Assembly: GCF_003065385.1 (NCBI RefSeq)
Contig: NZ_CP023277.1
Span: 1,204,829-1,268,828, forward strand
Direction: 5' to 3'
Origin: Polynucleobacter acidiphobus
GTDB lineage: Bacteria; Pseudomonadota; Gammaproteobacteria; Burkholderiales; Burkholderiaceae
DNA: 64,000 nucleotides
Shown here: positions 1 through 64,000 of the stretch, piece after piece
Layout of the letters: each line of letters begins with the position of its first letter
Numbering within the stretch: the stretch's first letter is position 1
The notes under the pieces: generated by a model
Told to the model about the DNA's origin: nothing
The model's input: the letters and a program-made list of their open reading frames with translations, nothing else
The model's database searches: none
Made by a program: the position numbers and the translations under genes

Positions 1-141
1 AGTTGTAGATGTACGAACAACACCGCTTGAGTCACTATCAACAACCTCAAGATCTCTCTTTAAAATTTGATTAATGTCTTCAAAAGGCTGATAGGTATCA
101 AAAAACTTAGCTGGATTGAGATAATCAAATAGTTGACCCAT
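1..141 (-). CDS. Partial CDS, N-terminal 47 residues, unrecognised
   Basis: An open frame starts at ATG 141 on the minus strand and runs off the left edge without a stop. It begins MGQLFDYLNPAKFF and continues with a soluble-looking, acidic sequence. I do not recognise the family from 47 residues. A strong Pho box lies about 50 bases upstream (191-208), so it is probably induced by phosphate starvation. The divergent neighbour is a FabI-type reductase, and in Burkholderiales such reductases often sit beside a DUF3141/PHA-synthase-like gene; that identity is a guess from context only. Confidence 0.6.
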   Translation of the reverse strand, partial: MGQLFDYLNPAKFFDTYQPFEDINQILKRDLEVVDSDSSGVVRTSTT

Positions 142-174
142 GATTGAAATTTCCGCTGATATATAAGAAAGTTA

Positions 175-208
175 AGCCTACTTAGTCACAATGACATCAA
201 GATGACAG
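175..208 (-). promoter_or_regulatory. Pho box and -10 for the left-edge gene
   Basis: Read on the minus strand, the 7-mers CTGTCAT (208-202) and ATGTCAT (197-191) are separated by four bases, an 11-base period. After a 10-base gap comes TAGGCT (180-175), a plausible -10. This is among the closest matches in the window to the known PhoB consensus CTGTCAT-N4-CTGTCAT. It points to the partial gene starting at 141. Confidence 0.7.
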
Positions 209-248
209 ATGAATAAATAAATTCACGAATAATTCCCGACAAAATCTC

Positions 249-293
249 TCGTCATGAAATCTAAACATTACTGTCACAATTGAAAGTAATCAT
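249..293 (+). promoter_or_regulatory. Candidate degenerate Pho box upstream of fabI
   Basis: TCGTCAT (249) and CTGTCAC (271) are in phase at 22 bases, but the middle unit TCTAAAC (260) matches poorly. A -10-like TAATCA lies at 287-292. If used, transcription would start about at the fabI ATG (300), giving a leaderless or nearly leaderless message. It is only a candidate because the central unit is weak. Confidence 0.35.
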
Positions 294-299
294 GTATGC

Positions 300-1124
300 A
301 TGAATGCAAATCATCCGCTTGATCAACTACCCAAAGTTTGGGATGAAAACACTCGCATTGGCGATATGCTTAAAGGTAAACGCGGTCTAGTCGTTGGAGT
401 TGCTAATGAAGATAGTATTGCGTTTGGTTGTGCTTCAAAATTACGAGCATTTGGTGCTGAGATTGCTTTAACCTACCTTAACGATAAAGCCAAACCCTAT
501 GTGTCACCCCTAGCTCAACAACTCGATGCCACAATTCTTTTACCTCTCGATGTCACCGAGCCCGAGCAAATTAAGAACGTATTTGACGAAATTAAGAATC
601 AATGGGGCTCCCTTGATTTTGTGATCCATTCAATTGCATATGCCCCGCGCGATGATTTACATGGCCGCTTGACTGACTGCTCGCGCGAGGGATTCTTACA
701 AGCTATGCAAATTTCCTGCCATTCATTGATTGAAATTGCACACTACGCACAACCTTTAATGAATAACGGAGGTTCCATAATTACGATGACCTATTATGGG
801 GCTGAAAAAGTCGTCGATCACTACAACGTCATGGGGCCTGTAAAAGCAGCGCTAGAAGCGACTGTTCGATATTTAGCAAAAGAGCTTGGTGAATATGGAA
901 TACGAGTCTTTGCAGTATCGCCCGGACCAATTAAAACCCGAGCTTCATCTGGTATTGCTGACTTCAATGACTTAATCAATATGGCAATTCAGCGAAGCCC
1001 TGCTAAACGAATTGTTGATATTGCAGAAGTCGGTAGAGTCGTCGGTTTTCTGGTGGGCGGAGGTTCATCAGGAATGACCGGGGATGTCATTTACGTAGAT
1101 GCAGGCTTGCACATTATGGCCTAA
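300..1124 (+). CDS. fabI: Enoyl-[acyl-carrier-protein] reductase, FabI type
   Basis: This 274-residue short-chain dehydrogenase is of the FabI class, which reduces the enoyl thioester at the end of each fatty-acid elongation cycle using NAD(P)H. A glycine-rich nucleotide site is at 26-43, SIAYAP at 111-116, and the FabI signature with catalytic Tyr175 and Lys182 (YNVMGPVK) is intact. The protein has about 22 extra residues before the usual FabI start; an internal ATG at 366 (MLKGKRG) would give the classical length, but the extension looks coding. No clear ribosome binding site precedes 300. Neighbours (a Pho-box gene on the left, bdhA on the right) suggest a specialised second FabI linked to PHA metabolism rather than the housekeeping enzyme; that is inference. 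Confidence 0.85.
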   Translation: MNANHPLDQLPKVWDENTRIGDMLKGKRGLVVGVANEDSIAFGCASKLRAFGAEIALTYLNDKAKPYVSPLAQQLDATILLPLDVTEPEQIKNVFDEIKNQWGSLDFVIHSIAYAPRDDLHGRLTDCSREGFLQAMQISCHSLIEIAHYAQPLMNNGGSIITMTYYGAEKVVDHYNVMGPVKAALEATVRYLAKELGEYGIRVFAVSPGPIKTRASSGIADFNDLINMAIQRSPAKRIVDIAEVGRVVGFLVGGGSSGMTGDVIYVDAGLHIMA

Positions 1125-1142
1125 GGCATCATGAAAAAATGC

Positions 1143-1925
1143 TTATTGCGCCACCCACCCGCCATCCATATTCCATGCTACACCCCTGACTTGTTCGGCA
1201 GCCTCTGAGCAGAAAAAGACTACCAGAGAGCCAAGTTGTTCAGTAGTAACAAACTCTGCAGAAGGTTGCTTTTCTGAAAGCAACTGGTCTTTAGCAGCTT
1301 CAACGCTAATTGACTCATTTGATGCTCTCAACTCGATCTGATCTTGGACTAAGGGCGTTAAAACCCACCCTGGACATATGGCATTGCATGTAATCGGGGA
1401 TCGCGCCGTCTCCAATGCAACTACCTTGGTTAAACCAACTAACCCATGTTTTGCAGCAACATAAGCTGACTTATGCTCAGATCCGACCAACCCATGAACA
1501 GAAGCAATGTTGATAATTCGTCCATATCCACGGCTTTTCATGCTTGGTAATGCGCAACGGATCGTATGAAATGCTGAAGATAGATTTATTGCAATAATTG
1601 CATCCCATTTTTCAGTTGGGAACTCATCGATAGGGGCAAGATGCTGAATACCTGCGTTATTAACTAAAATATCTACGCCGCCCAGATTTGTCTCAACAAA
1701 AGAAATCATTTCTTTTATCTCATCCGGGTTTGCCATATTTGCAGGATGATATGAAACTTTTACATCGTATTTCATTGACAAAGAGTCCACTAACTCCTCA
1801 ATTTCGCTGATGGCACCAAAACCATTGAGCACAATATCGGCCCCCTGTTTTGCCAGAGAATGTGCAATACCTAAACCAATTCCACTCGTAGACCCAGTTA
1901 TTAATGCAACTTTTGATTTAAGCAT
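1143..1925 (-). CDS. bdhA: D-3-hydroxybutyrate dehydrogenase
   Basis: A 260-residue classical short-chain dehydrogenase that interconverts 3-hydroxybutyrate and acetoacetate with NAD, the step that lets a cell use monomers released from polyhydroxybutyrate. The TGSTSGIG cofactor motif is at 10-17, NNAG at 89-92, Ser142, and the catalytic Tyr155/Lys159 pair in YVAAK. Length and the NNAGIQHLAPI segment are typical of BdhA. It ends 18 bases from fabI and is convergent with it. No Pho box is visible upstream. A related acetoacetyl-CoA reductase is less likely. Confidence 0.85.
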   Translation of the reverse strand: MLKSKVALITGSTSGIGLGIAHSLAKQGADIVLNGFGAISEIEELVDSLSMKYDVKVSYHPANMANPDEIKEMISFVETNLGGVDILVNNAGIQHLAPIDEFPTEKWDAIIAINLSSAFHTIRCALPSMKSRGYGRIINIASVHGLVGSEHKSAYVAAKHGLVGLTKVVALETARSPITCNAICPGWVLTPLVQDQIELRASNESISVEAAKDQLLSEKQPSAEFVTTEQLGSLVVFFCSEAAEQVRGVAWNMDGGWVAQ

Positions 1926-2016
1926 GATTCATCTCAACTTAAAATTGAAAATTACAAGATACGTTCAATAGATGTCAAGTTAATGAAATTATTAATATGC
2001 CTTTAAAAAGTATCGA

Positions 2017-2979
2017 CTAGAGCCAGCCAGCCCGTTTAAAGCGGACATACAAAAGTGAGCACGCTAGAACAATGATTCCGATTGCCAAGGGATAACCATA
2101 GTGCCACTTTAGCTCTGGCATTGACTCAAAATTCATGCCCCAAATACCTGCGAAGGCTGTTGCAGTTGCAAAAATTGCAGCCCAAGCTGCGAGTCTTTTT
2201 TGCACGATATTCTGCTCTAGTGTAATTTGTGAAAAACTGACTTGGATTGCTGTGGCGATTGCATCCCGCATGCCTTCGATAATTGAATTAATTCTCGATA
2301 AGTGATCATATAAATCTCTAAAATATTCAACTGAATTCACGAGAATGGGTGGAACGCGTCCCCCAGAAAATTTTCCTACCGCCTCCATTAGCGGAGTAAC
2401 CGCGTGCTTAACAATCATGACCTTCTTCTTGAGATCATAAAGTCTCTCGATATTATCTTGAGTGACATTTCTTTCAAATAACTTATCTTCAATTTCTTCA
2501 AGTTCAGTTTCCAAATGATCAACGATAGGAAAGTATCGATCCACTACTGCATCAATCAAGGCGTACATTACAAATCCTGAGCCTTGCTTTAGCAATTCCG
2601 GCTCCCTCTCACATCGTTCACGAACACCTAAAAATTTCACCTCCGATCGATTACGGACAGAATAGATGTAGTGCTCACCAACAAAAATGTCGAGTTCACC
2701 AATTTCAATTTCCTCATTAAGAGTAAGTATTTGTATAACTGCAAATAAACTGTCTCCGTACTCTTCAATCTTTGGTCTTTGATGACCATTTAGGGCATCT
2801 TCAACAGCAAGTGGATGAAGATCAAATGCATCCTTCATCTGGCCTATCTCATCAAGCTCTGGATTTAACGAGGCAACCCATACAAATTCCTTTGGGCTTC
2901 TTAAATGTGAACGGATGGAATTTGGGTCTAAGTCAGCTACTTTTCGACCGTCTTTATACGAAGCGCAATTAATCAACAT
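2017..2979 (-). CDS. corA: CorA-type Mg2+/Co2+ transporter
   Basis: This 320-residue protein has a long soluble, mostly helical N-terminal region and two C-terminal membrane helices. The diagnostic GMN motif follows the first helix (WGMNFES, about residues 280-286), and the protein ends with the short positively charged tail typical of CorA. The family forms a homopentameric channel in the inner membrane for divalent cations. It stands alone on the minus strand, downstream of ppx with a 237-base gap in which I see no clear terminator. Zinc transport (ZntB-like) is possible because the family is mixed. Confidence 0.85.
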   Translation of the reverse strand: MLINCASYKDGRKVADLDPNSIRSHLRSPKEFVWVASLNPELDEIGQMKDAFDLHPLAVEDALNGHQRPKIEEYGDSLFAVIQILTLNEEIEIGELDIFVGEHYIYSVRNRSEVKFLGVRERCEREPELLKQGSGFVMYALIDAVVDRYFPIVDHLETELEEIEDKLFERNVTQDNIERLYDLKKKVMIVKHAVTPLMEAVGKFSGGRVPPILVNSVEYFRDLYDHLSRINSIIEGMRDAIATAIQVSFSQITLEQNIVQKRLAAWAAIFATATAFAGIWGMNFESMPELKWHYGYPLAIGIIVLACSLLYVRFKRAGWL

Positions 2980-3216
2980 ATACCTCTCACTCCTTGTGAT
3001 GAAGATAGATCAGATTGATAAACTAAATATCTAAACGATGAGCATATTTAAGGCTTATGACAAATTTATTTCGCCTTTTCGTTGATAAACCTATGTTGTG
3101 AGTTGTGGCTGGAAAGGTTTCTACCTCGGATTGATGAGATATTTTTTTGCGGTAATCTAATGACGTAAATGAGACACTAGACATCAAGTTAAGTTATCTT
3201 ATTACTCAAAATTCTC

Positions 3217-4785
3217 TTAATCCGTTAGCTTTAGGATGTAGCGGTAGCCAATGCGTTCCCACTCTGCCGCTTCTTTACGTAGACTGAACTCGGTTAAGGG
3301 GTGGGCATTGGCCCACTGCCGGTCAATCGCGACTTCAAAGGTCTCGCTATTGGGGTTCTTTACTTTCACCTTGGGAAGATGCTCATCCATGCGTGAACGG
3401 CATAAGACATGGGCTAGACGAATGCAAAATAACATCCGCCAGTCGGTGAAGTTGGCATTGTTTGAGAGTTTGCCAAGTTTGCCTGTATGCCCCAATAAGA
3501 GCGCCGCCAGTCGGGCTTGATCATTCTTGGAGAACCCTGGCATATCGGCATTAGCGGCGATGTAAGCCGAGTGCTTGTGATAGCCGTTATGCGAGATGGA
3601 TAATCCCACCTCATGTAAGTTGGCTGACCAGCCAAGTAAGGCAAGGTTATCGGTACGGCTCTCATGATTGGGCTTGGGTAATTGGGCTAAGAAATCCGCC
3701 GCCAGCATCCCTAAGCGATGCGCCTGCTCACGATCGACTGCATAACGTTGCATAAACTGCTCAACGGTCACAAAGCGCATATCGTCGTGTTGCGTCCGTC
3801 CTAATAGATCATAGAGCACGCCCACTCGGAGGGCGGCATCGCTGACCTCCATACGCTCGATACCTAACTCATCGAAGATGGCGAGCATGATGGATAGTCC
3901 GCCCGGTAAGACGGGACGTCGATCATCCTTAAGGTTAATGAGATTGACGCGATCGATGTGATCAAAATCCAGCAGGCGCTTCTTAAGCCCCTTGAGGCCT
4001 TGCAAGGTAATCACCCCCGCACCGCTATTGTCTAAGGGATCAAGGGTCGATTTCTCCCCAGAACCATTTAGTTTATTGTCGGCAATTAAATCCGATAAAG
4101 CACGCGCCGTTCCTGATGAACCTATCACCTGATTCCAGCCTGATTTACTAAATCGTCCTTTAATCACTTGCACCTCGCGGCGTGCCGCTAGCTCTGCCTC
4201 TTTAAATGCGTGGGGATCAATCGTGCCATTGGGGAAAAAACGGATGCTGTGCGATACGCAGCCGATATAAAGACTCTCTAAGAGTTTTGGCTCATAGCCC
4301 TTGCCAATAATGAACTCGCTCGACCCTCCACCCACATCGATCACCAAGCGGTTACCTGAAACAGCTGGTGCCTCATGGGAGGTGCCGATATAAATGAGGC
4401 GAGCTTCTTCCACTCCAGCAATGACTTCAATCGGAAATCCCAAAGCAACCTGAGCCTCTTGCACAAACTTTTGGGCATTGCGCGCTACCCGTAAGGTATT
4501 GGTGGCAACGGCTCTCACCTGTTCAGGCCGAAAGCCCCGCAAGCGCTCCCCAAAGCGTCGAATTGCGCCTAAGCCCCGCTCCATTGCCTCCTCATCCAAG
4601 ACCTTGCCGGGGGTTAGGCCTGCTGCCAAGCGAACCGGCTCACGCAAGGTATCGATGGTACGTAATTGCATCCCGGAGGGGGTAATGTAGGCCTGGCAGA
4701 TAAGTAATCGAAAGCTATTGGAGCCGAGGTCAACGGCGGCCACTAGGTCTAGTCCGGGCTTATTGGAGGTGCTGGTCTTAGACAC
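3217..4785 (-). CDS. ppx: Exopolyphosphatase (Ppx/GppA family)
   Basis: A 522-residue ASKHA-fold phosphatase that removes terminal phosphates from polyphosphate, and possibly the 5' phosphate of pppGpp. The N-terminal phosphate-binding segment VDLGSNSFRLL is at about 18-28, the second DVGGGSSEF at about 150-158, and a C-terminal HD-like helical domain completes the long form of the family. It is divergent from ppk with only 75 bases between the start codons, so the polyphosphate-making and polyphosphate-degrading genes share one regulatory region, which contains a three-unit Pho-box-like repeat oriented toward ppx. Confidence 0.93.
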   Translation of the reverse strand: MSKTSTSNKPGLDLVAAVDLGSNSFRLLICQAYITPSGMQLRTIDTLREPVRLAAGLTPGKVLDEEAMERGLGAIRRFGERLRGFRPEQVRAVATNTLRVARNAQKFVQEAQVALGFPIEVIAGVEEARLIYIGTSHEAPAVSGNRLVIDVGGGSSEFIIGKGYEPKLLESLYIGCVSHSIRFFPNGTIDPHAFKEAELAARREVQVIKGRFSKSGWNQVIGSSGTARALSDLIADNKLNGSGEKSTLDPLDNSGAGVITLQGLKGLKKRLLDFDHIDRVNLINLKDDRRPVLPGGLSIMLAIFDELGIERMEVSDAALRVGVLYDLLGRTQHDDMRFVTVEQFMQRYAVDREQAHRLGMLAADFLAQLPKPNHESRTDNLALLGWSANLHEVGLSISHNGYHKHSAYIAANADMPGFSKNDQARLAALLLGHTGKLGKLSNNANFTDWRMLFCIRLAHVLCRSRMDEHLPKVKVKNPNSETFEVAIDRQWANAHPLTEFSLRKEAAEWERIGYRYILKLTD

Positions 4786-4806
4786 GATATGAAATTGCTA
4801 GTTAAT

Positions 4807-4850
4807 TTGATATAGTATTTTATGAAATAAAAGTGACACATTTGTGAAAT
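4807..4850 (-). promoter_or_regulatory. Three-unit Pho-box-like repeat between ppx and ppk
   Basis: On the minus strand the units ATTTCAC (4850-4844), GTGTCAC (4839-4833) and ATTTCAT (4828-4822) follow an exact 11-base period. TATCAA (4812-4807), nine bases further on, can serve as a -10 for ppx, whose start is 4785. The outer units match the PhoB consensus only moderately. The same DNA must also hold the ppk promoter (TATAGT at 4811-4816 on the plus strand is a candidate -10). Confidence 0.5.
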
Positions 4851-4860
4851 ATAAAGAGAT

Positions 4861-6954
4861 ATGACACTTTTATTACTAAACCGTGAAATCGGTATCCTCG
4901 AGTTTAATTCAAGAGTTCTGGCGCAAGCCGAGGATCCGAAGATCCCCCTTCTGGAGCGCATTCGCTTTTTAAGTATTGTCTCAAGTAATCTCGATGAGTT
5001 TTTTGAGATTCGGATGTCGGGTATCAAAGAACAGCTCAGCGACAACCCCTCAAAAGAGGGTTCTGATGGGCGTACCATTGCAGAGAGTTATGACTTAGTC
5101 TCTCAACACGCGCACGCGCTCGTCGATCGCCAATACCAGCTCTATCAACAGGTCTTGATACCGCAGTTGCGCAAAGCAGGTATCCAGTTTTTACTGCCGG
5201 ATTACTGGAATCACAACCAACGTGTTTGGGCTGAAGACTTTTTTAAAGAAGAGCTCTTTCCATTGCTCACACCCATTGCGCTCGATCCCGTTCATCCCTT
5301 CCCGCGCGTCATCAATAAGAGTTTAAACTTTATTGTTCAGCTCGAGGGTAAAGATGCGTTTGGCCGTAAGGCTAATCTTGCTGTCGTGCAAGCGCCGCGC
5401 TCACTGCCTCGTCTAATCAAAATACCTCATCGCCTCGCGGGTAATCAAGACACGTTTGTGTTTTTATCCTCCTTTATTCAGGCCTTTGTGGGTCAACTGT
5501 TCCCAGGGATGGCTGTCATTGGCTGTTATCCATTTCGGGTCACACGCAACTCTGATCTCTTTGTATCCGATGATGAGATCACCGATTTACGTCAAGCCTT
5601 GCAGGGTGAACTGCCTACCCGTCACTTAGGCGATGCGGTGCGACTTGAAGCAAACATCAATATCCCAGAAGCCTTGTTACAACGCCTTTGTAAAGAGAAC
5701 AATCTGGATATGCGCGATTGTTACCGTGTCAATGGCCCAGTCAATTTAGTCCGCCTTGCGCAGCTTCCTGATTTGGTGGATCAACCCAAATTGGTCTTTA
5801 AACCTCATATCCCCGCCATACCATTTAAACGTGGCACAGGTAATGGCGCTATCTCATTCTTTGAGCGTATCAAACAGTCTGATTTACTCTTGCATCATCC
5901 CTATGAAAGCTTTGAGCCCGTCTTAGATCTGTTGCGCGAAGCCAGTCGCGATCCTCAAGTATTGGCCATTAAGCAAACGGTGTACCGGACTGGTGATAAA
6001 TCGCCTGTGATGGAAGCGCTAATTGAGGCAGCCCAAAATGGTAAAGAGGTTACGGTGGTCCTCGAGCTTCTTGCCCGTTTTGATGAGCAAACCAATATCA
6101 ACTGGGCAGCGCGCTTAGAGGAAGTGGGTGCGCATGTGGTCTACGGCGTGGTCGGTCATAAATGCCATGCCAAGCTCTTACTAATTGTTCGGAAAGAGAA
6201 AATCCATAAGTCAGGTAAGACCGCACTGGTGCGCTACGCACATCTTGGAACCGGTAACTACCACCCTCGCACCGCCAAGCTCTATACCGATTTTGGTTTA
6301 ATGACCTCCGATCCTCTCATCACCAAAGATGTGCATCAGGTTTTTCAGCAACTCACGGGTACAGGTATGCAGCTCGAGACCCGAGAACTGTGGGAAGCCC
6401 CCTTCACCATGCTCGAGCAACTGGTGCATCACATTCGTGCCGAGACCAAGGCTGCGAAGCAAGGCAAGAAAGCGCGCATCATTGGCAAGATGAATGCTCT
6501 TTTAGAAAAGACCATCATCGAAGAGCTCTACAAAGCTTCGCAGGCCGGGGTGAAGATTGATCTAATTGTGCGCGGGGTCTGCGCGTTGCGCCCCGGGGTC
6601 AAGGGCCTCTCCGAGAACATTAAGGTACGCTCGATCGTAGGTCGCTTTTTAGAGCATCACCGGATTTATTACTTCTACCATGGTGGCTCTGAGCAGGTCT
6701 ATCTGTCGAGTGCAGATTGGATGGAGCGCAATCTGCTACGCCGCGTGGAGGTCGCCTTCCCCGTCAAAGATCCCAAACTAAAGCAACGGGTGATTAACGA
6801 AGGCTTGATGATTTTGCTCAAAGACAATGCCTCAGCATGGCTCATGAAGCCCGATGGTAGTTACGTCAAGAGTAAGCCGCGCATCAACCAAACCCCGATC
6901 GTGGGTCAGCTCGAACTGCTTAAGAAATTCGTTCGGGGGGAAAGCGCAGGGTAA
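4861..6954 (+). CDS. ppk: Polyphosphate kinase 1
   Basis: A 697-residue PPK1 that reversibly transfers the ATP gamma phosphate to growing polyphosphate. Domain order is N, H, C1 and C2. The autophosphorylated histidine lies in CHAKLLLI (His436), and the second conserved His region is near 599-600 in LEHHRIYYF. The RYAHLGTGNYHPRT segment is also characteristic. Length is normal for PPK1. The start ATG follows AAAGAG by a few bases. Its 3' end overlaps the 3' end of convergent phoR by 35 bases, so the two messages are complementary there. It acts opposite to the adjacent ppx. Confidence 0.96.
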   Translation: MTLLLLNREIGILEFNSRVLAQAEDPKIPLLERIRFLSIVSSNLDEFFEIRMSGIKEQLSDNPSKEGSDGRTIAESYDLVSQHAHALVDRQYQLYQQVLIPQLRKAGIQFLLPDYWNHNQRVWAEDFFKEELFPLLTPIALDPVHPFPRVINKSLNFIVQLEGKDAFGRKANLAVVQAPRSLPRLIKIPHRLAGNQDTFVFLSSFIQAFVGQLFPGMAVIGCYPFRVTRNSDLFVSDDEITDLRQALQGELPTRHLGDAVRLEANINIPEALLQRLCKENNLDMRDCYRVNGPVNLVRLAQLPDLVDQPKLVFKPHIPAIPFKRGTGNGAISFFERIKQSDLLLHHPYESFEPVLDLLREASRDPQVLAIKQTVYRTGDKSPVMEALIEAAQNGKEVTVVLELLARFDEQTNINWAARLEEVGAHVVYGVVGHKCHAKLLLIVRKEKIHKSGKTALVRYAHLGTGNYHPRTAKLYTDFGLMTSDPLITKDVHQVFQQLTGTGMQLETRELWEAPFTMLEQLVHHIRAETKAAKQGKKARIIGKMNALLEKTIIEELYKASQAGVKIDLIVRGVCALRPGVKGLSENIKVRSIVGRFLEHHRIYYFYHGGSEQVYLSSADWMERNLLRRVEVAFPVKDPKLKQRVINEGLMILLKDNASAWLMKPDGSYVKSKPRINQTPIVGQLELLKKFVRGESAG

Positions 6955-8215
6955 AGGTACTGCCCTTGCCAAGCGTACTCTCAACCACTAACTGGGCTTG
7001 ATGGCGGCTCGCCACATGCTTTACGATCGCTAACCCCAAGCCAGTGCCGCCGGTTTCGCGTGAGCGACTTCGATCAACCCGATAGAAACGCTCAGTTAAG
7101 CGTGGAATGTGCTCCGATGAAATCCCGGGTCCTGTATCGGTTACCGAGAACTCACCCTCACCCGCAGAATTAACACTCCATGAGACCGTGACCGATCCCA
7201 CTTCTGGTGTGTACCGGATTGCATTCGATACTAAATTACTAAAAGCCGATAACACCTCGCGCTCTTCACCTAATAAATTACAGGGTGTATTGAGATTGAA
7301 GTTCAGAGCATGTTTACCCTGCGATAAGGCATAGGCATCATTTTTAATGAGCGACATCAAATAGCTCATTGAAATGCTGTTTAGTGGAGCTGGTTGTGAA
7401 TTAGCCTCGAGATTTGCCAGAGTTAAGAGATCCTCGACCAAGTTTTTCATGCGCTTACCCTGATCCATCATCATCTCAAGGTATTGGGCGTTTTGCTCCG
7501 GTGGCAAATCAAGGGTTTGAACCGTCTCCAAAAATCCCATCATGACGGTGAGTGGTGTGCGCATCTCATGCGAAACGTTCGCTACGAAGTCACGACGCAT
7601 GGCCTCGGCTTTGTTCAAATCGGTAATATCCTGAATCAAGACCAAGCGCCGGTTCTCAGAAAATGGAAAGGCTTGCAGACGCAAAATCCGACTCGCATTT
7701 GCCCCCATCTTCTCGAGCACGACCGGTTCGTCGTACTTGCGAGCCGTAATGTACTGGACAAACTCAGGGCGACGCACGATATAGTGAATCCGCTGTAAGA
7801 CATCTCGCTTGAACTGGATGCTGAGGAACTGCTCTGCAATCGCATTACACCACTCGATTTGATCCTGGTCATCGAGCATCACAATCCCATTGGGAGATGC
7901 CTGAAAGGCCTCAATAAAGCGCTTATGCTGACGCTCAATCTGCTCAATATCTTTACGCAAGCCAGTAATAATGCGTTGGAGCTTAAAAAAGATCTCCGCC
8001 CAGGCGCCGCCAAATCCAGACAGATGAGAAATCCCAGCACCCTTCACAAAAACATCTAAACGCGATTGATTAACGTAAGCGATAAAGAGGCTCAACACAA
8101 TGATGAATACGGCCAGCAACCACCCGAGCTCATCGGCTAAGAATGCCTCACCGATTAGGCCAGCAATACCAGCGAGCACAAGGATCGGGATAAGGCGCAG
8201 AAATCCAGAAAGCAT
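6920..8215 (-). CDS. phoR: Phosphate regulon sensor histidine kinase
   Basis: A 431-residue inner-membrane kinase, the same length as E. coli PhoR. Two membrane segments occupy about 1-50, a PAS domain about 100-200, the phospho-acceptor is His216 in VSHEMRTPL, and a full HATPase domain follows with a G-rich box (GTGLGLAI) near 400. It phosphorylates PhoB when the Pst/PhoU complex signals low phosphate. It is the last gene of the pst-pho operon, 51 bases after phoB, with a small hairpin in the gap. Its 3' end overlaps the convergent ppk. Confidence 0.95.
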   Translation of the reverse strand: MLSGFLRLIPILVLAGIAGLIGEAFLADELGWLLAVFIIVLSLFIAYVNQSRLDVFVKGAGISHLSGFGGAWAEIFFKLQRIITGLRKDIEQIERQHKRFIEAFQASPNGIVMLDDQDQIEWCNAIAEQFLSIQFKRDVLQRIHYIVRRPEFVQYITARKYDEPVVLEKMGANASRILRLQAFPFSENRRLVLIQDITDLNKAEAMRRDFVANVSHEMRTPLTVMMGFLETVQTLDLPPEQNAQYLEMMMDQGKRMKNLVEDLLTLANLEANSQPAPLNSISMSYLMSLIKNDAYALSQGKHALNFNLNTPCNLLGEEREVLSAFSNLVSNAIRYTPEVGSVTVSWSVNSAGEGEFSVTDTGPGISSEHIPRLTERFYRVDRSRSRETGGTGLGLAIVKHVASRHQAQLVVESTLGKGSTFTLRFPPERIS

Positions 8216-8227
8216 GGCAACATCTTA

Positions 8228-8248
8228 GAGCATCTTGGAGGGATGCTC
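8228..8248 (-). repeat. Short hairpin between phoB and phoR
   Basis: A perfect 7-base inverted repeat (GAGCATC at 8228-8234 and GATGCTC at 8242-8248) with a 7-base loop occupies the phoB-phoR gap. There is no strong T run after it, so it is more likely to affect mRNA stability or phoR translation than to stop transcription. Confidence 0.4.
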
Positions 8249-8266
8249 AAAAATTAGGCAGATATT

Positions 8267-8977
8267 CTAACCTGGGGTTTTAGTGATTCGGTAGCCGCTA
8301 CCGCGCACGGTCTCAATGTATTGATCACAATTGGCTTCGGATAAGGCTGAACGCAAGCGCTTAATGTGAACGTCGACAGTCCGCTCCTCAATGTAAACCT
8401 GGTCACCCCAGACCCGATCGAGGAGATGCGAACGGGAATGAACCCGCTCTGGATTACTCATAAAGAACTGAAGTAAACGAAATTCCGTTGGTCCTAAATT
8501 AACAAACTGATCTTTTGCACCCGGATGAGACACAGTGACCCGATGGGTTGCAGGATCCAATTGCATGGGGCCTAACTTTAAGACCTCCTCACCAAGCCCC
8601 AAGACCGAATTTCGTCGCAGTAATGCCTTCACTCGAGCAATGAGCTCCTTGGGTGAAAAGGGCTTCGTAACGTAATCATCCGCTCCAGAATCCAGCCCCT
8701 GAATCTTATCGGCCTCCGCCCCCTTGGCGGTGAGCATCAGAATCGGAATATTTTGTAACTCAGGGCTCGCGCGTAGCTCTTTCGTAAATTGCACCCCTGA
8801 CTTACCGGGCATCATCCAATCCAAAATCAAAAGATCAGGTCGATGAACACGGATCATCCGCATTGCCTCATCAGCCTGCAAGGCACGATCGACCGTAAAT
8901 CCTGAATGACTTAAGTTAACCGCAATTAGTTCTGCAATCGAAGGTTCGTCTTCAACAATCAGAATGCGATGGGGCAT
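8267..8977 (-). CDS. phoB: Phosphate regulon response regulator
   Basis: A 236-residue OmpR/PhoB-type regulator. The receiver domain has acidic residues near 9-11, the phosphorylated Asp53 in LDWMMPG, Thr83 and Lys105 (TKPFSPK). The C-terminal winged-helix DNA-binding domain carries the typical HSRSHLLDRVWG and ERTVDVHIKRLR stretches. Phosphorylated PhoB binds tandem 7-mers at 11-base spacing; such sites are scattered through the first 23 kb of this window. It lies 3 bases after phoU in the operon, so translation is probably coupled. Confidence 0.96.
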   Translation of the reverse strand: MPHRILIVEDEPSIAELIAVNLSHSGFTVDRALQADEAMRMIRVHRPDLLILDWMMPGKSGVQFTKELRASPELQNIPILMLTAKGAEADKIQGLDSGADDYVTKPFSPKELIARVKALLRRNSVLGLGEEVLKLGPMQLDPATHRVTVSHPGAKDQFVNLGPTEFRLLQFFMSNPERVHSRSHLLDRVWGDQVYIEERTVDVHIKRLRSALSEANCDQYIETVRGSGYRITKTPG

Positions 8978-8980
8978 AAG

Positions 8981-9685
8981 TTATTTAGTTGCTTCGCGAA
9001 CCAGGTCATCATGGGGCACATGACGCACGTCCGAACCCTTCACAATATAGATCACAAACTCAGCAATATTCTTTGCATGATCGCCAATTCGCTCAATTGC
9101 TTTTGCAATAAATAGTAGATCCAACCCCGTCGATGTCATCTTTGGATCTTCAACCATATAAGTAATGAGCTTACGCACAAAACCCCTGAACTCTTCATCG
9201 ATCTGCTTATCATCTTCCACTACCTTGGCAGCACCTACCGCATCAAGACGAGCAAAACAATCAAGCGACTGTCTTAGAAGATCAATTGCCATTTGGCCAG
9301 AGAGTTTGATTTCAGCAACATTAATCTTGTAATTAGCTGACTGCTCGATAATAGACTTCGAACGCTTTGCTACTCGCTCAGCCTCATCACCGGCACGCTC
9401 TAAATTAGTGATTGCCTTTGATATCGCCATCACCAATCGTAAGTCGCGGGCAGTTGGTTGGCGTCGAGCTATGACTTCTGCACACTCAGAGTCAATCTCA
9501 ATCTCTAAAGCGTTGACTGATTTCTCACGATCAATAACCTGATTGCATAAATCAAGATTGGTCTCAGAGAAGCCGCGCATCGCTACTTCAATTTGCGATT
9601 CCACTAAACCACCCATTTGCAGCAACTTACTGCATAGCGAATTTAAGTCTTCATCAAATTGTGATGAGAGATGGCGGTCGATCAT
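8981..9685 (-). CDS. phoU: Phosphate signalling protein PhoU
   Basis: A 234-residue all-helical protein with two PhoU repeats, each a three-helix bundle with an acidic metal-binding motif (for example NLERAGDEAERVAKR near 92-106 and AIERIGDHAKNIAEF near 190-204). PhoU links the Pst transporter to PhoR and keeps the regulon off when phosphate is plentiful. It lies between pstB (12 bases upstream) and phoB, an arrangement in which the whole signalling path is encoded by one transcript. Confidence 0.95.
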   Translation of the reverse strand: MIDRHLSSQFDEDLNSLCSKLLQMGGLVESQIEVAMRGFSETNLDLCNQVIDREKSVNALEIEIDSECAEVIARRQPTARDLRLVMAISKAITNLERAGDEAERVAKRSKSIIEQSANYKINVAEIKLSGQMAIDLLRQSLDCFARLDAVGAAKVVEDDKQIDEEFRGFVRKLITYMVEDPKMTSTGLDLLFIAKAIERIGDHAKNIAEFVIYIVKGSDVRHVPHDDLVREATK

Positions 9686-9697
9686 AGTGTCTCCTAA

Positions 9698-10543
9698 TTA
9701 ACCAAAGCGTCCGGTGATGTAGTCTTCGGTTTCTTTCTTAGCGGGTTTAATAAAGATTTGGTCGGTCTTGCCGTATTCGATCAACTCACCAAGGTACATA
9801 TACGCAGTGAAATCCGATACACGGGCAGCCTGTTGCATATTATGGGTCACGATCGCAATCGTGTAATCCTTCTTGAGCTCATTGATCAACTCTTCGATCT
9901 TGGCGGTCGAAATTGGATCTAAAGCGGAGGTGGGCTCGTCCAACAGCAAAATGGATGGCTTGACCGCTACGCCGCGGGCAATACAGAGACGCTGCTGCTG
10001 GCCACCAGAGAGCGATAAACCACTCTGATTGAGCTTGTCTTTGGCTTCAGTCCAAAGAGCCGCCTTATTTAAGGCCCACTCGACACGCTCATCCATTTCA
10101 GCTTTAGAAAGGCGCTCGTATAAGCGCACACCAAAGGCAATGTTCTCATAAATGGACATTGGAAATGGCGTTGGCTTTTGGAAGACCATACCAATGCGTG
10201 AGCGGAGCAAGTTAACGTCCTTGCCCTTTTCAAGAATATTCTCACCGTAGAAATTGATCTCGCCCTCAGCACGCTGGCCTGGATAGAGGTCATACATGCG
10301 ATTTAAGGTGCGCAATAAGGTCGATTTACCACAACCGGATGGCCCAATAAAGGCCGTCACCCGACGCTCCAAAATATCAAGGTTGATATTCTTGAGGCCC
10401 TGAAAGCTTCCATAGAAGAAGTTCAGATTTTTAATCTGCAGTGCATTAACCGCTGCGGCCTCGTTAGCTTGTGCGATCTGCCCAGCTTCCGTACCGGACT
10501 GATTAATATCCGAATGAAACATCGATTTCATAGTAGTTGTCAT
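9698..10543 (-). CDS. pstB: Phosphate ABC transporter ATPase
   Basis: A 281-residue ABC ATPase with Walker [10 protein letters not shown], the signature LSGGQQQRL and Walker [14 protein letters not shown]; the spacing and [15 protein letters not shown] are characteristic of PstB. About 30 residues precede the usual PstB start. It energises high-affinity phosphate import through PstA and PstC. The start overlaps the pstA stop by four bases (ATGA type), indicating translational coupling. Confidence 0.96.
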
Positions 10544-11403
10544 ACGCTTACCTTTTCACGCAATAATACGCGGGCTAGAATGTTTAAACCTAAAACTGTG
10601 AATGTAATTAAGAGTGCGCCACCCCAAGCCAAATGAACCCAATTATCATAGGGGCTCATCGCAAATTGGAAAATCATTACTGGCAAGTTTGCCATTGGGC
10701 CGTTCATATTGGTTGAGAAGAACTGATTATTAAGGGCTGTAAAGAGCAATGGTGCTGTTTCGCCACTTACACGCGCGATCGCCAACAACACACCCGTGAT
10801 CACACCACTCTTCGCCGCGCGCAAGACCACGCTCATTGAGACCTTCCACTTCGGCGCACCTAATGCGAATGCTGCTTCACGGAGTGTGGTGGGCACCAAT
10901 TTCAACATGTTTTCAGTGGTACGAACAACTACTGGGATTGCAATCAGCGAAAGTGCCACAGTTCCAGCCCAGCCCGAAAAATGCTTCACGTTATACACAA
11001 TGATTGCGTAGACAAAGAGGCCAATCACAATCGAAGGGGCTGACAGCATAATATCGGTCACAAAACGGGTGACCTCAGAGAACTTGTTATTCTCGCCATA
11101 TTCTGACAAGTAAATACCCGCCAAGATTCCAATCGGCGTACTAAAGAATGCGCAGAAAAATACCATCATCAAACTACCGACGATTGCATTAGATAGTCCA
11201 CCCCCGGGAGTTCCGGGAGCGGGAGAAATTTGTAAGAATAAAGACGGGCTAATTGCTGCAAAGCCTTTCCATAACAAAATTGCCAAGATCCAAAGCAAGA
11301 ACACCATTCCGATGGACATGGCCACCATTGAAAAGGTCAAGCCAAAAGCATTTGCTCGCTTACGCTTAGCAAATAAAGAAGGGTCGCGAGTGCTGGTGCT
11401 CAT
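10540..11403 (-). CDS. pstA: Phosphate ABC transporter permease PstA
   Basis: A 287-residue inner-membrane permease with about six membrane segments and the EAA loop typical of binding-protein-dependent permeases ([14 protein letters not shown], about 175-188). It pairs with PstC to form the phosphate channel. The start ATG touches the last base of pstC and its stop overlaps pstB, so pstC-pstA-pstB are translated as a tightly coupled set. Confidence 0.95.
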
Positions 11404-12389
11404 TAGGTCTTCGCTCCTTGATTCGCTTCCATGCGCATTAACATAATTTTCGCCAAGGTTAGAACAACAAATGTGATGACAAATAAGGCTAGGCCAAGGG
11501 CAAATAGTGAGGAATAATGCAGGCCGACTTCTGCCTCGCCGAACTCATTGGCTAAGGTTGACGCGATCGAGTTTCCAGGAGCAAATAGTGAAGGGGAAAT
11601 CTTATGTGCATTACCAATGACGAAGGTAACTGCCATGGTCTCACCTAAGGCGCGTCCCAAGCCCAACATAATTCCGCCAATCACACCAGTCTTCGTGTAT
11701 GGCAATACTACATTCTTAACCACCTCCCAGGTGGTACAGCCAATCCCGTATGCAGACTCTTTAAGAACCGGTGGAACGATCTCAAACACATCGCGCATCA
11801 CCGAAGCAATGAATGGTAGAACCATCATTGCCAGAATTAATCCAGCGCACAAAATACCAATTCCATTAAAAGCGCCTGAGAACAAAATACCAAGTCCCGG
11901 TATCTGACCCAAGGTCGCAGCTAACGCAGGCTGAATGTACTCAGCAAATAAAGGTGCAAAAATGAATAGGCCGAACATACCGTAAATAATCGATGGTACG
12001 GCAGCCAAAATCTCAACCGCGGTTCCAAGAGGACGCTTCAAAATCGTTGGGCACATCTCAGTTAGAAAGACGGCGATTCCAAAGCTTAAGGGGACCGCAA
12101 TTAACAAGGCAATCACGGAAGTAATAATTGTTCCGTAAATTGCAATTAATCCACCAAACTCACCGTTAATGATGTCCCATTCAACATTAGTGAAGAATCC
12201 AAAACCAAATTTACTTAAAGCAGGCGCAGCATTAAAAATCAATGAAGCGATGATGCCAAGTAAGGTCAGAAGAACAGAAAGTGCAAAAAACTGAGTGGCA
12301 AATTTAAAAAGTTGATCTAAGAAACGTTGCCGTTTTGCAATACTCAAAACTGAATCACTTACCGCATTAGTATTCAATACTGCTTCCAT
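11403..12389 (-). CDS. pstC: Phosphate ABC transporter permease PstC
   Basis: A 328-residue permease with about six membrane segments after a hydrophilic N-terminus of roughly 30 residues. The EAA loop is [17 protein letters not shown] (about 207-223). It is the larger of the two Pst permeases. It begins 71 bases after pstS, with a strong hairpin in that gap, as expected where the binding protein must be made in excess over the membrane parts. Confidence 0.95.
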
Positions 12390-12411
12390 GAATTAAACCT
12401 TTTCTGACAAA

Positions 12412-12438
12412 ATCAGCCCCAGATAAACCGGGGCTGAT
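12412..12438 (-). terminator. Hairpin in the pstS-pstC gap (partial terminator or 3' stabiliser)
   Basis: A perfect 9-base inverted repeat, ATCAGCCCC (12412-12420) and GGGGCTGAT (12430-12438), with a 9-base loop lies directly after pstS. On the minus strand only a short TTT follows, so termination should be leaky. It can explain high PstS and lower PstCAB-PhoU-PhoBR output from one operon. Confidence 0.65.
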
Positions 12439-12460
12439 CTTAAGATAGTTAATAACGGAA

Positions 12461-13498
12461 TTACTTGGTATTAATTTGATTCCAAACGTTCTTACGAATG
12501 AAGTCGGTTGTTGCGTTTGGCATGCCAACATAGTCCAACTCAGCGGCCATCTTATTACCCTCTTTGAAGGCGAAGTCAAAGAACTTAATTACTTCAGCAG
12601 AGCGAGCCTTGTTTGCTGGATCTTTGTACATGAGGATGAATGAAGCACCAGTGATTGGCCATGATGTTGCACCAGGCGCATTGGTAATAAAGGTTCCCAT
12701 ACCAGGAATCTTCGCCCAATCTGTACCAGCAGCTGCAGCAGCAAAGGTTAGGTCATCCGGCTGGACAAATTGACCGGCTTGGTTACGCAACTGAACGTGG
12801 GTCATATTGTTCTTCTTGGCGTACGCATACTCAACATAGCCAATCGAGTTCTTCACACGTGATACGTTCGCAGCAACACCTTCGTTACCCTTACCACCAA
12901 CCGATGAAGCAGCAGGCCACTTCACAGCAGCACCAGCACCAACAGCCGATTTCCAGTCTGCGCTTACTTTAGCCAAGTAGTCAGTGAAAATTGCAGTAGT
13001 ACCAGATCCGTCTGCACGGTGAACTACGGTAATCTCACCAGCAGGAATCTTCACGCCTGGGTTCAGATCAGCAATGCGCTTGTCATTGAAGTTGGTGATC
13101 TTGCCCTGGAAAATATCAGCCAAGGTTTGACCGTCTAAACGAATTTGGCCTGGCTTGATACCGTCTAAGTTAATGATTGGCACTACACCGCCAATAATTG
13201 CGGGGAACTGAACCAATCCATCGGCCTGTAGATCCTCAAACTTCACTGGGTTATCAGTTGCACCAAAGTCTACAGTCTTGGCTTTAATTTGTTTGATACC
13301 GCCTGAGGAACCAATTGATTGGTAGTTCAAACTAACACCAGTACGGGCTTTATAAGCTTCAGCCCACTTGGCATAAATAGGGAATGGGAAACTAGCGCCA
13401 GCGCCAGTAATTTCCTGTGCAAAGGCTGCAGGAGCAAAACCAGCGGTGGTCATGGAAAGAGCCGCTACTGCTAGGGCTTTTTTCAAGGTAATCGTCAT
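12461..13498 (-). CDS. pstS: Periplasmic phosphate-binding protein
   Basis: A 345-residue exported binding protein. A signal peptide of about 27 residues ends at AFA-Q. The mature protein starts with ITGAGASFPFPIYAKW, the phosphate-binding loop, and the ADGSGTT segment in the middle is the second phosphate-binding motif of PstS. It is the first gene of the pstSCAB-phoU-phoBR operon, with AAGGAAG as ribosome binding site and a Pho box 58 bases upstream of its start. It captures phosphate for PstCAB. Confidence 0.96.
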   Translation of the reverse strand: MTITLKKALAVAALSMTTAGFAPAAFAQEITGAGASFPFPIYAKWAEAYKARTGVSLNYQSIGSSGGIKQIKAKTVDFGATDNPVKFEDLQADGLVQFPAIIGGVVPIINLDGIKPGQIRLDGQTLADIFQGKITNFNDKRIADLNPGVKIPAGEITVVHRADGSGTTAIFTDYLAKVSADWKSAVGAGAAVKWPAASSVGGKGNEGVAANVSRVKNSIGYVEYAYAKKNNMTHVQLRNQAGQFVQPDDLTFAAAAAGTDWAKIPGMGTFITNAPGATSWPITGASFILMYKDPANKARSAEVIKFFDFAFKEGNKMAAELDYVGMPNATTDFIRKNVWNQINTK

Positions 13499-13539
13499 TT
13501 ATCTTCCTTTAAATGGTTCTCGCACGTCGCGATAGCTGA

Positions 13540-13573
13540 ACGATAAATAGGAAATATGACGCTTTAATGACAA
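13540..13573 (-). promoter_or_regulatory. Pho-box promoter of the pst-pho operon
   Basis: On the minus strand TTGTCAT (13573-13567) and GCGTCAT (13562-13556) are 11 bases apart. After a 10-base gap TATCGT (13545-13540) can act as -10, giving a leader of about 35 bases before pstS. PhoB control of its own operon is the established arrangement. Confidence 0.75.
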
Positions 13574-13651
13574 CTTAGGGCATGGGGAATATAAAAAATC
13601 AATATAAATCAATCGCTTAGGAAATATTTCCTACGAATGACGATATTAATT

Positions 13652-13672
13652 CCCCCTCAGATTTTGAGGGGG
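13652..13672 (-). terminator. Probable terminator after the phasin gene
   Basis: A perfect 8-base inverted repeat, CCCCCTCA (13652-13659) and TGAGGGGG (13665-13672), with a 5-base loop lies ten bases past the phasin stop. The minus-strand tail AATTAATA is AT-rich but not a proper T run, so termination may be incomplete. Confidence 0.5.
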
Positions 13673-13681
13673 AGCACTGGC

Positions 13682-14371
13682 TTATGCTGGATTGCTTGGG
13701 GGATTACCTGCCGCAGGTGCGGCAACCGCCGAACTAGCTGGTACGACCGCAGCCTTCTTTGCAGGAGCCTTCCGGACGGGAGTCTTTTTCTTTACCGCAG
13801 GAGACTGCCGGGGTACTAATTTCTTGGTAGGCGCCCTTTTCTTGCTAGCCACCTTGGATTGAACGGTTTTGCTCGCCTTCTTTGCCACACTTTCAATGTT
13901 CTTTTCAGCAAGTTCGACCGCATCGGCAACAGCTTTACGTCCTTCCTTGAATACTTTGGCGCCAGCGTCTGACACCTCACGAACGACCTTGGCAAGCTTC
14001 TCACCACCCATGGGGATCTTCTTATCGGCCTCTTTAATCCAATCGCTAATGGCATCGCGTGCACGATCAAAGTGCTTCTCTGCCCCATCGGCTGCCTCAG
14101 TACCAATATCTTTGAGGATTGCTTTTACCTTCTTCTGATAAACGCTCATTCGCTTAGCCGCATCATCAGCAGCCTTCTTCTGCATGGCCTGTAACTTCGT
14201 GACATCCTTTTGCGCTGCCGTTTTGGCTGCTTCCATGGCTTGCTGCATGTTGTAGCGCAACTCCGCAGCATGATGCTCGCTTAGCTGCTTGGCAGCATCA
14301 AGTAACTTGTGTGAGAGAGTAAAGAGTTCTTTCGCTTTGGCTTTCTTTGCGGCTTCAGACGGCTTTTTCAT
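13682..14371 (-). CDS. Phasin-like protein with histone H1-like Lys/Ala/Pro tail
   Basis: A 229-residue protein. Residues about 1-160 are amphipathic helix rich in Ala, Lys, Glu and Gln, of the kind seen in phasins that coat storage granules. Residues about 165-229 form a strongly basic tail with repeated KKAP/RKAPAKKA motifs like histone H1 or the PhaF/PhaM tails, which bind DNA and tether granules to the nucleoid. It sits directly upstream of pstS, on the same strand, separated by a hairpin. Because ppk, ppx and ppk2 are nearby, it could associate with polyphosphate rather than PHA granules. No strong Pho box faces it. The assignment is from composition and architecture only. Confidence 0.65.
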   Translation of the reverse strand: MKKPSEAAKKAKAKELFTLSHKLLDAAKQLSEHHAAELRYNMQQAMEAAKTAAQKDVTKLQAMQKKAADDAAKRMSVYQKKVKAILKDIGTEAADGAEKHFDRARDAISDWIKEADKKIPMGGEKLAKVVREVSDAGAKVFKEGRKAVADAVELAEKNIESVAKKASKTVQSKVASKKRAPTKKLVPRQSPAVKKKTPVRKAPAKKAAVVPASSAVAAPAAGNPPSNPA

Positions 14372-14452
14372 TCCAGACCTCGGGACAATTTAAGGAAACC
14401 CAGTCTACCAAAGCAATATGACAATAAATTGCTGCGCTGCACAATCATTGGG

Positions 14453-14497
14453 CTGTCATGAACCTGACATGAAACGGTCACAGAGTAAATTCATAAT
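14453..14497 (+). promoter_or_regulatory. Three-unit Pho-box promoter of small RNA 1
   Basis: Units CTGTCAT (14453), CTGACAT (14464) and CGGTCAC (14475) follow an exact 11-base period. A 10-base gap leads to CATAAT (14492-14497), a good -10. No coding frame follows; instead a terminator appears about 30 bases after the -10. The -10 lies inside a small inverted repeat, ATTCAT/ATGAAT (14489-14501). Confidence 0.75.
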
Positions 14498-14503
14498 GAA
14501 TGC

Positions 14504-14550
14504 ACTCCCTGAAAGTTGTTATCACCGCCCCGAGTGGGCGGTCTTTTTTT
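14504..14550 (+). ncRNA. Predicted PhoB-activated small RNA 1 (about 47 nt)
   Basis: Start is placed seven bases after the -10. The transcript would open with ACTCCCT, contain GTTGTT at 14516-14521, and end in the hairpin CCGCCC/GGGCGG followed by TCTTTTTTT. It has no start codon with a ribosome binding site. The next plus-strand gene begins about 240 bases further on and an oppositely oriented gene lies between, so this is not a leader. A second locus at 23299-23344 has the same promoter geometry, the same CTCCCT and GTTGTT, and the same hairpin. CTCCCT could pair with AGGGAG-type ribosome binding sites. No known RNA family is recognised; this is a prediction. Confidence 0.6.
14524..14550 (+). 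terminator. Rho-independent terminator of small RNA 1
   Basis: ACCGCCC (14524-14530) pairs with GGGCGGT (14536-14542) around a 5-base loop and is followed by CTTTTTTT. On the minus strand there is no T run, so the signal is directional and belongs to the plus-strand transcript rather than to the convergent small gene ending at 14549. Confidence 0.85.
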
Positions 14551-14755
14551 AAGAGGCGAGGTTTTGATCGACTTGACTGCACAGCACATCCCCGTAACTA
14601 CACAAAATGCAGCAATCATTTTTACTAACGCCATAGGGACGATGGCAATGCGCACATTGATGAAATTGCTTACTATCGCTGGTATCGACCGAGATAACTT
14701 CGGTTGCTTGGCAGTGGGGACACGTTAGCGTTGCTTGCATGAATTGATTCATCAT
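14549..14755 (-). CDS. Small zinc-ribbon-like protein
   Basis: A 68-residue cysteine-rich protein. CPHC (13-16) and CAHC (34-37) form a typical zinc ribbon, followed by NDCCILCSYG, resembling the GDCCxFCSYG tail I recall from small uncharacterised betaproteobacterial proteins. Two adjacent start codons exist (14755 and 14752); AGGAAA lies upstream. Its stop touches the end of the small RNA 1 terminator on the other strand. Function is unknown; metal binding is inferred from the cysteine pattern. Confidence 0.7.
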   Translation of the reverse strand: MMNQFMQATLTCPHCQATEVISVDTSDSKQFHQCAHCHRPYGVSKNDCCILCSYGDVLCSQVDQNLAS

Positions 14756-14791
14756 TACCGTGCGATTTTCCTGTGGAATTATTTCAATCTG

Positions 14792-15742
14792 ATGAAATCA
14801 ATGAAAAATAATCTGCGTTATATTCTGACCACCGCTCTCCTTAGCGTTGCTTGCCTGACTCTAGCGCCAGCTAACGCTAATCCAATTCGATTTGTGACGC
14901 TTGGTGACATGCCCTATCGCTCTGCCGACGAAGCTGCGTTTATCAATCTCATCACTGAAATCAATCAGACCAATCCCGCATTCACGATCTTTGTCGGTGA
15001 TACTAAAAGTGGTGGTTCGCCCTGCACCAATGCCTATCTTGAATCCATCTGGAAATCCTTCAATCGCTTTGAGAACCCATTAATTTATACGCCTGGTGAT
15101 AACGAATGGACCGATTGCCATCGCCCGTCAGCTGGTTCATTTAATCCAGAGGAGCGCTTGCAATTTATTCGAGAGTTGTATTTTCCGAATAACAACAGCT
15201 TGGGGAAAAAGCCTCTGCGCCTAATTCGGCAAGCAGATATTGATCCGGCACATAAACTCTTTGTCGAGAATGCCTACTGGGTCAGTGGCGCCACTCTCTT
15301 TGCGACAGTGCACGTGGTTGGCTCAAACAATAATTTTGAGAATGCAAGTGAATACGCCATGCGCAATCGCGCTAATCTTGCTTGGCTTGATTATGTTGTT
15401 AAAGTTGCACAGGAGCGTGCACTCGATCATCTGGTAATTGCGATGCAAGCAGATTTATTTTATTCCCCTGAGCAAGCAAGTTCATCAAAAAGTGGGTTAC
15501 GCGATACGATTGCCCGTCTCAATCAACTCTTATCGCAATGGAATAAACCCGCGTTGGTAATCCATGGCGATAGCCATCAACTCATCATTGATCAGCCCTT
15601 CAAACACCCGGGTACGAAACGCGTTATTGAGCGTGCCTATCGAATACAAGTGATGGGTGATCATCAAGTTGAAGCGCTTGAAATCACCATCGATTCAGGT
15701 AAGCGCAGCCCCTTTAGTTTTCGTCCACTGGTGATTCGTTAG
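14792..15742 (+). CDS. Exported calcineurin-like metallophosphoesterase
   Basis: The start at 14792 (316 residues) or 14801 is preferred because it places a clean signal peptide at the N-terminus: KNNLRYILTTALL followed by cleavage near ANA-NP. Recognisable metallophosphoesterase motifs are GDMPY in place of the usual D-x-H, VGDTK, GDNEWTDC in place of GNHE/D, and HGDSH near the C-terminus. It probably hydrolyses phosphate esters in the periplasm. The changed metal motifs define a divergent subfamily, so the substrate is uncertain. It converges with phoX, three bases apart, and is divergent from the zinc-ribbon gene. No Pho box is seen upstream. Confidence 0.75.
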   Translation: MKSMKNNLRYILTTALLSVACLTLAPANANPIRFVTLGDMPYRSADEAAFINLITEINQTNPAFTIFVGDTKSGGSPCTNAYLESIWKSFNRFENPLIYTPGDNEWTDCHRPSAGSFNPEERLQFIRELYFPNNNSLGKKPLRLIRQADIDPAHKLFVENAYWVSGATLFATVHVVGSNNNFENASEYAMRNRANLAWLDYVVKVAQERALDHLVIAMQADLFYSPEQASSSKSGLRDTIARLNQLLSQWNKPALVIHGDSHQLIIDQPFKHPGTKRVIERAYRIQVMGDHQVEALEITIDSGKRSPFSFRPLVIR

Positions 15743-15745
15743 CGA

Positions 15746-17644
15746 CTATGCTCCGACGGGCTTGCCGTCCTCGCGCCAAATCACAATCGTTGCTGAACGT
15801 GGTCGCGAGAACAACTTGCGATCCGGCCAGTCACTAAATGCTTTTGGCTTATCGGGATTACTGCGCTCACTCGGACTCTCGCCAGGGTGTTGAATATTGA
15901 CAAACATCGTTTTGTAATCCGGTGTTAGATCGACGCCAGTCACCTCAGAGCCATTTGGACCAATTAGAAAACGCCTAAACTCGCGCGTCACCGGGTCTGC
16001 AGCAAACATCATATTGTTGGTAATCCGTGCATAGGCGCCCTTCCCAAGAGCTCCAGAAGAGATATCGGTCTGAGTCCATAAGATACCGCGTTGATCAAAC
16101 CACAAACCATCGGGTGAGCCAAACACATCCCCCCGAATGTTCCCTTTTAAGTTGGGGTCGGTGTTATCAGGGTCACCTGCCAAGACAAAGATCTCCCAAT
16201 CGAATCGATCATTCGCTGCGTCCTGCTGACGTGGCCGCCAGCGGATGATGTGCCCCATCAAATTATTCGCACGGGGACTAGCAGCATTAACAGGAAACTC
16301 TTTGCCACGCTGATTGTTGTTGGTCAGTGCTACATAAACATCTTTCGCGGTTGGATGAACCGCTACCCACTCCGGGCGATCCAAAGGAGTTGCTTTCACC
16401 TGATCAGCCGCTAAACGTGTTTCAACCAAGATGTATGCTTGATCGGCAAAACCGTTCTCTGGAGTTAAGCCATTTTGCCCAAATACCAAAGGAATCCATC
16501 GACCTTCCCCATTATCAGAAAACTGTGCAACCGATAAGGTGCCTTCATCGAGAAGTGTGCGATTAAGCTCGGGTTGATTGGGTTGATACTTATTCTTGCT
16601 GACATAGCGATACACATATTCACCGCGCTGATCGTCGCCCATATACACCACCACCCGTCCATCCTTCGCCAAGGTCACTTCAGCACCCTCGTGCTTAAAG
16701 CGCCCTAATGCGGTGCGCTTGATCGGTGCTTGATCGGGATTACGTGGATCAATTTCAACGACCCAACCAAAGCGATTGGGCTCATTGGGATTGAGATCCA
16801 CGTTAAAGCGCTCATCAAACTCTTCCCAGCGGTATCCAAAGCCTTTAGCATTAATACCAATGCGCTGTTCTTCCTTGGATACCTTCCCCTTCTTCACAAA
16901 GTATCCGTTAATGTTCTCTTCGCAGGTCAGGTAAGTACCCCATGGCGTTACACCATTTGCGCAATTGTTAATCGTGCCTAAGGCCAAACGACCTTTGGGA
17001 TCGGATGCGGTTTGCAGGTACTGGCTGCCAGCGGCTGGGCCTGAGATAGCGCACGGAGTGTAGCCAGTAATGCGACGGGTATAGGGTCCTGAGACCACTT
17101 GCCAACTTCCCTTCTCATCCTTTTGAATATGTGCAATCGTGACACCATGTGCAGCCTGACTTTTTCTGACCTTCTCCAATGACCAGTTCTTCATGCCATC
17201 TGGATGCAAGAGTCCATCGTCGGTGTATTCGTGATTAACAACCCATAAGCCTTTATTGGAAGAACCTTGATCGGGAAAGAATGCACAACCGTCATGGTGC
17301 ATACCAAATTGTTTGGCTTGCTGCTCAGGTGTATTAATCACATCGTAGGAAATCACCGGAAACTTACCGTTAATTGGATCTCCCCAAGCTGCCAATACTG
17401 CCCAGCGGTATCCTTTGGGAACCACAATACCATCCGTTGCCATGCTAAGTGGGACGGATTCAAAGGTAAACGGTTTGGCTGCGCCCCACACGGATTTTGC
17501 AGTTTGTGCAAATCCAAAATTAGATCCAAAGAGCGCAACTACTGCAGCACTCGATTTCAGAAATAAGCGACGCTGCGATTGCTCGGTAATGGCTTGGGCA
17601 GGATCAAATCGCTGATTAACAATCGGGTTATCGAATTCATTCAT
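15746..17644 (-). CDS. phoX: PhoX-family alkaline phosphatase, Tat-exported
   Basis: A 632-residue DUF839/PhoX phosphatase. The N-terminus has a twin-arginine signal (SQRRLFLKS, Arg25-Arg26) and a hydrophobic segment ending near FAQ, so it is exported folded. The protein contains GSSNKGLWVVNHEYTDD near 126-142, TCEENINGYF and the C-terminal LTPDYKTMFVNIQHPGE typical of the family. PhoX enzymes use calcium and iron and release phosphate from organic esters. A Pho box lies 42 bases upstream of the start. It acts with the neighbouring GDPD and metallophosphoesterase to feed PstS. Confidence 0.92.
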   Translation of the reverse strand: MNEFDNPIVNQRFDPAQAITEQSQRRLFLKSSAAVVALFGSNFGFAQTAKSVWGAAKPFTFESVPLSMATDGIVVPKGYRWAVLAAWGDPINGKFPVISYDVINTPEQQAKQFGMHHDGCAFFPDQGSSNKGLWVVNHEYTDDGLLHPDGMKNWSLEKVRKSQAAHGVTIAHIQKDEKGSWQVVSGPYTRRITGYTPCAISGPAAGSQYLQTASDPKGRLALGTINNCANGVTPWGTYLTCEENINGYFVKKGKVSKEEQRIGINAKGFGYRWEEFDERFNVDLNPNEPNRFGWVVEIDPRNPDQAPIKRTALGRFKHEGAEVTLAKDGRVVVYMGDDQRGEYVYRYVSKNKYQPNQPELNRTLLDEGTLSVAQFSDNGEGRWIPLVFGQNGLTPENGFADQAYILVETRLAADQVKATPLDRPEWVAVHPTAKDVYVALTNNNQRGKEFPVNAASPRANNLMGHIIRWRPRQQDAANDRFDWEIFVLAGDPDNTDPNLKGNIRGDVFGSPDGLWFDQRGILWTQTDISSGALGKGAYARITNNMMFAADPVTREFRRFLIGPNGSEVTGVDLTPDYKTMFVNIQHPGESPSERSNPDKPKAFSDWPDRKLFSRPRSATIVIWREDGKPVGA

Positions 17645-17666
17645 GGGTCACCTCGTAGTAAGAATT

Positions 17667-17703
17667 TATATATTCAAACGAATTAATGACAATTTTATGA
17701 ATA
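17667..17703 (-). promoter_or_regulatory. Pho box and AT-rich -10 of phoX
   Basis: On the minus strand TATTCAT (17703-17697), AAAA, then TTGTCAT (17692-17686) match the PhoB box in phase, with the canonical A-rich spacer. TATATA at 17672-17667 can act as -10. The start codon is at 17644. Confidence 0.65.
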
Positions 17704-17858
17704 GATATTCGATATGGCGTCTGCGCATTCTAGGGGCTAACTTTCACAATGGCTTAATAAAGTTGTCATGTTAGTGAGCAACTATCCAATAGGTACGTCT
17801 TTCATGACTCCAAATGCATCAAAAGTAATGAATATATTGAGCATAACCTAGGATAAGG

Positions 17859-18131
17859 ATGACAACTTTCACTACCGAAGATCGTATTAACGCTGAAATC
17901 GAACCCATTCCATTTTTTGGGGTTGTAGTTATTAACTCTGAAAAAATTCGAGTCTATCGGTTTAAATCATGGGATGCGGAAGATGATAACCACTTTCAAC
18001 TTTCTGAATTCTATGCAACACGTCAATTTATTGAACAACTACATCATGTGAGCATCATTGAGCACGACTTTATCGTGGTTGATTCATTGCTTTTAGATCA
18101 CTTGGGACGCTACTTTATTGAAACACCTTAA
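17859..18131 (+). CDS. Hypothetical 90-residue acidic protein
   Basis: I do not recognise this protein. It begins MTTFTTEDRINAEIEPIPFFG after a purine-rich GGATAAGG ribosome binding site, which supports the start. It is acidic, soluble and has no signal peptide. A partial Pho-like motif (CTTTCAC at 17741, TTGTCAT at 17763, with a poor middle unit) lies upstream. It is followed after 15 bases by a frameshifted small gene, suggesting a former two-gene unit. It is divergent from phoX. Confidence 0.6.
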   Translation: MTTFTTEDRINAEIEPIPFFGVVVINSEKIRVYRFKSWDAEDDNHFQLSEFYATRQFIEQLHHVSIIEHDFIVVDSLLLDHLGRYFIETP

Positions 18132-18146
18132 TGAACTATTTATCTT

Positions 18147-18373
18147 ATGAATAAATACATCGTTCCTGTCACTTTTAAGGTTGAAACAAAAATAGTGATT
18201 GAGGCAGAAAACCCTTCTGATGCGATTGAAATTGCATCGGACTTAGGAATTCATAATTTCCTATTATTGATTTTTTTCATCACTGTATTGATGAAAATAT
18301 TACTGATGAAGCTACGATTGAATTAGTCGAAAAAACAAACGATAAGGCGTTAAGGCATCTTGAATTGTTATGA
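18147..18373 (+). pseudogene. Small acidic gene with a one-base frameshift
   Basis: The frame from ATG 18147 encodes MNKYIVPVTFKVETKIVIEA and continues to about codon 38, then turns into a low-complexity Leu/Ile string ending at 18326. A -1 shift near 18258-18260 restores an ordinary acidic sequence (IDFFHHCIDENITDEAT) to a stop at 18373, about 75 residues in all. The N-terminus resembles short DpnD/PcfM-like beta-hairpin proteins. A single missing base, either a real lesion or a sequencing error beside an AT-rich tract, explains it. Confidence 0.55.
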
Positions 18374-18472
18374 GTCACTTGGAACTTATAAATGATTTAT
18401 GCAGCGGGCCTCTAGTAACCATTCATCAATGAGAACCCGTTACACACATCTTTAGCATTTGCCATTTAGATT

Positions 18473-19693
18473 TCACTGCAGACCCATACAATTTGCGTAA
18501 TACGTAACGGTAGCTGGCCAATCCGAAAATACCCCCTTCACACCAACCTGTTGAGCTAGTATATCGAGCACCTCAAAGGTTTGACCATCGTTATTGATTG
18601 CGCCCTTAATCGACTGATGATACCAAGCACCGCCGTTTACTAAGGGGCCGTCTCGCTCTAGAGTCCATGTAATGATATTTAATCCTGCCGCTTTTGCTAC
18701 TTTTGCATATTCAGAAGGAATGATTTGATTACGATCATTTAAAGTCAGTAACACCCAAATCGGGGGACCAATATAGCGGACACCCAGCTGATAAAGCTCC
18801 TGCATTGTTGGTTTCAGTTCTTCTGGTTTTGCAGGGTTAAAATTTTTGAGCAAATAACGATCGTCTAAATAAACCGCTTGTTTACCAAACTCTGGTTCAT
18901 TCCTTATCCAATACAAAATATCATTTAAGTTAAATGATTGTGGAAAGACATCCCTTGCGGGAATTCGCATCATTTTGTACTCATCAATTAATGCTTGAGC
19001 ATATTGCTCTTGGGAAAATCCTTGATATGGCATCGGAACAGATGGGGCTTTAAGTTCTGGCGTGAACTTTCCTCCAAATTTTTTAAATAGCTCTATAGAC
19101 TCACGATGCGTTAATAAAGTTCCCCCACGATTTACATAAAGATCCGTCCGCCAAGATGGGGTTCCTTTCATAAACTCTGCTCTATCTTTAGCCTGTCGAT
19201 TAAAACCATCCATCTTTCCTTTTAAAGTTTTAAACTCGGTCAAAGTAATATCAGAAGTTCGACACTCAGCAGATGCTGGATTTTTATCTGAAACTGGGTT
19301 GAACGATTTGGTGCATTGGTTGGCTAAAGGAGTAAGCAAAATATTCGTTGTTGTATGAAGATCATTTTGGGCATGACGACACACCAATTGCTTATCTTTT
19401 GTAAATGTAACATCGCATTCAAAAATACCTGCTCCCATTAAATACGCCGCAAAATTTGACTCCAAAGTATGCTCTGGAAACTGCAAAGGGGCACCACGGT
19501 GAGCGATTGAGAAATTCGATTTTTTAGGTAATTGATTCCTACAGCTTGACAATTTATTTTTTAAGGGACTTTCTGGCATTGCCTCAATTAAGATGAATGG
19601 TCTAACACCATATTGATGCTCTTGACCAATGATCGGCGAACAGAAGATTCCTGTCAGAATCAAAAGTATTAATTTTTTTATCATACGATTCAA
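18473..19693 (-). CDS. glpQ: Glycerophosphodiester phosphodiesterase, exported (GlpQ-like)
   Basis: A 406-residue GDPD with a signal peptide of about 23 residues. Catalytic residues are visible: His65-Arg66 in IAHRGAP, Glu92 and Asp94 in FECDVTF, and His107 in CRHAQND. It splits glycerophosphodiesters from phospholipid turnover into glycerol-3-phosphate and an alcohol. It is longer than E. coli GlpQ (about 358), with an insertion before the HRG motif. A strong Pho box lies upstream, so it is a phosphate-scavenging enzyme. It is divergent from the ceramidase-like gene. Confidence 0.9.
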   Translation of the reverse strand: MNRMIKKLILLILTGIFCSPIIGQEHQYGVRPFILIEAMPESPLKNKLSSCRNQLPKKSNFSIAHRGAPLQFPEHTLESNFAAYLMGAGIFECDVTFTKDKQLVCRHAQNDLHTTTNILLTPLANQCTKSFNPVSDKNPASAECRTSDITLTEFKTLKGKMDGFNRQAKDRAEFMKGTPSWRTDLYVNRGGTLLTHRESIELFKKFGGKFTPELKAPSVPMPYQGFSQEQYAQALIDEYKMMRIPARDVFPQSFNLNDILYWIRNEPEFGKQAVYLDDRYLLKNFNPAKPEELKPTMQELYQLGVRYIGPPIWVLLTLNDRNQIIPSEYAKVAKAAGLNIITWTLERDGPLVNGGAWYHQSIKGAINNDGQTFEVLDILAQQVGVKGVFSDWPATVTYYANCMGLQ

Positions 19694-19723
19694 TATTATT
19701 ACTAGCTATATTTAAAATTCTTT

Positions 19724-19741
19724 ATGACAAGATGATGACGA
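19724..19741 (-). promoter_or_regulatory. Pho box of the glycerophosphodiesterase gene
   Basis: On the minus strand TCGTCAT (19741-19735), CATC, TTGTCAT (19730-19724) are in 11-base phase. An AT-rich stretch suitable as -10 follows at 19705-19714. The gene starts at 19693. Confidence 0.7.
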
Positions 19742-19788
19742 ATGCTTCATAACTATGAATTGACTTGTTTTATGCATAGCAAATCACT

Positions 19789-20442
19789 ATGCAGCTATTG
19801 AGCCCAATCGATATCTATTGCGAGCGCTTAGATGCCAGCTTTTGGTCTGAGCCAATCAATGCGATCACCAACTTAGCGTTCATCATCGCAGGATTTCTTA
19901 TTTGGCGAATAGGATCACCGCGCTCTAGGTTAATGGCTATTTTGCTCATTCTGATTGGTCTAGGTAGCTTTAGCTTTCATACTTTTGCTAATCGACTAAC
20001 GGGTCTCTTAGATGTTCTTGCGATCGCACTGTACTTAATCAGCTTTGCATATCTAATCCCAAAACAATGGTCTTGGGGCTCGCGCTGGACTCCAATCGGA
20101 TCGGTGATTGGGCTCTTTATTCTGATTGCGCTTTGTCAATTAGCAATCAATGCTGTGAAGCCCGTGTTCCCTTGGGCTCCCCCTGGAATGTATTTGGGGG
20201 CTTGGTCAGCACTGCTGCTCTATGCCGTGATCACTCAGTATTCCAATCCTATCGCTGCACGCTATTTATGGCTGGCAGTCTTGGTGTTCCCTTTCTCGCT
20301 CCTGAGCCGTCAGCTCGACCTGCCCTTGTGCGATTCTGGCTTTAGTACCCACTGGCTATGGCATGTACTCAATGGTCTGACACTCTATTTAACCAGCTAT
20401 GGCCTTTGCTTAACGCGCAATACCTCAAAACCAACTATCTGA
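19789..20442 (+). CDS. Ceramidase-like integral membrane hydrolase
   Basis: A 217-residue protein with about seven membrane segments and the motif set of the alkaline ceramidase/CREST family: Cys11-Glu12 in DIYCERLDASFWSEP with the following NAITNLAF, His64 in GSFSFHTFAN, Asp75, and the metal-binding His188 and His192 in HWLWHVLNG. Eukaryotic members cleave ceramide amide bonds; bacterial members are poorly known. It is divergent from the Pho-controlled GDPD and overlaps the convergent glutamate-synthase-like gene by 8 bases. A role in membrane lipid turnover is inferred. Confidence 0.75.
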   Translation: MQLLSPIDIYCERLDASFWSEPINAITNLAFIIAGFLIWRIGSPRSRLMAILLILIGLGSFSFHTFANRLTGLLDVLAIALYLISFAYLIPKQWSWGSRWTPIGSVIGLFILIALCQLAINAVKPVFPWAPPGMYLGAWSALLLYAVITQYSNPIAARYLWLAVLVFPFSLLSRQLDLPLCDSGFSTHWLWHVLNGLTLYLTSYGLCLTRNTSKPTI

Positions 20443-22045
20443 AGCGACTTGCGCTGGAACTAGTCCAAGCATCACCCAGACCCGCCTGGAACTGATTGAG
20501 TTTTTGTGCACCGTTACGTTGCAATAAGGCGCCCTCGTCAAGATCCAGAATCAATGAGGCCAAATACTCAGATTGATAACTACCGCTTCGGCACATCATC
20601 ATCTGGGGCGTGAGATAGCGCGGATGCGAGATCCCAGCTGAGGCCAATAGTCCGCGCAATGCCTTCAGGGTATTTTGATGAAAGTTATAGACGCGTTGCG
20701 CCTTATCAACCGGATCTAAAGATCGTTGCCGTAAGGGGTTTTGAGTAGCAACACCGGTTGGGCATTGGTCGGTATTGCAAGAGCGCGACTGAATACAACC
20801 CAGAGCGAACATAAAACCGCGCGCTGAGTTACACCAATCGGCCCCCAGAGCACTGACACGAACCATATCAAATCCAGAAATAATCTTGCCTGCTACACCA
20901 ATGCGAACGTGATCTCGAAGACCAACCCCAATCAAAGTCGCATGAACCAAACGCAAGCCATCCCGCATCGGCATACCCACATGGTCAACAAATTCAGTGG
21001 GGGCTGAACCAGTACCACCTTCACTACCATCGATTACAAAAAAGTCTGGGTAGATACCAGTTTCAAGCATTGCCTTCACGATGGCAAACCAATCGCCAGG
21101 TTGACCAATGCACAGTTTGAAGCCAATGGGCTTACCGCCCGATCGTGCACGCAAGGCAGTGACAAACTCTAACATTTCAATTGGGGTTTTAAACGCAGAG
21201 TGTGCTGCCGGAGAAATACAATCCTGACCCATCGGGATTTTGCGGGTGAACGCGATTTCGGGGGTAATCTTGGCAGCCGGTAGCACGCCTCCGTGGCCTG
21301 GTTTTGCCCCCTGAGAAAGTTTGATTTCAATCATCTTGACGGAATCCAATTGTGCAACTTGCGCAAAGAGATCAATATCAAATTGTCCTGCAGGGGTGCG
21401 GCAACCAAAGTAGCCCGATCCAATTTCCCAAATCAGATCTCCACCGTTCTGCAAATGATAGGGTGAGACCGATCCTTCACCGGTATCGTGCGCAAAGCCG
21501 CCCAGCTTAGCTCCCTTGTTTAAAGCGAGTATGGCATTGGCTGACAATGAGCCAAAACTCATGGCTGAGATATTAAATAGTGATGCTGAGTATGGCATTG
21601 CGCATTGCTCATTCCCAATCTGCACCCGCAGATCCTCTATCTGCGACACATCTAACGGGGTACTACTTTGACTCAACCACTCGTAATTGGGTTGGTAGAC
21701 ATCATCAATGGTGCCAAAGGGCCGCTGATCAGAAACATTCTTGGAGCGTTGATAAACTAAGGCACGCTGATTTCGAGAGAAAGGCAACTTCTCGCGATCT
21801 GACTCAATAAAGTACTGTCTAATCTCGGGCCGAATAAACTCGAGCCAAAACCGCAGATGCCCAATCACAGGGTAATTGCGAAGCAATGAATGCTTTGTTT
21901 GGATCTGGTCAACAATCCCTACCCCAAAAATGGTGAGAGAGACCGCCATCAAAATCCACCACAGCAACTCCCCATTCGCAATTATCAATCCAAGGAATAG
22001 CAGGGCTAGGATACCGCTAAGCTGCCAAACAAAATAGCGCGACAT
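20435..22045 (-). CDS. FMN-binding glutamate-synthase-like protein, membrane-anchored
   Basis: A 536-residue protein with two N-terminal membrane helices (about 5-45), then a complete glutamate synthase central domain (FMN barrel): SAMSFGSLSANAI, the DTGEGSVSPYH segment, KLSQGAKPGHGG, IDGSEGGTGSAP and the cysteine-bearing GCIQSRSCNTDQCPTG that ligates the 3Fe-4S cluster in true GltB. It lacks the amidotransferase domain, so it is not a complete glutamate synthase. Its reaction is unknown. It follows ppk2 and a 62-residue gene on the same strand, with 26 bases between, so it may be co-transcribed with them. Confidence 0.8.
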   Translation of the reverse strand: MSRYFVWQLSGILALLFLGLIIANGELLWWILMAVSLTIFGVGIVDQIQTKHSLLRNYPVIGHLRFWLEFIRPEIRQYFIESDREKLPFSRNQRALVYQRSKNVSDQRPFGTIDDVYQPNYEWLSQSSTPLDVSQIEDLRVQIGNEQCAMPYSASLFNISAMSFGSLSANAILALNKGAKLGGFAHDTGEGSVSPYHLQNGGDLIWEIGSGYFGCRTPAGQFDIDLFAQVAQLDSVKMIEIKLSQGAKPGHGGVLPAAKITPEIAFTRKIPMGQDCISPAAHSAFKTPIEMLEFVTALRARSGGKPIGFKLCIGQPGDWFAIVKAMLETGIYPDFFVIDGSEGGTGSAPTEFVDHVGMPMRDGLRLVHATLIGVGLRDHVRIGVAGKIISGFDMVRVSALGADWCNSARGFMFALGCIQSRSCNTDQCPTGVATQNPLRQRSLDPVDKAQRVYNFHQNTLKALRGLLASAGISHPRYLTPQMMMCRSGSYQSEYLASLILDLDEGALLQRNGAQKLNQFQAGLGDAWTSSSASRFR

Positions 22046-22071
22046 GCTTGCAGTTAAATCAAGAGGGTCGT

Positions 22072-22260
22072 TTATTCAGCGTTTGGAATTTTTCCAGCCG
22101 CAAATGAGGCGGGGTCATCCTTCTCATAAAGGCACCAGTACTGGATTTCATTGAATAGGAACTCTCGTTCTTTGTAGGTTAGATTGCGAAACTCTTCTAA
22201 GGAGATTCCCTCGCCCGCTCGTAACTGTTTCATAAATGCAATCATTTGATCCCGCATCAC
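22072..22260 (-). CDS. Hypothetical 62-residue protein in the ppk2 unit
   Basis: I do not recognise this protein. It is mainly helical and contains LTYKEREFLFNEIQYWCLYEKDDPASFAA in two pieces. It begins 19 bases after the ppk2 stop on the same strand, with AAAAAGGGG just upstream of its start, so it is probably co-expressed with ppk2. Two consecutive ATG codons are present. A small partner or regulator of PPK2 is possible but unsupported. Confidence 0.6.
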   Translation of the reverse strand: MMRDQMIAFMKQLRAGEGISLEEFRNLTYKEREFLFNEIQYWCLYEKDDPASFAAGKIPNAE

Positions 22261-22279
22261 AGCCCCTTTTTAAATGAAA

Positions 22280-23185
22280 TTAGTAAATATCTGGTACGTA
22301 CATTTCTTTTGGTACTGGTCCGCGAATGTAATCCGGATTATGTACACGCTCAGGTAGAACAATATGAGGATGCTCAATCTCCTGATACGGGATTTGCGCA
22401 AGCAAATGATGGATGCAATTAAGTCTAGCGCGCTTTTTATCATTCGCAGCCACCACCCACCAAGGTGCTGCAGGTCGATGAGTAGCCTCCAGCATTGCCT
22501 CTTTCGCTTTGGTGTAATCCTCCCAGCGCCGTCTAGATTCCAAATCCATAGGGCTTAATTTCCATTGCTTTAAGGGATCGTTGATACGTTGGGTGAAGCG
22601 GTTGTATTGCTCCTCATCGGAAATCGAGAACCAGTACTTGATTAAGATAATTCCGGAGCCGATGATCATTTTTTCAAACTCGGGAACGGTCTCAAGGAAC
22701 TCCCGATACTCTTTATCGGTACAAAAGCCCATGACCTTCTCAACGCCAGCGCGGTTATACCAACTGCGATCAAATAAAACGATTTCGCCTGCTGCCGGCA
22801 AGTGTGCAATATAGCGCTGGAAGTACCACTGAGTCTTCTCCCGCTCCGATGGCGCAGATAAGGCAACCACTCGGCAAACCCGTGGATTTAGGCGCTGAGT
22901 AATGCGTTTAATAGCGCCGCCCTTACCCGCTGAGTCACGACCTTCAAACAGAACTACGACCTTGAGTTTTTGATGAACTACCCAGTCTTGTAATTTGATG
23001 AGCTCTTTTTGAAGACGAAAAAGCTCCCGAAAGTAAAACTGGCGGTTTAGTGAAGTGAGGCCATCGCCATCACCCCCCAATCGCTGATCATCGAGCTCGA
23101 GCTCAAGCTCCTCATCTAAGTCATCAAGGATTTCATCTTGGGCTTTTTTGTACCACTCAGAAAGTTCTTCCTGGTTTATCTTCAC
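22280..23185 (-). CDS. ppk2: Polyphosphate kinase 2, class I-like
   Basis: A 301-residue PPK2. Walker A is FEGRDSAGKGGAIKRIT (about 80-96), Walker B is VLFDRSWYNRAGVEKVMGF (about 137-155), and KQWKLSPMDLESRRRWEDYT is also characteristic. PPK2 enzymes use polyphosphate to phosphorylate nucleoside diphosphates or monophosphates. The N-terminus has a very acidic stretch (DDLDEELELELDD). A Pho box precedes it. The window therefore encodes PPK1, PPK2 and PPX, a full polyphosphate cycle. Confidence 0.92.
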   Translation of the reverse strand: MKINQEELSEWYKKAQDEILDDLDEELELELDDQRLGGDGDGLTSLNRQFYFRELFRLQKELIKLQDWVVHQKLKVVVLFEGRDSAGKGGAIKRITQRLNPRVCRVVALSAPSEREKTQWYFQRYIAHLPAAGEIVLFDRSWYNRAGVEKVMGFCTDKEYREFLETVPEFEKMIIGSGIILIKYWFSISDEEQYNRFTQRINDPLKQWKLSPMDLESRRRWEDYTKAKEAMLEATHRPAAPWWVVAANDKKRARLNCIHHLLAQIPYQEIEHPHIVLPERVHNPDYIRGPVPKEMYVPDIY

Positions 23186-23205
23186 AGTTTGCTCCTTTGA
23201 GTGTT

Positions 23206-23239
23206 ACCTTACAAAATCCCTATGACTCCAATATGACAA
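23206..23239 (-). promoter_or_regulatory. Pho box and -10 of ppk2
   Basis: On the minus strand TTGTCAT (23239-23233) and GAGTCAT (23228-23222) are 11 bases apart. After a 10-base gap TAAGGT (23211-23206) can be the -10. The gene starts at 23185. It lies back to back with the plus-strand Pho box of small RNA 2, nine bases away. Confidence 0.65.
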
Positions 23240-23247
23240 TTCAATTG

Positions 23248-23292
23248 CTGACACAAAACTGACATCACAGTGTCATCATTGGAGATCATGAT
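23248..23292 (+). promoter_or_regulatory. Three-unit Pho-box promoter of small RNA 2
   Basis: Units CTGACAC (23248), CTGACAT (23259) and GTGTCAT (23270) have an exact 11-base period. After a 10-base gap CATGAT (23287-23292) is the -10, the same geometry as at 14453-14497. The -10 is enclosed in a perfect inverted repeat, GGAGATCA/TGATCTCC (23281-23302). Confidence 0.75.
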
Positions 23293-23298
23293 CTTGAT

Positions 23299-23344
23299 CT
23301 CCCTTCATGTTGTTTTTGATCCGCCCCTTGTGGGCGGTTTTTTT
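23299..23344 (+). ncRNA. Predicted PhoB-activated small RNA 2 (about 46 nt)
   Basis: The transcript would start near CTCCCT (23299), carry GTTGTT (23309-23314) and end with the CCGCCC/GGGCGG hairpin and seven Ts. Length from CTCCCT to the end of the T run is 46 bases, the same as at 14505-14550. Unlike copy 1, a small gene starts 47 bases after the terminator, so an attenuated leader is an alternative reading. The promoter, seed and terminator shared with copy 1 favour a small RNA family. No known family is recognised. Confidence 0.55.
23321..23344 (+). terminator. Rho-independent terminator of small RNA 2
   Basis: CCGCCC (23321-23326) pairs with GGGCGG (23332-23337) around the loop CTTGT, followed by seven Ts. 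It lies upstream of the small gene at 23391, so that gene needs read-through or a separate promoter. Confidence 0.88.
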
Positions 23345-23390
23345 GGGAGTCTGGATAAAGTTCGACCTAAGATCGATACGGAGACACGCC

Positions 23391-23561
23391 ATGCAAAACA
23401 AAGATAAGATTGCGATTGCTGAGCTTGAGAATCAGTTCAAGCACTACGATATTGACCATCAAGTGAAAGATCGCTTGATCTGGCAATACCTCATTAATCG
23501 TAAGATGAAACGCGAGATGGATATCCAACAGAATGAAGTGGACACCGATTGGGAAAACTAA
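23391..23561 (+). CDS. Hypothetical 56-residue protein
   Basis: The start at 23391 is chosen because GGAG lies seven bases upstream; the longer frame from 23307 would pass through the terminator hairpin. The product begins [16 protein letters not shown], is charged and predicted helical, with no signal peptide or membrane segment. I do not recognise it. It overlaps the 3' end of the convergent glmM by four bases. It may be expressed by read-through from the Pho promoter of small RNA 2. Confidence 0.6.
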
Positions 23562-24898
23562 ACGCTGACTTCCTTTGCAATTGCCTCGGCGCTTGCTTGG
23601 GCTAGGGCTTGCTCATTGGCCTCAACCATCACACGCAGAACTGGCTCGGTTCCTGAGGGTCGGATCAGAACCCTGCCCTTACCAATCAAGCTTTGCTCGA
23701 CCTTGCTGACCATCGCATTGAGCTTTTGATCAGTCTGCCACTGATAATTTGGATTGGTCTTCACATTGATGAGCACTTGCGGATAGATAGCGATGCCATC
23801 TAGCAGTTCGTTTAAGGATTGTTGCTTTTGTTGCATCGCTGCGAGCACTTGCAGGGCTGCAATCGTGCCATCGCCAGTGCTGTGTTGATCCAAACATAAA
23901 AGATGCCCTGAACCTTCACCGCCAATCACCCACTGCTTGGCTTGTAAGAGCTCAAGTACGTAGCGATCTCCGACCTTGGCTCGCTCAAATCCAAGACCCA
24001 TTTTCTTGATGGCAACTTCAATTGCTAAGTTCGTCATCAAGGTACCCACTACTCCGCCAATTACCTTGCCTTGCTCTAAGCGATCTTTGGCCAAGATGTA
24101 GAGGAGCTCATCGCCATTGAAGAGACGCCCACTTTGATCCACCATTTGCAGGCGATCGGCATCACCATCGAGGGCGATCCCAATATCGGCATTCACTTCC
24201 TTCACTTTGGCAATCAGCGCAGCGGGTGCGGTTGCACCGCAATGATCGTTGATGTTCTTGCCATTGGGTTCTACTCCAATCGCAATCACCTCAGCGCCGA
24301 GCTCATGAAACACTGGGGGTGCGGTGTGATAGGCAGCGCCATTGGCGCAATCGACCACAATCTTCAATCCTTTAAGATTTAGGTCTTGTGGAAAAGTGGA
24401 TTTGCAGAACTCAATGTAGCGCCCTGCCGCATCATCCAAACGAAATGCCTTACCAATTTTGTCGGAGCTAACACAGCCCATCGGTTTCTCGAGCTCTGCT
24501 TCAATCTCAAGCTCGATCGCATCGGAGAACTTATCGCCTTTGCCATTAAAAAACTTAATACCGTTATCTTGATAGAGATTATGCGAAGCAGAGATCACCA
24601 CACCAGCAGATAAGCGCAGTGCTTTGGTGAGATAAGCGACCCCAGGAGTCGGCATTGGACCGCACAAGGTGACATCGACCCCGGCTGCAGAGAACCCAGA
24701 CTCCAAGGCAGCTTCGAGCAAATAGCCTGAGACCCGCGTGTCTTTACCAATTAGGATGCGTTGACGCTCATTGGGCTTGCCATGGCGCTTAAGCACCATA
24801 CCAGTAGCGTAACCGAGGCGCAACATAAACTCCGGAACGATAGGAGGAATGCCAACTTCACCCCGAATGCCATCGGTCCCAAAATATTTTTTAGTCAT
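23558..24898 (-). CDS. glmM: Phosphoglucosamine mutase
   Basis: A 446-residue alpha-D-phosphohexomutase that converts glucosamine-6-phosphate to glucosamine-1-phosphate for UDP-GlcNAc synthesis. It starts with YFGTDGIRG, has the active-site serine in SASHN (about residue 102), the metal loop DGDADRL (about 243-249) and the phosphate-binding [12 protein letters not shown] near the C-terminus. Length is normal. It follows folP by six bases in the ftsH-folP-glmM order that is common in proteobacteria. Confidence 0.96.
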
Positions 24899-24904
24899 GC
24901 TTCA

Positions 24905-25780
24905 TTATAAAACTGAGGTGCTTTGCTCTCGCATAGCCTGCCAAACCTGAAGCGCGCTCACGGTCTCGGGTACATCGTGAGTGCGCACAATCATGGCACC
25001 ACGCTCCACTGCCAATATGGCTGCCGCAATACTCGGGATCAAACGCTCGCCCACCTCAAGATTGGTGACCTTGCCCAGCATCGACTTACGAGATAGGCCC
25101 GCTAAGACCGGGTAGCCATGCTCTGTAAATACGCTCATGTGTGCCAATAACTGATAGTTGTGCTCAAGGCTTTTACCAAAGCCAAATCCGGGATCGATTG
25201 CAATGCGTTGGGAACTAACTCCCGCCTCCTCGATGATTGCAGCGCGCTCCAATAGGAATGCCTGCACCTCTTGAACCACATGTTCGTAGTTGGGATCAAA
25301 TTGCATCGTTTGAGGATCACGCTGCATATGCATCAACACAATGCCACATTGGCTTGATTTGATGGCATCGACTGCTCCCGCTTGTCGCAAAGCCCAAATG
25401 TCATTGACGCAATCAACGCCCATGGCAAGAGCTGCTTGCATCGTTTGTGGCTTATAGGTGTCGATCGATAACGCAACACCGCAATCCTTGAGCTCTTCAA
25501 TCACCGGTAAGACGCGATCGAGCTCCTCTTGTAAGCCAACGGGTTCAGCTCCTGGTCGGGTGGACTCTCCACCAATATCGATGATGTCAACGCCCGCAGC
25601 AAGCATTTTTTCTGCTTGAGCAAGGCCTGCATCGCGTTGATAAAAACGTCCGCCATCCGAGAAGGAATCCGGTGTGGCATTGAGGATGCCCATCACCAAT
25701 GGGCGTCTACGCTGATTGGTGGGGAACTCAAAAAGAAAACGCCCGCAGCGCCATGCCACGGGCGATGATAAATACGACAT
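24905..25780 (-). CDS. folP: Dihydropteroate synthase
   Basis: A 291-residue TIM-barrel enzyme that joins 4-aminobenzoate to the pterin diphosphate in folate synthesis. MGILNATPDSFSDGG (about 30-44), DIGGESTRPGA (about 66-76) and the C-terminal RTHDV motif are intact. The target-site loop looks like an ordinary sensitive FolP, not a mobile sul-type enzyme. It starts two bases after the ftsH stop, implying coupling. Confidence 0.95.
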   Translation of the reverse strand: MSYLSSPVAWRCGRFLFEFPTNQRRRPLVMGILNATPDSFSDGGRFYQRDAGLAQAEKMLAAGVDIIDIGGESTRPGAEPVGLQEELDRVLPVIEELKDCGVALSIDTYKPQTMQAALAMGVDCVNDIWALRQAGAVDAIKSSQCGIVLMHMQRDPQTMQFDPNYEHVVQEVQAFLLERAAIIEEAGVSSQRIAIDPGFGFGKSLEHNYQLLAHMSVFTEHGYPVLAGLSRKSMLGKVTNLEVGERLIPSIAAAILAVERGAMIVRTHDVPETVSALQVWQAMREQSTSVL

Positions 25781-25782
25781 GC

Positions 25783-27669
25783 TTACGCGGTTGCGGGTGC
25801 GCTACCTGCCGCTGGACCCTGCGTACCACCGCCACCCGCAGAGTTACCAAAGGCAGTCGCGGTGACTGGCTTAGGTGGCTTCGGTGTGCGCCCTGCCATG
25901 ATGTCATTGATCTGCTCAGAATCAATCGTCTCCCACTCTAAGAGTGCGGTGACCATGGCTTCCACCTTGTCACGGTTCTCTTCCAAAATCTTCTTGGCGA
26001 GTGCGTATTGGCTATCAATCAGAGTCCGAATCTCGGCATCGACCTTTTGTTGGGTGAGCTCCGATACGGTCTTGCTGTTCATGCGACCAAACATGCTGTC
26101 TTGCTCCGTGTCGACATAGACCATGGTACCCAAGCTATCGCTCATGCCATACCGAGTCACCATATCGCGGGCCATTTTGGTAGCGCGCTCAAAGTCGTTC
26201 GATGCTCCAGTACTCATCGAGCCCAAGAACACCTCTTCAGCAGCACGGCCACCAAACAAGATGGCTAACTCTTCGAGCATGCGATCTTTGTATAAGTTGA
26301 CCCGATCAAACTCCGGCAGCTGCCAAGTTACACCAAGCGCCATACCGCGCGGCATGATGGTTACCTTATGCACCGGGTCAGCCTTGGGTAGCATCTTTGC
26401 CACCACCGCATGACCCGACTCGTGATAAGCCGTATTACGACGCTCTTCCTCGCGCATCACAGCGGACTTACGCTCAGGACCCATATAGATCTTGTCCTTG
26501 GCATCTTCGAAGTCTTGCATATCCACCGCGCGCTTACTACGACGCGCTGCAAACAAAGCCGCTTCATTGACCAAGTTAGCTAGATCAGCACCCGAGAACC
26601 CAGGAGTACCACGAGCCAAGACCGCAGGATCAACGTCGGCATTGATTGGCACTTTGCGCATATGCACGCGCAGAATTTGCTCACGACCCCGAATGTCAGG
26701 TAAACCAACATGCACTTGGCGGTCAAAACGACCAGGGCGTAGTAAGGCGCGATCCAGAACATCCGAACGGTTGGTCGCAGCGATCACGATCACACCGCTA
26801 TTGGTCTCAAAGCCGTCCATCTCGACGAGCATTTGGTTTAAGGTTTGCTCGCGCTCATCATTACCGCCGCCCATGCCAGCACCACGATGACGACCTACTG
26901 CATCGATCTCATCAATAAAGATGATGCAAGGTGCATGCTTTTTAGCGTTCTCAAACATATCGCGTACGCGCGCAGCACCAACACCCACAAACATCTCAAC
27001 GAAGTCGGAGCCTGAGATTGAGAAAAATGGTACTTTAGCCTCGCCTGCAATCGCACGGGCCAATAAGGTCTTACCGGTTCCAGGAGGACCGACTAAGAGT
27101 ACGCCATGTGGAATCCGACCACCAAGCTTTTGGAACTTTTGGGGATCTTTGAGGAAGTCGACAATCTCAAATACTTCTTCTTTGGCCTCGTCGCAACCCG
27201 CAACATCCGCAAAGGTCACTGAATTGCTGTTCTCATCAATCAGACGCGCCTTGGATTTACCAAAGGAGAACGCACCACCCTTACCGCCACCTTGCATCTG
27301 GCGCATCATGAAGAACCAAAAGCCGATGATTAATAAGGTAGGTCCTAAGTAATAGAGTGCAGAGACCAATAAATTGGGTTCGTCTTCGGTCTTGCCAGTG
27401 ACCTGAACACCGTATTTCATGAGATCACCCACCATCCAGATATCGCCTGGGGAGATGATCGAGTATTTGTTGCCATCAACTGGGGTGATTTGCAGGGTAC
27501 GACCTTGCACATCCACGCGCTTGATCTTGCCAGCCTTGGCATCATCCATAAATTGGGAATACGTGACCTGATCTTGAGTCCGTGGTTTATCAAACTGTTT
27601 AAAGACAGTAAACAAAACCAGGCCCACGATGAGCCATACACCCACTTTTTGGAACATATTGTTATTCAA
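25783..27669 (-). CDS. ftsH: ATP-dependent zinc metalloprotease FtsH
   Basis: An inner-membrane AAA+ protease. A TTG at 27669 is taken as start because AAAGGTG lies just upstream and the product then begins [10 protein letters not shown], as I recall for Burkholderiales FtsH; the TTG at 27690 lacks such support. Two membrane helices (about 5-25 and 100-120) flank a periplasmic domain. Walker A GPPGTGKT, the second-region-of-homology arginines and the zinc motif HESGH are present. The C-terminus is rich in Gly and Ala. It degrades short-lived membrane and regulatory proteins. Confidence 0.95.
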
Positions 27670-27831
27670 AATACACCTTTGCCGGATCAATCCGGGAGTT
27701 ATCGGGGTTGAGAACCAAACCTCACCCTATGTATTTGATTCTACTCCCGTTGAAATTCAAGGGTTGGAGGTCTAATTTATCCTAAAAATGCTGGGTTTTC
27801 TATGGTTTGTGGGCAATCTCTGCGATTTGCC

Positions 27832-28497
27832 CTACTTCAAATAGCGCCCTAGCAGAAAGGTTTCCGAGGATTTATCCCGTGAAGCCTTGGGTTTACGGGG
27901 GGAAACGGTCTTAAATACCCCCTTAAATGCCTCAACTATTTGACTATAGCCACTCCCATGAAAGCACTTGATCAAAAGTGCCCCATCGGGCTTGAGATGC
28001 TCTTTGGCAAACTCCAAAGCGAGCTCCGCGAGATTGGCCATCCGCGCAGCATCGGCTACACCGACGCCTGAGAGATTGGGGGCCATATCGGAGAGTACTA
28101 AATCAACTTTGCCATTTGCCTCCGGTGGCAAAGCGGCCTCGAGCGCCTGCAAGCCCTCCTCCTCTCGAAAATCGCCTTGAATAAAGGTGACATCCGCCAC
28201 GGGCTCCATCGGCAAGAGATCAATAGCGATGATGCAACCATCGGGCTTACCGGCAGTCTCGGGTGTTGGATGTTTGCGAAGCTGCACTAAGCGATTGCGA
28301 ATGTACTGACTCCAGCTACCTGGGGCGCTTCCCAAGTCAACTACGGTCATCCCGGCTTTAATCAGATGATCTTGTTCATCGATCTCCGAGAGCTTATAGG
28401 CCGCCCGCGCACGATAGCCCTCTTTCTGCGCGAGCTTGACGTAGGGATCATTGACATGATCGTGCAACCAATTTTTATTGAACTTGTTCTTTGCCAC
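27832..28497 (-). CDS. rlmE: 23S rRNA (uridine-2'-O)-methyltransferase RlmE
   Basis: A FtsJ-family methyltransferase that modifies U2552 of 23S rRNA. The start is placed at GTG 28497, giving [19 protein letters not shown] and 221 residues, the normal family length; the frame is open 14 codons further upstream. The SAM motif [21 protein letters not shown] and the KCFHG lysine segment are intact. It is divergent from yhbY by about 55 bases and lies upstream of ftsH, a conserved neighbourhood. Confidence 0.93.
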
Positions 28498-28552
28498 AAA
28501 CGCTATTGTCCTTGTTTTGGGTTGCACAGTGCAAATCATCTATGATGCAGGG

Positions 28553-29008
28553 ATGACTGCTCTTTCACTCACACCAGCGCAACGCAAGGCTCACCGCGCG
28601 CAAGCCCACGCCCTCAACCCCGTCGTCATGATTGGTAACGAAGGTCTCACAGCCGCGGTTCGCAAAGAAATTGATCGTGCCCTATCGAGCCATGGTCTGA
28701 TTAAGATCCGCGTACTGGGTGACGATCGCGATGCCCGTATTGCAATGTATGAATCGATATGCGATGAGTTGAGTGCCGCCCCGATTCAGCACATTGGCAA
28801 ACTCCTTGTGGTGTGGCGCCCTGTCGCATCAAAGCCTGAGAAAGTAGTCCCCACTAAAAAAGTAGCACGCGCCTATCAAACCGCTCGCAGCAATCAACGC
28901 GGCAGTGGCTCGCGTGTGGGCTTCAAAAAAGCAGCCGTGGCCAGCACCAGCAAACCAAAGCGCCGCAAGACTCGCTTAGCTAGCCCCAAAAAAGCGGCTT
29001 TGGGTTAA
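28553..29008 (+). CDS. yhbY: YhbY-type CRS1/CRM RNA-binding protein
   Basis: The start at 28553 gives MTALSLTPAQRKAHRAQAHA and 151 residues. The first 100 residues are the CRM fold (NPVVMIGNEGLT, KIRVLGDDR) that binds the large ribosomal subunit precursor. The remaining 50 residues are a basic Lys/Arg-rich tail (KKVARAYQTARSNQRGS and KPKRRKTRL), longer than in E. coli YhbY. It is divergent from rlmE, another ribosome assembly gene, and overlaps the 3' end of the convergent DUF4149 gene by 33 bases. Confidence 0.9.
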   Translation: MTALSLTPAQRKAHRAQAHALNPVVMIGNEGLTAAVRKEIDRALSSHGLIKIRVLGDDRDARIAMYESICDELSAAPIQHIGKLLVVWRPVASKPEKVVPTKKVARAYQTARSNQRGSGSRVGFKKAAVASTSKPKRRKTRLASPKKAALG

Positions 29009-29476
29009 TCGCCAAACCAAATAAATACCCAGAAGACTTTGCACCAAGAAAACACTGCTTGAAATGCCGTGCAAGGTAGCAAACAAACTCGCTGACGGTG
29101 AATACATCACTGGCATGCCTTGTAACAAGGCGTCCTCGCGTAAGTTCTCCATCCAGGGCATGAGCACGAAACTGCCAAGCGCGGCACACACAAGCATCGC
29201 AAGCAGAATCCAACGAATCGCACGATAGGCTTGCAACCCACGACTTACCAAGAGGTTTGCTAAGACCAGTAGCGCCACACAGAGCACCAGACTCACGTAC
29301 GCCTCTACCTGGAAAATCGTACCAGCCACCATACCGGCTACCTGACGATCGGTGAGGGTTGCAAATAGCGTCGGCGCAACTAAGTAGCCAACAGTAATTA
29401 GGCTACCAACCCAAAGACTACTGATGAAGAGAAATAGGCGTTGCGCAATTTGGTGCTGGGTGGATTGAGCTTGCAT
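28976..29476 (-). CDS. DUF4149 family membrane protein
   Basis: A 166-residue inner-membrane protein with four predicted membrane segments, starting around residues 14, 55, 85 and 140. The GYLVAPTLFATL segment after the first helix is the kind of conserved turn seen in DUF4149 proteins, usually found beside rlmE/yhbY/ftsH in betaproteobacteria. Function is unknown. It lies eight bases after the toxin gene on the same strand. Confidence 0.75.
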   Translation of the reverse strand: MQAQSTQHQIAQRLFLFISSLWVGSLITVGYLVAPTLFATLTDRQVAGMVAGTIFQVEAYVSLVLCVALLVLANLLVSRGLQAYRAIRWILLAMLVCAALGSFVLMPWMENLREDALLQGMPVMYSPSASLFATLHGISSSVFLVQSLLGIYLVWRLTQSRFFGAS

Positions 29477-29484
29477 CGTGCGTA

Positions 29485-29811
29485 CTAGGTCATTAAGGTT
29501 GATAGTTTAGCCAAGACATCATCGATCACAGCCGCCGACACGGTCTCAACGCGTTTTGCTTTGCGTGCCGCGAGGTCAAGTGTGCGGGGTTGATCGCAGC
29601 GAGCAATACCAACAGTTTTGGTCCCGATGAGCTCAACTGCAAACCCGGCCACCCGCGCAAACTGACCTCCGGTTGAGATCGGCACAACGATTGGGGTCTT
29701 GGTTAGTTGATTAAACGGTGCTGGTGACACTACCAATACAGGGCGATACCCTTTTTGCTCATGGCCAGCCGTTGGATCAAGAGATACCAAATAAATATCG
29801 CCTCGCTTCAT
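29485..29811 (-). CDS. MazF/PemK-family toxin endoribonuclease
   Basis: A 108-residue protein of the MazF/PemK/ChpB fold. It starts with KRGDIYLVSLDPTAGHEQKGYRP, with the RGD-I-V and Q-G-RP active-site pattern; Arg and Thr residues of the catalytic groove are in VVPISTGG. Its start overlaps the antitoxin stop by one base, the usual toxin-antitoxin layout. Such toxins cleave mRNA at short sites; the target sequence cannot be read from the protein. Confidence 0.9.
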   Translation of the reverse strand: MKRGDIYLVSLDPTAGHEQKGYRPVLVVSPAPFNQLTKTPIVVPISTGGQFARVAGFAVELIGTKTVGIARCDQPRTLDLAARKAKRVETVSAAVIDDVLAKLSTLMT

Positions 29812-30065
29812 TACAGAATCTCATTACCAATGGGGGCGCTATCTAACCAAACCCGATCCTCACTTGGCATTTTTGCTTTGGGATCGCACTGCGCCAATAA
29901 ATCAGCGAGTTCATATTGAGGCTTGGTAATGGGTCGCACGACCAACTGCCCGTCCTTTAGAGCGACATCAACGGTCGATCCGCACTCAATCTTGAGCTCT
30001 TTGAGAAAAACCGGGGACACTGCCAGCATCACTGAACCTCCAACCTTTCTTAAATTAGTATGCAT
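29811..30065 (-). CDS. MazE/ChpS-like antitoxin (AbrB-type)
   Basis: An 84-residue protein with an N-terminal swapped-hairpin DNA-binding domain (LRKVGGSVMLAVSPVFLKEL) and an acidic C-terminal tail that would wrap the toxin. It follows a very strong GGAGGG ribosome binding site. A perfect palindrome (30081-30098) lies directly upstream and is a likely autoregulatory operator. The first gene of the pair being the antitoxin is typical. Confidence 0.88.
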   Translation of the reverse strand: MHTNLRKVGGSVMLAVSPVFLKELKIECGSTVDVALKDGQLVVRPITKPQYELADLLAQCDPKAKMPSEDRVWLDSAPIGNEIL

Positions 30066-30080
30066 ACGCCCTCCGAATAA

Positions 30081-30098
30081 GTTATACCGAAGTATAAC
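30081..30098 (-). promoter_or_regulatory. Palindromic operator of the mazEF-type pair
   Basis: GTTATAC (30081-30087) and GTATAAC (30092-30098) are perfect inverted copies around a 4-base spacer. On the minus strand TATACT inside it can serve as a -10, so bound antitoxin would block the promoter. The start codon is 16 bases downstream. Confidence 0.6.
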
Positions 30099-30130
30099 AA
30101 ATTCAGGGGAGAGATTATATTTTTATATAA

Positions 30131-30613
30131 CTAGATGTAACGAACCGAGAGGATCTCGACTTCCCGAGCGCCTGCGGGGGCTTGAACGGTCACCACATCG
30201 CCCTCTTCTTTGCCGATCAGGGCACGAGCAATGGGGGAGCTAATCGAGATCTTATTGGCAGCGATGTCGGCTTCATCATCGCCCACGATTTGATAGCTCA
30301 TTTTTTTACCGTCATCGAGATCTTCCAGTTCAACGGTGGCACCAAAGACGACCCGACCCTCTGCTTCGAGTAACGCAGGGTCAATAATTTGTGCAGCCGA
30401 TAATTTGGTCTCAAGCTCTTTGATGCGACCCTCAATAAACGCTTGTTTCTCTTTGGCGGCATCGTACTCCGCGTTCTCCGAAAGATCACCTTGGGCGCGC
30501 GCTTCGGAGATTGCATTAATCACTGCGGGACGATCGACATGCTTTAAGCGCGTGAGCTCTTCTTTCAAGAGCTCAGCGCCATGCTTGGTAATAGGAATAG
30601 TGTTTGTACTCAT
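30131..30613 (-). CDS. greA: Transcription elongation factor GreA
   Basis: The start is ATG 30613, giving 160 residues; the upstream codon at 30622 is TTG. The N-terminal coiled coil contains ARAQGDLSENAEYDAAKE, with the acidic tip (Asp and Glu) that enters the RNA polymerase secondary channel, and the C-terminal FKBP-like domain follows. GreA rescues backtracked polymerase by stimulating transcript cleavage. It follows carB by 38 bases, so carA-carB-greA probably form one operon, a common betaproteobacterial order. Confidence 0.96.
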   Translation of the reverse strand: MSTNTIPITKHGAELLKEELTRLKHVDRPAVINAISEARAQGDLSENAEYDAAKEKQAFIEGRIKELETKLSAAQIIDPALLEAEGRVVFGATVELEDLDDGKKMSYQIVGDDEADIAANKISISSPIARALIGKEEGDVVTVQAPAGAREVEILSVRYI

Positions 30614-30651
30614 ACTGCTCAACCTTAAAATCGATGAAGCTCGATTTTAGT

Positions 30652-33600
30652 CTAGCTAAGCGAAATGTGTAAATTCTGTAAGGAATAAACCTCGAGCGAA
30701 TCCTTCGCCCGCATCCCTTCCATCACCGCACGTGCCGCACTAATTGTGGTGTAGTAGGTCACACCATTGGCTTGTGCGGTAGTTCGAATCGAACGAGAGT
30801 CCGCAATCGCATTACGGGTTTCATCCACAGTGGTAAACACCAAGGTAATCTCACCGTTTTTGATCATGTCGACAATGTGAGGACGACCCTCTTTGACCTT
30901 GTTCACCACCGATACCGGAATATTTGCTGCGGCAATGGCCGCGGCAGTCCCTTTGGTAGCGACCATTGGAAAGCCCATCTCATGCAAGAGCTTGGCCACC
31001 ACGACGGCAAGTGGCTTATCGCTATCTTTGACGGTTAGCACCACATTACCGCTCTTCGGTAATTTGATCCCCGCCGCCAACTGCGATTTGAATAAGGCCT
31101 CACCAAAGGTCTTACCAACTCCCATCACCTCACCCGTGGAGCGCATCTCAGGGCCTAAGATTGGATCAATGCCTGGGAACTTATTAAATGGGAACACCGC
31201 CTCCTTAACGGAGTAGTACGGAGGAATCACCTCCTCCATAATGCCCTGCTGATCGAGACTCTGACCCACCATACAACGCGCAGCAATCTTCGCGAGTTGC
31301 AGGCCGGTTGCTTTTGATACATAGGGCACCGTACGTGATGCCCGTGGATTGACTTCTAATACAAAGATGGTGTCCTTACCGTCGCTTTGCTGAATCGCAA
31401 ATTGCACGTTCATTAAACCAACGACATTCAGACCCTTGGCCATCGCTGCAGTTTGGCGCTTAAGCTCGGCAATGGTCTCTTTCGATAGGGAGTATGGGGG
31501 CAATGAACAGGCTGAGTCACCTGAATGCACGCCCGCTTGCTCAATGTGTTCCATCACTCCACCAATAAACACTCGGGTTCCATCGGAGATGCAATCCACA
31601 TCGCACTCAATCGCATCATTTAAGAAGCGATCTAACAATACCGGTGAGTCATTCGATACCTTGACGGCCTCACGCATGTAACGCTCGAGGTCACGCCCAT
31701 CATGCACGATCTCCATTGCTCGACCGCCCAATACATAGGAAGGACGAACGACTAAGGGGTAGCCAATCTCCTCGGCCAGCTTGAGTGCTTCATCTTCAGC
31801 GCGCGCTGTGCGATTAGGCGGTTGACGTAATTTGAGGTCATGCAGGAGCTTTTGGAAGCGCTCCCGATCCTCGGCGGCATCAATCATGTCAGGCGAAGTA
31901 CCAATAATCGGCACGCCATTGGCCTCAAGATCAAGGGCGAGCTTCAGTGGCGTTTGTCCACCATATTGCACAATCACACCCTTGGGCTTCTCCTTAGCAA
32001 CGATCTCCAGAACGTCCTCTAAGGTCAGAGGCTCAAAGTACAAACGATCTGAGGTGTCGTAGTCGGTCGACACGGTCTCGGGATTACAGTTCACCATGAT
32101 GGTCTCGTAACCATCGTCGCGCATTGCCAATGCCGCATGGACGCAGCAGTAATCAAACTCGATACCCTGGCCAATCCGGTTAGGCCCACCGCCTAGCACC
32201 ATAATCTTCTCGCGCTGCGTAGGCTGTGACTCGCACTCGCCATGCTCTGCTTCATAGGTCGAGTACATATATGCCGTATTGGTTGCAAACTCGGCTGCGC
32301 AAGTATCGACCCGCTTGTAGACTGGGAATACGCCATGACCATGACGTGCTTGACGCACCGCCGTCGCATCGGTTTTCAATAATTTAACGAGACGCCGATC
32401 TGAAAATCCTTTTTGCTTGAGGAACCGCATCTCTGCGGCACTAAGGCTAGGCAGGGTGTGCTCTTTAACCGCATTCTCAATCTCAACGAGCTCTTCAATT
32501 TGCTCCAAGAACCATGGATCAATTTTGGTCTCTTCGTAAACCTCATCAATACCCATACCCATACGGAAGGCATCGCCCACATACCAAATGCGATCCGGGC
32601 CTGGCTCACCAATCTCGGCAATGATGTCCTCGAGGTCGGTGGATTTCTCATCTAAGCCATCGACACCCACTTCAAGACCGCGTAAGGCTTTTTGAAATGA
32701 CTCTTGGAAGGTACGGCCAATTGCCATCACCTCTCCCACGGATTTCATTTGGGTGGTTAAGCGTGGATCCGCTTCACGGAACTTCTCAAAGGCAAAGCGT
32801 GGGATCTTGGTGACGACATAGTCAATACTGGGCTCAAACGATGCCGGCGTAGCACCGCCCGTAATATCGTTTTGCAACTCATCCAAGGTATAGCCCACCG
32901 CTAATTTGGCAGCAACCTTGGCAATGGGGAAGCCAGTGGCCTTCGATGCAAGAGCGGATGAGCGTGAGACGCGTGGGTTCATCTCAATCACGATCATGCG
33001 GCCATCGACTGGATTAATCGAGAACTGCACATTCGAGCCACCAGTATCCACCCCAATCTCGCGCAAGACTGCGATTGAGGCATTACGCATGATTTGATAC
33101 TCTTTGTCGGTGAGTGTTTGTGCGGGAGCCACCGTGATGGAGTCCCCGGTGTGCACGCCCATCGGATCTAAGTTCTCAATCGAGCAAACGATGATGCAGT
33201 TATCGGCACGATCGCGCACCACCTCCATCTCAAACTCTTTCCAGCCTAAGAGCGATTCCTCAATTAATAACTCACGCGTTGGCGATAGATCCAGACCGCG
33301 TTTACAAATCTCTTCAAATTCTTCGCGGTTATAGGCAATACCACCGCCCGATCCACCCATAGTGAACGAGGGCCGAATCACCACCGGGAATCCTGAGCTA
33401 CCGGTCTCCGCCTGAATGCGTTGCTGAACCGCGATCGCTTCGTCCATCGAATGCGCAATCCCAGACTTGGCAGAGCCCAATCCAATTTTGGTCATCGCGT
33501 CTTTGAACTTCTGACGATCCTCGGCTTTATCAATCGCCTCGGGGGATGCACCAATGAGTTCGCAATTGTATTTTTTGAGAACGCCATGACGATGCAAATC

Positions 33601-33900
33601 GAGAGCGCAGTTGAGTGCGGTCTGGCCACCCATGGTGGGCAAAATCGCATCGGGCTTCTCGGTGGCGATAATGCGCTCTACCACTTCCCAAGTAATCGGT
33701 TCGATGTAGGTCACATCGGCCATCTCCGGATCGGTCATGATGGTCGCTGGATTACTGTTCACCAGAATGACGCGATAGCCCTCTTCGCGCAAGGCTTTAC
33801 ATGCTTGCGCACCTGAGTAATCAAACTCGCAAGCCTGTCCAATCACAATCGGACCGGCACCAATAATCAAAATACTCTGAATGTCTGTACGCTTTGGCAT
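30652..33900 (-). CDS. carB: Carbamoyl-phosphate synthase large subunit
   Basis: A 1082-residue enzyme made of two homologous ATP-grasp halves, joined by an oligomerisation domain and ended by an MGS-like allosteric domain (about 940-1082). It starts [19 protein letters not shown], and both halves have intact ATP-grasp motifs ([13 protein letters not shown] and [13 protein letters not shown]). It makes carbamoyl phosphate for arginine and pyrimidines. Its first base overlaps the last base of carA, so translation is coupled. Confidence 0.98.
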
Positions 33901-35087
33901 TAGCGAGCTCCTTGGCCAGCGGCATTCATGAAGTGCATGAAGCGGTCAAATAAATAGGCAATGTCATGTGGGCCTGGGGAAGCCTCTGGGTGCCCCTGAA
34001 AACAAAAGGCTGGCTTATCTTTCCAGGCGAGGCCTTGCAAGGAACCATCAAACAAAGAGATATGTGTGACCCGCAAATCATCGGGTAAAGTCTTTGCGTC
34101 GACCGCAAAGCCATGGTTCTGTGAAGTGATCGCTACTCGACCACTGTCTAAATCTTTTACGGGATGGTTCGCGCCATGGTGCCCAAACTTCATTTTCAAG
34201 GTCTTCGCACCCGCAGCCAAGCCCATAATCTGATGACCCAAGCAAATACCAAAGGTCGGAATATTTTTACTGATAATGGTTTGAGCCGCACTAATCGCAT
34301 AATCACAGGGCTCGGGGTCGCCAGGGCCATTGGATAAAAATACGCCATCGGGTTTTAGCGCCAATACTTCAGCCACCGGGGTTTTGGCAGGCACAACTGT
34401 GAGCGCACAACCGCGCTCGGCCAGCATACGCAGAATATTGCGCTTGACACCAAAGTCATAGGCCACAACCCGCTTACTTGGGTTCTTCATCACTCTGAAT
34501 GCGGGCTTACCATGCTCACCATGCAACTGCCACTCCCCTTCTTGCCACTCATAGGCAGCATTGGTGGTAACCACTTGCGCAAGATCAAGGCCTGCCATTC
34601 CCGGAAATGCCTTAGCAAGGCTTAATGCACGCTTGGCAAGCGCATCGACATCATCACCAATCGTGCCAGCCACAATCGCGCCTGATTGAGCGCCGCGGTC
34701 ACGTAACAGGCGAGTTAACTTACGGGTATCAATACCAGCGATACCAGGGACCTTAGCAGTGCGCAAATAATGATCGAGACTATCTTCGGCTCGAAAGTTC
34801 GAGACACGTGCAGACAGATCTTTAATGATGAGACCGGCAGCATAGATTTTTGCTGACTCAGCGTCTTGGGCATTGACACCCACATTGCCGATGTGCGGAT
34901 AGGTTAAGGTGACGAGCTGACGTGCGTAACTGGGATCGGTGATGATTTCTTGATAACCGGTTAATGCGGTATTGAAAACAACTTCACCACTGGTCTCACC
35001 AGGAGCGCCGATACTTTGACCAGAAAAAATGGAGCCGTCAGCAAGAGCTAAAACAGCGGGGGGAAAGGAAGGAAGCAAGGGCGACAA
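33900..35087 (-). CDS. carA: Carbamoyl-phosphate synthase small subunit
   Basis: The glutaminase subunit that supplies ammonia to CarB. The class I amidotransferase nucleophile is in [13 protein letters not shown], and the His/Glu pair in [14 protein letters not shown]. The start is uncertain: TTG 35087 is preferred because TGGAG lies five bases before it, giving 395 residues; TTG 35078 would give MLPSFPPAV, and the frame extends to TTG 35138. The codons all being TTG suggests weak initiation. A 130-base gap separates it from prpE. Confidence 0.94.
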
Positions 35088-35268
35088 ACAATCTCCAATA
35101 CCCTGTTGCCGTCCAACACTTTTTGCCCCAAAAGACAAACCCGAGGCGAAATTGCGGGGAGGTAAGTGTCTTTAAGCGCTAGGGCAAATTATTAGTTACT
35201 GATAGCGTAATGATACCAGTTCTCTGCCCCTCACCCTGCCTTCACGCAAAACGGTTTGCCTTGCCCGG

Positions 35269-37146
35269 CTACTTTCCAATCACCTGTTTGATCTGCGCTA
35301 GAACGGATTGATCCTCCATCGTGCTGATATCTCCAGGATCGCGCCCTTCTGCAACCGCTTGCAATGCCCGTCGCACAATCTTGCCCGAACGCGTCTTTGG
35401 TAATGCACTCACCAAGTACACCCGTGCTGGTCGTGCCACCGCACCCAATTGAGAGTCAACGGTCTTCATGACCTCTGCTTCCATGGTCTCGGTTTTACTG
35501 GGATCTTTTGCGATCACAAAGCCGATGGCTACTTGCCCCTTGAGTTGATCTTCCACACCAACGACTGCTACTTCGGCAACATTGGCATGGCTTGAGATAC
35601 TCTCTTCGATCTCGCGTGTTCCTAATCGATGTCCAGCGACGTTAATCACATCATCGGTACGGCCCAAGATGAAGAAGTAACCATCCTTATCTTTAATTGC
35701 CCAATCAAAGGTGGAATACACCATCTTGCCAGGTACGGTCTCCCAATACGTCTTGATAAACCGTTGATCATCACCCCATACCGTTTGCATGCATCCGGGT
35801 GGCAATGGCCCTTCAATCGCAACCACGCCCTTTTGATCAGGACCCAACTCGGCACCGGTTGCTTCATCGAGGAGTTTCATGTTGTAGCCATACACCGGCA
35901 CACCGGGCGAGCCAAATTTATGTGGCATCACCTCAACGCCTCGTTGAATCGCCAAAATCGGCCAACCGGTCTCGGTCTGCCAGTAGTTATCCACCACTGG
36001 CTTCTTCAGTGCATCATGAATCCACGATGCCGTTGGTTCATCGAGCGGCTCACCGGCCAAGAACAGAGTGCGCAGTGTTGATAGATTGTATTTACTGAGG
36101 AAGGCAGGGTCCTGTTTCTTGAGCACCCGCACTGCGGTGGGGGCAGAGAACATCACCGATACCTTGTACTTCTCAACCAAGCTCCACCAAATACCCGCAT
36201 CAGGGCGCAAGGGTGTGCCCTCGTACATGATGGTGGCCATGCCATTAATCAATGGCCCATAGATAATGTAGCTATGGCCTACCACCCAACCAATGTCGGA
36301 GGTGGTAAACATGGTCTCACCTGGATTACCACCAAAGATAAGGCGCATCGAGCTTGCCAGTGCAACGGCATACCCACCGGTATCCCGCTGAACACCCTTG
36401 GGTTTGCCAGTGGTGCCCGAGGTATACAAAATATAGGAGGGATGGGTTGCATCGACCCACTCGACGGGAACCTTGGTATTGAGATGCTTCTCACGCTCAG
36501 TGGCGTAATCCAAATCGCGGTTGGCCACGGTGGTGTATTCCGAGAGACCACGGTTCACAATCAATACCTTCTCAGGCTTAGCGGTTGATAGTGTGATCGC
36601 CTCATCTAGGAGTGGCTTGTAAGGCACCGCCTTGCCACCGCGCATTCCGGCTTCGGCAGTAATGATCATCTTGGGCTTCGCATCATCGATCCGGGAAGCC
36701 AAACTATGCGATGCAAATCCCCCAAACACCACCGAGTGAATCGCACCGATGCGGGTACAGGCGAGCATTGCAAAGCAGGCTTGCGCGATCATTGGCATGT
36801 AGATCAAAACACGATCGCCCTTCTTCACACCATTGGCTTGCAAGATCGCAGCCATGCGATTGACCTCATCGTGCAGCTCTGCAAATGTGTAGGCCTGCTC
36901 CTGATTGGTTTCGGTGGAGACTGCAACCAGTGCGATTTGGTTAGCGCGATCCTTCAAATGCCGATCAACGGCGTTATGGCACAAATTGGTTTGCCCACCG
37001 ACAAACCACTTCGCAAACGGTGGATTGGAATAATCGAGGACTTGTGAAAACGGCTGATGCCAATCAACTAATTTGGCCTGCTCGGACCAAAATGATTTTG
37101 GATCCCGAATGGAGTTCTCATGAAATGATTTGTAGCCAGTACTCAT
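35269..37146 (-). CDS. prpE: Propionate-CoA ligase (PrpE-type acyl-CoA synthetase)
   Basis: A 625-residue AMP-forming acyl-CoA synthetase. The P-loop YTSGTTGKPKG (about 240-250), the adenylate motif NYWQTETGWP and the C-terminal acetylatable lysine in KTRSGKIVRR are present. The N-terminal segment DYSNPPFAKWFVGG with TNLCHNAVDRHL is the PrpE pattern rather than that of acetyl-CoA synthetase. It activates propionate, and possibly acetate. No other methylcitrate-cycle gene is in the window. Confidence 0.88.
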   Translation of the reverse strand: MSTGYKSFHENSIRDPKSFWSEQAKLVDWHQPFSQVLDYSNPPFAKWFVGGQTNLCHNAVDRHLKDRANQIALVAVSTETNQEQAYTFAELHDEVNRMAAILQANGVKKGDRVLIYMPMIAQACFAMLACTRIGAIHSVVFGGFASHSLASRIDDAKPKMIITAEAGMRGGKAVPYKPLLDEAITLSTAKPEKVLIVNRGLSEYTTVANRDLDYATEREKHLNTKVPVEWVDATHPSYILYTSGTTGKPKGVQRDTGGYAVALASSMRLIFGGNPGETMFTTSDIGWVVGHSYIIYGPLINGMATIMYEGTPLRPDAGIWWSLVEKYKVSVMFSAPTAVRVLKKQDPAFLSKYNLSTLRTLFLAGEPLDEPTASWIHDALKKPVVDNYWQTETGWPILAIQRGVEVMPHKFGSPGVPVYGYNMKLLDEATGAELGPDQKGVVAIEGPLPPGCMQTVWGDDQRFIKTYWETVPGKMVYSTFDWAIKDKDGYFFILGRTDDVINVAGHRLGTREIEESISSHANVAEVAVVGVEDQLKGQVAIGFVIAKDPSKTETMEAEVMKTVDSQLGAVARPARVYLVSALPKTRSGKIVRRALQAVAEGRDPGDISTMEDQSVLAQIKQVIGK

Positions 37147-37187
37147 CCTGCATTCCCTTCACAGCAAAAATAATCAATGGCTAGGGA

Positions 37188-38582
37188 TTAAGGAGCCGTT
37201 TTTACACTGGCACTTACCCCAGAGCCGGAGCTAGTTCCAGTTTTCGCTGATTTTGCGGTGTTTGTCGATGGGGATTTTTGCTGAGTGCTTGCGGTCTTGG
37301 GGTTAGCGGCCTTTTTGGGGGCCGATTTGTTTACAGCACTCGCCTGAGCTGGCTTACTGGTCTTGGGTTTGGGCGGGACTGCCTTGTCGAGCTTCAATTG
37401 CCCATACTCAGCCAGATACTCGGAAATATCCGACTCTTTTCCTGGGGGTTTGGGGATTAAAAGGGTTGATCCCGCCCGGATCCGCATGCCACGGGGGATG
37501 TTATTGACATCCCGAATGGTCTCGGGATTTAAGGCTAATCGGCTTGCCAATTGCTCGGGGGTCTCGCTTTTGGTGACCTTCAATGCAGTCCATGACGATA
37601 AGGGCTTGGTGTAACTGGCCAAATTCATCTGAAAGAGTTCAGCACGCGCAAAGGGCAAGAGCATTTGCTGATCGGTTGCGGCCAAGATCACGGGTTTATT
37701 AAATGCCGGATTGAGATTACGAAAATCCTCTAAGGACATCTCAGCCAATTGGGCGGCAACATCCACATCAATATCGCGGGTCACGTCAATCGCTACAAAA
37801 TAGGGATGGTTCTCAAGCTCCGGCAAGACGATGTTGTAGGCCGCTGGATTTTGCACAATGTTTTTATAGGCCATCAACTTGGGTACATACTCACGGGTCT
37901 CGCGCGGCATCGTGAGGCTTTGATAATCCGTAGGCTTACGCTGGGCTTGATTGCGCTTAATCGCTCGGGCAACATTCCCCTCGCCCCAGTTGTATGCAGC
38001 TAGAGCGAGTTGCCAATCACCAAATTGTTTATAGAGGCGCTGGAGATAATCGAGAGCGGCGTTCGTGGATTGCAAGACATCTCGCCGCTCATCCCGAAAT
38101 ACATTCTGGGTTAACTTAAAGTCTTGGCCGGTTCTGGGCATAAACTGCCAGATCCCCATCGCTTTTGCGGTCGACTTGGCTTCGGGATTGAAGGCACTTT
38201 CGACAAATGGCAACAATGCAATCTCGGTGGGCATATTGCGACGATTGACCTCTTCAACAATGTAAAAGAGGTAGCGCGAGGAGCGTGCCATTGAGCGATC
38301 AACGTAATCGGGGCGCTTTACAAGCCATTGGGTTTGCTGCTCGACCAAGGGGCTATCGAGCTCGGGTAATTGAAAGCCCTGACGGATCTGGATCCAAAGA
38401 TCATTCGAGGGCGCCATGATGCTACTAACCGATTGCTTACTGAGATCCACGCGTGGTGCTTTGGCAGCCCGCGGATCACGCCTTGAATCAGTGCTTGAAG
38501 ACCACTCGGGCGAGGTGCTGGCGCAACCGCTCAGTACCAGAACAACTGCGCTGGCGATCAGTAAGAGTGAGCGGCGCATCAT
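37188..38582 (-). CDS. mltD: Membrane-bound lytic murein transglycosylase D, lipoprotein
   Basis: The start is set at ATG 38582 (or 38579) because this gives a lipoprotein signal with lipobox LSGC; the open frame extends 30 codons upstream into gloB. A lytic transglycosylase domain has the catalytic glutamate in LLPFVESAFNPEA and GIWQFMPRTG, then one LysM-like domain (about residues 310-370). The C-terminus is a low-complexity Lys/Ser/Thr/Ala/Pro tail. It cleaves peptidoglycan at the outer membrane. It begins directly after the gloB stop. Confidence 0.9.
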   Translation of the reverse strand: MMRRSLLLIASAVVLVLSGCASTSPEWSSSTDSRRDPRAAKAPRVDLSKQSVSSIMAPSNDLWIQIRQGFQLPELDSPLVEQQTQWLVKRPDYVDRSMARSSRYLFYIVEEVNRRNMPTEIALLPFVESAFNPEAKSTAKAMGIWQFMPRTGQDFKLTQNVFRDERRDVLQSTNAALDYLQRLYKQFGDWQLALAAYNWGEGNVARAIKRNQAQRKPTDYQSLTMPRETREYVPKLMAYKNIVQNPAAYNIVLPELENHPYFVAIDVTRDIDVDVAAQLAEMSLEDFRNLNPAFNKPVILAATDQQMLLPFARAELFQMNLASYTKPLSSWTALKVTKSETPEQLASRLALNPETIRDVNNIPRGMRIRAGSTLLIPKPPGKESDISEYLAEYGQLKLDKAVPPKPKTSKPAQASAVNKSAPKKAANPKTASTQQKSPSTNTAKSAKTGTSSGSGVSASVKTAP

Positions 38583-38583
38583 T

Positions 38584-39402
38584 CTAGAAGCGATCCTTCC
38601 ACGCCCGCACGACCGCCAAAACCTCTGCGGGACTTTTGAGGTCTTGCCCAATTTGCGCACGCGCAGCGGCAATGACTGGGGCTTGATCGCAGCGCATGAA
38701 TGGATTCACCCGCTTCTCATGGGCAATCGTCGTGGGTACCGTGGGTTGATTACGCTTACGTAAGGCATCGGCCGTTTGCGACCACTCGATTAAGGCTGAA
38801 TTATCTGGCTCAACCGCGAGTGCAAAACGGATATTGGATAAGGTGTACTCGTGGGTGCAGTAAACCAAGGTGTTAGGGGGTAAGGCCAAGAACTTGGCTA
38901 GTGAGCTCGACATTTGGGTGGGTGTGCCTTCAAAGAGCCGTCCGCAGCCTGAAGCAAAGAGAGTGTCGCCACAGAATAATTTTGAGGTCTGTCCAGCGTT
39001 ATCCTCGCTGCGTGCCACATACGCGATGTGACCCAAGGTATGCCCGGGGACTTCGAGGACGTTTAATTTGATGGCGGGCTGATTAAAGCAGACGGTGTCA
39101 CCCTCAAAGAGTGCGTGACTGCGCAAGGCAATATCCTCAGCTGCAGGGCCATACACTGGGACTGAGAGTCCGCCTTGGTTTGCCCACGCGAGGATCTCTG
39201 GTAATCCACCAATATGGTCAGCGTGGTAATGAGTGATTAGAATTCCGGTAAGGCGCAGGTTCTGTTGGGTTAAATAATCAATCGCTGGCTTTGCTTCACC
39301 AGGGTCAACCAAAATAGCCGACTGTTGATCGTGAATGCACCAGATGTAGTTGTCGGTAAAGGCAGGTATGGGCCACACTTGCAATAAGGAATTTGAAACC
39401 AT
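38584..39402 (-). CDS. gloB: Hydroxyacylglutathione hydrolase (glyoxalase II)
   Basis: A 272-residue metallo-beta-lactamase-fold enzyme with the binuclear metal motif THYHADHIGG (about 57-66), GHTLGHIAY, FCGDTLFASGCGR and the C-terminal glutathione-binding segment ERxN/PFxR represented by EKRVNPFMRCDQ. It hydrolyses S-lactoylglutathione in methylglyoxal detoxification. It is followed immediately by mltD, and is divergent from the methyltransferase gene, a common betaproteobacterial order. Confidence 0.94.
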   Translation of the reverse strand: MVSNSLLQVWPIPAFTDNYIWCIHDQQSAILVDPGEAKPAIDYLTQQNLRLTGILITHYHADHIGGLPEILAWANQGGLSVPVYGPAAEDIALRSHALFEGDTVCFNQPAIKLNVLEVPGHTLGHIAYVARSEDNAGQTSKLFCGDTLFASGCGRLFEGTPTQMSSSLAKFLALPPNTLVYCTHEYTLSNIRFALAVEPDNSALIEWSQTADALRKRNQPTVPTTIAHEKRVNPFMRCDQAPVIAAARAQIGQDLKSPAEVLAVVRAWKDRF

Positions 39403-39434
39403 GGCAACACCTTAGGACACAAGATAATCCTCCT

Positions 39435-40238
39435 ATGATACCAATGACCCCACCGAACGTGCAGGCCGATACTCCACCCGAGAGTTCGTGGGAGACGTGG
39501 CTGCAATCACCTCCGGGGCAATACATCCTCAAATCCGAGCAAGAGCTCTTTAATCAAGCGGTTGTCGATGTGTTTGGCTACTACGCTTTGCAAATTGGTT
39601 TACCGCAAATCAACACCCTTGCAGAAAATCGGATTTCACTAAAGCTGATGCTGCTTCCCCACGGGATTGCGAAAGCCGATGTCGATCTGCCCTATCAACC
39701 AATTGAAGGGATTCCGGAAGAATTACCATTTGCTGATCAATCCATTGATTTAGTGGTGCTGCCACATGTCTTGGAATTTGCCCAAGATCCGCACCAGATT
39801 CTGCGCGAGGTCGATCGTGTCTTAATGCCCGAGGGCCGCGTTGTGATCTCGGGCTTTAATCCAGCGAGCCTTTGGGGCTTGCGGCAATACGCAGGACGTT
39901 TAATTGGTAAAAACTATTTACCGCGTGAGGGTCAGTTCTTAAGTTTGCTGCGCGTGAAAGATTGGTTGAAGTTACTCGACTACTCTCTCGATCGGGGTCA
40001 CTTTGCTTGCTATCGCCTGCCACTGCGTAAAGAGAAAAATATGGCCCGCATGGCTTTTCTTGAAAAAATGGGGAATCGCTGGTGGCCAATCTTTGGCTCG
40101 GTCTTTTTAATCTCGGCAATTAAGCGCCACCCGGGTACCCGTTTGGTAGGACGTGTTCCCAAACAAGCCTTGCAAGCGCTCCCACAACTTAATCCTGCCG
40201 CTCAGCAAACTTCCCAACGGGTGACTGAAGAGGTATAA
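39435..40238 (+). CDS. SAM-dependent methyltransferase (Methyltransf_11 type)
   Basis: The start at ATG 39435 gives 267 residues. The core contains [18 protein letters not shown] with the following [26 protein letters not shown], the post-motif II and III region of class I methyltransferases. The SAM-binding glycine loop is degenerate (the region before is [12 protein letters not shown]). This type is regularly found between gloB and rnhA in betaproteobacteria, but its substrate is not known to me. It ends 7 bases before rnhA. Confidence 0.8.
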
Positions 40239-40245
40239 AGAGCGC

Positions 40246-40695
40246 ATGAGCAAACCCCACATTACGATCTATACCGATGGTGCCTGCAAAGGTAATCCCG
40301 GTCCTGGTGGCTGGGGTGTGGTGCTGCGATCAGGGGCGCATGAGAAACATTTGCATGGTGGCGCTCATGACACCACCAACAATCGCATGGAAATTAGCGC
40401 GGTGATCCACGCACTCAAGGCCCTCAAGCAAGCCAGCGTGGTGGATCTCTATACCGACTCCCAATACGTCCAAAAAGGAGTGAGTGAGTGGCTTGCTGGT
40501 TGGAAGGCACGGGGGTGGAGGACGGCCGACAAATCCCCGGTCAAGAATGTCGATCTTTGGCAAGAGCTCGACGCCCTTTTGCCCCTCCATGAAATTCAGT
40601 GGCACTGGGTCCGCGGCCATAACGGCCACCCCGGAAATGAGCTGGCCGATCAACTCGCCAATCAAGGTGTGGAAGCCTTTTTGTCCAATAACTGA
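40246..40695 (+). CDS. rnhA: Ribonuclease HI
   Basis: A 149-residue RNase H with all four acidic catalytic residues in place: [17 protein letters not shown] (Asp10), NNRMEI (Glu48), LYTDSQYV (Asp70) and the Asp near [10 protein letters not shown]. The basic handle ([20 protein letters not shown]) of the E. coli type is present. It removes RNA from RNA-DNA hybrids. It is translationally close to the methyltransferase gene upstream. Confidence 0.97.
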
Positions 40696-40766
40696 TCTGC
40701 GCCCCGCTTGGGCTTGTGAGAGAATGCTTTAACTCTTTAAATAACAAAGCAATTTAGACTAGCGCT

Positions 40767-42032
40767 GTGACCAAACCTCCAACCTTTATTGCCCGAGTCA
40801 AACAAACCATCATGGCCTGGGGTTGCCAACTGGTCACCCGACTCCAAAAAATCGACCTCAAACAATTTTTGGCATTTCTGGTCAAGCGCAAATGGTGGGT
40901 GCTGGCGATCCTGATATTAATTTATGCTGGTGATAAAGCCTACGATCATTTTTTTCCGCCCGAAAGTAAACGTGGTGGGCCACAAACGGTGGTTACCCTG
41001 GTCCTCGAGAAACAAGATATCCCCATCATCATTGAGTCGACCGGTACTGTTGTAGCAGCCAATATCGTGGATGTACGCCCACAAGTTAGCAACGTGGTGA
41101 AAGAGATTCACATTAAAGAAGGTCAAGAGGTCAAGAAGGGGCAACTACTGTTCACCCTAGACGATCGCAATGATCGCGCCAATTACGATAAAGCCAAAGC
41201 CGTAGCCGATGATGCACAACGTCAGTTGCAACGTGCTAAAGAGTTGGTCGCTCAAAACTTTATCTCCAAAGCAGGTTTAGATACTGCCGAGGCCAATGCC
41301 AAATCCACTGCTGCTACTGCGCGTGCTGCCGAAGTGCAACTCTCCTTTGACTACATTCGCGCACCGATTGATGGGCGTGCCGGGATTATTAATGTGTTCC
41401 CTGGCTCCTTAGTGGCGCCTGGCAATATTGTGACCACAGCTTCCAGCTCCACCGCGACCACTGCTTTGGGTGCGATGGTCACGATCACTCAGTTAGATCC
41501 CATCAATGTGCAATTTATCGTGGGTGAGGACAACATTCCCCTATTGATGCAAAGCGATCCTGCCAACTTGAAGGTATCGGTGACGGTAGGCGATAACCGC
41601 ACCCAGGTCTACGAGGGTAAGGTCTTGGTCATCGACAATCAAGTGGATCCAGCAATTGGGGCGGTTCGCGTTAAGGCGCAAATTGCCAATGACAAACGCA
41701 CTCTACTGCCTGGACAATTTGCTCGGGTCAAACTCGAAGCCAATACCTTAAAGGACGCCATTTTGGTTCCATCCCAAGCGGTGGTGATTAATCCGCGTGG
41801 GCGCTTTATCTATGTGGTGGGCGCTGAAGATAAGGTCAGCCTCAAACCCATTAAAGTGAGCTATGAGTATCAGGGCAAAGCCGCGATTACAGGTGTGGAT
41901 GCTGGTGAGCGCGTGGTGATCGAAGGTAAACAGAATCTGCGCCCCGGCACCAAGATCCGAGAAAACAAAGTGGCACCTGCAAAGCCCGCTGACGCCCCCA
42001 AACCTGAATCCAAACCTGCTGACAAAAAATGA
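40767..42032 (+). CDS. RND efflux membrane fusion protein (MdtA/AcrA-like)
   Basis: A 421-residue periplasmic adaptor beginning at GTG 40767. One membrane anchor (about 43-60) replaces the lipobox seen in AcrA. The biotinyl-lipoyl-like halves (KEIHIKEGQEVKKGQLLFTL and APIDGRAGIINVFPGSLV) flank a short helical hairpin, followed by the beta-barrel and membrane-proximal domains. The C-terminal tail is rich in Pro, Lys and Asp. It overlaps the pump gene by 4 bases, so they form an operon. No outer-membrane channel gene is nearby. Confidence 0.9.
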   Translation: MTKPPTFIARVKQTIMAWGCQLVTRLQKIDLKQFLAFLVKRKWWVLAILILIYAGDKAYDHFFPPESKRGGPQTVVTLVLEKQDIPIIIESTGTVVAANIVDVRPQVSNVVKEIHIKEGQEVKKGQLLFTLDDRNDRANYDKAKAVADDAQRQLQRAKELVAQNFISKAGLDTAEANAKSTAATARAAEVQLSFDYIRAPIDGRAGIINVFPGSLVAPGNIVTTASSSTATTALGAMVTITQLDPINVQFIVGEDNIPLLMQSDPANLKVSVTVGDNRTQVYEGKVLVIDNQVDPAIGAVRVKAQIANDKRTLLPGQFARVKLEANTLKDAILVPSQAVVINPRGRFIYVVGAEDKVSLKPIKVSYEYQGKAAITGVDAGERVVIEGKQNLRPGTKIRENKVAPAKPADAPKPESKPADKK

Positions 42033-45000
42033 CGCTCTCTGAGCTTTGTATCCGACGGCCTGTGATGACCGTCCTGCTCTCAGTAGTGACGGTGATTGCT
42101 GGTGCAGTGGCATACACTCGCATTCCGGTCGCAGCCTTGCCCAGTTTTAATACGCCGGTGATCTCTGTATCAGCCTCCTTGCCAGGCGCCTCGCCAGAGA
42201 ATATGGCAGCATCGGTTGCCCTGCCGCTCGAGAAAGAGTTCTCGACCATCGATGGTATTTCTGTGATTAGCTCGACCAATTTCTTGGGCACGACAAACAT
42301 CACCCTTGAATTTAATAACGATCGTGACATTGATAAAGCCGCAGTCGATGTGCAGGCGGCATTGTTGCGCGCCCAACGCCGTTTACCAATCGAGATGACC
42401 GTGCCACCTTCCTATCGCAAGGTCAATCCTGCCGATGCACCGGTCCTCATCATCGGCATGACCTCGCCGTCAATGGATTTATCCGAGCTCAATGATTACG
42501 CGGAGAACCTGATTTCTCCAACGCTGTCGACGATTAATGGGGTGGCACAAATCATTGTGTATGGCATTAAGCGCTATGCCATTCGTGTTCAAGCGCGGCC
42601 TGACTCCTTGGCAATCCATAACCTCACGATGGAGGATCTGTCGATCGCCATCAATAAAGCGAACTCCAATACCCCGGTGGGTGTTTTAGAGGGTCCGCGC
42701 CAGCTCTTAACCATTTATGCCAACAAGCAATTGGTCACCGCCTCTGACTTTGCCAACCTCATCATTGCCCAGAAAAATGGTTTACCGATTTATCTGCGCG
42801 ATGTTGCTGATGTGGTTGAGAGCTATGAGAACGTTCGCACCCTCTCCACCACCAATGGTGAGCGCTCGATTGCGCTTGCCATTCAGCGCCAGCCCAATGC
42901 CAATACGGTCAAGGTGGTGGATGCGGTCAAAGCGATGATCCCGCAGTTTGAGAAGCAACTCCCAGCATCGATCAAGCTCACACTGATCAATGATCGCTCT
43001 AAATCCATCCGCGAGGCAATTGCTGACGTCAACTTCACTCTGGCATTAACCGTGGCTTTGGTGGTGTTGGTGATATTCCTATTCCTCAAGCACCTCTCAG
43101 CCACCATCATTCCGTCCTTAAGCCTACCCATTTCACTGATTGGTGCCTTCTTCCTGCTCTACTTCATGGGCTATAGCTTAGATAACGTCTCGCTATTGGG
43201 CATTACGCTTGCCGTGGGCTTGGTGGTTGATGATTCCATTGTGGTGCTAGAGAACATCGTGCGTTATGTGGATCAAGGCATGAGTCCCCTCAAGGCTGCC
43301 CTCAAAGGAAGTCGTGAGGTTGGATTTACGATCGTCTCGATCTCCCTATCTTTAGTGGCGGTCTTTATTCCCCTCTTCTTTATGGAAGGTCCGATTGGAC
43401 TCCTCTTTCGTGAGTTTGCCGTAGTCGTTTCACTCGCCATCTTGGTTTCTGCTGTGGTATCGCTATCTTTGGTACCAATGCTTTGCAGCCGTTACCTTCC
43501 AAAACCTGGCCAACATGCTCGCGAATATGCAATTAACCGTCACTTTGATCGGTGGTTTAGTTGGACCCAAAAGACCTATGTGCATTACTTGGATCGGGCT
43601 CTTGCAAATCGCCAGCGGGTGTTGTGGTTAGCCATCGCAACCTTTGTCATTACGATTGCGATGTTCATCTATACCCCGAAGGGATTTTTCCCGGAAGAGG
43701 ATATTGGCCAGATCACGGCAACGACTGAAGCTGATCAAGATATCTCCTACAAGGCGATGCTGGAGTTGCAAGATCGTGCTGCTGAGATTGTGGCCAATGA
43801 TCCCAATGTAGCAAGCTTTGTCTCAATTCTTGGCGGGGGTCTGAGTGCGGGTAGTAATACCGGGCGCTTCTTTATTGTGCTTAAGCCCCGCGGCGATCGT
43901 GAATCCATGACCAAGGTACTCGAGGGCTTGCGCGCGAAGTTTAGAGAGGTCCCCGGCCTACAAGTGTTCATGCGGCCGATTCAGAATCTGCAACTCGGGG
44001 GGCGATCTAGCAAGAGCCGCTATCAATTTACCTTGCAAAGCGTTGGCTTTGAAGGGGTGAATGAATGGTCTGAGAAGATGCTAGAGAAATTACGCAGCGA
44101 TCCCCTTTTCCGAGATGTGACCTCGGACTCCCAACTACGTGGTCTGAATGTGCAAATTGATATTAATCGTGAGAAGGCGGCACAAGCAGGGGTGACGATT
44201 GCGGATATTCGTCAAGCCTTGTACAACGCCTTTGGGCAGCGCCAGGTCTCCACCATTTACACAAGCGTCAATACCTATTACGTCATCTTGGAGACCGCGG
44301 AAGATCAGAGGCAGTTTGAAACCGATCTTGGCAAAGTGTTTGTACGAGGGCGTTCAACCAATCAACTGATTCCGCTCTCGAGTCTTGCCAGCTTCAAACG
44401 CACCATTGGTCCGACTGCGGTCAATCATCAAGGCCAGATTCCGGCGGTAACTCTCTCGTTTAATCTGGCGCCCGATGTCGCCCTCGGGCAGGCTACCGAT
44501 GCGATTGAGAAATACGTCAAAGAGATTAAGCTGCCTTCCTCCATCATTACGAGCTATGGGGGCGATGCGAAAGTGTTCAAAGGCAATCAGAGCGGGCAAT
44601 TTATTCTGATCATTGCCGCACTCGCAGTGATCTATATCTTGCTCGGTGTTCTGTATGAGAGCTATATTCACCCAATCACCATTTTGGCTGGTCTGCCCTC
44701 CGCAGCCATCGGCGCCCTGCTCTCTTTATGGATGTTTGGGATGGAGCTCACCATTATTGCGACGATTGGTATTCTGATGCTCATCGGGATCGTCAAGAAA
44801 AACGCCATCCTGATGATCGATTTCGCCCTTGAGGCCCAGCGCAAACAGGGAATGAGTCCTACTGAAGCGATCCGTTCAGCCTGTATCTTGCGCTTTCGAC
44901 CGATCATGATGACGACCCTCACTGCAATCGTGGGTGCCCTCCCAATTGCACTTGGTATTGGTGCTGGCGCTGAGTTACGTCAACCTCTGGGTGTTAGTGT

Positions 45001-45127
45001 GGTGGGTGGCTTGGTCCTTTCTCAGTTTGTGACCTTGTTCATTACTCCGGTCATTTATCTCTATCTGGATCGCTATGCTGGACGTGGCCCCCTTGAGATA
45101 CCGCCAGAAGATCTTCAAGATACCTAA
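42029..45127 (+). CDS. RND multidrug efflux pump, inner-membrane permease
   Basis: A 1032-residue RND transporter of the HAE1/MdtBC type with 12 membrane helices and two large periplasmic loops. The proton-relay aspartates are in GLVVDDSIVVLENI in helix 4, and ATIGILMLIGIVKKNAI with RFRPIMMTTLTAI mark the second half. It exports amphiphilic compounds using the proton gradient. Only one pump gene is present, unlike the mdtBC pair. The pump operon sits between rnhA and dnaQ, two genes that are often adjacent. Confidence 0.92.
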   Translation: MTLSELCIRRPVMTVLLSVVTVIAGAVAYTRIPVAALPSFNTPVISVSASLPGASPENMAASVALPLEKEFSTIDGISVISSTNFLGTTNITLEFNNDRDIDKAAVDVQAALLRAQRRLPIEMTVPPSYRKVNPADAPVLIIGMTSPSMDLSELNDYAENLISPTLSTINGVAQIIVYGIKRYAIRVQARPDSLAIHNLTMEDLSIAINKANSNTPVGVLEGPRQLLTIYANKQLVTASDFANLIIAQKNGLPIYLRDVADVVESYENVRTLSTTNGERSIALAIQRQPNANTVKVVDAVKAMIPQFEKQLPASIKLTLINDRSKSIREAIADVNFTLALTVALVVLVIFLFLKHLSATIIPSLSLPISLIGAFFLLYFMGYSLDNVSLLGITLAVGLVVDDSIVVLENIVRYVDQGMSPLKAALKGSREVGFTIVSISLSLVAVFIPLFFMEGPIGLLFREFAVVVSLAILVSAVVSLSLVPMLCSRYLPKPGQHAREYAINRHFDRWFSWTQKTYVHYLDRALANRQRVLWLAIATFVITIAMFIYTPKGFFPEEDIGQITATTEADQDISYKAMLELQDRAAEIVANDPNVASFVSILGGGLSAGSNTGRFFIVLKPRGDRESMTKVLEGLRAKFREVPGLQVFMRPIQNLQLGGRSSKSRYQFTLQSVGFEGVNEWSEKMLEKLRSDPLFRDVTSDSQLRGLNVQIDINREKAAQAGVTIADIRQALYNAFGQRQVSTIYTSVNTYYVILETAEDQRQFETDLGKVFVRGRSTNQLIPLSSLASFKRTIGPTAVNHQGQIPAVTLSFNLAPDVALGQATDAIEKYVKEIKLPSSIITSYGGDAKVFKGNQSGQFILIIAALAVIYILLGVLYESYIHPITILAGLPSAAIGALLSLWMFGMELTIIATIGILMLIGIVKKNAILMIDFALEAQRKQGMSPTEAIRSACILRFRPIMMTTLTAIVGALPIALGIGAGAELRQPLGVSVVGGLVLSQFVTLFITPVIYLYLDRYAGRGPLEIPPEDLQDT

Positions 45128-45144
45128 GCGTTTTACAATGGTGT

Positions 45145-45840
45145 ATGCGTCAAATTATTCTGGATACCGAAACCACAGGCTTAAACCCGGCTACCGGTGA
45201 TCGCATCATTGAGGTCGGTTGCATTGAGTTAATCAATCGCCGCCAGACCGGCAAGACCCTCCATCATTACATCAATCCCGAGCGCGATATCGCTGAGGGC
45301 GCATTTGCAGTACACGGCCTATCGCGCGAGTTTTTATCTGACAAACCCCTGTTTGCACAAATTGTGGATGAGCTCACTGAGTTCATTGCTGGGGCTGAGG
45401 TGATTATTCATAATGCGCCCTTTGATTTGTCATTTCTTAATAACGAGTACGCCCTACTCAAGCGCCCCAGCTTCTCGGAGCTTGCTGCCAAGATTACCGA
45501 TACGCTAGTCGATGCGCGCCGTATGTTTCCAGGCAAACGCAATTCTTTGGATGCCTTGTGTGAACGTTTTGCAGTGAGTAATGAACACCGCACCCTGCAT
45601 GGCGCCTTACTCGACGCCCAGCTCCTAGCCGAGGTTTATCTAGCCATGACCCGAGGTCAGGATGATCTCACCATTGATTTAATCGATTACAGCGTCACTG
45701 GGAAAGATGGCTTAACAAAGGCCCCGCTACCGAGCGACTTGATCTACTTCAAGGCGAGCGAACTCGATTGCGCCGAACATGAAAAGGTTTTACAGGCCAT
45801 CGAGAAGGCCAGTAAAAAGACCCCGATTTGGGGTCTCTAG
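45145..45840 (+). CDS. dnaQ: DNA polymerase III epsilon subunit (proofreading exonuclease)
   Basis: A 231-residue DEDDh exonuclease: ILDTETTGLNP (motif I), IIHNAPFDLSFLN (motif II) and LHGALLDAQLLAEVY (motif III with His and Asp) are intact. The C-terminal tail that binds the alpha subunit is present, and length is normal. It starts 18 bases after the pump gene, so it may be co-transcribed with efflux genes. Its last 25 bases also form a terminator for the convergent gene. Confidence 0.95.
   Translation: MRQIILDTETTGLNPATGDRIIEVGCIELINRRQTGKTLHHYINPERDIAEGAFAVHGLSREFLSDKPLFAQIVDELTEFIAGAEVIIHNAPFDLSFLNNEYALLKRPSFSELAAKITDTLVDARRMFPGKRNSLDALCERFAVSNEHRTLHGALLDAQLLAEVYLAMTRGQDDLTIDLIDYSVTGKDGLTKAPLPSDLIYFKASELDCAEHEKVLQAIEKASKKTPIWGL
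45814..45836 (-). terminator. Terminator of the dehydrogenase gene, inside the dnaQ 3' end
   Basis: Read on the minus strand, AGACCCC and GGGGTCT (45836-45830 and 45824-45818) form a 7-base stem with a 5-base loop, followed by TTTT at 45817-45814. The gene it serves ends at 45847. The hairpin is encoded in the last codons of dnaQ on the other strand. Confidence 0.75.
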
Positions 45841-45846
45841 TTCACT

Positions 45847-46938
45847 CTAGATCGCCGCAGCGATCGCCTTACCTAAATCCTGAGTGCTCGCTTTGCCCCC
45901 AATGTCTGGAGTAAGCGGTGCATGAGCAGGACCGGCTGACAGAACTGACTCAATTGCAGCAAATACTTGCGCACCGGCCTCTGGATAGCCTAAGTGATCA
46001 AGCATGAGTGCGCCGCTCCAGATTTGACCAATGGGATTGGCAATGTTCTTGCCATAAATATCAGGGGCTGAACCATGCACGGGCTCAAAGAGGGATGGGA
46101 ACTTCCCTTCTGGATTAATACTGGCTGACGGTGCGACCGCAATCGTGCCGGTACATGCGGGTCCTAAATCAGACAGGATGTCACCAAATAAATTAGAGGC
46201 AACCACGACATCGAAGCGATCAGGGTTCATTACAAACTGAGCGGTCAAAATATCGATGTGATACTTGTCCGTTCGCACATCGGCATAGTTTTTGGCCATT
46301 GCTTCAACGCGCTCATCCCAATACGGCATCGTGATCGCAATGCCATTGGATTTAGTTGCAGAGGTCAAATGTTTCTTGGGGCGACTTTGAGCGAGATCAA
46401 ATGCAAACTTCAGAATTCGATCGACGCCATGGCGAGAGAATACTGACTCTTGAACCACAATCTCACGCTCGGTATCAGCAAACATCTTGCCACCGACCGC
46501 TGAGTACTCCCCTTCGGTGTTCTCACGCACCACAAAGAAATCGATATCACCCGGTTTGCGGTTCGCCAGTGGGCAAGGTACACCAGGCAATAAACGCACT
46601 GGGCGGAGATTGACGTATTGATCAAAGCCGCGACGGAACTGGATCAAACTACCCCATAGAGATAGATGGTCAGGCAAGACATTGGGCATACCAACCGCAC
46701 CAAAGAAGATGGCGTCGTACTTCATGAGGGTATCAAACCAGTTATCCGGCATCATCTTGCCGTGTTGTTGGTAGTAATCGCAACTGGCGAAGTCAAAATG
46801 ATCAAACTGAAATTGAATACCAAATTTATTGGCAGCCGCTTCAAGAGCGCGCACGCCCTCGGGCATCACTTCTTTGCCGATTCCGTCACCAGGAATCACG
46901 GCAATTTTAGGGTTGGTTATTTTCTTTTTTGTGTTCAT
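45847..46938 (-). CDS. Tartrate/D-malate dehydrogenase-type isocitrate dehydrogenase family enzyme
   Basis: A 363-residue beta-decarboxylating dehydrogenase. The nucleotide and substrate motifs are IAVIPGDGIGKEVMPEG, the arginine-rich LIQFRRGFDQYVNLRPVRL, VVRENTEGEYS, and SNLFGDILSDLGP with its metal-binding Asp. FFGAVGMPNVLPDHLSLWG is the tartrate dehydrogenase/D-malate dehydrogenase (TtuC, DmlA) pattern rather than that of LeuB. It probably oxidises D-malate, tartrate or a 3-alkylmalate with NAD. A terminator follows within dnaQ. The exact substrate is uncertain. Confidence 0.85.
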   Translation of the reverse strand: MNTKKKITNPKIAVIPGDGIGKEVMPEGVRALEAAANKFGIQFQFDHFDFASCDYYQQHGKMMPDNWFDTLMKYDAIFFGAVGMPNVLPDHLSLWGSLIQFRRGFDQYVNLRPVRLLPGVPCPLANRKPGDIDFFVVRENTEGEYSAVGGKMFADTEREIVVQESVFSRHGVDRILKFAFDLAQSRPKKHLTSATKSNGIAITMPYWDERVEAMAKNYADVRTDKYHIDILTAQFVMNPDRFDVVVASNLFGDILSDLGPACTGTIAVAPSASINPEGKFPSLFEPVHGSAPDIYGKNIANPIGQIWSGALMLDHLGYPEAGAQVFAAIESVLSAGPAHAPLTPDIGGKASTQDLGKAIAAAI

Positions 46939-46972
46939 GAATCATGTCTCATTGATTAAAAAAACGATTTTA

Positions 46973-47638
46973 CTAGCTGATGGCTCGGCGGATTTCACGC
47001 TCGGCCTGGCGCTCTTTTTCTTTGGCCTCCTCGTCGGTATCGGCCGCCGGAATTGATAATGCGAGCTCTTCCATACGTAGGTTATCTTTGGGGCAAATGG
47101 GTGCGCCATAACTTGCCCAACGCTTCAAGAGTGTTACCTCGTAACCACATTGGGGACACTTGGCCTTATTGCGACTGAGATTACTGGCTCGCGGTGGCGG
47201 AAACACAATCGCTTGATGAGGATAAGGGCCTAACTTTTGACTAATGGTCATAAGACGTACTTGCAAAGCTTCGGATGCATGCGCCATGCGCGCAGGCCCT
47301 TCTAGACCAACGGCTTGGCAAATCCCTTTAAAATCCTCACCATGTCCGCTGTGACAATCATCGACCGCATGGCAGAGCTCATGCAAGAGCGTATCGAGTA
47401 ACGCAACAGGATCATCCAACTTCGGTGAAATAAAGATCTCATTCACGCCACCGCCCGAGCGCTCACGCGGCCAGCATTGTCCTAAGGTAGTTCGTGGGCT
47501 ACTCGATGCTGGAAATCCACACGAGACCCGCACCGGTGGAATCGCATAGCCAGCCTTAGCAAAAATCGGCTCCAAATGACGCACGCCATCTTGCAACCAG
47601 GCTTCGCGAGTGCTGTGAGAAGAATTACTTTGACTCAT
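46973..47638 (-). CDS. SprT-like zinc metalloprotease
   Basis: The start at ATG 47638 gives 221 residues beginning MSQSNSSHSTREAW. A zinc-protease motif HELCHAVDDCHSGHG is in the middle, and a C-terminal zinc ribbon is formed by CPQCGYEVTLLKR and PICPKDNLRM. SprT/Spartan-type proteins are linked to DNA-protein crosslink handling in eukaryotes; bacterial roles are unclear. It ends with a charged Glu/Lys/Arg tail. It is divergent from the amidase gene. Confidence 0.82.
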   Translation of the reverse strand: MSQSNSSHSTREAWLQDGVRHLEPIFAKAGYAIPPVRVSCGFPASSSPRTTLGQCWPRERSGGGVNEIFISPKLDDPVALLDTLLHELCHAVDDCHSGHGEDFKGICQAVGLEGPARMAHASEALQVRLMTISQKLGPYPHQAIVFPPPRASNLSRNKAKCPQCGYEVTLLKRWASYGAPICPKDNLRMEELALSIPAADTDEEAKEKERQAEREIRRAIS

Positions 47639-47728
47639 ACAAATAGTGGGGAATGTTGGGGTAAATTGGGGTATTCTAAAAGGGTCAAGCAACGAAACCA
47701 CGAGCATAAACGCATTTAAGCCCAAACG

Positions 47729-49048
47729 ATGTCATCCTTTAAAAATCTAGCCAACCTCAGTGCTACACAAGCTGCAAAAGCACTGGCCCAACGAGAGATC
47801 AAAGCCGAGGATCTGCTCAATGATTGCTTAAATCAAATTGGCATGCGCGAGCCTGAGGTGCATGCCTGGGTAAGTTTTGCCAAGGTGCATGCTCAAACCC
47901 AAGCCCGAGAACTTGATCGCGGACCAATTCAGGGGATATTGCATGGCCTACCCATTGGCGTGAAGGATCTATTTGATACACACGATCTACCCACCAATTA
48001 TGGCTCCCCCATCTATGGCAATAATCATCCGGTCTGCGATGCGGTTTCGGTATCGCTGATGCGTGAGGCTGGTGCGATTGTGCTTGGCAAAACAGTCACC
48101 ACCGAGTTTGCCAGCTTCAAACCGGGTCCAACCCGCAATCCACGTAATCTCGATCACACGCCTGGTGGGTCTTCGAGTGGCTCTGCCGCAGCGGTTGCGG
48201 ATTGCATGGTTCCGCTTGCAACAGGAAGTCAAACGGCTGCCTCGATTCTTCGGCCGGCGAGTTACTGTGGCGTGGTTGGCTATAAACCCAGTTACGGCAA
48301 AATTAGTATTGGTGGGGTCAAAAGCCTATCGGTATCTCTCGATACGCTTGGTGTTTTTGGTCGCACCGTATCGGATGTAGCCTTAGGGGTTGCTGCGATG
48401 TCCGCAGATCATGATCTCATGAACATTGCTCCATTAGAGTCCAGAATCCGCATTGGGATTTGCAAGACCGATGATTTTGCACTTGCCCAACCTGAAACTG
48501 CTGCCGCCCTCTCGCTGGCTGGCTTTGCCGCGAAGGTGTTTGCCAAAGGGGGCGTTGAAGAGATCACCTTACCTACGGATTGCGCCAGGCTCAGTGAGAC
48601 CCAAACCAAGATTATGCTGTTTGAGATGGCCAAAAGTTTTACCTTTGAAAAGCTCAACCACTTTGATCAAATCAGCCCAACCCTTAAAGCGATTATTGAG
48701 CGTGGCGATGCCATTGATTACCATCATTACAGCGATGCCCTTCTCAAAGCCCGTCGCGCTCGCACAATGATTACCCAATTCTTTTCGAATGACATTGATC
48801 TAATAATTGCACCGAGTGCAACTGGTGAATCTCCCAAGACCCTAGAAGAAACGGGTGATCCGGTCTTTAGTCGCGGCTGGACCTTACTGGGCTTGCCGTG
48901 TATTAATCTAACTGTTACCGCAGGGCCCAATGGTTTGCCCGTTGGAGTTACATTGGTAGCGGGACCCGGACAAGATCGCTTGTTACTCAGCGCTGCAAGC
49001 GCCCTCGCTCAACAGCTCTCCGATCCAATTGCCTTAAATCAAGTCTAG
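47729..49048 (+). CDS. Amidase signature family hydrolase
   Basis: A 439-residue amidase. The catalytic Lys-Ser-Ser set is visible: Lys in GVKDLFDTHD (about 81), cis-Ser in GGSSSGSAAAVAD (about 150) and the nucleophile in GSQTAASILRPASYCG. The last motif reads QTAAS where relatives usually have QTAGS or DTGGS. The substrate is unknown; it could act on a small amide, and GatA is unlikely because gatB and gatC are absent. It converges with the old-yellow-enzyme gene with a 4-base overlap. Confidence 0.85.
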   Translation: MSSFKNLANLSATQAAKALAQREIKAEDLLNDCLNQIGMREPEVHAWVSFAKVHAQTQARELDRGPIQGILHGLPIGVKDLFDTHDLPTNYGSPIYGNNHPVCDAVSVSLMREAGAIVLGKTVTTEFASFKPGPTRNPRNLDHTPGGSSSGSAAAVADCMVPLATGSQTAASILRPASYCGVVGYKPSYGKISIGGVKSLSVSLDTLGVFGRTVSDVALGVAAMSADHDLMNIAPLESRIRIGICKTDDFALAQPETAAALSLAGFAAKVFAKGGVEEITLPTDCARLSETQTKIMLFEMAKSFTFEKLNHFDQISPTLKAIIERGDAIDYHHYSDALLKARRARTMITQFFSNDIDLIIAPSATGESPKTLEETGDPVFSRGWTLLGLPCINLTVTAGPNGLPVGVTLVAGPGQDRLLLSAASALAQQLSDPIALNQV

Positions 49049-50166
49049 CGTTGCCCCATCTTTGATTCCACAAAGACGCTCTGCGCCTCCCTCGGTAAGC
49101 AGCGCCAGTACTGCGGACTCGCACTAACTTGGCCTCCTAAGACCGCTGCTGCTTCCCATGCCCAACGGGGCTTGTACAAAAATGCACGTGCCAATGCAAT
49201 CAAATCGGCTTCTTGGTTTTCGAGGATGGCTTCTGCCTGCTTTGGATCGGTAATCAGCCCAACAGCCATCGTGGCCATTCCGGTTGCCGCTTTAATTGCT
49301 TTCGCAAAGGGCACTTGATAGTTTGGGCCTAACTTAATTTGCTGCTTCGGAGAAATTCCGCCCGATGAAACATGAATGTAATCGCAGCTCAATGCCTTCA
49401 GTTGTTTTGTAAGCTCGATGGACTCATCAAGCGACCAGCCACCCTCGATCCAATCGCTCGCGGACAGACGCACTCCCAATACGCCCTGCCACTGAGCGCG
49501 GACGGCGGTAAATAATTCCAAGACAAAACGCATTCGATTCTCAAGTGATCCACCATATTGGTCATTCCGTTGATTGGCAATCGGCGATAGAAATTGATGA
49601 AGTAAATATCCGTGAGCGGCATGGAGCTCAATCCCATCAATACCAATTGCTTCTGCGCGCTTGGCGGCGATCACAAACTCATGAATGATTTGCTGAATTT
49701 CCTCCAGCCTCAAGGCATGCGGTGGTCGCTCACCTTCTAGTTGCGGAATATCCGAAGGCCCTTGCGTTTCCCAACCGCCTTGAGTCATTGGTAATAGCTG
49801 ACCGCCCTGCCATGGTGGCGCACTAGATGCCTTGCGCCCAGCATGTGCCAATTGAATAAATACTGGGGTCTTCGGCGCTAATTGTTTGGAGCGCTCTAAG
49901 GTGCTGTGTAGTGCGCTTTGGGTAGCCTGATCCCACAGTCCCAAGCAATAGGGGGTGATTCTGCCTTCGGGACTCACCGCGGTGGCCTCGATAATAAAAA
50001 GTCCGGCACCACTATTGAGTAAATTGCCCCAGTGCATTAGATGCCAATCGGTTGCCTGACCCTCATGCGCGGAGTATTGGCACATCGGTGCCACCACCAC
50101 CCGATTGGCTAGCGTAAGAGATCCTTTGGGGGCAGGAAGTGAGTACGTAGAAAACAAGAGGCTCAT
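49045..50166 (-). CDS. NADH:flavin oxidoreductase of the old yellow enzyme family (YqjM/NamA-like)
   Basis: A 373-residue FMN barrel. N-terminal NRVVVAPMCQYSA (about 21-33) and the substrate motif ELHAAHGYLLHQFLSP (about 180-195) are characteristic of the thermophilic-like YqjM subgroup. The central RAEAIGIDG segment and the C-terminal ALARAFLYKPRW FMN-phosphate site are intact. It reduces activated C=C bonds with NAD(P)H. It is divergent from mmsA. Confidence 0.9.
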   Translation of the reverse strand: MSLLFSTYSLPAPKGSLTLANRVVVAPMCQYSAHEGQATDWHLMHWGNLLNSGAGLFIIEATAVSPEGRITPYCLGLWDQATQSALHSTLERSKQLAPKTPVFIQLAHAGRKASSAPPWQGGQLLPMTQGGWETQGPSDIPQLEGERPPHALRLEEIQQIIHEFVIAAKRAEAIGIDGIELHAAHGYLLHQFLSPIANQRNDQYGGSLENRMRFVLELFTAVRAQWQGVLGVRLSASDWIEGGWSLDESIELTKQLKALSCDYIHVSSGGISPKQQIKLGPNYQVPFAKAIKAATGMATMAVGLITDPKQAEAILENQEADLIALARAFLYKPRWAWEAAAVLGGQVSASPQYWRCLPREAQSVFVESKMGQR

Positions 50167-50312
50167 GGATTAGTGATTATGGGATTGAGATGAAAGAATG
50201 GTTCGCAAACGGACTTACCTGAAACGATTAAAATGATACCAATAGCTTTGATAACACATGCGTTGGCGACATCGTTGATTGCCAAGCACCCAACCTACGA
50301 GACACCAATACC

Positions 50313-51833
50313 ATGAATGCTCCCCAAGCCTTTGAAATTAAAGAAGATATTGCTCATTACATTGGTGGCCAAATGGTCCTGCCCCAAGGTAGTCGCTTTG
50401 CCGACGTCTATAACCCTGCCACTGGCAGCATCTCGCGCCGCGTAGCATTGGCCAGTAAGGCCGATGTCAATCAAGCGGTGGCAGCTGCACAGGCTGCGTT
50501 TACAGCCTGGGCTAATACATCCCCACTGCGGCGCGCGCGCATCTTGTTTAAATACTTAGAGCTCTTAAATCGTCATCGCGATGAACTGGCTGCCATCATT
50601 ACTTCTGAACATGGCAAAGTGTTCACTGATGCCCAAGGTGAAGTGACCCGTGGAATTGAGATTCTGGAATTTGCTACCGCCATTCCTGAGCTCCTCAAAG
50701 GCGATTACACCGAGCAGGTCTCAACCGACATTGATAACTGGGTGATGCGCCAACCTTTAGGGGTGGTTGCTGGCATTACACCCTTTAATTTTCCGGTAAT
50801 GGTACCAATGTGGATGTTCCCCGTCGCAATTGCCTGCGGCAACACCTTCATCCTCAAACCGAGTCCAACCGACCCATCGGCCTCATTGCTCCTAGCGCGT
50901 CTCTTAAAAGAGGCAGGTCTGCCTGATGGCGTATTTAATGTGGTGCAAGGCGACAAAGAAGCGGTTGATGCTCTCTTAGAAAATCCCGATGTCCGCGCAG
51001 TGAGTTTTGTAGGCTCCACACCAATCGCTAATTACATTTACGAGCGCGGTGCACACTTTGGTAAACGTGTTCAAGCTCTCGGTGGTGCCAAAAACCATAT
51101 GGTGGTGATGCCCGATGCCGATATTGATAAGGCAGTTGATGCTTTAGTTGGCGCGGCATACGGGTCCGCTGGTGAGCGCTGCATGGCGATCTCGGTTGCC
51201 GTACTCGTTGGCGATGCGGCTGAGAAGGTCATGCCTAAATTGATTGAGCGCACCAAGACCCTCAAGGTAAAAAATGGGCTTGAGCTCGATGCTGAAATGG
51301 GCCCGATTGTGACCAAGGCTGCGCTCGAGCGTATTACTGGTTATATCGACAAAGGTGTGAGTGGTGGCGCCAAGTTATTGGTCGATGGCCGTGGACTCAA
51401 AGTTCCTGGTTTTGAGAATGGGTTCTGGTTGGGAGGTACCCTCTTTGATCAGGTCACCCCAGAGATGACCATTTACAAAGAAGAAATCTTTGGTCCCGTC
51501 CTATCATGTGTACGGGTTGCCAACTTTAGCGAGGCTCTTGAGCTGGTCAATGCCCATGAATATGGCAACGGCGTAGCCTGCTTTACCAGCGATGGCAATA
51601 TCGCCCGTGAATTTGCTCGCCGTGTACAGGTTGGCATGGTCGGCATTAATGTGCCTATTCCAGTGCCGATGGCTTGGCATGGTTTTGGCGGCTGGAAGCG
51701 TTCCTTGTTTGGCGATACCCATGCGTATGGCAAAGAAGGTGTGCGTTTTTACACCAAGCAAAAGAGTGTCATGCAACGCTGGCCGGAGAGCATCTCCAAG
51801 GGGGCCGAGTTTGTCATGCCCACCTCCAAATAA
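50313..51833 (+). CDS. mmsA: Methylmalonate-semialdehyde dehydrogenase, CoA-acylating
   Basis: A 506-residue aldehyde dehydrogenase family enzyme. The catalytic cysteine is in [13 protein letters not shown] (about 290). The N-terminal [11 protein letters not shown] with [19 protein letters not shown] is the MmsA pattern, and the usual general-base glutamate motif is replaced by [13 protein letters not shown], as in this CoA-dependent subfamily. It converts methylmalonate or malonate semialdehyde into propionyl-CoA or acetyl-CoA, in valine or inositol breakdown. It stands alone on the plus strand. Confidence 0.92.
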
Positions 51834-51843
51834 GGCGAGTCGT

Positions 51844-52473
51844 TTACTTTTTGCGTGAGATGAACATCACTGGAACCTTTAGGTTCCAGTAGATCGCGGC
51901 CGATCGAAAGGCAAAGATGAGTACGATGCAGGCAATCGATCCGATCATCGCATGCTCTGGAAAGTAGTTTAGGAGTAAGACATAGAGCATGCAACCGAGT
52001 GATACTGGAATCGCATAGAGCTCATAAGACATCAACAAAGTTTTGCGTCCTGCTAATACATCCCGAATCAATCCACCACCGATCGCGGTAACCACACCCA
52101 AGATGATGGCCGCTGCGGATCCACCAAAGTCATAATGCCAGGCTTTATCGGCACCTTGGATACCAAATAGGGCTGCACCTAGGCCGTCGATGTAGAGAAT
52201 AGCCTTGTACAACTGAGGTTGCGATAAAGTGGACTCCGCATAGAAGGTAATAATGCTAGCAATCGCAGCAACCAGAATATAGATGGGGGCATCGGCCCAA
52301 AACACGGGCACCCCCAGAATCACATCCCGAATTGTGCCGCCACCGATCGCAGTGATGATGCCAAGCACCAAAACGCCAAAGAGATCTACGCCACGATCAG
52401 AAATAGCTAAGACGCCAGTGACCGCAAAGGCTGCGGAAGCAATAATGCCTACCCAAAAACCCAGCTCTTCCAT
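51844..52473 (-). CDS. TRIC/UPF0126 family cation channel-like protein (YicG-like)
   Basis: A 209-residue membrane protein with seven predicted helices in two homologous halves. Each half has the repeated GG-T-RD signature: ITAIGGGTIRDVILG and VTAIGGGLIRDVLAG. The family (YicG, UPF0126) is structurally related to the trimeric intracellular cation channels. Ion selectivity in bacteria is not established. It ends 10 bases from mmsA, convergent. Confidence 0.87.
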   Translation of the reverse strand: MEELGFWVGIIASAAFAVTGVLAISDRGVDLFGVLVLGIITAIGGGTIRDVILGVPVFWADAPIYILVAAIASIITFYAESTLSQPQLYKAILYIDGLGAALFGIQGADKAWHYDFGGSAAAIILGVVTAIGGGLIRDVLAGRKTLLMSYELYAIPVSLGCMLYVLLLNYFPEHAMIGSIACIVLIFAFRSAAIYWNLKVPVMFISRKK

Positions 52474-52507
52474 GGAGCCCTTTTAATCGATTGTGAAGAA
52501 GGAGTAA

Positions 52508-52978
52508 TTATTGCAAAGTATTTTTGAGGACCGGCATTTCAGGGAGTGCGAGGACGTCAATCCCCTCTTCGCGTAATGCCATCACTTCATCGGCACTGGT
52601 CTGCCCCCGAATACTGCGCTCGGGCGACTCTTTGTAATGAATCTTCCTAGCCTCCTCGGCAAAGGCTGCGCCAACATCCTCCGATTTACCGACCAACTCC
52701 CGCATCGCTTTCATGAACGTCGCCTGAATCTGGCGCTCCAACTGACCATGATCCGCATTGGATAAAGCAATGCTTTGACTTGGCTCAACGGCCACCGGCT
52801 CTTCCGCACTTACCTTGCCGCCAATATGAGGGGCCGATGGTAAGCGGCTGACATGCGCACTATCGCAGACCGGGCAGCACAACGTGCCACTGGACTGTTG
52901 CGATAAAAAGTCATCCTCCGAGGCAAACCACCCCTCAAAATGATGCTCGAGATCGCACGCTAAGTTATAGACTTTCAT
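52508..52978 (-). CDS. DUF1178 family protein
   Basis: A 156-residue protein that starts MKVYNLACDLEHHFEGWF and has CCPVCDSAHVSRLPSAPHI, the zinc-ribbon-like pattern of DUF1178. A middle linker rich in Glu, Ala and Ser is followed by a helical C-terminus with HYKESPERSIRGQTSADEV, the conserved block of the family. Function is unknown. In related bacteria it follows the nuo operon and NUDIX gene, as here (75 bases downstream). Confidence 0.85.
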   Translation of the reverse strand: MKVYNLACDLEHHFEGWFASEDDFLSQQSSGTLCCPVCDSAHVSRLPSAPHIGGKVSAEEPVAVEPSQSIALSNADHGQLERQIQATFMKAMRELVGKSEDVGAAFAEEARKIHYKESPERSIRGQTSADEVMALREEGIDVLALPEMPVLKNTLQ

Positions 52979-53053
52979 GAAGAACAGATGGGGATGAAGG
53001 TTGGATAATCAATAGCAACATGACATATTTATCAATGTTGCTATTTTAAGCCC

Positions 53054-53632
53054 TTAACGCAGTCGCCGTTGGCGATCCAGCCAGTACAGCGAGATGATGG
53101 TCTTCACATCCGTGATCGTGCCGTTCTCAACCCACTCGATCAACTCCTCAAGGGGCGCGGCAAAGACATCCAAAAACTCTTCGGCATCGAGACGCGCTGG
53201 GCCCGCCGTTAAACCCTCTGCCAAATAAATATCGATGAACTCGGTGGAATATGAAATCACCGGATGAATCCGCCGAATCTTGCTCCACCGTTTAGCAAGG
53301 TAGCCGGTCTCTTCTTGTAACTCCCGTTGCGCACAAAGCAAGGGATCCTCCCCTGGGTTAAGCTTACCTGCCGGAATCTCAATCACGGCTTGCTCGATGG
53401 GGTAACGGTATTGACGCTCCACCACAACCCGCCCATCCTCTAAGATCGGCAAAATGGCAACGGCTCCTGGATGCTCCAGATACTCTCGCAGGGCTTGCTG
53501 ACCGTCTGGTAGCAACACCGTATCGCGCTTCATCTTTAAGAAGATGCCAGTGTAGACATCCTCACCCGATACGCGCTTCTCGACTAAATGGTCATCGGTA
53601 TGCGCGAGATCTTGAAACGATTTCTCGCTCAT
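53054..53632 (-). CDS. NUDIX hydrolase, ADP-ribose pyrophosphatase-like
   Basis: The start is ATG 53632, giving 192 residues; the open frame extends into nuoN. The NUDIX box is GKLNPGEDPLLCAQRELQEE with TGY following, complete in Gly, Glu, Arg and the EE-x-G residues, preceded by VVERQYRYPIEQAVIEIPAG, which is typical of ADP-ribose pyrophosphatases. It hydrolyses nucleoside diphosphate sugars. It directly follows nuoN by ten bases, so it is probably transcribed with the complex I genes. Confidence 0.9.
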   Translation of the reverse strand: MSEKSFQDLAHTDDHLVEKRVSGEDVYTGIFLKMKRDTVLLPDGQQALREYLEHPGAVAILPILEDGRVVVERQYRYPIEQAVIEIPAGKLNPGEDPLLCAQRELQEETGYLAKRWSKIRRIHPVISYSTEFIDIYLAEGLTAGPARLDAEEFLDVFAAPLEELIEWVENGTITDVKTIISLYWLDRQRRLR

Positions 53633-53642
53633 ACCCAAACAA

Positions 53643-55133
53643 TTAAGAACCGACGAGGGTATTGCGCATGATATTGAGGCAGAGAGCCATGAGGCCTGCC
53701 GGGAATACACCTAAGAGGAGCACCATTAAGCCATTGAGACCCAATACCCCTTTTGCAATCCCTGAACCAGTCACCGAATGCTCATGGCTTGGTTCATCAA
53801 AATACATCACCTTCACTACGCGCAAGTAATAAAAAGCACCAATCAGTGATGCGATCACCGCAATCACAGCCAAGGCGATGTAATCAGCATCAACCAATGC
53901 TTCCAAAACAGAGAGCTTAGCGGCAAAGCCCAAAGTGGGAGGCACTCCAGCTAGGGAGAACATCATGATGAGGCCAATAAAGGCATACCATGGATGCTTG
54001 CGATTGAGACCCTTTAAACCTTCCAGGGTGTCGCAATCGTAGCCTTTGCGCGATAAGACCATCAGCAAACCAAAGGTGCCTAAAGTGGTAATCACATAGG
54101 CAATCACGTAGAACATCGAGGCACTAAAGGCATGATCATCAAAAATCGAGAGCATGCCAAGCAGCACAAAGCCCATCTGTGCAATCGCCGAGTAGGCCAA
54201 CATCCGCTTGATATTGGTTTGGGCAATCGCCGTGATATTGCCAATCACCAAAGACAGAACCGCAAGAATCATCAGCATCGGCTGCCAATCCGAGATCAGC
54301 GGTAATAAGGTATTAATCAACAGGCGGAACAAGAGAGCAAAGGCAGCGAGCTTTGGAGCTGCTGCAATCAACAAGGTGACCGCGGTGGGAGCGCCTTGAT
54401 ACACATCGGGCACCCACATATGAAATGGCACCACACCAAACTTAAAGGCAACTCCAGCCACAATAAAGACCAGACCAAACGCCATAATGAGGTGATTAAT
54501 GCGGGGATCCAGGAGGGAGCGCAAGATCTCTAGAAGATCCAGGGATCCAGTTACACCGTAGATCATCGACATACCGTAGAGCAAGAATCCCGATGCCAAG
54601 GCGCCCAATACAAAGTACTTAATCGCCGCTTCGGAGGATAGGCCGCTGGAATGGCGCATTGCCACCAAACCATAGGTCGACAAGGCCATCAACTCAAGAC
54701 CAAGGTACAAGGTGATGAGGTTCGATGCCGAGATTAAGACCAATTGTCCCAATAAAGCAAATAAGGTGAGGACCAAGAAATCGGGTCGGAAGAGCCCTCG
54801 ATCAATTAAATACTGCTTGGAGTAAATCAAGCTAACCAATAGCGCAAAGCAGCACCCTGCTTTGAGCAGATTGGCAATCGGGTCGGACTGGAACAGACCG
54901 GCCATGGCAAAGTACGGCAGATCAACCATTCTGCTCAAAAACACCACACCCAAACCAATTAAGAGTAAGCAGGAACAGAAATAGACAAAAGATGCTGCCC
55001 GTGGCGTATGAAATACATCACTGGCGACATGATCCTTCTTCTCTTTAATAAAGGCACTGGTCAACAGCAAATCGCTGGCCACAAAGGCCAGAACGATTTC
55101 AGGAGCAATGGCAATTAGGTCAAAAGTATCCAT
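53643..55133 (-). CDS. nuoN: NADH-quinone oxidoreductase subunit N
   Basis: A 496-residue antiporter-like subunit with about 14 membrane helices. The conserved lysine-bearing helix region [20 protein letters not shown] with APTAVT (about 228-254) marks a proton channel. NuoN is the distal membrane-arm subunit closest to the peripheral arm. It ends the nuo operon, with nuoM 13 bases upstream. Confidence 0.95.
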
Positions 55134-55146
55134 GCAATAACCTTAC

Positions 55147-56613
55147 TCAGAGTTTGCTAATCGCGACATGTTCGAGCAACTGCATCACTGCTGGATGAAT
55201 AATGTCGGTAAAGGGTTTTGGATACACGCCCATGCCAATCACGCAGAGCGACAAAATAATGAACATAAAAAACTCACGACCATTGAGATCCTCAAGTTTC
55301 TCGACCTCTGGATTAGTGATCGCACCAAAGATCACGCGCTTGACCATCCATAGGGAGTAGGCAGCACCAAGGATTAATGCGGTCGCTGACAGTAGACCAA
55401 TCATGAAGTCGTAATCAACGGCGGCTAGGATCACCATAAACTCCCCCACAAAACCCGAGGTGGCTGGTAAACCGCAATTGGCCATCGCCATGAGGACCAT
55501 AAATGCCGAGAACTTTGGCATACGATGCACCACACCACCGTAATCAGCAATCTTGCGGGTGTGCATACGGTCGTATAAAACACCAATGGCTAAGAACATC
55601 GCGCCCGATACAAATCCGTGCGAGATCATCTGAATAATGCCGCCCTCAATACCAAGAGGACTGAAGATAAAAAACCCTAGGGTCACAAAACCCATGTGCG
55701 CAATTGAGGAGTACGCCACTAACTTCTTCATATCTTGCTGAACCAGTGCTACTAAACCAACATAGATCACCGCCACCAGCGATAAGAAAATAATGATTGG
55801 TCCTAAAAGGATGCTGGCATCCGGCGCAATCGGCAACGAGAAACGCAGGAATCCATAAGCGCCAAGCTTCAACATAATGGCTGCCAGGACCACTGAGCCA
55901 CCGGTTGGGGCCTCCACGTGAACATCGGGCAACCAAGTATGCAAAGGCCACATTGGCACCTTGACGGCAAAGGCCATGAAGAAGGCAATAAAGATCAGTA
56001 CCTGCTCCACAATATCTAACTTCGCTCGATGCCAAGTGAGCAAGTCAAAAGTATTGGTTAGGTTGTAGAGATACAAAATGGCCACAAGAGCTAACAACGA
56101 TCCCAACAAGGTATATAGGAAGAACTTAAAGGCCGCATAGATGCGGTTTTGTCCACCCCATACCCCGATGATGATGTACATCGGAATGAGTGTTGCCTCA
56201 AAGAAGATATAAAACAGTAGGCCGTCAAGCGCTGAGAACACCCCAATCATGAGGCCCGACAAAATCATGAATGCGGCATAGTATTGCGAGGCCTTCTCAG
56301 TAATCACCTCCCAAGCGGCGATCACGACAAAAATATTGATAAAGGCGGTCAACACCACAAACCATACCGAAATACCATCCACACCAAGGTGATAGTTAAT
56401 GTCGTAGCGTGGAATCCAGCTATGCTTTTCCACAAACTGCATGCCAGCATTGGCAATATCAAAGTTAGCGATTAGGGGTAAGGTGGCAATAAAGCCCAAA
56501 ATGGCCCCAAACAAGGCCAAATACTTCACGCCAGTGGATGGACGCTCCGAGCCATAGACCAAAATCATTAGGCCAAAAACAATCGGAATCCAAATCGCGT
56601 AAGAAAGAATCAT
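55147..56613 (-). CDS. nuoM: NADH-quinone oxidoreductase subunit M
   Basis: A 488-residue antiporter-like subunit with about 14 membrane helices; FAVKVPMWPLHTWLPDVHVE with APTGGS (about 215-240) is the conserved proton-channel region, and a glutamate in FEATLIPMYIIIG (about 139) is also characteristic. It starts 12 bases after nuoL. Confidence 0.96.
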   Translation of the reverse strand: MILSYAIWIPIVFGLMILVYGSERPSTGVKYLALFGAILGFIATLPLIANFDIANAGMQFVEKHSWIPRYDINYHLGVDGISVWFVVLTAFINIFVVIAAWEVITEKASQYYAAFMILSGLMIGVFSALDGLLFYIFFEATLIPMYIIIGVWGGQNRIYAAFKFFLYTLLGSLLALVAILYLYNLTNTFDLLTWHRAKLDIVEQVLIFIAFFMAFAVKVPMWPLHTWLPDVHVEAPTGGSVVLAAIMLKLGAYGFLRFSLPIAPDASILLGPIIIFLSLVAVIYVGLVALVQQDMKKLVAYSSIAHMGFVTLGFFIFSPLGIEGGIIQMISHGFVSGAMFLAIGVLYDRMHTRKIADYGGVVHRMPKFSAFMVLMAMANCGLPATSGFVGEFMVILAAVDYDFMIGLLSATALILGAAYSLWMVKRVIFGAITNPEVEKLEDLNGREFFMFIILSLCVIGMGVYPKPFTDIIHPAVMQLLEHVAISKL

Positions 56614-56625
56614 GACCAGGTGTAC

Positions 56626-58665
56626 TTAGTAAGCAATATAAATATGGGTATACAGAATCCAGGCCATCAAGCCAATCAAACCGACGATCATGGCAAAGGC
56701 ATAGTGATAGAGATAACCCGACTGCAAATGACGAATTACTCCTGAGAACTTACCTACCAGATGAGCACTGCCGTTCACCACAAAACCATCAATGACTCGT
56801 TGATCGCCCTGCTTCCATAAGCCACCACCAATCAGGAGCGCGCCCTTTGCAAAAATCCATTGGTTCAAATCATCGAGGTAATACTTGTTATCCAAGAGAG
56901 TCTTAATAGGCGCGAAGATCTTCGCGATTTTCTCGGGCAAGGATGTAGCCCACAGGTAGCAAATGGCAGCCACCAATACACCCAAGACCAACAAAATAAA
57001 CACGGGGGTCGTAAAGCCATGCAAGGCCATTGCCACTGGGCCATGGAAATGGGATGCAAAGGTTGCAAGTGCAGGATGCTTAGCCTCATCAATATAGATC
57101 GCGTCCCCAAAGAAACTACCAAATAACATGGGATCAATGGTGTAGTAACCAATAATCACTGAGGGGATTGCCAAAGCGATCAGCGGCAAGGTAATGACCC
57201 AAGGTGACTCATGGGGTTTCTCACCTGGCGCGAGCCCATGATGCTCATCGTGCGCATCGTGCGAATGGTGATGGTCATGATCATGACCAAATCGCTCCTT
57301 GCCATGGAAGACATAAAAGTAGAGGCGGAAGGAATACAAGGCGGTTACAAAGACGCTCGCCATCACCGCAAAATATGCAAAACCTGATCCAGGTATGGTG
57401 CTCGCCGCCACCGCCTCAATAATCGAGTCTTTGGAGTAAAAACCTGAGAAAAATGGTGTGCCAATCAACGCCAAGGAACCAATTAACATCACCAAACAGG
57501 TAATTGGCATGTATTTCCAGAGGCCGCCCATCTTGCGCATGTCCTGCTCGTGATGCATTCCAATGATCACACTACCCGCCCCTAAGAACAACAAAGCTTT
57601 AAAGAAAGCGTGGGTCATTAAATGGAAGATAGCAATTGGATAGGCAGAGACGCCGAGCGCAACGGTCATGTAGCCCAATTGCGAGAGCGTTGAATACGCC
57701 ACCACGCGCTTGATATCGGTTTGCACGATTCCCAAGAATCCCATGAAGAGCGCGGTAATCGAACCGATGACCAGAATGAAGCTCAAGGCAACATCGGAGA
57801 GCTCAAACAAGGGCGACATGCGGGTCACCATAAAAATACCTGCGGTCACCATGGTTGCCGCATGAATCAACGCAGAAATGGGGGTTGGACCTTCCATCGA
57901 ATCCGGTAACCAGACATGCAATGGGAACTGAGCAGACTTACCCATCGCACCAATAAAGAGACAAATGCAAGCAACCGTGATTAGATTCCAATCCGTTCCT
58001 GGCACAGTCTGGGCTGCCATCACCGTATTTTGAGAAAAGATATCGGCGTAGTTCATGGAGCCGGTAGCAGCAAGCAATAGCCCAATCCCCAGGATGAATC
58101 CAAAGTCGCCCACACGGTTGACCAAGAAGGCCTTCATGTTGGCAAAAATCGCCGTGGGACGATCGTAATAAAAACCGATCAGCAAATACGACACAACGCC
58201 TACCGCCTCCCATCCAAAGAACAGCTGCAGCATGTTGTTGCTCATCACGAGCATCAGCATGGCAAAGGTAAACAAGGAGATATAAGCGAAGAAACGGTTG
58301 TAGCCCTCCTCGCCTGCCATATACCCAATGGTGTAGATGTGGACCATGAGAGAAACGAAGGTCACTACCACCATCATCACGGCGGTCAATGGATCAATCA
58401 GAAAGCCAATGTCAAAACTCAACTCGCCAATCTTCATCCAGGTGTAAACACTGCCATCGAAGTAATAGCCGTTCATTACCTCATATAAAACCCAGCACGA
58501 CAGCAAGAACGCAATTGCGACCCCCAAAATAGTGATCGATTGGGATGCCACTTGGCCAATCCGATTGCCAAAAAACTTCGTTCCTAATAGTCCTGCAAAC
58601 GCCGCTCCCACCAGCGGGGCTAGTGGAATCGCACAAAGATGGGCAGTGGTTAAAGCAATGGTCAT
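56626..58665 (-). CDS. nuoL: NADH-quinone oxidoreductase subunit L
   Basis: A 679-residue antiporter-like subunit with about 16 membrane helices and the long C-terminal lateral helix. FGWEAVGVVSYLLIGFY and KSAQFPLHVWLPDSMEG with PTPISALIHA mark the proton-channel core. A histidine-rich loop (GHDHDHHHSHDAHDEHHG, about 458-475) sits in a loop near the C-terminal third, unusual and possibly metal-binding. It starts 5 bases after the nuoK stop. Confidence 0.96.
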   Translation of the reverse strand: MTIALTTAHLCAIPLAPLVGAAFAGLLGTKFFGNRIGQVASQSITILGVAIAFLLSCWVLYEVMNGYYFDGSVYTWMKIGELSFDIGFLIDPLTAVMMVVVTFVSLMVHIYTIGYMAGEEGYNRFFAYISLFTFAMLMLVMSNNMLQLFFGWEAVGVVSYLLIGFYYDRPTAIFANMKAFLVNRVGDFGFILGIGLLLAATGSMNYADIFSQNTVMAAQTVPGTDWNLITVACICLFIGAMGKSAQFPLHVWLPDSMEGPTPISALIHAATMVTAGIFMVTRMSPLFELSDVALSFILVIGSITALFMGFLGIVQTDIKRVVAYSTLSQLGYMTVALGVSAYPIAIFHLMTHAFFKALLFLGAGSVIIGMHHEQDMRKMGGLWKYMPITCLVMLIGSLALIGTPFFSGFYSKDSIIEAVAASTIPGSGFAYFAVMASVFVTALYSFRLYFYVFHGKERFGHDHDHHHSHDAHDEHHGLAPGEKPHESPWVITLPLIALAIPSVIIGYYTIDPMLFGSFFGDAIYIDEAKHPALATFASHFHGPVAMALHGFTTPVFILLVLGVLVAAICYLWATSLPEKIAKIFAPIKTLLDNKYYLDDLNQWIFAKGALLIGGGLWKQGDQRVIDGFVVNGSAHLVGKFSGVIRHLQSGYLYHYAFAMIVGLIGLMAWILYTHIYIAY

Positions 58666-58670
58666 GTCAA

Positions 58671-58979
58671 CTAGCCTTTGAGATGGTCAAGATCTTCGGT
58701 ATTAATCGTGTCAACCTTGCGGAATAGAACCACCAAGATCGCCAAACCAATCGCAGCCTCTGCTGCAGCTACGGTCAGAATAAAAAATACAAATACCTGA
58801 CCGGCCATATCACCCAAGTAATGGGAGAACGCCACAAAGTTCATGTTGACGGCGAGCAACATCAGCTCAATCGCCATCAAGAGGATGATCACGTTACGCC
58901 GATTCAGGAAGATGCCAACCACACTAATCGCAAACAGAATAGCGCCGAGAACTAAATAATGAGCGAGTGTGATGGTCAT
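58671..58979 (-). CDS. nuoK: NADH-quinone oxidoreductase subunit K
   Basis: A 102-residue subunit with three membrane helices. The conserved glutamates are in [13 protein letters not shown] (about 36) and [10 protein letters not shown] (about 72). Its start overlaps nuoJ by 4 bases, so translation is coupled. Confidence 0.96.
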
Positions 58980-59638
58980 GCTGGATCACCTGGTTTGGTT
59001 CGAGACTTGAGGTCTTGCTTGGCGTCACGCTCAGCATCCATCGAGACAATCCGCATCCGATCTTTAGCGGAAACCGCAACCTGCTCTGCAATATTTTGAC
59101 CCTTCACATCTTTACGTTTACGCAGAGTAAGGGCAACGGCCGCAATAATGGCAACCAACAAGACAATGCCGGCAACTTCAAAGGCATAAATGTATTCCGT
59201 AAACATTAAATAACCAAGGACTTGCGTATTATTTGCTGCCACCACATCGGGCAAGACGTTCACAGGTGCGGTGGTGCCAATAAAGCCGCGGATTAACACG
59301 ATCGAGAGTTGCAAGATGATCACCACACCAATCAGCATGGCAAGTGGTAGGTATTTCTTGAAATCGCGTCGCAGATGCGCAAGATCCAGATCGAGCATCA
59401 TCACCACGAATAAAAACAACACCATCACCGCGCCCACATAGACCAGGATCAGGATCAGGCTTAGGAACTCGGCTTTGAGCAACATCCAGATACCAGAGGC
59501 ACTAAAGAATGCCAAAACCAAGAATAAGGCTGCGTGCACAGGATTGGGAACCGTAATGACCCGCAATGCGGAAATCACCAAGAGCGCCGCGAAAGCATAG
59601 AAAAAGGCTGAGAAGATTAAATTGGGGTCAAGGGTCAT
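58976..59638 (-). CDS. nuoJ: NADH-quinone oxidoreductase subunit J
   Basis: A 220-residue subunit with five membrane helices, [17 protein letters not shown] being the characteristic one (about 66-82, including the pi-bulge region). The last 50 residues are hydrophilic ([15 protein letters not shown] onward), as common in betaproteobacteria. It overlaps nuoK by four bases and lies 7 bases after nuoI. Confidence 0.95.
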
Positions 59639-59645
59639 AAATCAA

Positions 59646-60137
59646 TTAACGGTATGGTGCATCCGCCTCTCGGTTGGCTGCAATTTGCTTTTCGTATTCA
59701 TCACCGACCGCTAGCAACATCTCCTTGGTAAAGTACAGATCACCGCGTTTATCGCCGAAATACTCAAAAATATTGGTCTCAACAATGGCGTCCACTGGGC
59801 AAGCCTCTTCACAATAGCCACAGAAAATGCATTTGGTCAGGTCGATGTCATAGCGCGTTGTTCTGCGGGTACCATCCTCACGCTGATCAGACTCAATCGA
59901 GATTGCCAGAGCCGGGCAAACGGCCTCACACAGTTTGCATGCAATGCAGCGCTCTTCCCCATTGGGATAGCGACGCAGTGCGTGTAAGCCCCGAAAACGG
60001 GGTGACAATGGGGTCTTCTCTTCCGGATACTGAATCGTGATCTTGGGTTTAAATAAATAACGCCCTGTAATCGACATTCCTTTAAGAACGTCTTTGAGCA
60101 TTAAGCTATTCAGAAACTGAGAGGCGCGCTTGAACAT
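59646..60137 (-). CDS. nuoI: NADH-quinone oxidoreductase subunit I (two 4Fe-4S clusters)
   Basis: The start at ATG 60137 gives 163 residues beginning [12 protein letters not shown], the usual family length; the open frame continues upstream into nuoH. Two ferredoxin motifs, [18 protein letters not shown] and [18 protein letters not shown], carry the eight cluster cysteines (N6a and N6b). It passes electrons from the peripheral arm towards quinone. It starts 5 bases after nuoH. Confidence 0.96.
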
Positions 60138-60142
60138 AGTGA

Positions 60143-61216
60143 TTAGCTCCAAATGTTCCAGGGGGACAAAATCCAAGCCCCAACCAACAATACCCAAACC
60201 ACGGTTAGCGGAATAAAGATCTTCCAACCCAAACGCATGATTTGGTCATAGCGATACCGTGGCAATGAAGCCCGCAACCAAATAAAGCACGAGAGCACAA
60301 AAAAGATCTTGGCAAATAACCAAAAGAATCCTGGGATGTCGCGCAAGATGGGTAGATCAAGGATTGGTAACCAACCGCCCAAGAACATGATCGACGTTAA
60401 GGCGGCAATCAAGATCATATTGGCATATTCGGCCAAGAAAAATAATGCAAAGGCCATGCCGGAGTACTCCACCATGTGACCAGCAACAATCTCGGACTCC
60501 CCTTCTACCACGTCAAACGGGTGACGGTTGGTCTCCGCAACCCCGGAGATGAAATAGATCACAAACATGGGTAGTAAGGGCAACCAGTTCCAAGAGAGGA
60601 AGTTCAGGCCCATGTCGGCGAAGATGCCAACTTCTTGAGAGCGCACAATATTACTTAGGTTTAAGGAGCCGGCGACCATCAATACGGTCACCAGAGCTAA
60701 ACCCATCGCAATCTCATAAGAGATCATTTGAGCAGAGGCACGCATGGCTCCCAAGAATGGGTACTTGGAGTTTGAGGCCCACCCCGCCAAGATCACGCCA
60801 TACACACCCACCGAGGTAATGGCCATCACATAGAGGAGACCAGCGTTCACATCCGCAAGAACTAGGTCTGCTTGGAACGGCACCACTGCCCATGCAGCAA
60901 GCGCCGGGGTTAGCACCATGAGTGGGGCAATGATGTAGAGCGTATGACTTGCGCGCGTTGGGGAGACGATCTCCTTCATCAGAAGCTTTAATGCATCCGC
61001 AATTGGCTGGAATAAACCAAGCGGCCCAACCCGATTAGGACCTAAACGAATGTGCATCCAGCCAATCAGCTTGCGCTCCCACAGCGTGAGGTAGGCAACT
61101 GCGCCAAAAATGGGCAATACGATGATCAGGATCTTCGCTAAGTTCCAAACCAAAGGCCAGAACGAACCAAACAGTTGTTCACCGTGGCTGGTAATGAGAT
61201 CGATCCAGTTGCCCAT
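60143..61216 (-). CDS. nuoH: NADH-quinone oxidoreductase subunit H
   Basis: A 357-residue subunit with about eight membrane helices. [20 protein letters not shown] (about 48-67) and [20 protein letters not shown] (about 228-247) are the quinone-site loops. It joins the membrane arm to the peripheral arm at the quinone chamber. It begins seven bases after nuoG. Confidence 0.96.
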
Positions 61217-61223
61217 AACTACC

Positions 61224-63596
61224 TTAAGCGCTCACCGTTAATTTAGAAAGAGCCACTTCACCAAACATCGATGCTAGATGACCACTTAACTCCGTTGCTG
61301 TTGCAATCCGCACCACACCGTCGGCCAAGCCGGGTTGCAACACAACGCCCGCCTCAACCGTATGGCCAGCTTGGGTGAGCGACACGCGATCACCGGCCTG
61401 CAAACCAAGTTGTCCCCAAAGGGTCTCACCTACTCCGATCATGGCAGCATCCTTTGCATCACGGGTGCGTTGCAATGCAGGCGCGCGGCGCACAATCGCA
61501 TCACTTGAATAAATCGCTTGATCGGCAAGGCGCTCAAGCGATGCAGCAATCTGAACCTGCTGCTGGATCTCAGGGCTAGCTGTAAAGCAATTATTGAGTT
61601 GGTCCTGCACCGGCTTTGCAAACGCATCGGCATAAACCTCTTCTGGCAGGTTATACAAAAAGCCCTCTAGGTTCAGAAGACTTCCGAGTGCACGGAGCAC
61701 CTTCCATGCCGGTCTGGCATCTGCCAAGGGTCGAACGGAAGGCTGAATCGTTTGCACCTGCCCCGCCAAGTTCACAAAACTTCCAACCGTTTCGGTATAG
61801 GGAGTAATTGGCAGAATCACATCGGCTAATTCAAGTAAATCGGGGCTCGTATAGGCGCTCATCGCAATCACAGTATCAGCGCCCTGTAACGCGGCTCGAG
61901 TTTGTTGTGGATTGGGTAAATCCTGAAGTGGCTCGACGTGCAACATCACATAGGCACGCGCCTTACTTTGCAATACGGTATCAATGCTGCCTTGGTTACC
62001 TTGCGTTGCGTCAACCAGTTGCGCCCCCACTGAATTACCACCTTCGCATAAGAAGCCAAAGGTGCATCCTGAATGCTTTGCAATAAACTCTGCAAGGACA
62101 TGCAAATCAGAGGCGTTGGGATGAGCAATCGCTAAGGATCCCAAGAATATTGCCTGCGGCTCAGGGCTCTCAAGTTTGGCATTGCCGAGTAACTGATCCG
62201 CGATCGCTTGCGCCTGTGGAGAAACACTTTTCACAGAGAGGCCAGCTGGAGACTGAACAGATGTTGCTTGCGCAATTGCTTGGGCAATTTGCCCCAACTG
62301 ATCAACCCATTCACTGGGCTTCGATTTGAGATGCGCAGCAATCGGCATGAGCCAATCGTTACCACCTGCATCGAGTCGATAGACCTTAAGACCCTGCTTG
62401 GTAGCCGTGCGTATCCGAGCAGCAATCAGCGGCAGATCTTTGCGCAAATGACTACCAATCACCAATACACGTTTGAGTTCACTCAACTTCGCAATTGGCA
62501 TACCCAACCAAGGAAGTGCAGCAGCTCCACGGGTATCGGTTTGGCGCAAGCGCGTCTCAATTTGATGACTTCCTAGACCGCGCATCACTTTTTGCAAGAG
62601 GTAAAGCTCTTCTGCACTCGCGATGGGATGAGCCAGCGCCGCCAATGCTTGACTGCCATGCTGCTTCTGAATATCACTTAATGAGTGCACAACGTAATCG
62701 AGGGCGGACTGCCAATCGGTCTCCAACCACTGCCCATTTTGTTTCACCATGGGGGTGGTTAAACGATCAGGGCTATTTAAGCCCTCGTACGCAAAGCGAT
62801 CGCGGTCACTAATCCAGCACTCATTGATGGCCTCGTTCTCAAGCGCGACAACCCGCATCACATGATTGGCCTTCGTTTGTACGGTAGTGTTGGCACCGAC
62901 AGCATCATGCGGACTGATCGAGCGCTTGCGGACCAACTCCCAAGTACGCGCGGCATACCGAAATGGCTTGCTGGTTAAGGCACCCACTGGGCAGATATCA
63001 ATCATATTTCCAGAGAGCTCAGAGTCAACCGTTTGCCCCACAAAAGTAGTGATCTCCGAATGCTCGCCACGGTTGATCATGCCAAGCTCCATCACACCAG
63101 CAACCTCTTGCCCAAAACGCACGCAGCGGGTGCAGTGAATGCAACGCGACATCTCTTCCATGGAAATGAGTGGTCCAACATTTTTATGGAAAACCACACG
63201 CTTCTCTTCTTTATAGCGCGAACTGGATTTACCGTAGCCAACTGCTAAATCTTGTAATTGGCATTCACCACCCTGATCGCAAATCGGGCAATCCAAGGGA
63301 TGGTTAATCAATAAGAACTCCATCACCGACTTTTGCGCCTCAACAGCCTTCGCCGAATGGGTAAATACCTTCATACCGGCCATCACGGGGGTGGCACATG
63401 CCGGTAGCGGCTTAGGCGCCTTCTCGACTTCAACCAAACACATCCGGCAGTTTGCGGCGATGCTCAGTTTCTTGTGATAGCAAAAATGGGGAACATAGGT
63501 GCCTAGTTTATTGGTGGCATGCATCACCATCGAGCCCTGTGGCACCTCAACGGGCTTACCATCGACATGGATCTCAATCATGTTCACCGTGCTCAT
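61224..63596 (-). CDS. nuoG: NADH-quinone oxidoreductase subunit G
   Basis: The start at ATG 63596 gives 790 residues ([13 protein letters not shown]); the nuoF stop is at 63599-63601, so the genes are adjacent. The N-terminal part binds a 2Fe-2S cluster ([12 protein letters not shown]) and 4Fe-4S clusters ([18 protein letters not shown] and [15 protein letters not shown]). A longer molybdopterin-oxidoreductase-like domain follows; its C-terminal half is variable in the family and Ala/Gln-rich here. It is the largest subunit of the peripheral arm. Confidence 0.95.
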
Positions 63597-63598
63597 GA

Positions 63599-64000
63599 TT
63601 AGGCAGCCTTTGCAAATGAAGAAACCATGCAATGCTTGTGCTCAACATGGTAGGCAAACTCATCCATGTAGTGCTTGAGCATTCCTTGCACTGGCATCGC
63701 CGCCGCATCACCTAAGGCACAGATGGTCCGCCCTTGAATATTTCCGGCAACGTCTTTGAGAAGATCCAAATCCTCTGGACGACCTTGGCCATGTTCAATA
63801 CGGTTAACGATACGCCAGAGCCAACCCGTGCCCTCGCGGCATGGGGTGCATTGGCCACATGACTCTTCGTGATAGAAATACGAGAGACGCAGGAGTGAAC
63901 GCACCATGCAACGGGTCTCATCCATCACGATCACCGCCCCCGAACCAAGCATCGACCCAGCCTTGGAGATCGCGTCGTAATCCATGGTGATATCCATCAT
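63599..64000 (-). CDS. nuoF: NADH-quinone oxidoreductase subunit F, C-terminal part
   Basis: The last 133 codons of the NADH- and FMN-binding subunit; the start lies beyond the right edge. The N3 cluster cysteines are in FYHEESCGQCTPCREGTGW, and the fourth in RTICALGDAAAMPVQG. Its stop lies just before the nuoG start, as in standard nuoE-F-G order. Confidence 0.96.
   Translation of the reverse strand: MMDITMDYDAISKAGSMLGSGAVIVMDETRCMVRSLLRLSYFYHEESCGQCTPCREGTGWLWRIVNRIEHGQGRPEDLDLLKDVAGNIQGRTICALGDAAAMPVQGMLKHYMDEFAYHVEHKHCMVSSFAKAA

Follow-up and report, generated by a model that had tools for sequence, protein, structure and literature searches.

The window analyzed here is a 64,000-nt stretch of Polynucleobacter acidiphobus contig NZ_CP023277.1, and the coordinates of A, B, and phoB are positions within it. 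It holds pst genes and phoB together with two short loci, A and B, which lie 8.8 kb apart; each has a predicted Pho-type promoter followed by a putative small-RNA (sRNA) gene. In the list below, G384, G389, G454, and G470 are congeneric genomes.

8267-8977, minus strand: phoB, the proposed regulator of A and B (NCBIfam TIGR02154 at 316.5 bits, cut-off 296.2)
14453-14485, plus strand: predicted Pho box of locus A, three 11-nt PhoB-type repeats (sequence; consensus scoring)
14492-14497, plus strand: predicted -10 of locus A, CATAAT, ten bases 3' of the last repeat pair
14505-14550, plus strand: putative small RNA of locus A, CTCCCT through the T run (syntenic homologues in G384, G389, and G470)
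14505-14510, plus strand: proposed seed of locus A, CTCCCT (kept in all seven A/B loci)
23248-23280, plus strand: predicted Pho box of locus B, three 11-nt PhoB-type repeats (sequence; consensus scoring)
23287-23292, plus strand: predicted -10 of locus B, CATGAT, ten bases 3' of the last repeat pair
23299-23344, plus strand: putative small RNA of locus B, CTCCCT through the T run (syntenic homologues in G384 and G454)
23299-23304, plus strand: proposed seed of locus B, CTCCCT (kept in all seven A/B loci)

At locus A, 7 bases separate the -10 from CTCCCT, which is followed by 4 bases, GTTGTT, 4 bases, the hairpin CCGCCC-CGAGT-GGGCGG, the dinucleotide TC, and seven Ts ending at 14550. At locus B, the -10 is 6 bases from CTCCCT, and then come 4 bases, GTTGTT, 6 bases, CCGCCC-CTTGT-GGGCGG, and seven Ts ending at 23344. 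With CTCCCT and the last T of the run included, both RNAs are 46 nt; the 5' end of the A RNA may lie a few bases upstream of 14505. The next gene downstream of locus A is convergent. The first-pass annotation had placed these motifs correctly at both loci, including the 6 to 7 bases between the -10 and CTCCCT, but the interval from CTCCCT to GTTGTT, which it put at about six bases, is 4 bases at each. An inverted repeat (GGAGATCA/TGATCTCC) that spans the -10 of locus B is absent from G384, and was rejected for that reason.

The PhoB box consensus is CTGTCAT-4-CTGTCAT, and a repeat pair is followed at a distance of about ten bases by the -10. The repeats at A and B score 11 to 13 of 14 against this consensus. 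Both loci have what is expected of a Pho regulon promoter, namely, 11-nt direct repeats near CTGTCAT and a gap of about ten bases to the -10, and the ten-base spacing is also present, as judged by eye, in the A/B homologues. From these sequence features we infer that A and B are dependent on PhoB.

The first-pass annotation had claimed that A and B are homologous and had proposed a covariance model as the check. We built such a model, R1, from six A/B loci with their promoters and searched it over 186 Polynucleobacter genomes, this one included. The claim held up: there were seven matches at E values of ≤2.2e-8, all of them at two syntenic positions and distributed among five species. The A locus of G384, which had been left out of R1, was found at an E value of 2.2e-8, and the next match after the seven had an E value of 2.5e-4. 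Within this genome, R1 found no third copy (third match, E value of 0.5); only A and B score, and the further Pho-box-linked matches elsewhere in the genome, which the first-pass annotation had named as decisive, did not appear. By gene order, locus A is also present in G384, G389, and G470, and locus B is also present in G384 and G454. The carriers are therefore 5 of the 186 genomes of the genus (these four and the present genome, G000), and G389 and G454 have each kept only A or B.

Among the genomes searched, the A/B family is confined to one Polynucleobacter lineage. BLASTN searches with the 171- and 226-bp loci against 61 genomes, a sample that included 36 other members of the genus but lacked close relatives, matched only this genome. 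An exact 24-base pattern had no matches in a genome collection from which records near the window were possibly excluded. A looser pattern matched 24 places in 23 of 398 genomes of the family, and those examined (in this genome and G384) were genuine. No further A/B locus was found in the ppk2 and phasin loci of congeners or in the ~1 kb behind the second ppk2 of 18 congeners. In a search of 52 loci, including 22 named phoX loci taken with flanks of up to 10 kb, R1 and a second model, R2, gave nothing but the known A/B loci below an E value of 1e-5.

The 5' hexamer that the first-pass annotation had described as shared, CTCCCT, is present in all seven loci, as is the CCGCC/GGCGG hairpin. The pattern that would have spoken against homology, the same terminator on many unrelated transcripts and CTCCCT on none, did not emerge; the exact B-type stem plus T run occurs once in the genome (A escapes the pattern through the TC before its Ts). 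Two other parts of the description apply to A and B here but not generally: the internal GTTGTT is GTTG in G389 and G470, GTTGTC in the A locus of G384, and GTAG in G454, and the fixed length of 46 nt becomes 44 to 49 nt over the seven loci when CTCCCT is taken as the start and the seventh T of the run as the end. Between this genome and G384, none of the 46 columns of the B RNA has changed, versus 6 of 18 in the spacer, 17 of 69 upstream, and 2 of 47 in the leader downstream. Because that leader is nearly as conserved as the RNA, constraint on B is clear only in comparison with the promoter side. The A locus of G384 has a degraded box, with 10 of 33 positions changed.

How firmly A can be tied to B depends on which sequences are compared. 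When the 24 nt before the stem were shuffled, two common hexamers in the same order at nearly equal spacing arose in 7 of 20,000 pairs, and the ungapped identity of 14 was reached in 67 of 20,000; the gapped score of the stretches upstream of the stem was reached in 1 of 5,000. The first two values are only moderately improbable, and a common regulator and a common type of terminator would account for the likeness of the promoters and terminators. A and B might then be unrelated Pho promoters with similar strong terminators, the hexamers being convergent or fortuitous and the short RNAs by-products. We consider this quite improbable: all seven loci have retained CTCCCT although their spacers have changed, R1 recovered the held-out locus and found no third one in the genome, and the A locus of G389 is identical to B at 17 of the 22 positions before the stem, a level reached in 0 of 5,000 shuffles. 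The corresponding figure for A and B of this genome is 15 of 22. Thus, because of synteny and because the A orthologues of G389 and G470 are nearer to B than is the A of this genome, the reading of A and B as paralogous genes of one undescribed sRNA family is well supported at the level of sequence. The two provide homologous copies within one genome, as sibling sRNAs do. The pattern CTCCCTN{2,10}GTTGTTN{2,12}CCGCC, which was picked after A and B were known, has exactly 2 matches in the 1.85-Mb genome and 0 in a reversed control. Rfam has no family for the A/B RNA.

Like trans-acting sRNAs, the A/B loci have their own predicted promoters, intrinsic terminators with U tails, and no conserved reading frame. 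In predicted folds the 5' part is open in A and B of this genome, A of G389, and B of G454, so that the conserved CTCCCT is unpaired in four full folds; in the A of G384 a weak 5' hairpin is predicted, and the neighborhood of the seed is weakly paired. With moderate confidence we favor the interpretation that A and B are two paralogous, PhoB-induced sibling sRNAs of ~46 nt whose CUCCCU seed acts on Shine-Dalgarno sites of the AGGGAG type. The promoter, terminator, and open seed of this scheme are predicted from sequence and folding, and we infer its expression, start site, Hfq role, direction of regulation, and targets. When phosphate is exhausted, phosphorylated PhoB would occupy the three repeats, transcription would begin at or just upstream of CTCCCT, and termination at the hairpin and T run would yield an RNA of ~46 nt. 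Its ~20 unpaired 5' nucleotides would expose CUCCCU as a seed, its U tail would probably be held by an Hfq-type chaperone, and pairing of CUCCCU with AGGGAG-type Shine-Dalgarno sequences would block the translation of a group of mRNAs. Having both genes would give added dosage and mutual backup, which fits the absence of A or of B in relatives.

The gene of 56 amino acids behind B suggests other roles for that locus. B could chiefly be the leader of a Pho-controlled mRNA for this gene, with the terminator as an attenuator, CTCCC pairing with a GGGAG immediately after the T run, and A as a related or detached element. Indeed, GGGAGTCT lies immediately 3' of the B T run in this genome, G384, and G454, and the leader behind B is conserved, as noted above. 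In addition, G389 has a Pho box at the same place before the 56-amino-acid gene, without CTCCCT or a terminator, and so the gene looks Pho controlled in that genome. However, A has the same RNA with no GGGAG behind it (AAGAGGCG) and is followed by a convergent gene, and the A loci of G389 and G470 are intact although there is no gene to attenuate. On balance we regard attenuation as unlikely. It is very improbable that B, and A by analogy, carries a small reading frame in which an ATG at 23307 extends the 56-amino-acid gene across the hairpin. That ATG shares its frame with the ATG at 23391, but it is missing from the B of G454 and from all four A loci. It would also lie just 8 nt from the proposed 5' end, and the CTCCCTTC that precedes it is no ribosome-binding site.

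If A and B are anti-Shine-Dalgarno sRNAs, pufB and rpmI are candidate targets, but only candidates, by sequence. The pattern AAGGGAGN{2,12}ATG has 25, 25, 37, 28, and 19 matches in G000, G384, G389, G454, and G470, respectively, versus 12, 17, 7, 17, and 4 in the reversed controls. This genome has 24 distinct sites, of which we inspected 22 (omitting one inside B on the opposite strand and one at 1,791,504); many of those inspected do not mark the start of a gene. Only for pufB is the AAGGGAG site identical across the five carriers; the pufB site is present in 10 of the 186 Polynucleobacter genomes, and 5 of these 10 have neither A nor B.

Several described sRNAs are comparable. The report on the alphaproteobacterial siblings AbcR1 and AbcR2 (PMC5461406) describes a single-stranded 6-nt motif, M1 (CUCCCA), that pairs with mRNAs, partly in their 5' untranslated regions. 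A and B are likewise a sibling pair with a CUCCC-type motif. The AbcR RNAs, however, have several hairpins, with the motif in the first and a second motif, GUUCCC, between the first and second, and abcR2 is driven by VtlR (PMC5461406), whereas A and B have CUCCCU at an open 5' end, one hairpin, and a Pho-type promoter; GUUCCC is absent from A and B. NmsRA and NmsRB of Neisseria, a betaproteobacterium, are described in PMC5362039 as sibling sRNAs that repress translation by anti-Shine-Dalgarno motifs, the type of pairing that we propose for A and B; those genes are in tandem and under the stringent response, unlike A and B with their separation and Pho-type promoters. An Hfq-using, PhoB-induced sRNA of Escherichia coli is said to raise rpoS translation (PMC8829014, citing Ruiz and Silhavy 2003), a precedent for a PhoB-controlled sRNA that is comparable by description and not by sequence. 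The SorX consensus (Rfam RF02784) has CUCCCUGUUG shortly upstream of its terminator, but B was rejected as SorX because its 23.4 bits are far under the gathering score of 46.6 and the aligned 5' half is the B promoter; A has no match to RF02784. The portion of the open literature that we searched links few bacterial sRNAs directly to PhoB and has no report that we recognized as describing the A/B RNA. Polynucleobacter is, according to abstracts, an abundant planktonic freshwater genus. Two RNA genes at constant places, relatives that naturally have just one of them, and a candidate seed of 6 nt would make sRNA control by PhoB and the redundancy of siblings directly testable.

Four further congeners, species of a sister lineage, have a looser Pho-box RNA with CTCC, here called C type, adjoining the second ppk2. 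With R2, whose training included two of the four, the two outside the training set gave E values of 6.8e-8 and 6.5e-6; the C-type RNAs are at most candidate members of the A/B family. That the A/B and C-type RNAs form a wider PhoB-driven family with a CUCC seed and a common ancestor, and that under phosphate starvation they silence translation for expensive processes, among them ribosome building (rpmI) and light harvesting (pufB), and so link phosphate to photosynthesis, we consider decidedly unlikely. The C-type -10s (TAAAGT, TAACAT, TAAGAT, and TACGAT) are ten bases after a two-repeat box and 17 to 18 bases upstream of CTCC, which would therefore be ~10 nt inside the RNA, unlike in A and B.

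The 1.85-Mb genome is a single contig, and the window includes a Pho island that encodes a histidine kinase, phoB, phoU, and pstBACS, together with a phasin-like gene, a 68-aa frame, a metallophosphatase, phoX, a GDPD gene, and ppk2. The two putative small RNAs, A and B, are placed as follows.

14505-14550, plus strand: locus A, flanked by the divergent phasin gene and the convergent 68-aa frame
23299-23344, plus strand: locus B, flanked by the divergent ppk2 and a 56-aa frame in the same orientation
23391-23561, plus strand: the 56-aa frame downstream of B, with no Pfam match

At each locus there are three 11-nt PhoB-type repeats, and ten bases on begins a −10 hexamer, CATAAT at A and CATGAT at B. 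The distance from the −10 to CTCCCT is 7 bases in A and 6 in B. Because transcription is expected to start some 6 to 8 bases past the −10, each RNA would start with CTCCCT or slightly upstream of it. Counted from CTCCCT through the last T of the run, both span 46 nt. The predicted folds contain only the terminator hairpin (−13.1 kcal/mol for A and −11.5 kcal/mol for B), leaving the 5′-most 20 or so bases unpaired. The anatomy described in the first-pass annotation was borne out, except for one spacing figure. Directly 3′ of B's T run, at 23345-23352, is GGGAGTCT, which is the same in G384 and G454 (G numbers denote genomes of the same genus) and could pair with CTCCC in a read-through RNA; nothing resembling it was found downstream of A. 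The divergent sides of the two loci (14413-14431 and 23228-23247) have CAATATGACAAT.AATTG in common, with a score reached by 12 of 2,000 shuffles; these may be the promoters that serve phasin and ppk2 on the minus strand.

Taken alone, the similarity between A and B is moderately improbable by chance (7 and 67 of 20,000 shuffles, and 1 of 5,000 in another test). A looser two-hexamer pattern is present at A and B and at no other place in the genome. A covariance model of six A/B loci with their promoters (R1) matched B at an E value of 1.4e-18 and A at 1.6e-15, both being training sequences, and found no third match in this genome below 0.5. The strong evidence for kinship is comparative. When B's DNA was used as the query against 186 genomes of the genus, relatives turned up in G384, G454, G470, and G389. 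A-type loci lie between the phasin and 68-aa genes in this genome, G384, and G389; in G470, the A-type locus is at the end of a contig, next to the 68-aa gene. The B-type loci, found in this genome, G384, and G454, lie upstream of the 56-aa frame; in G454 the neighbor is phoX instead of ppk2. All seven RNAs have CTCCCT and a terminal CCGCC/GGCGG hairpin. In G389 and G470 the A RNA has the sequence CTCCCTTCGTGTTG, near B's CTCCCTTCATGTTG; A of this genome reads CTCCCTGAAAGTTG. A covariance search of the kind that the first-pass annotation had called for, run over these 186 genomes, recovered the held-out seventh locus, A of G384, at 2.2e-8, with the next match in any genome at 2.5e-4; Infernal's stricter filters, which drop weak matches, were used. 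The proposed paralogy of A and B is well supported. At the level of sequence, the family is real and narrow, and its Pho link is sound.

The A position in G454 has neither CTCCCT nor the hairpin. The B position in G389 has a Pho box and lacks both elements; in G470 that Pho box precedes a stretch of N, which leaves the absence of B there incompletely shown. A 13-row phoX tree joined G384 and G454 with this genome (98/95) and placed G389 together with G470 beside the sister lineage (91/88). On this topology, if correct, A dates back to the split or earlier and B to the first group or earlier. The 56-aa frame is kept in G384, G389, G454, and G470. It may encode a small Pho-regulon protein, because in G389 the Pho box directly precedes it, without a terminator.

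Between this genome and G384, B has no changes in its 46 columns, versus 6/18 in the spacer, 5/33 in the box, and 17/69 upstream; the leader behind B has 2/47. B is therefore constrained relative to its promoter side, and not clearly so relative to the downstream leader. Against G454, B differs in 12/49 RNA and 10/19 spacer columns. A is looser than B (RNA, 7/46; box, 10/33; upstream, 10/80, versus G384), and A in G384 may be decaying.

R1 also matched G538 (2.5e-4) and G461 (7.6e-3) weakly. Matches of similar strength in G484 and G489 have no Pho box; these loci have a −35/−10-like promoter, GTCCCT, and a CGCCC/GGGCG terminator and are possibly an unrelated small RNA. A model also trained on G538 and G461 (R2) added G462 (6.8e-8) and G497 (6.5e-6), and gave no match at E ≤ 0.1 in G502, which belongs to the same phoX-tree group. 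In each of the four (G538, G461, G462, and G497), the locus sits between a second ppk2, at its 3′ end, and a convergent ~195-aa gene; it has a Pho box with a TAnnnT −10 ten bases downstream, followed by CTCCTTCG (CTCCCTCG in G497) and a terminator of the form CCCAGC/GCTGGG. Because their start lies elsewhere, we keep them as candidate relatives only. Among 332 Pho-box-like sites in all distinct loci collected, 11 separate places have a terminator shortly behind (A of G384 is missing, its box being too weak), and 10 of these have CTCC[CT], a figure that is not unbiased because the models or B's DNA had led to most of these loci. The exception, near a metallophosphatase in G519 (L267, 3365-3430), has a Pho box, TACATT, and a short putative transcript with a terminator and no CTCC; it is perhaps another Pho RNA.

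At gathering scores, no Rfam family matched either RNA. In a permissive search, A matched nothing up to an E value of 1, and B reached SorX at half the required score in an alignment that is partly promoter. The available part of a structured-RNA survey that included one Polynucleobacter genome names icd-II, carA, and HRC-28-1, and A/B is not among the RNAs named there (PMC8632094). A carA motif (RF04192) lies at 35079-35280, minus strand (102.2 bits versus 100).

By reasoned inference from the Pho-type promoter, open 5′ end, invariant CUCCCU, and U-tailed terminator, A and B would be PhoB-induced base-pairing RNAs. In this presumed mode of action they would resemble the AbcR (PMC5461406) and NmsR (PMC5362039) siblings, although the defining features of each, as given in the available parts of those papers, are absent.

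CUCCCU is the reverse complement of AGGGAG, a variant of the Shine-Dalgarno sequence. In this genome, the genes whose starts follow AAGGGAG include an antenna-complex gene (Pfam LHC), which by the position of its residues we take to be pufB, rpmI (ribosomal protein L35), an HMA-domain gene, a GST gene, a Gcw_chp gene, a two-copy transposase, and a possible FixH gene (below the cutoff). The 5′ part of B was computed to pair with the pufB and rpmI leaders at −12.9 and −10.7 kcal/mol, and the 5′ part of A gave −11.4 and −10.8 kcal/mol, but a stretch of the 16S tail gave −9.0 and −9.7 kcal/mol with the same two leaders. The 16S tail would pair similarly with any ribosome-binding site. Only the pufB site is identical in all five carriers of A/B. 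Its exact form occurs in 10 genomes, however, and 5 of these have no A/B; its conservation is therefore no evidence for the small RNA. The rpmI site is present in 3 of the 5 carriers. Both genes are candidate targets only. The antenna-complex gene lies elsewhere in the genome (L183, C1:668301 on), and because of it the organism probably carries photosynthesis genes. The two transposase copies (HTH_Tnp_1; L222 and L223, C1:252225 and C1:317565) have AAGGGAG as their ribosome-binding site.
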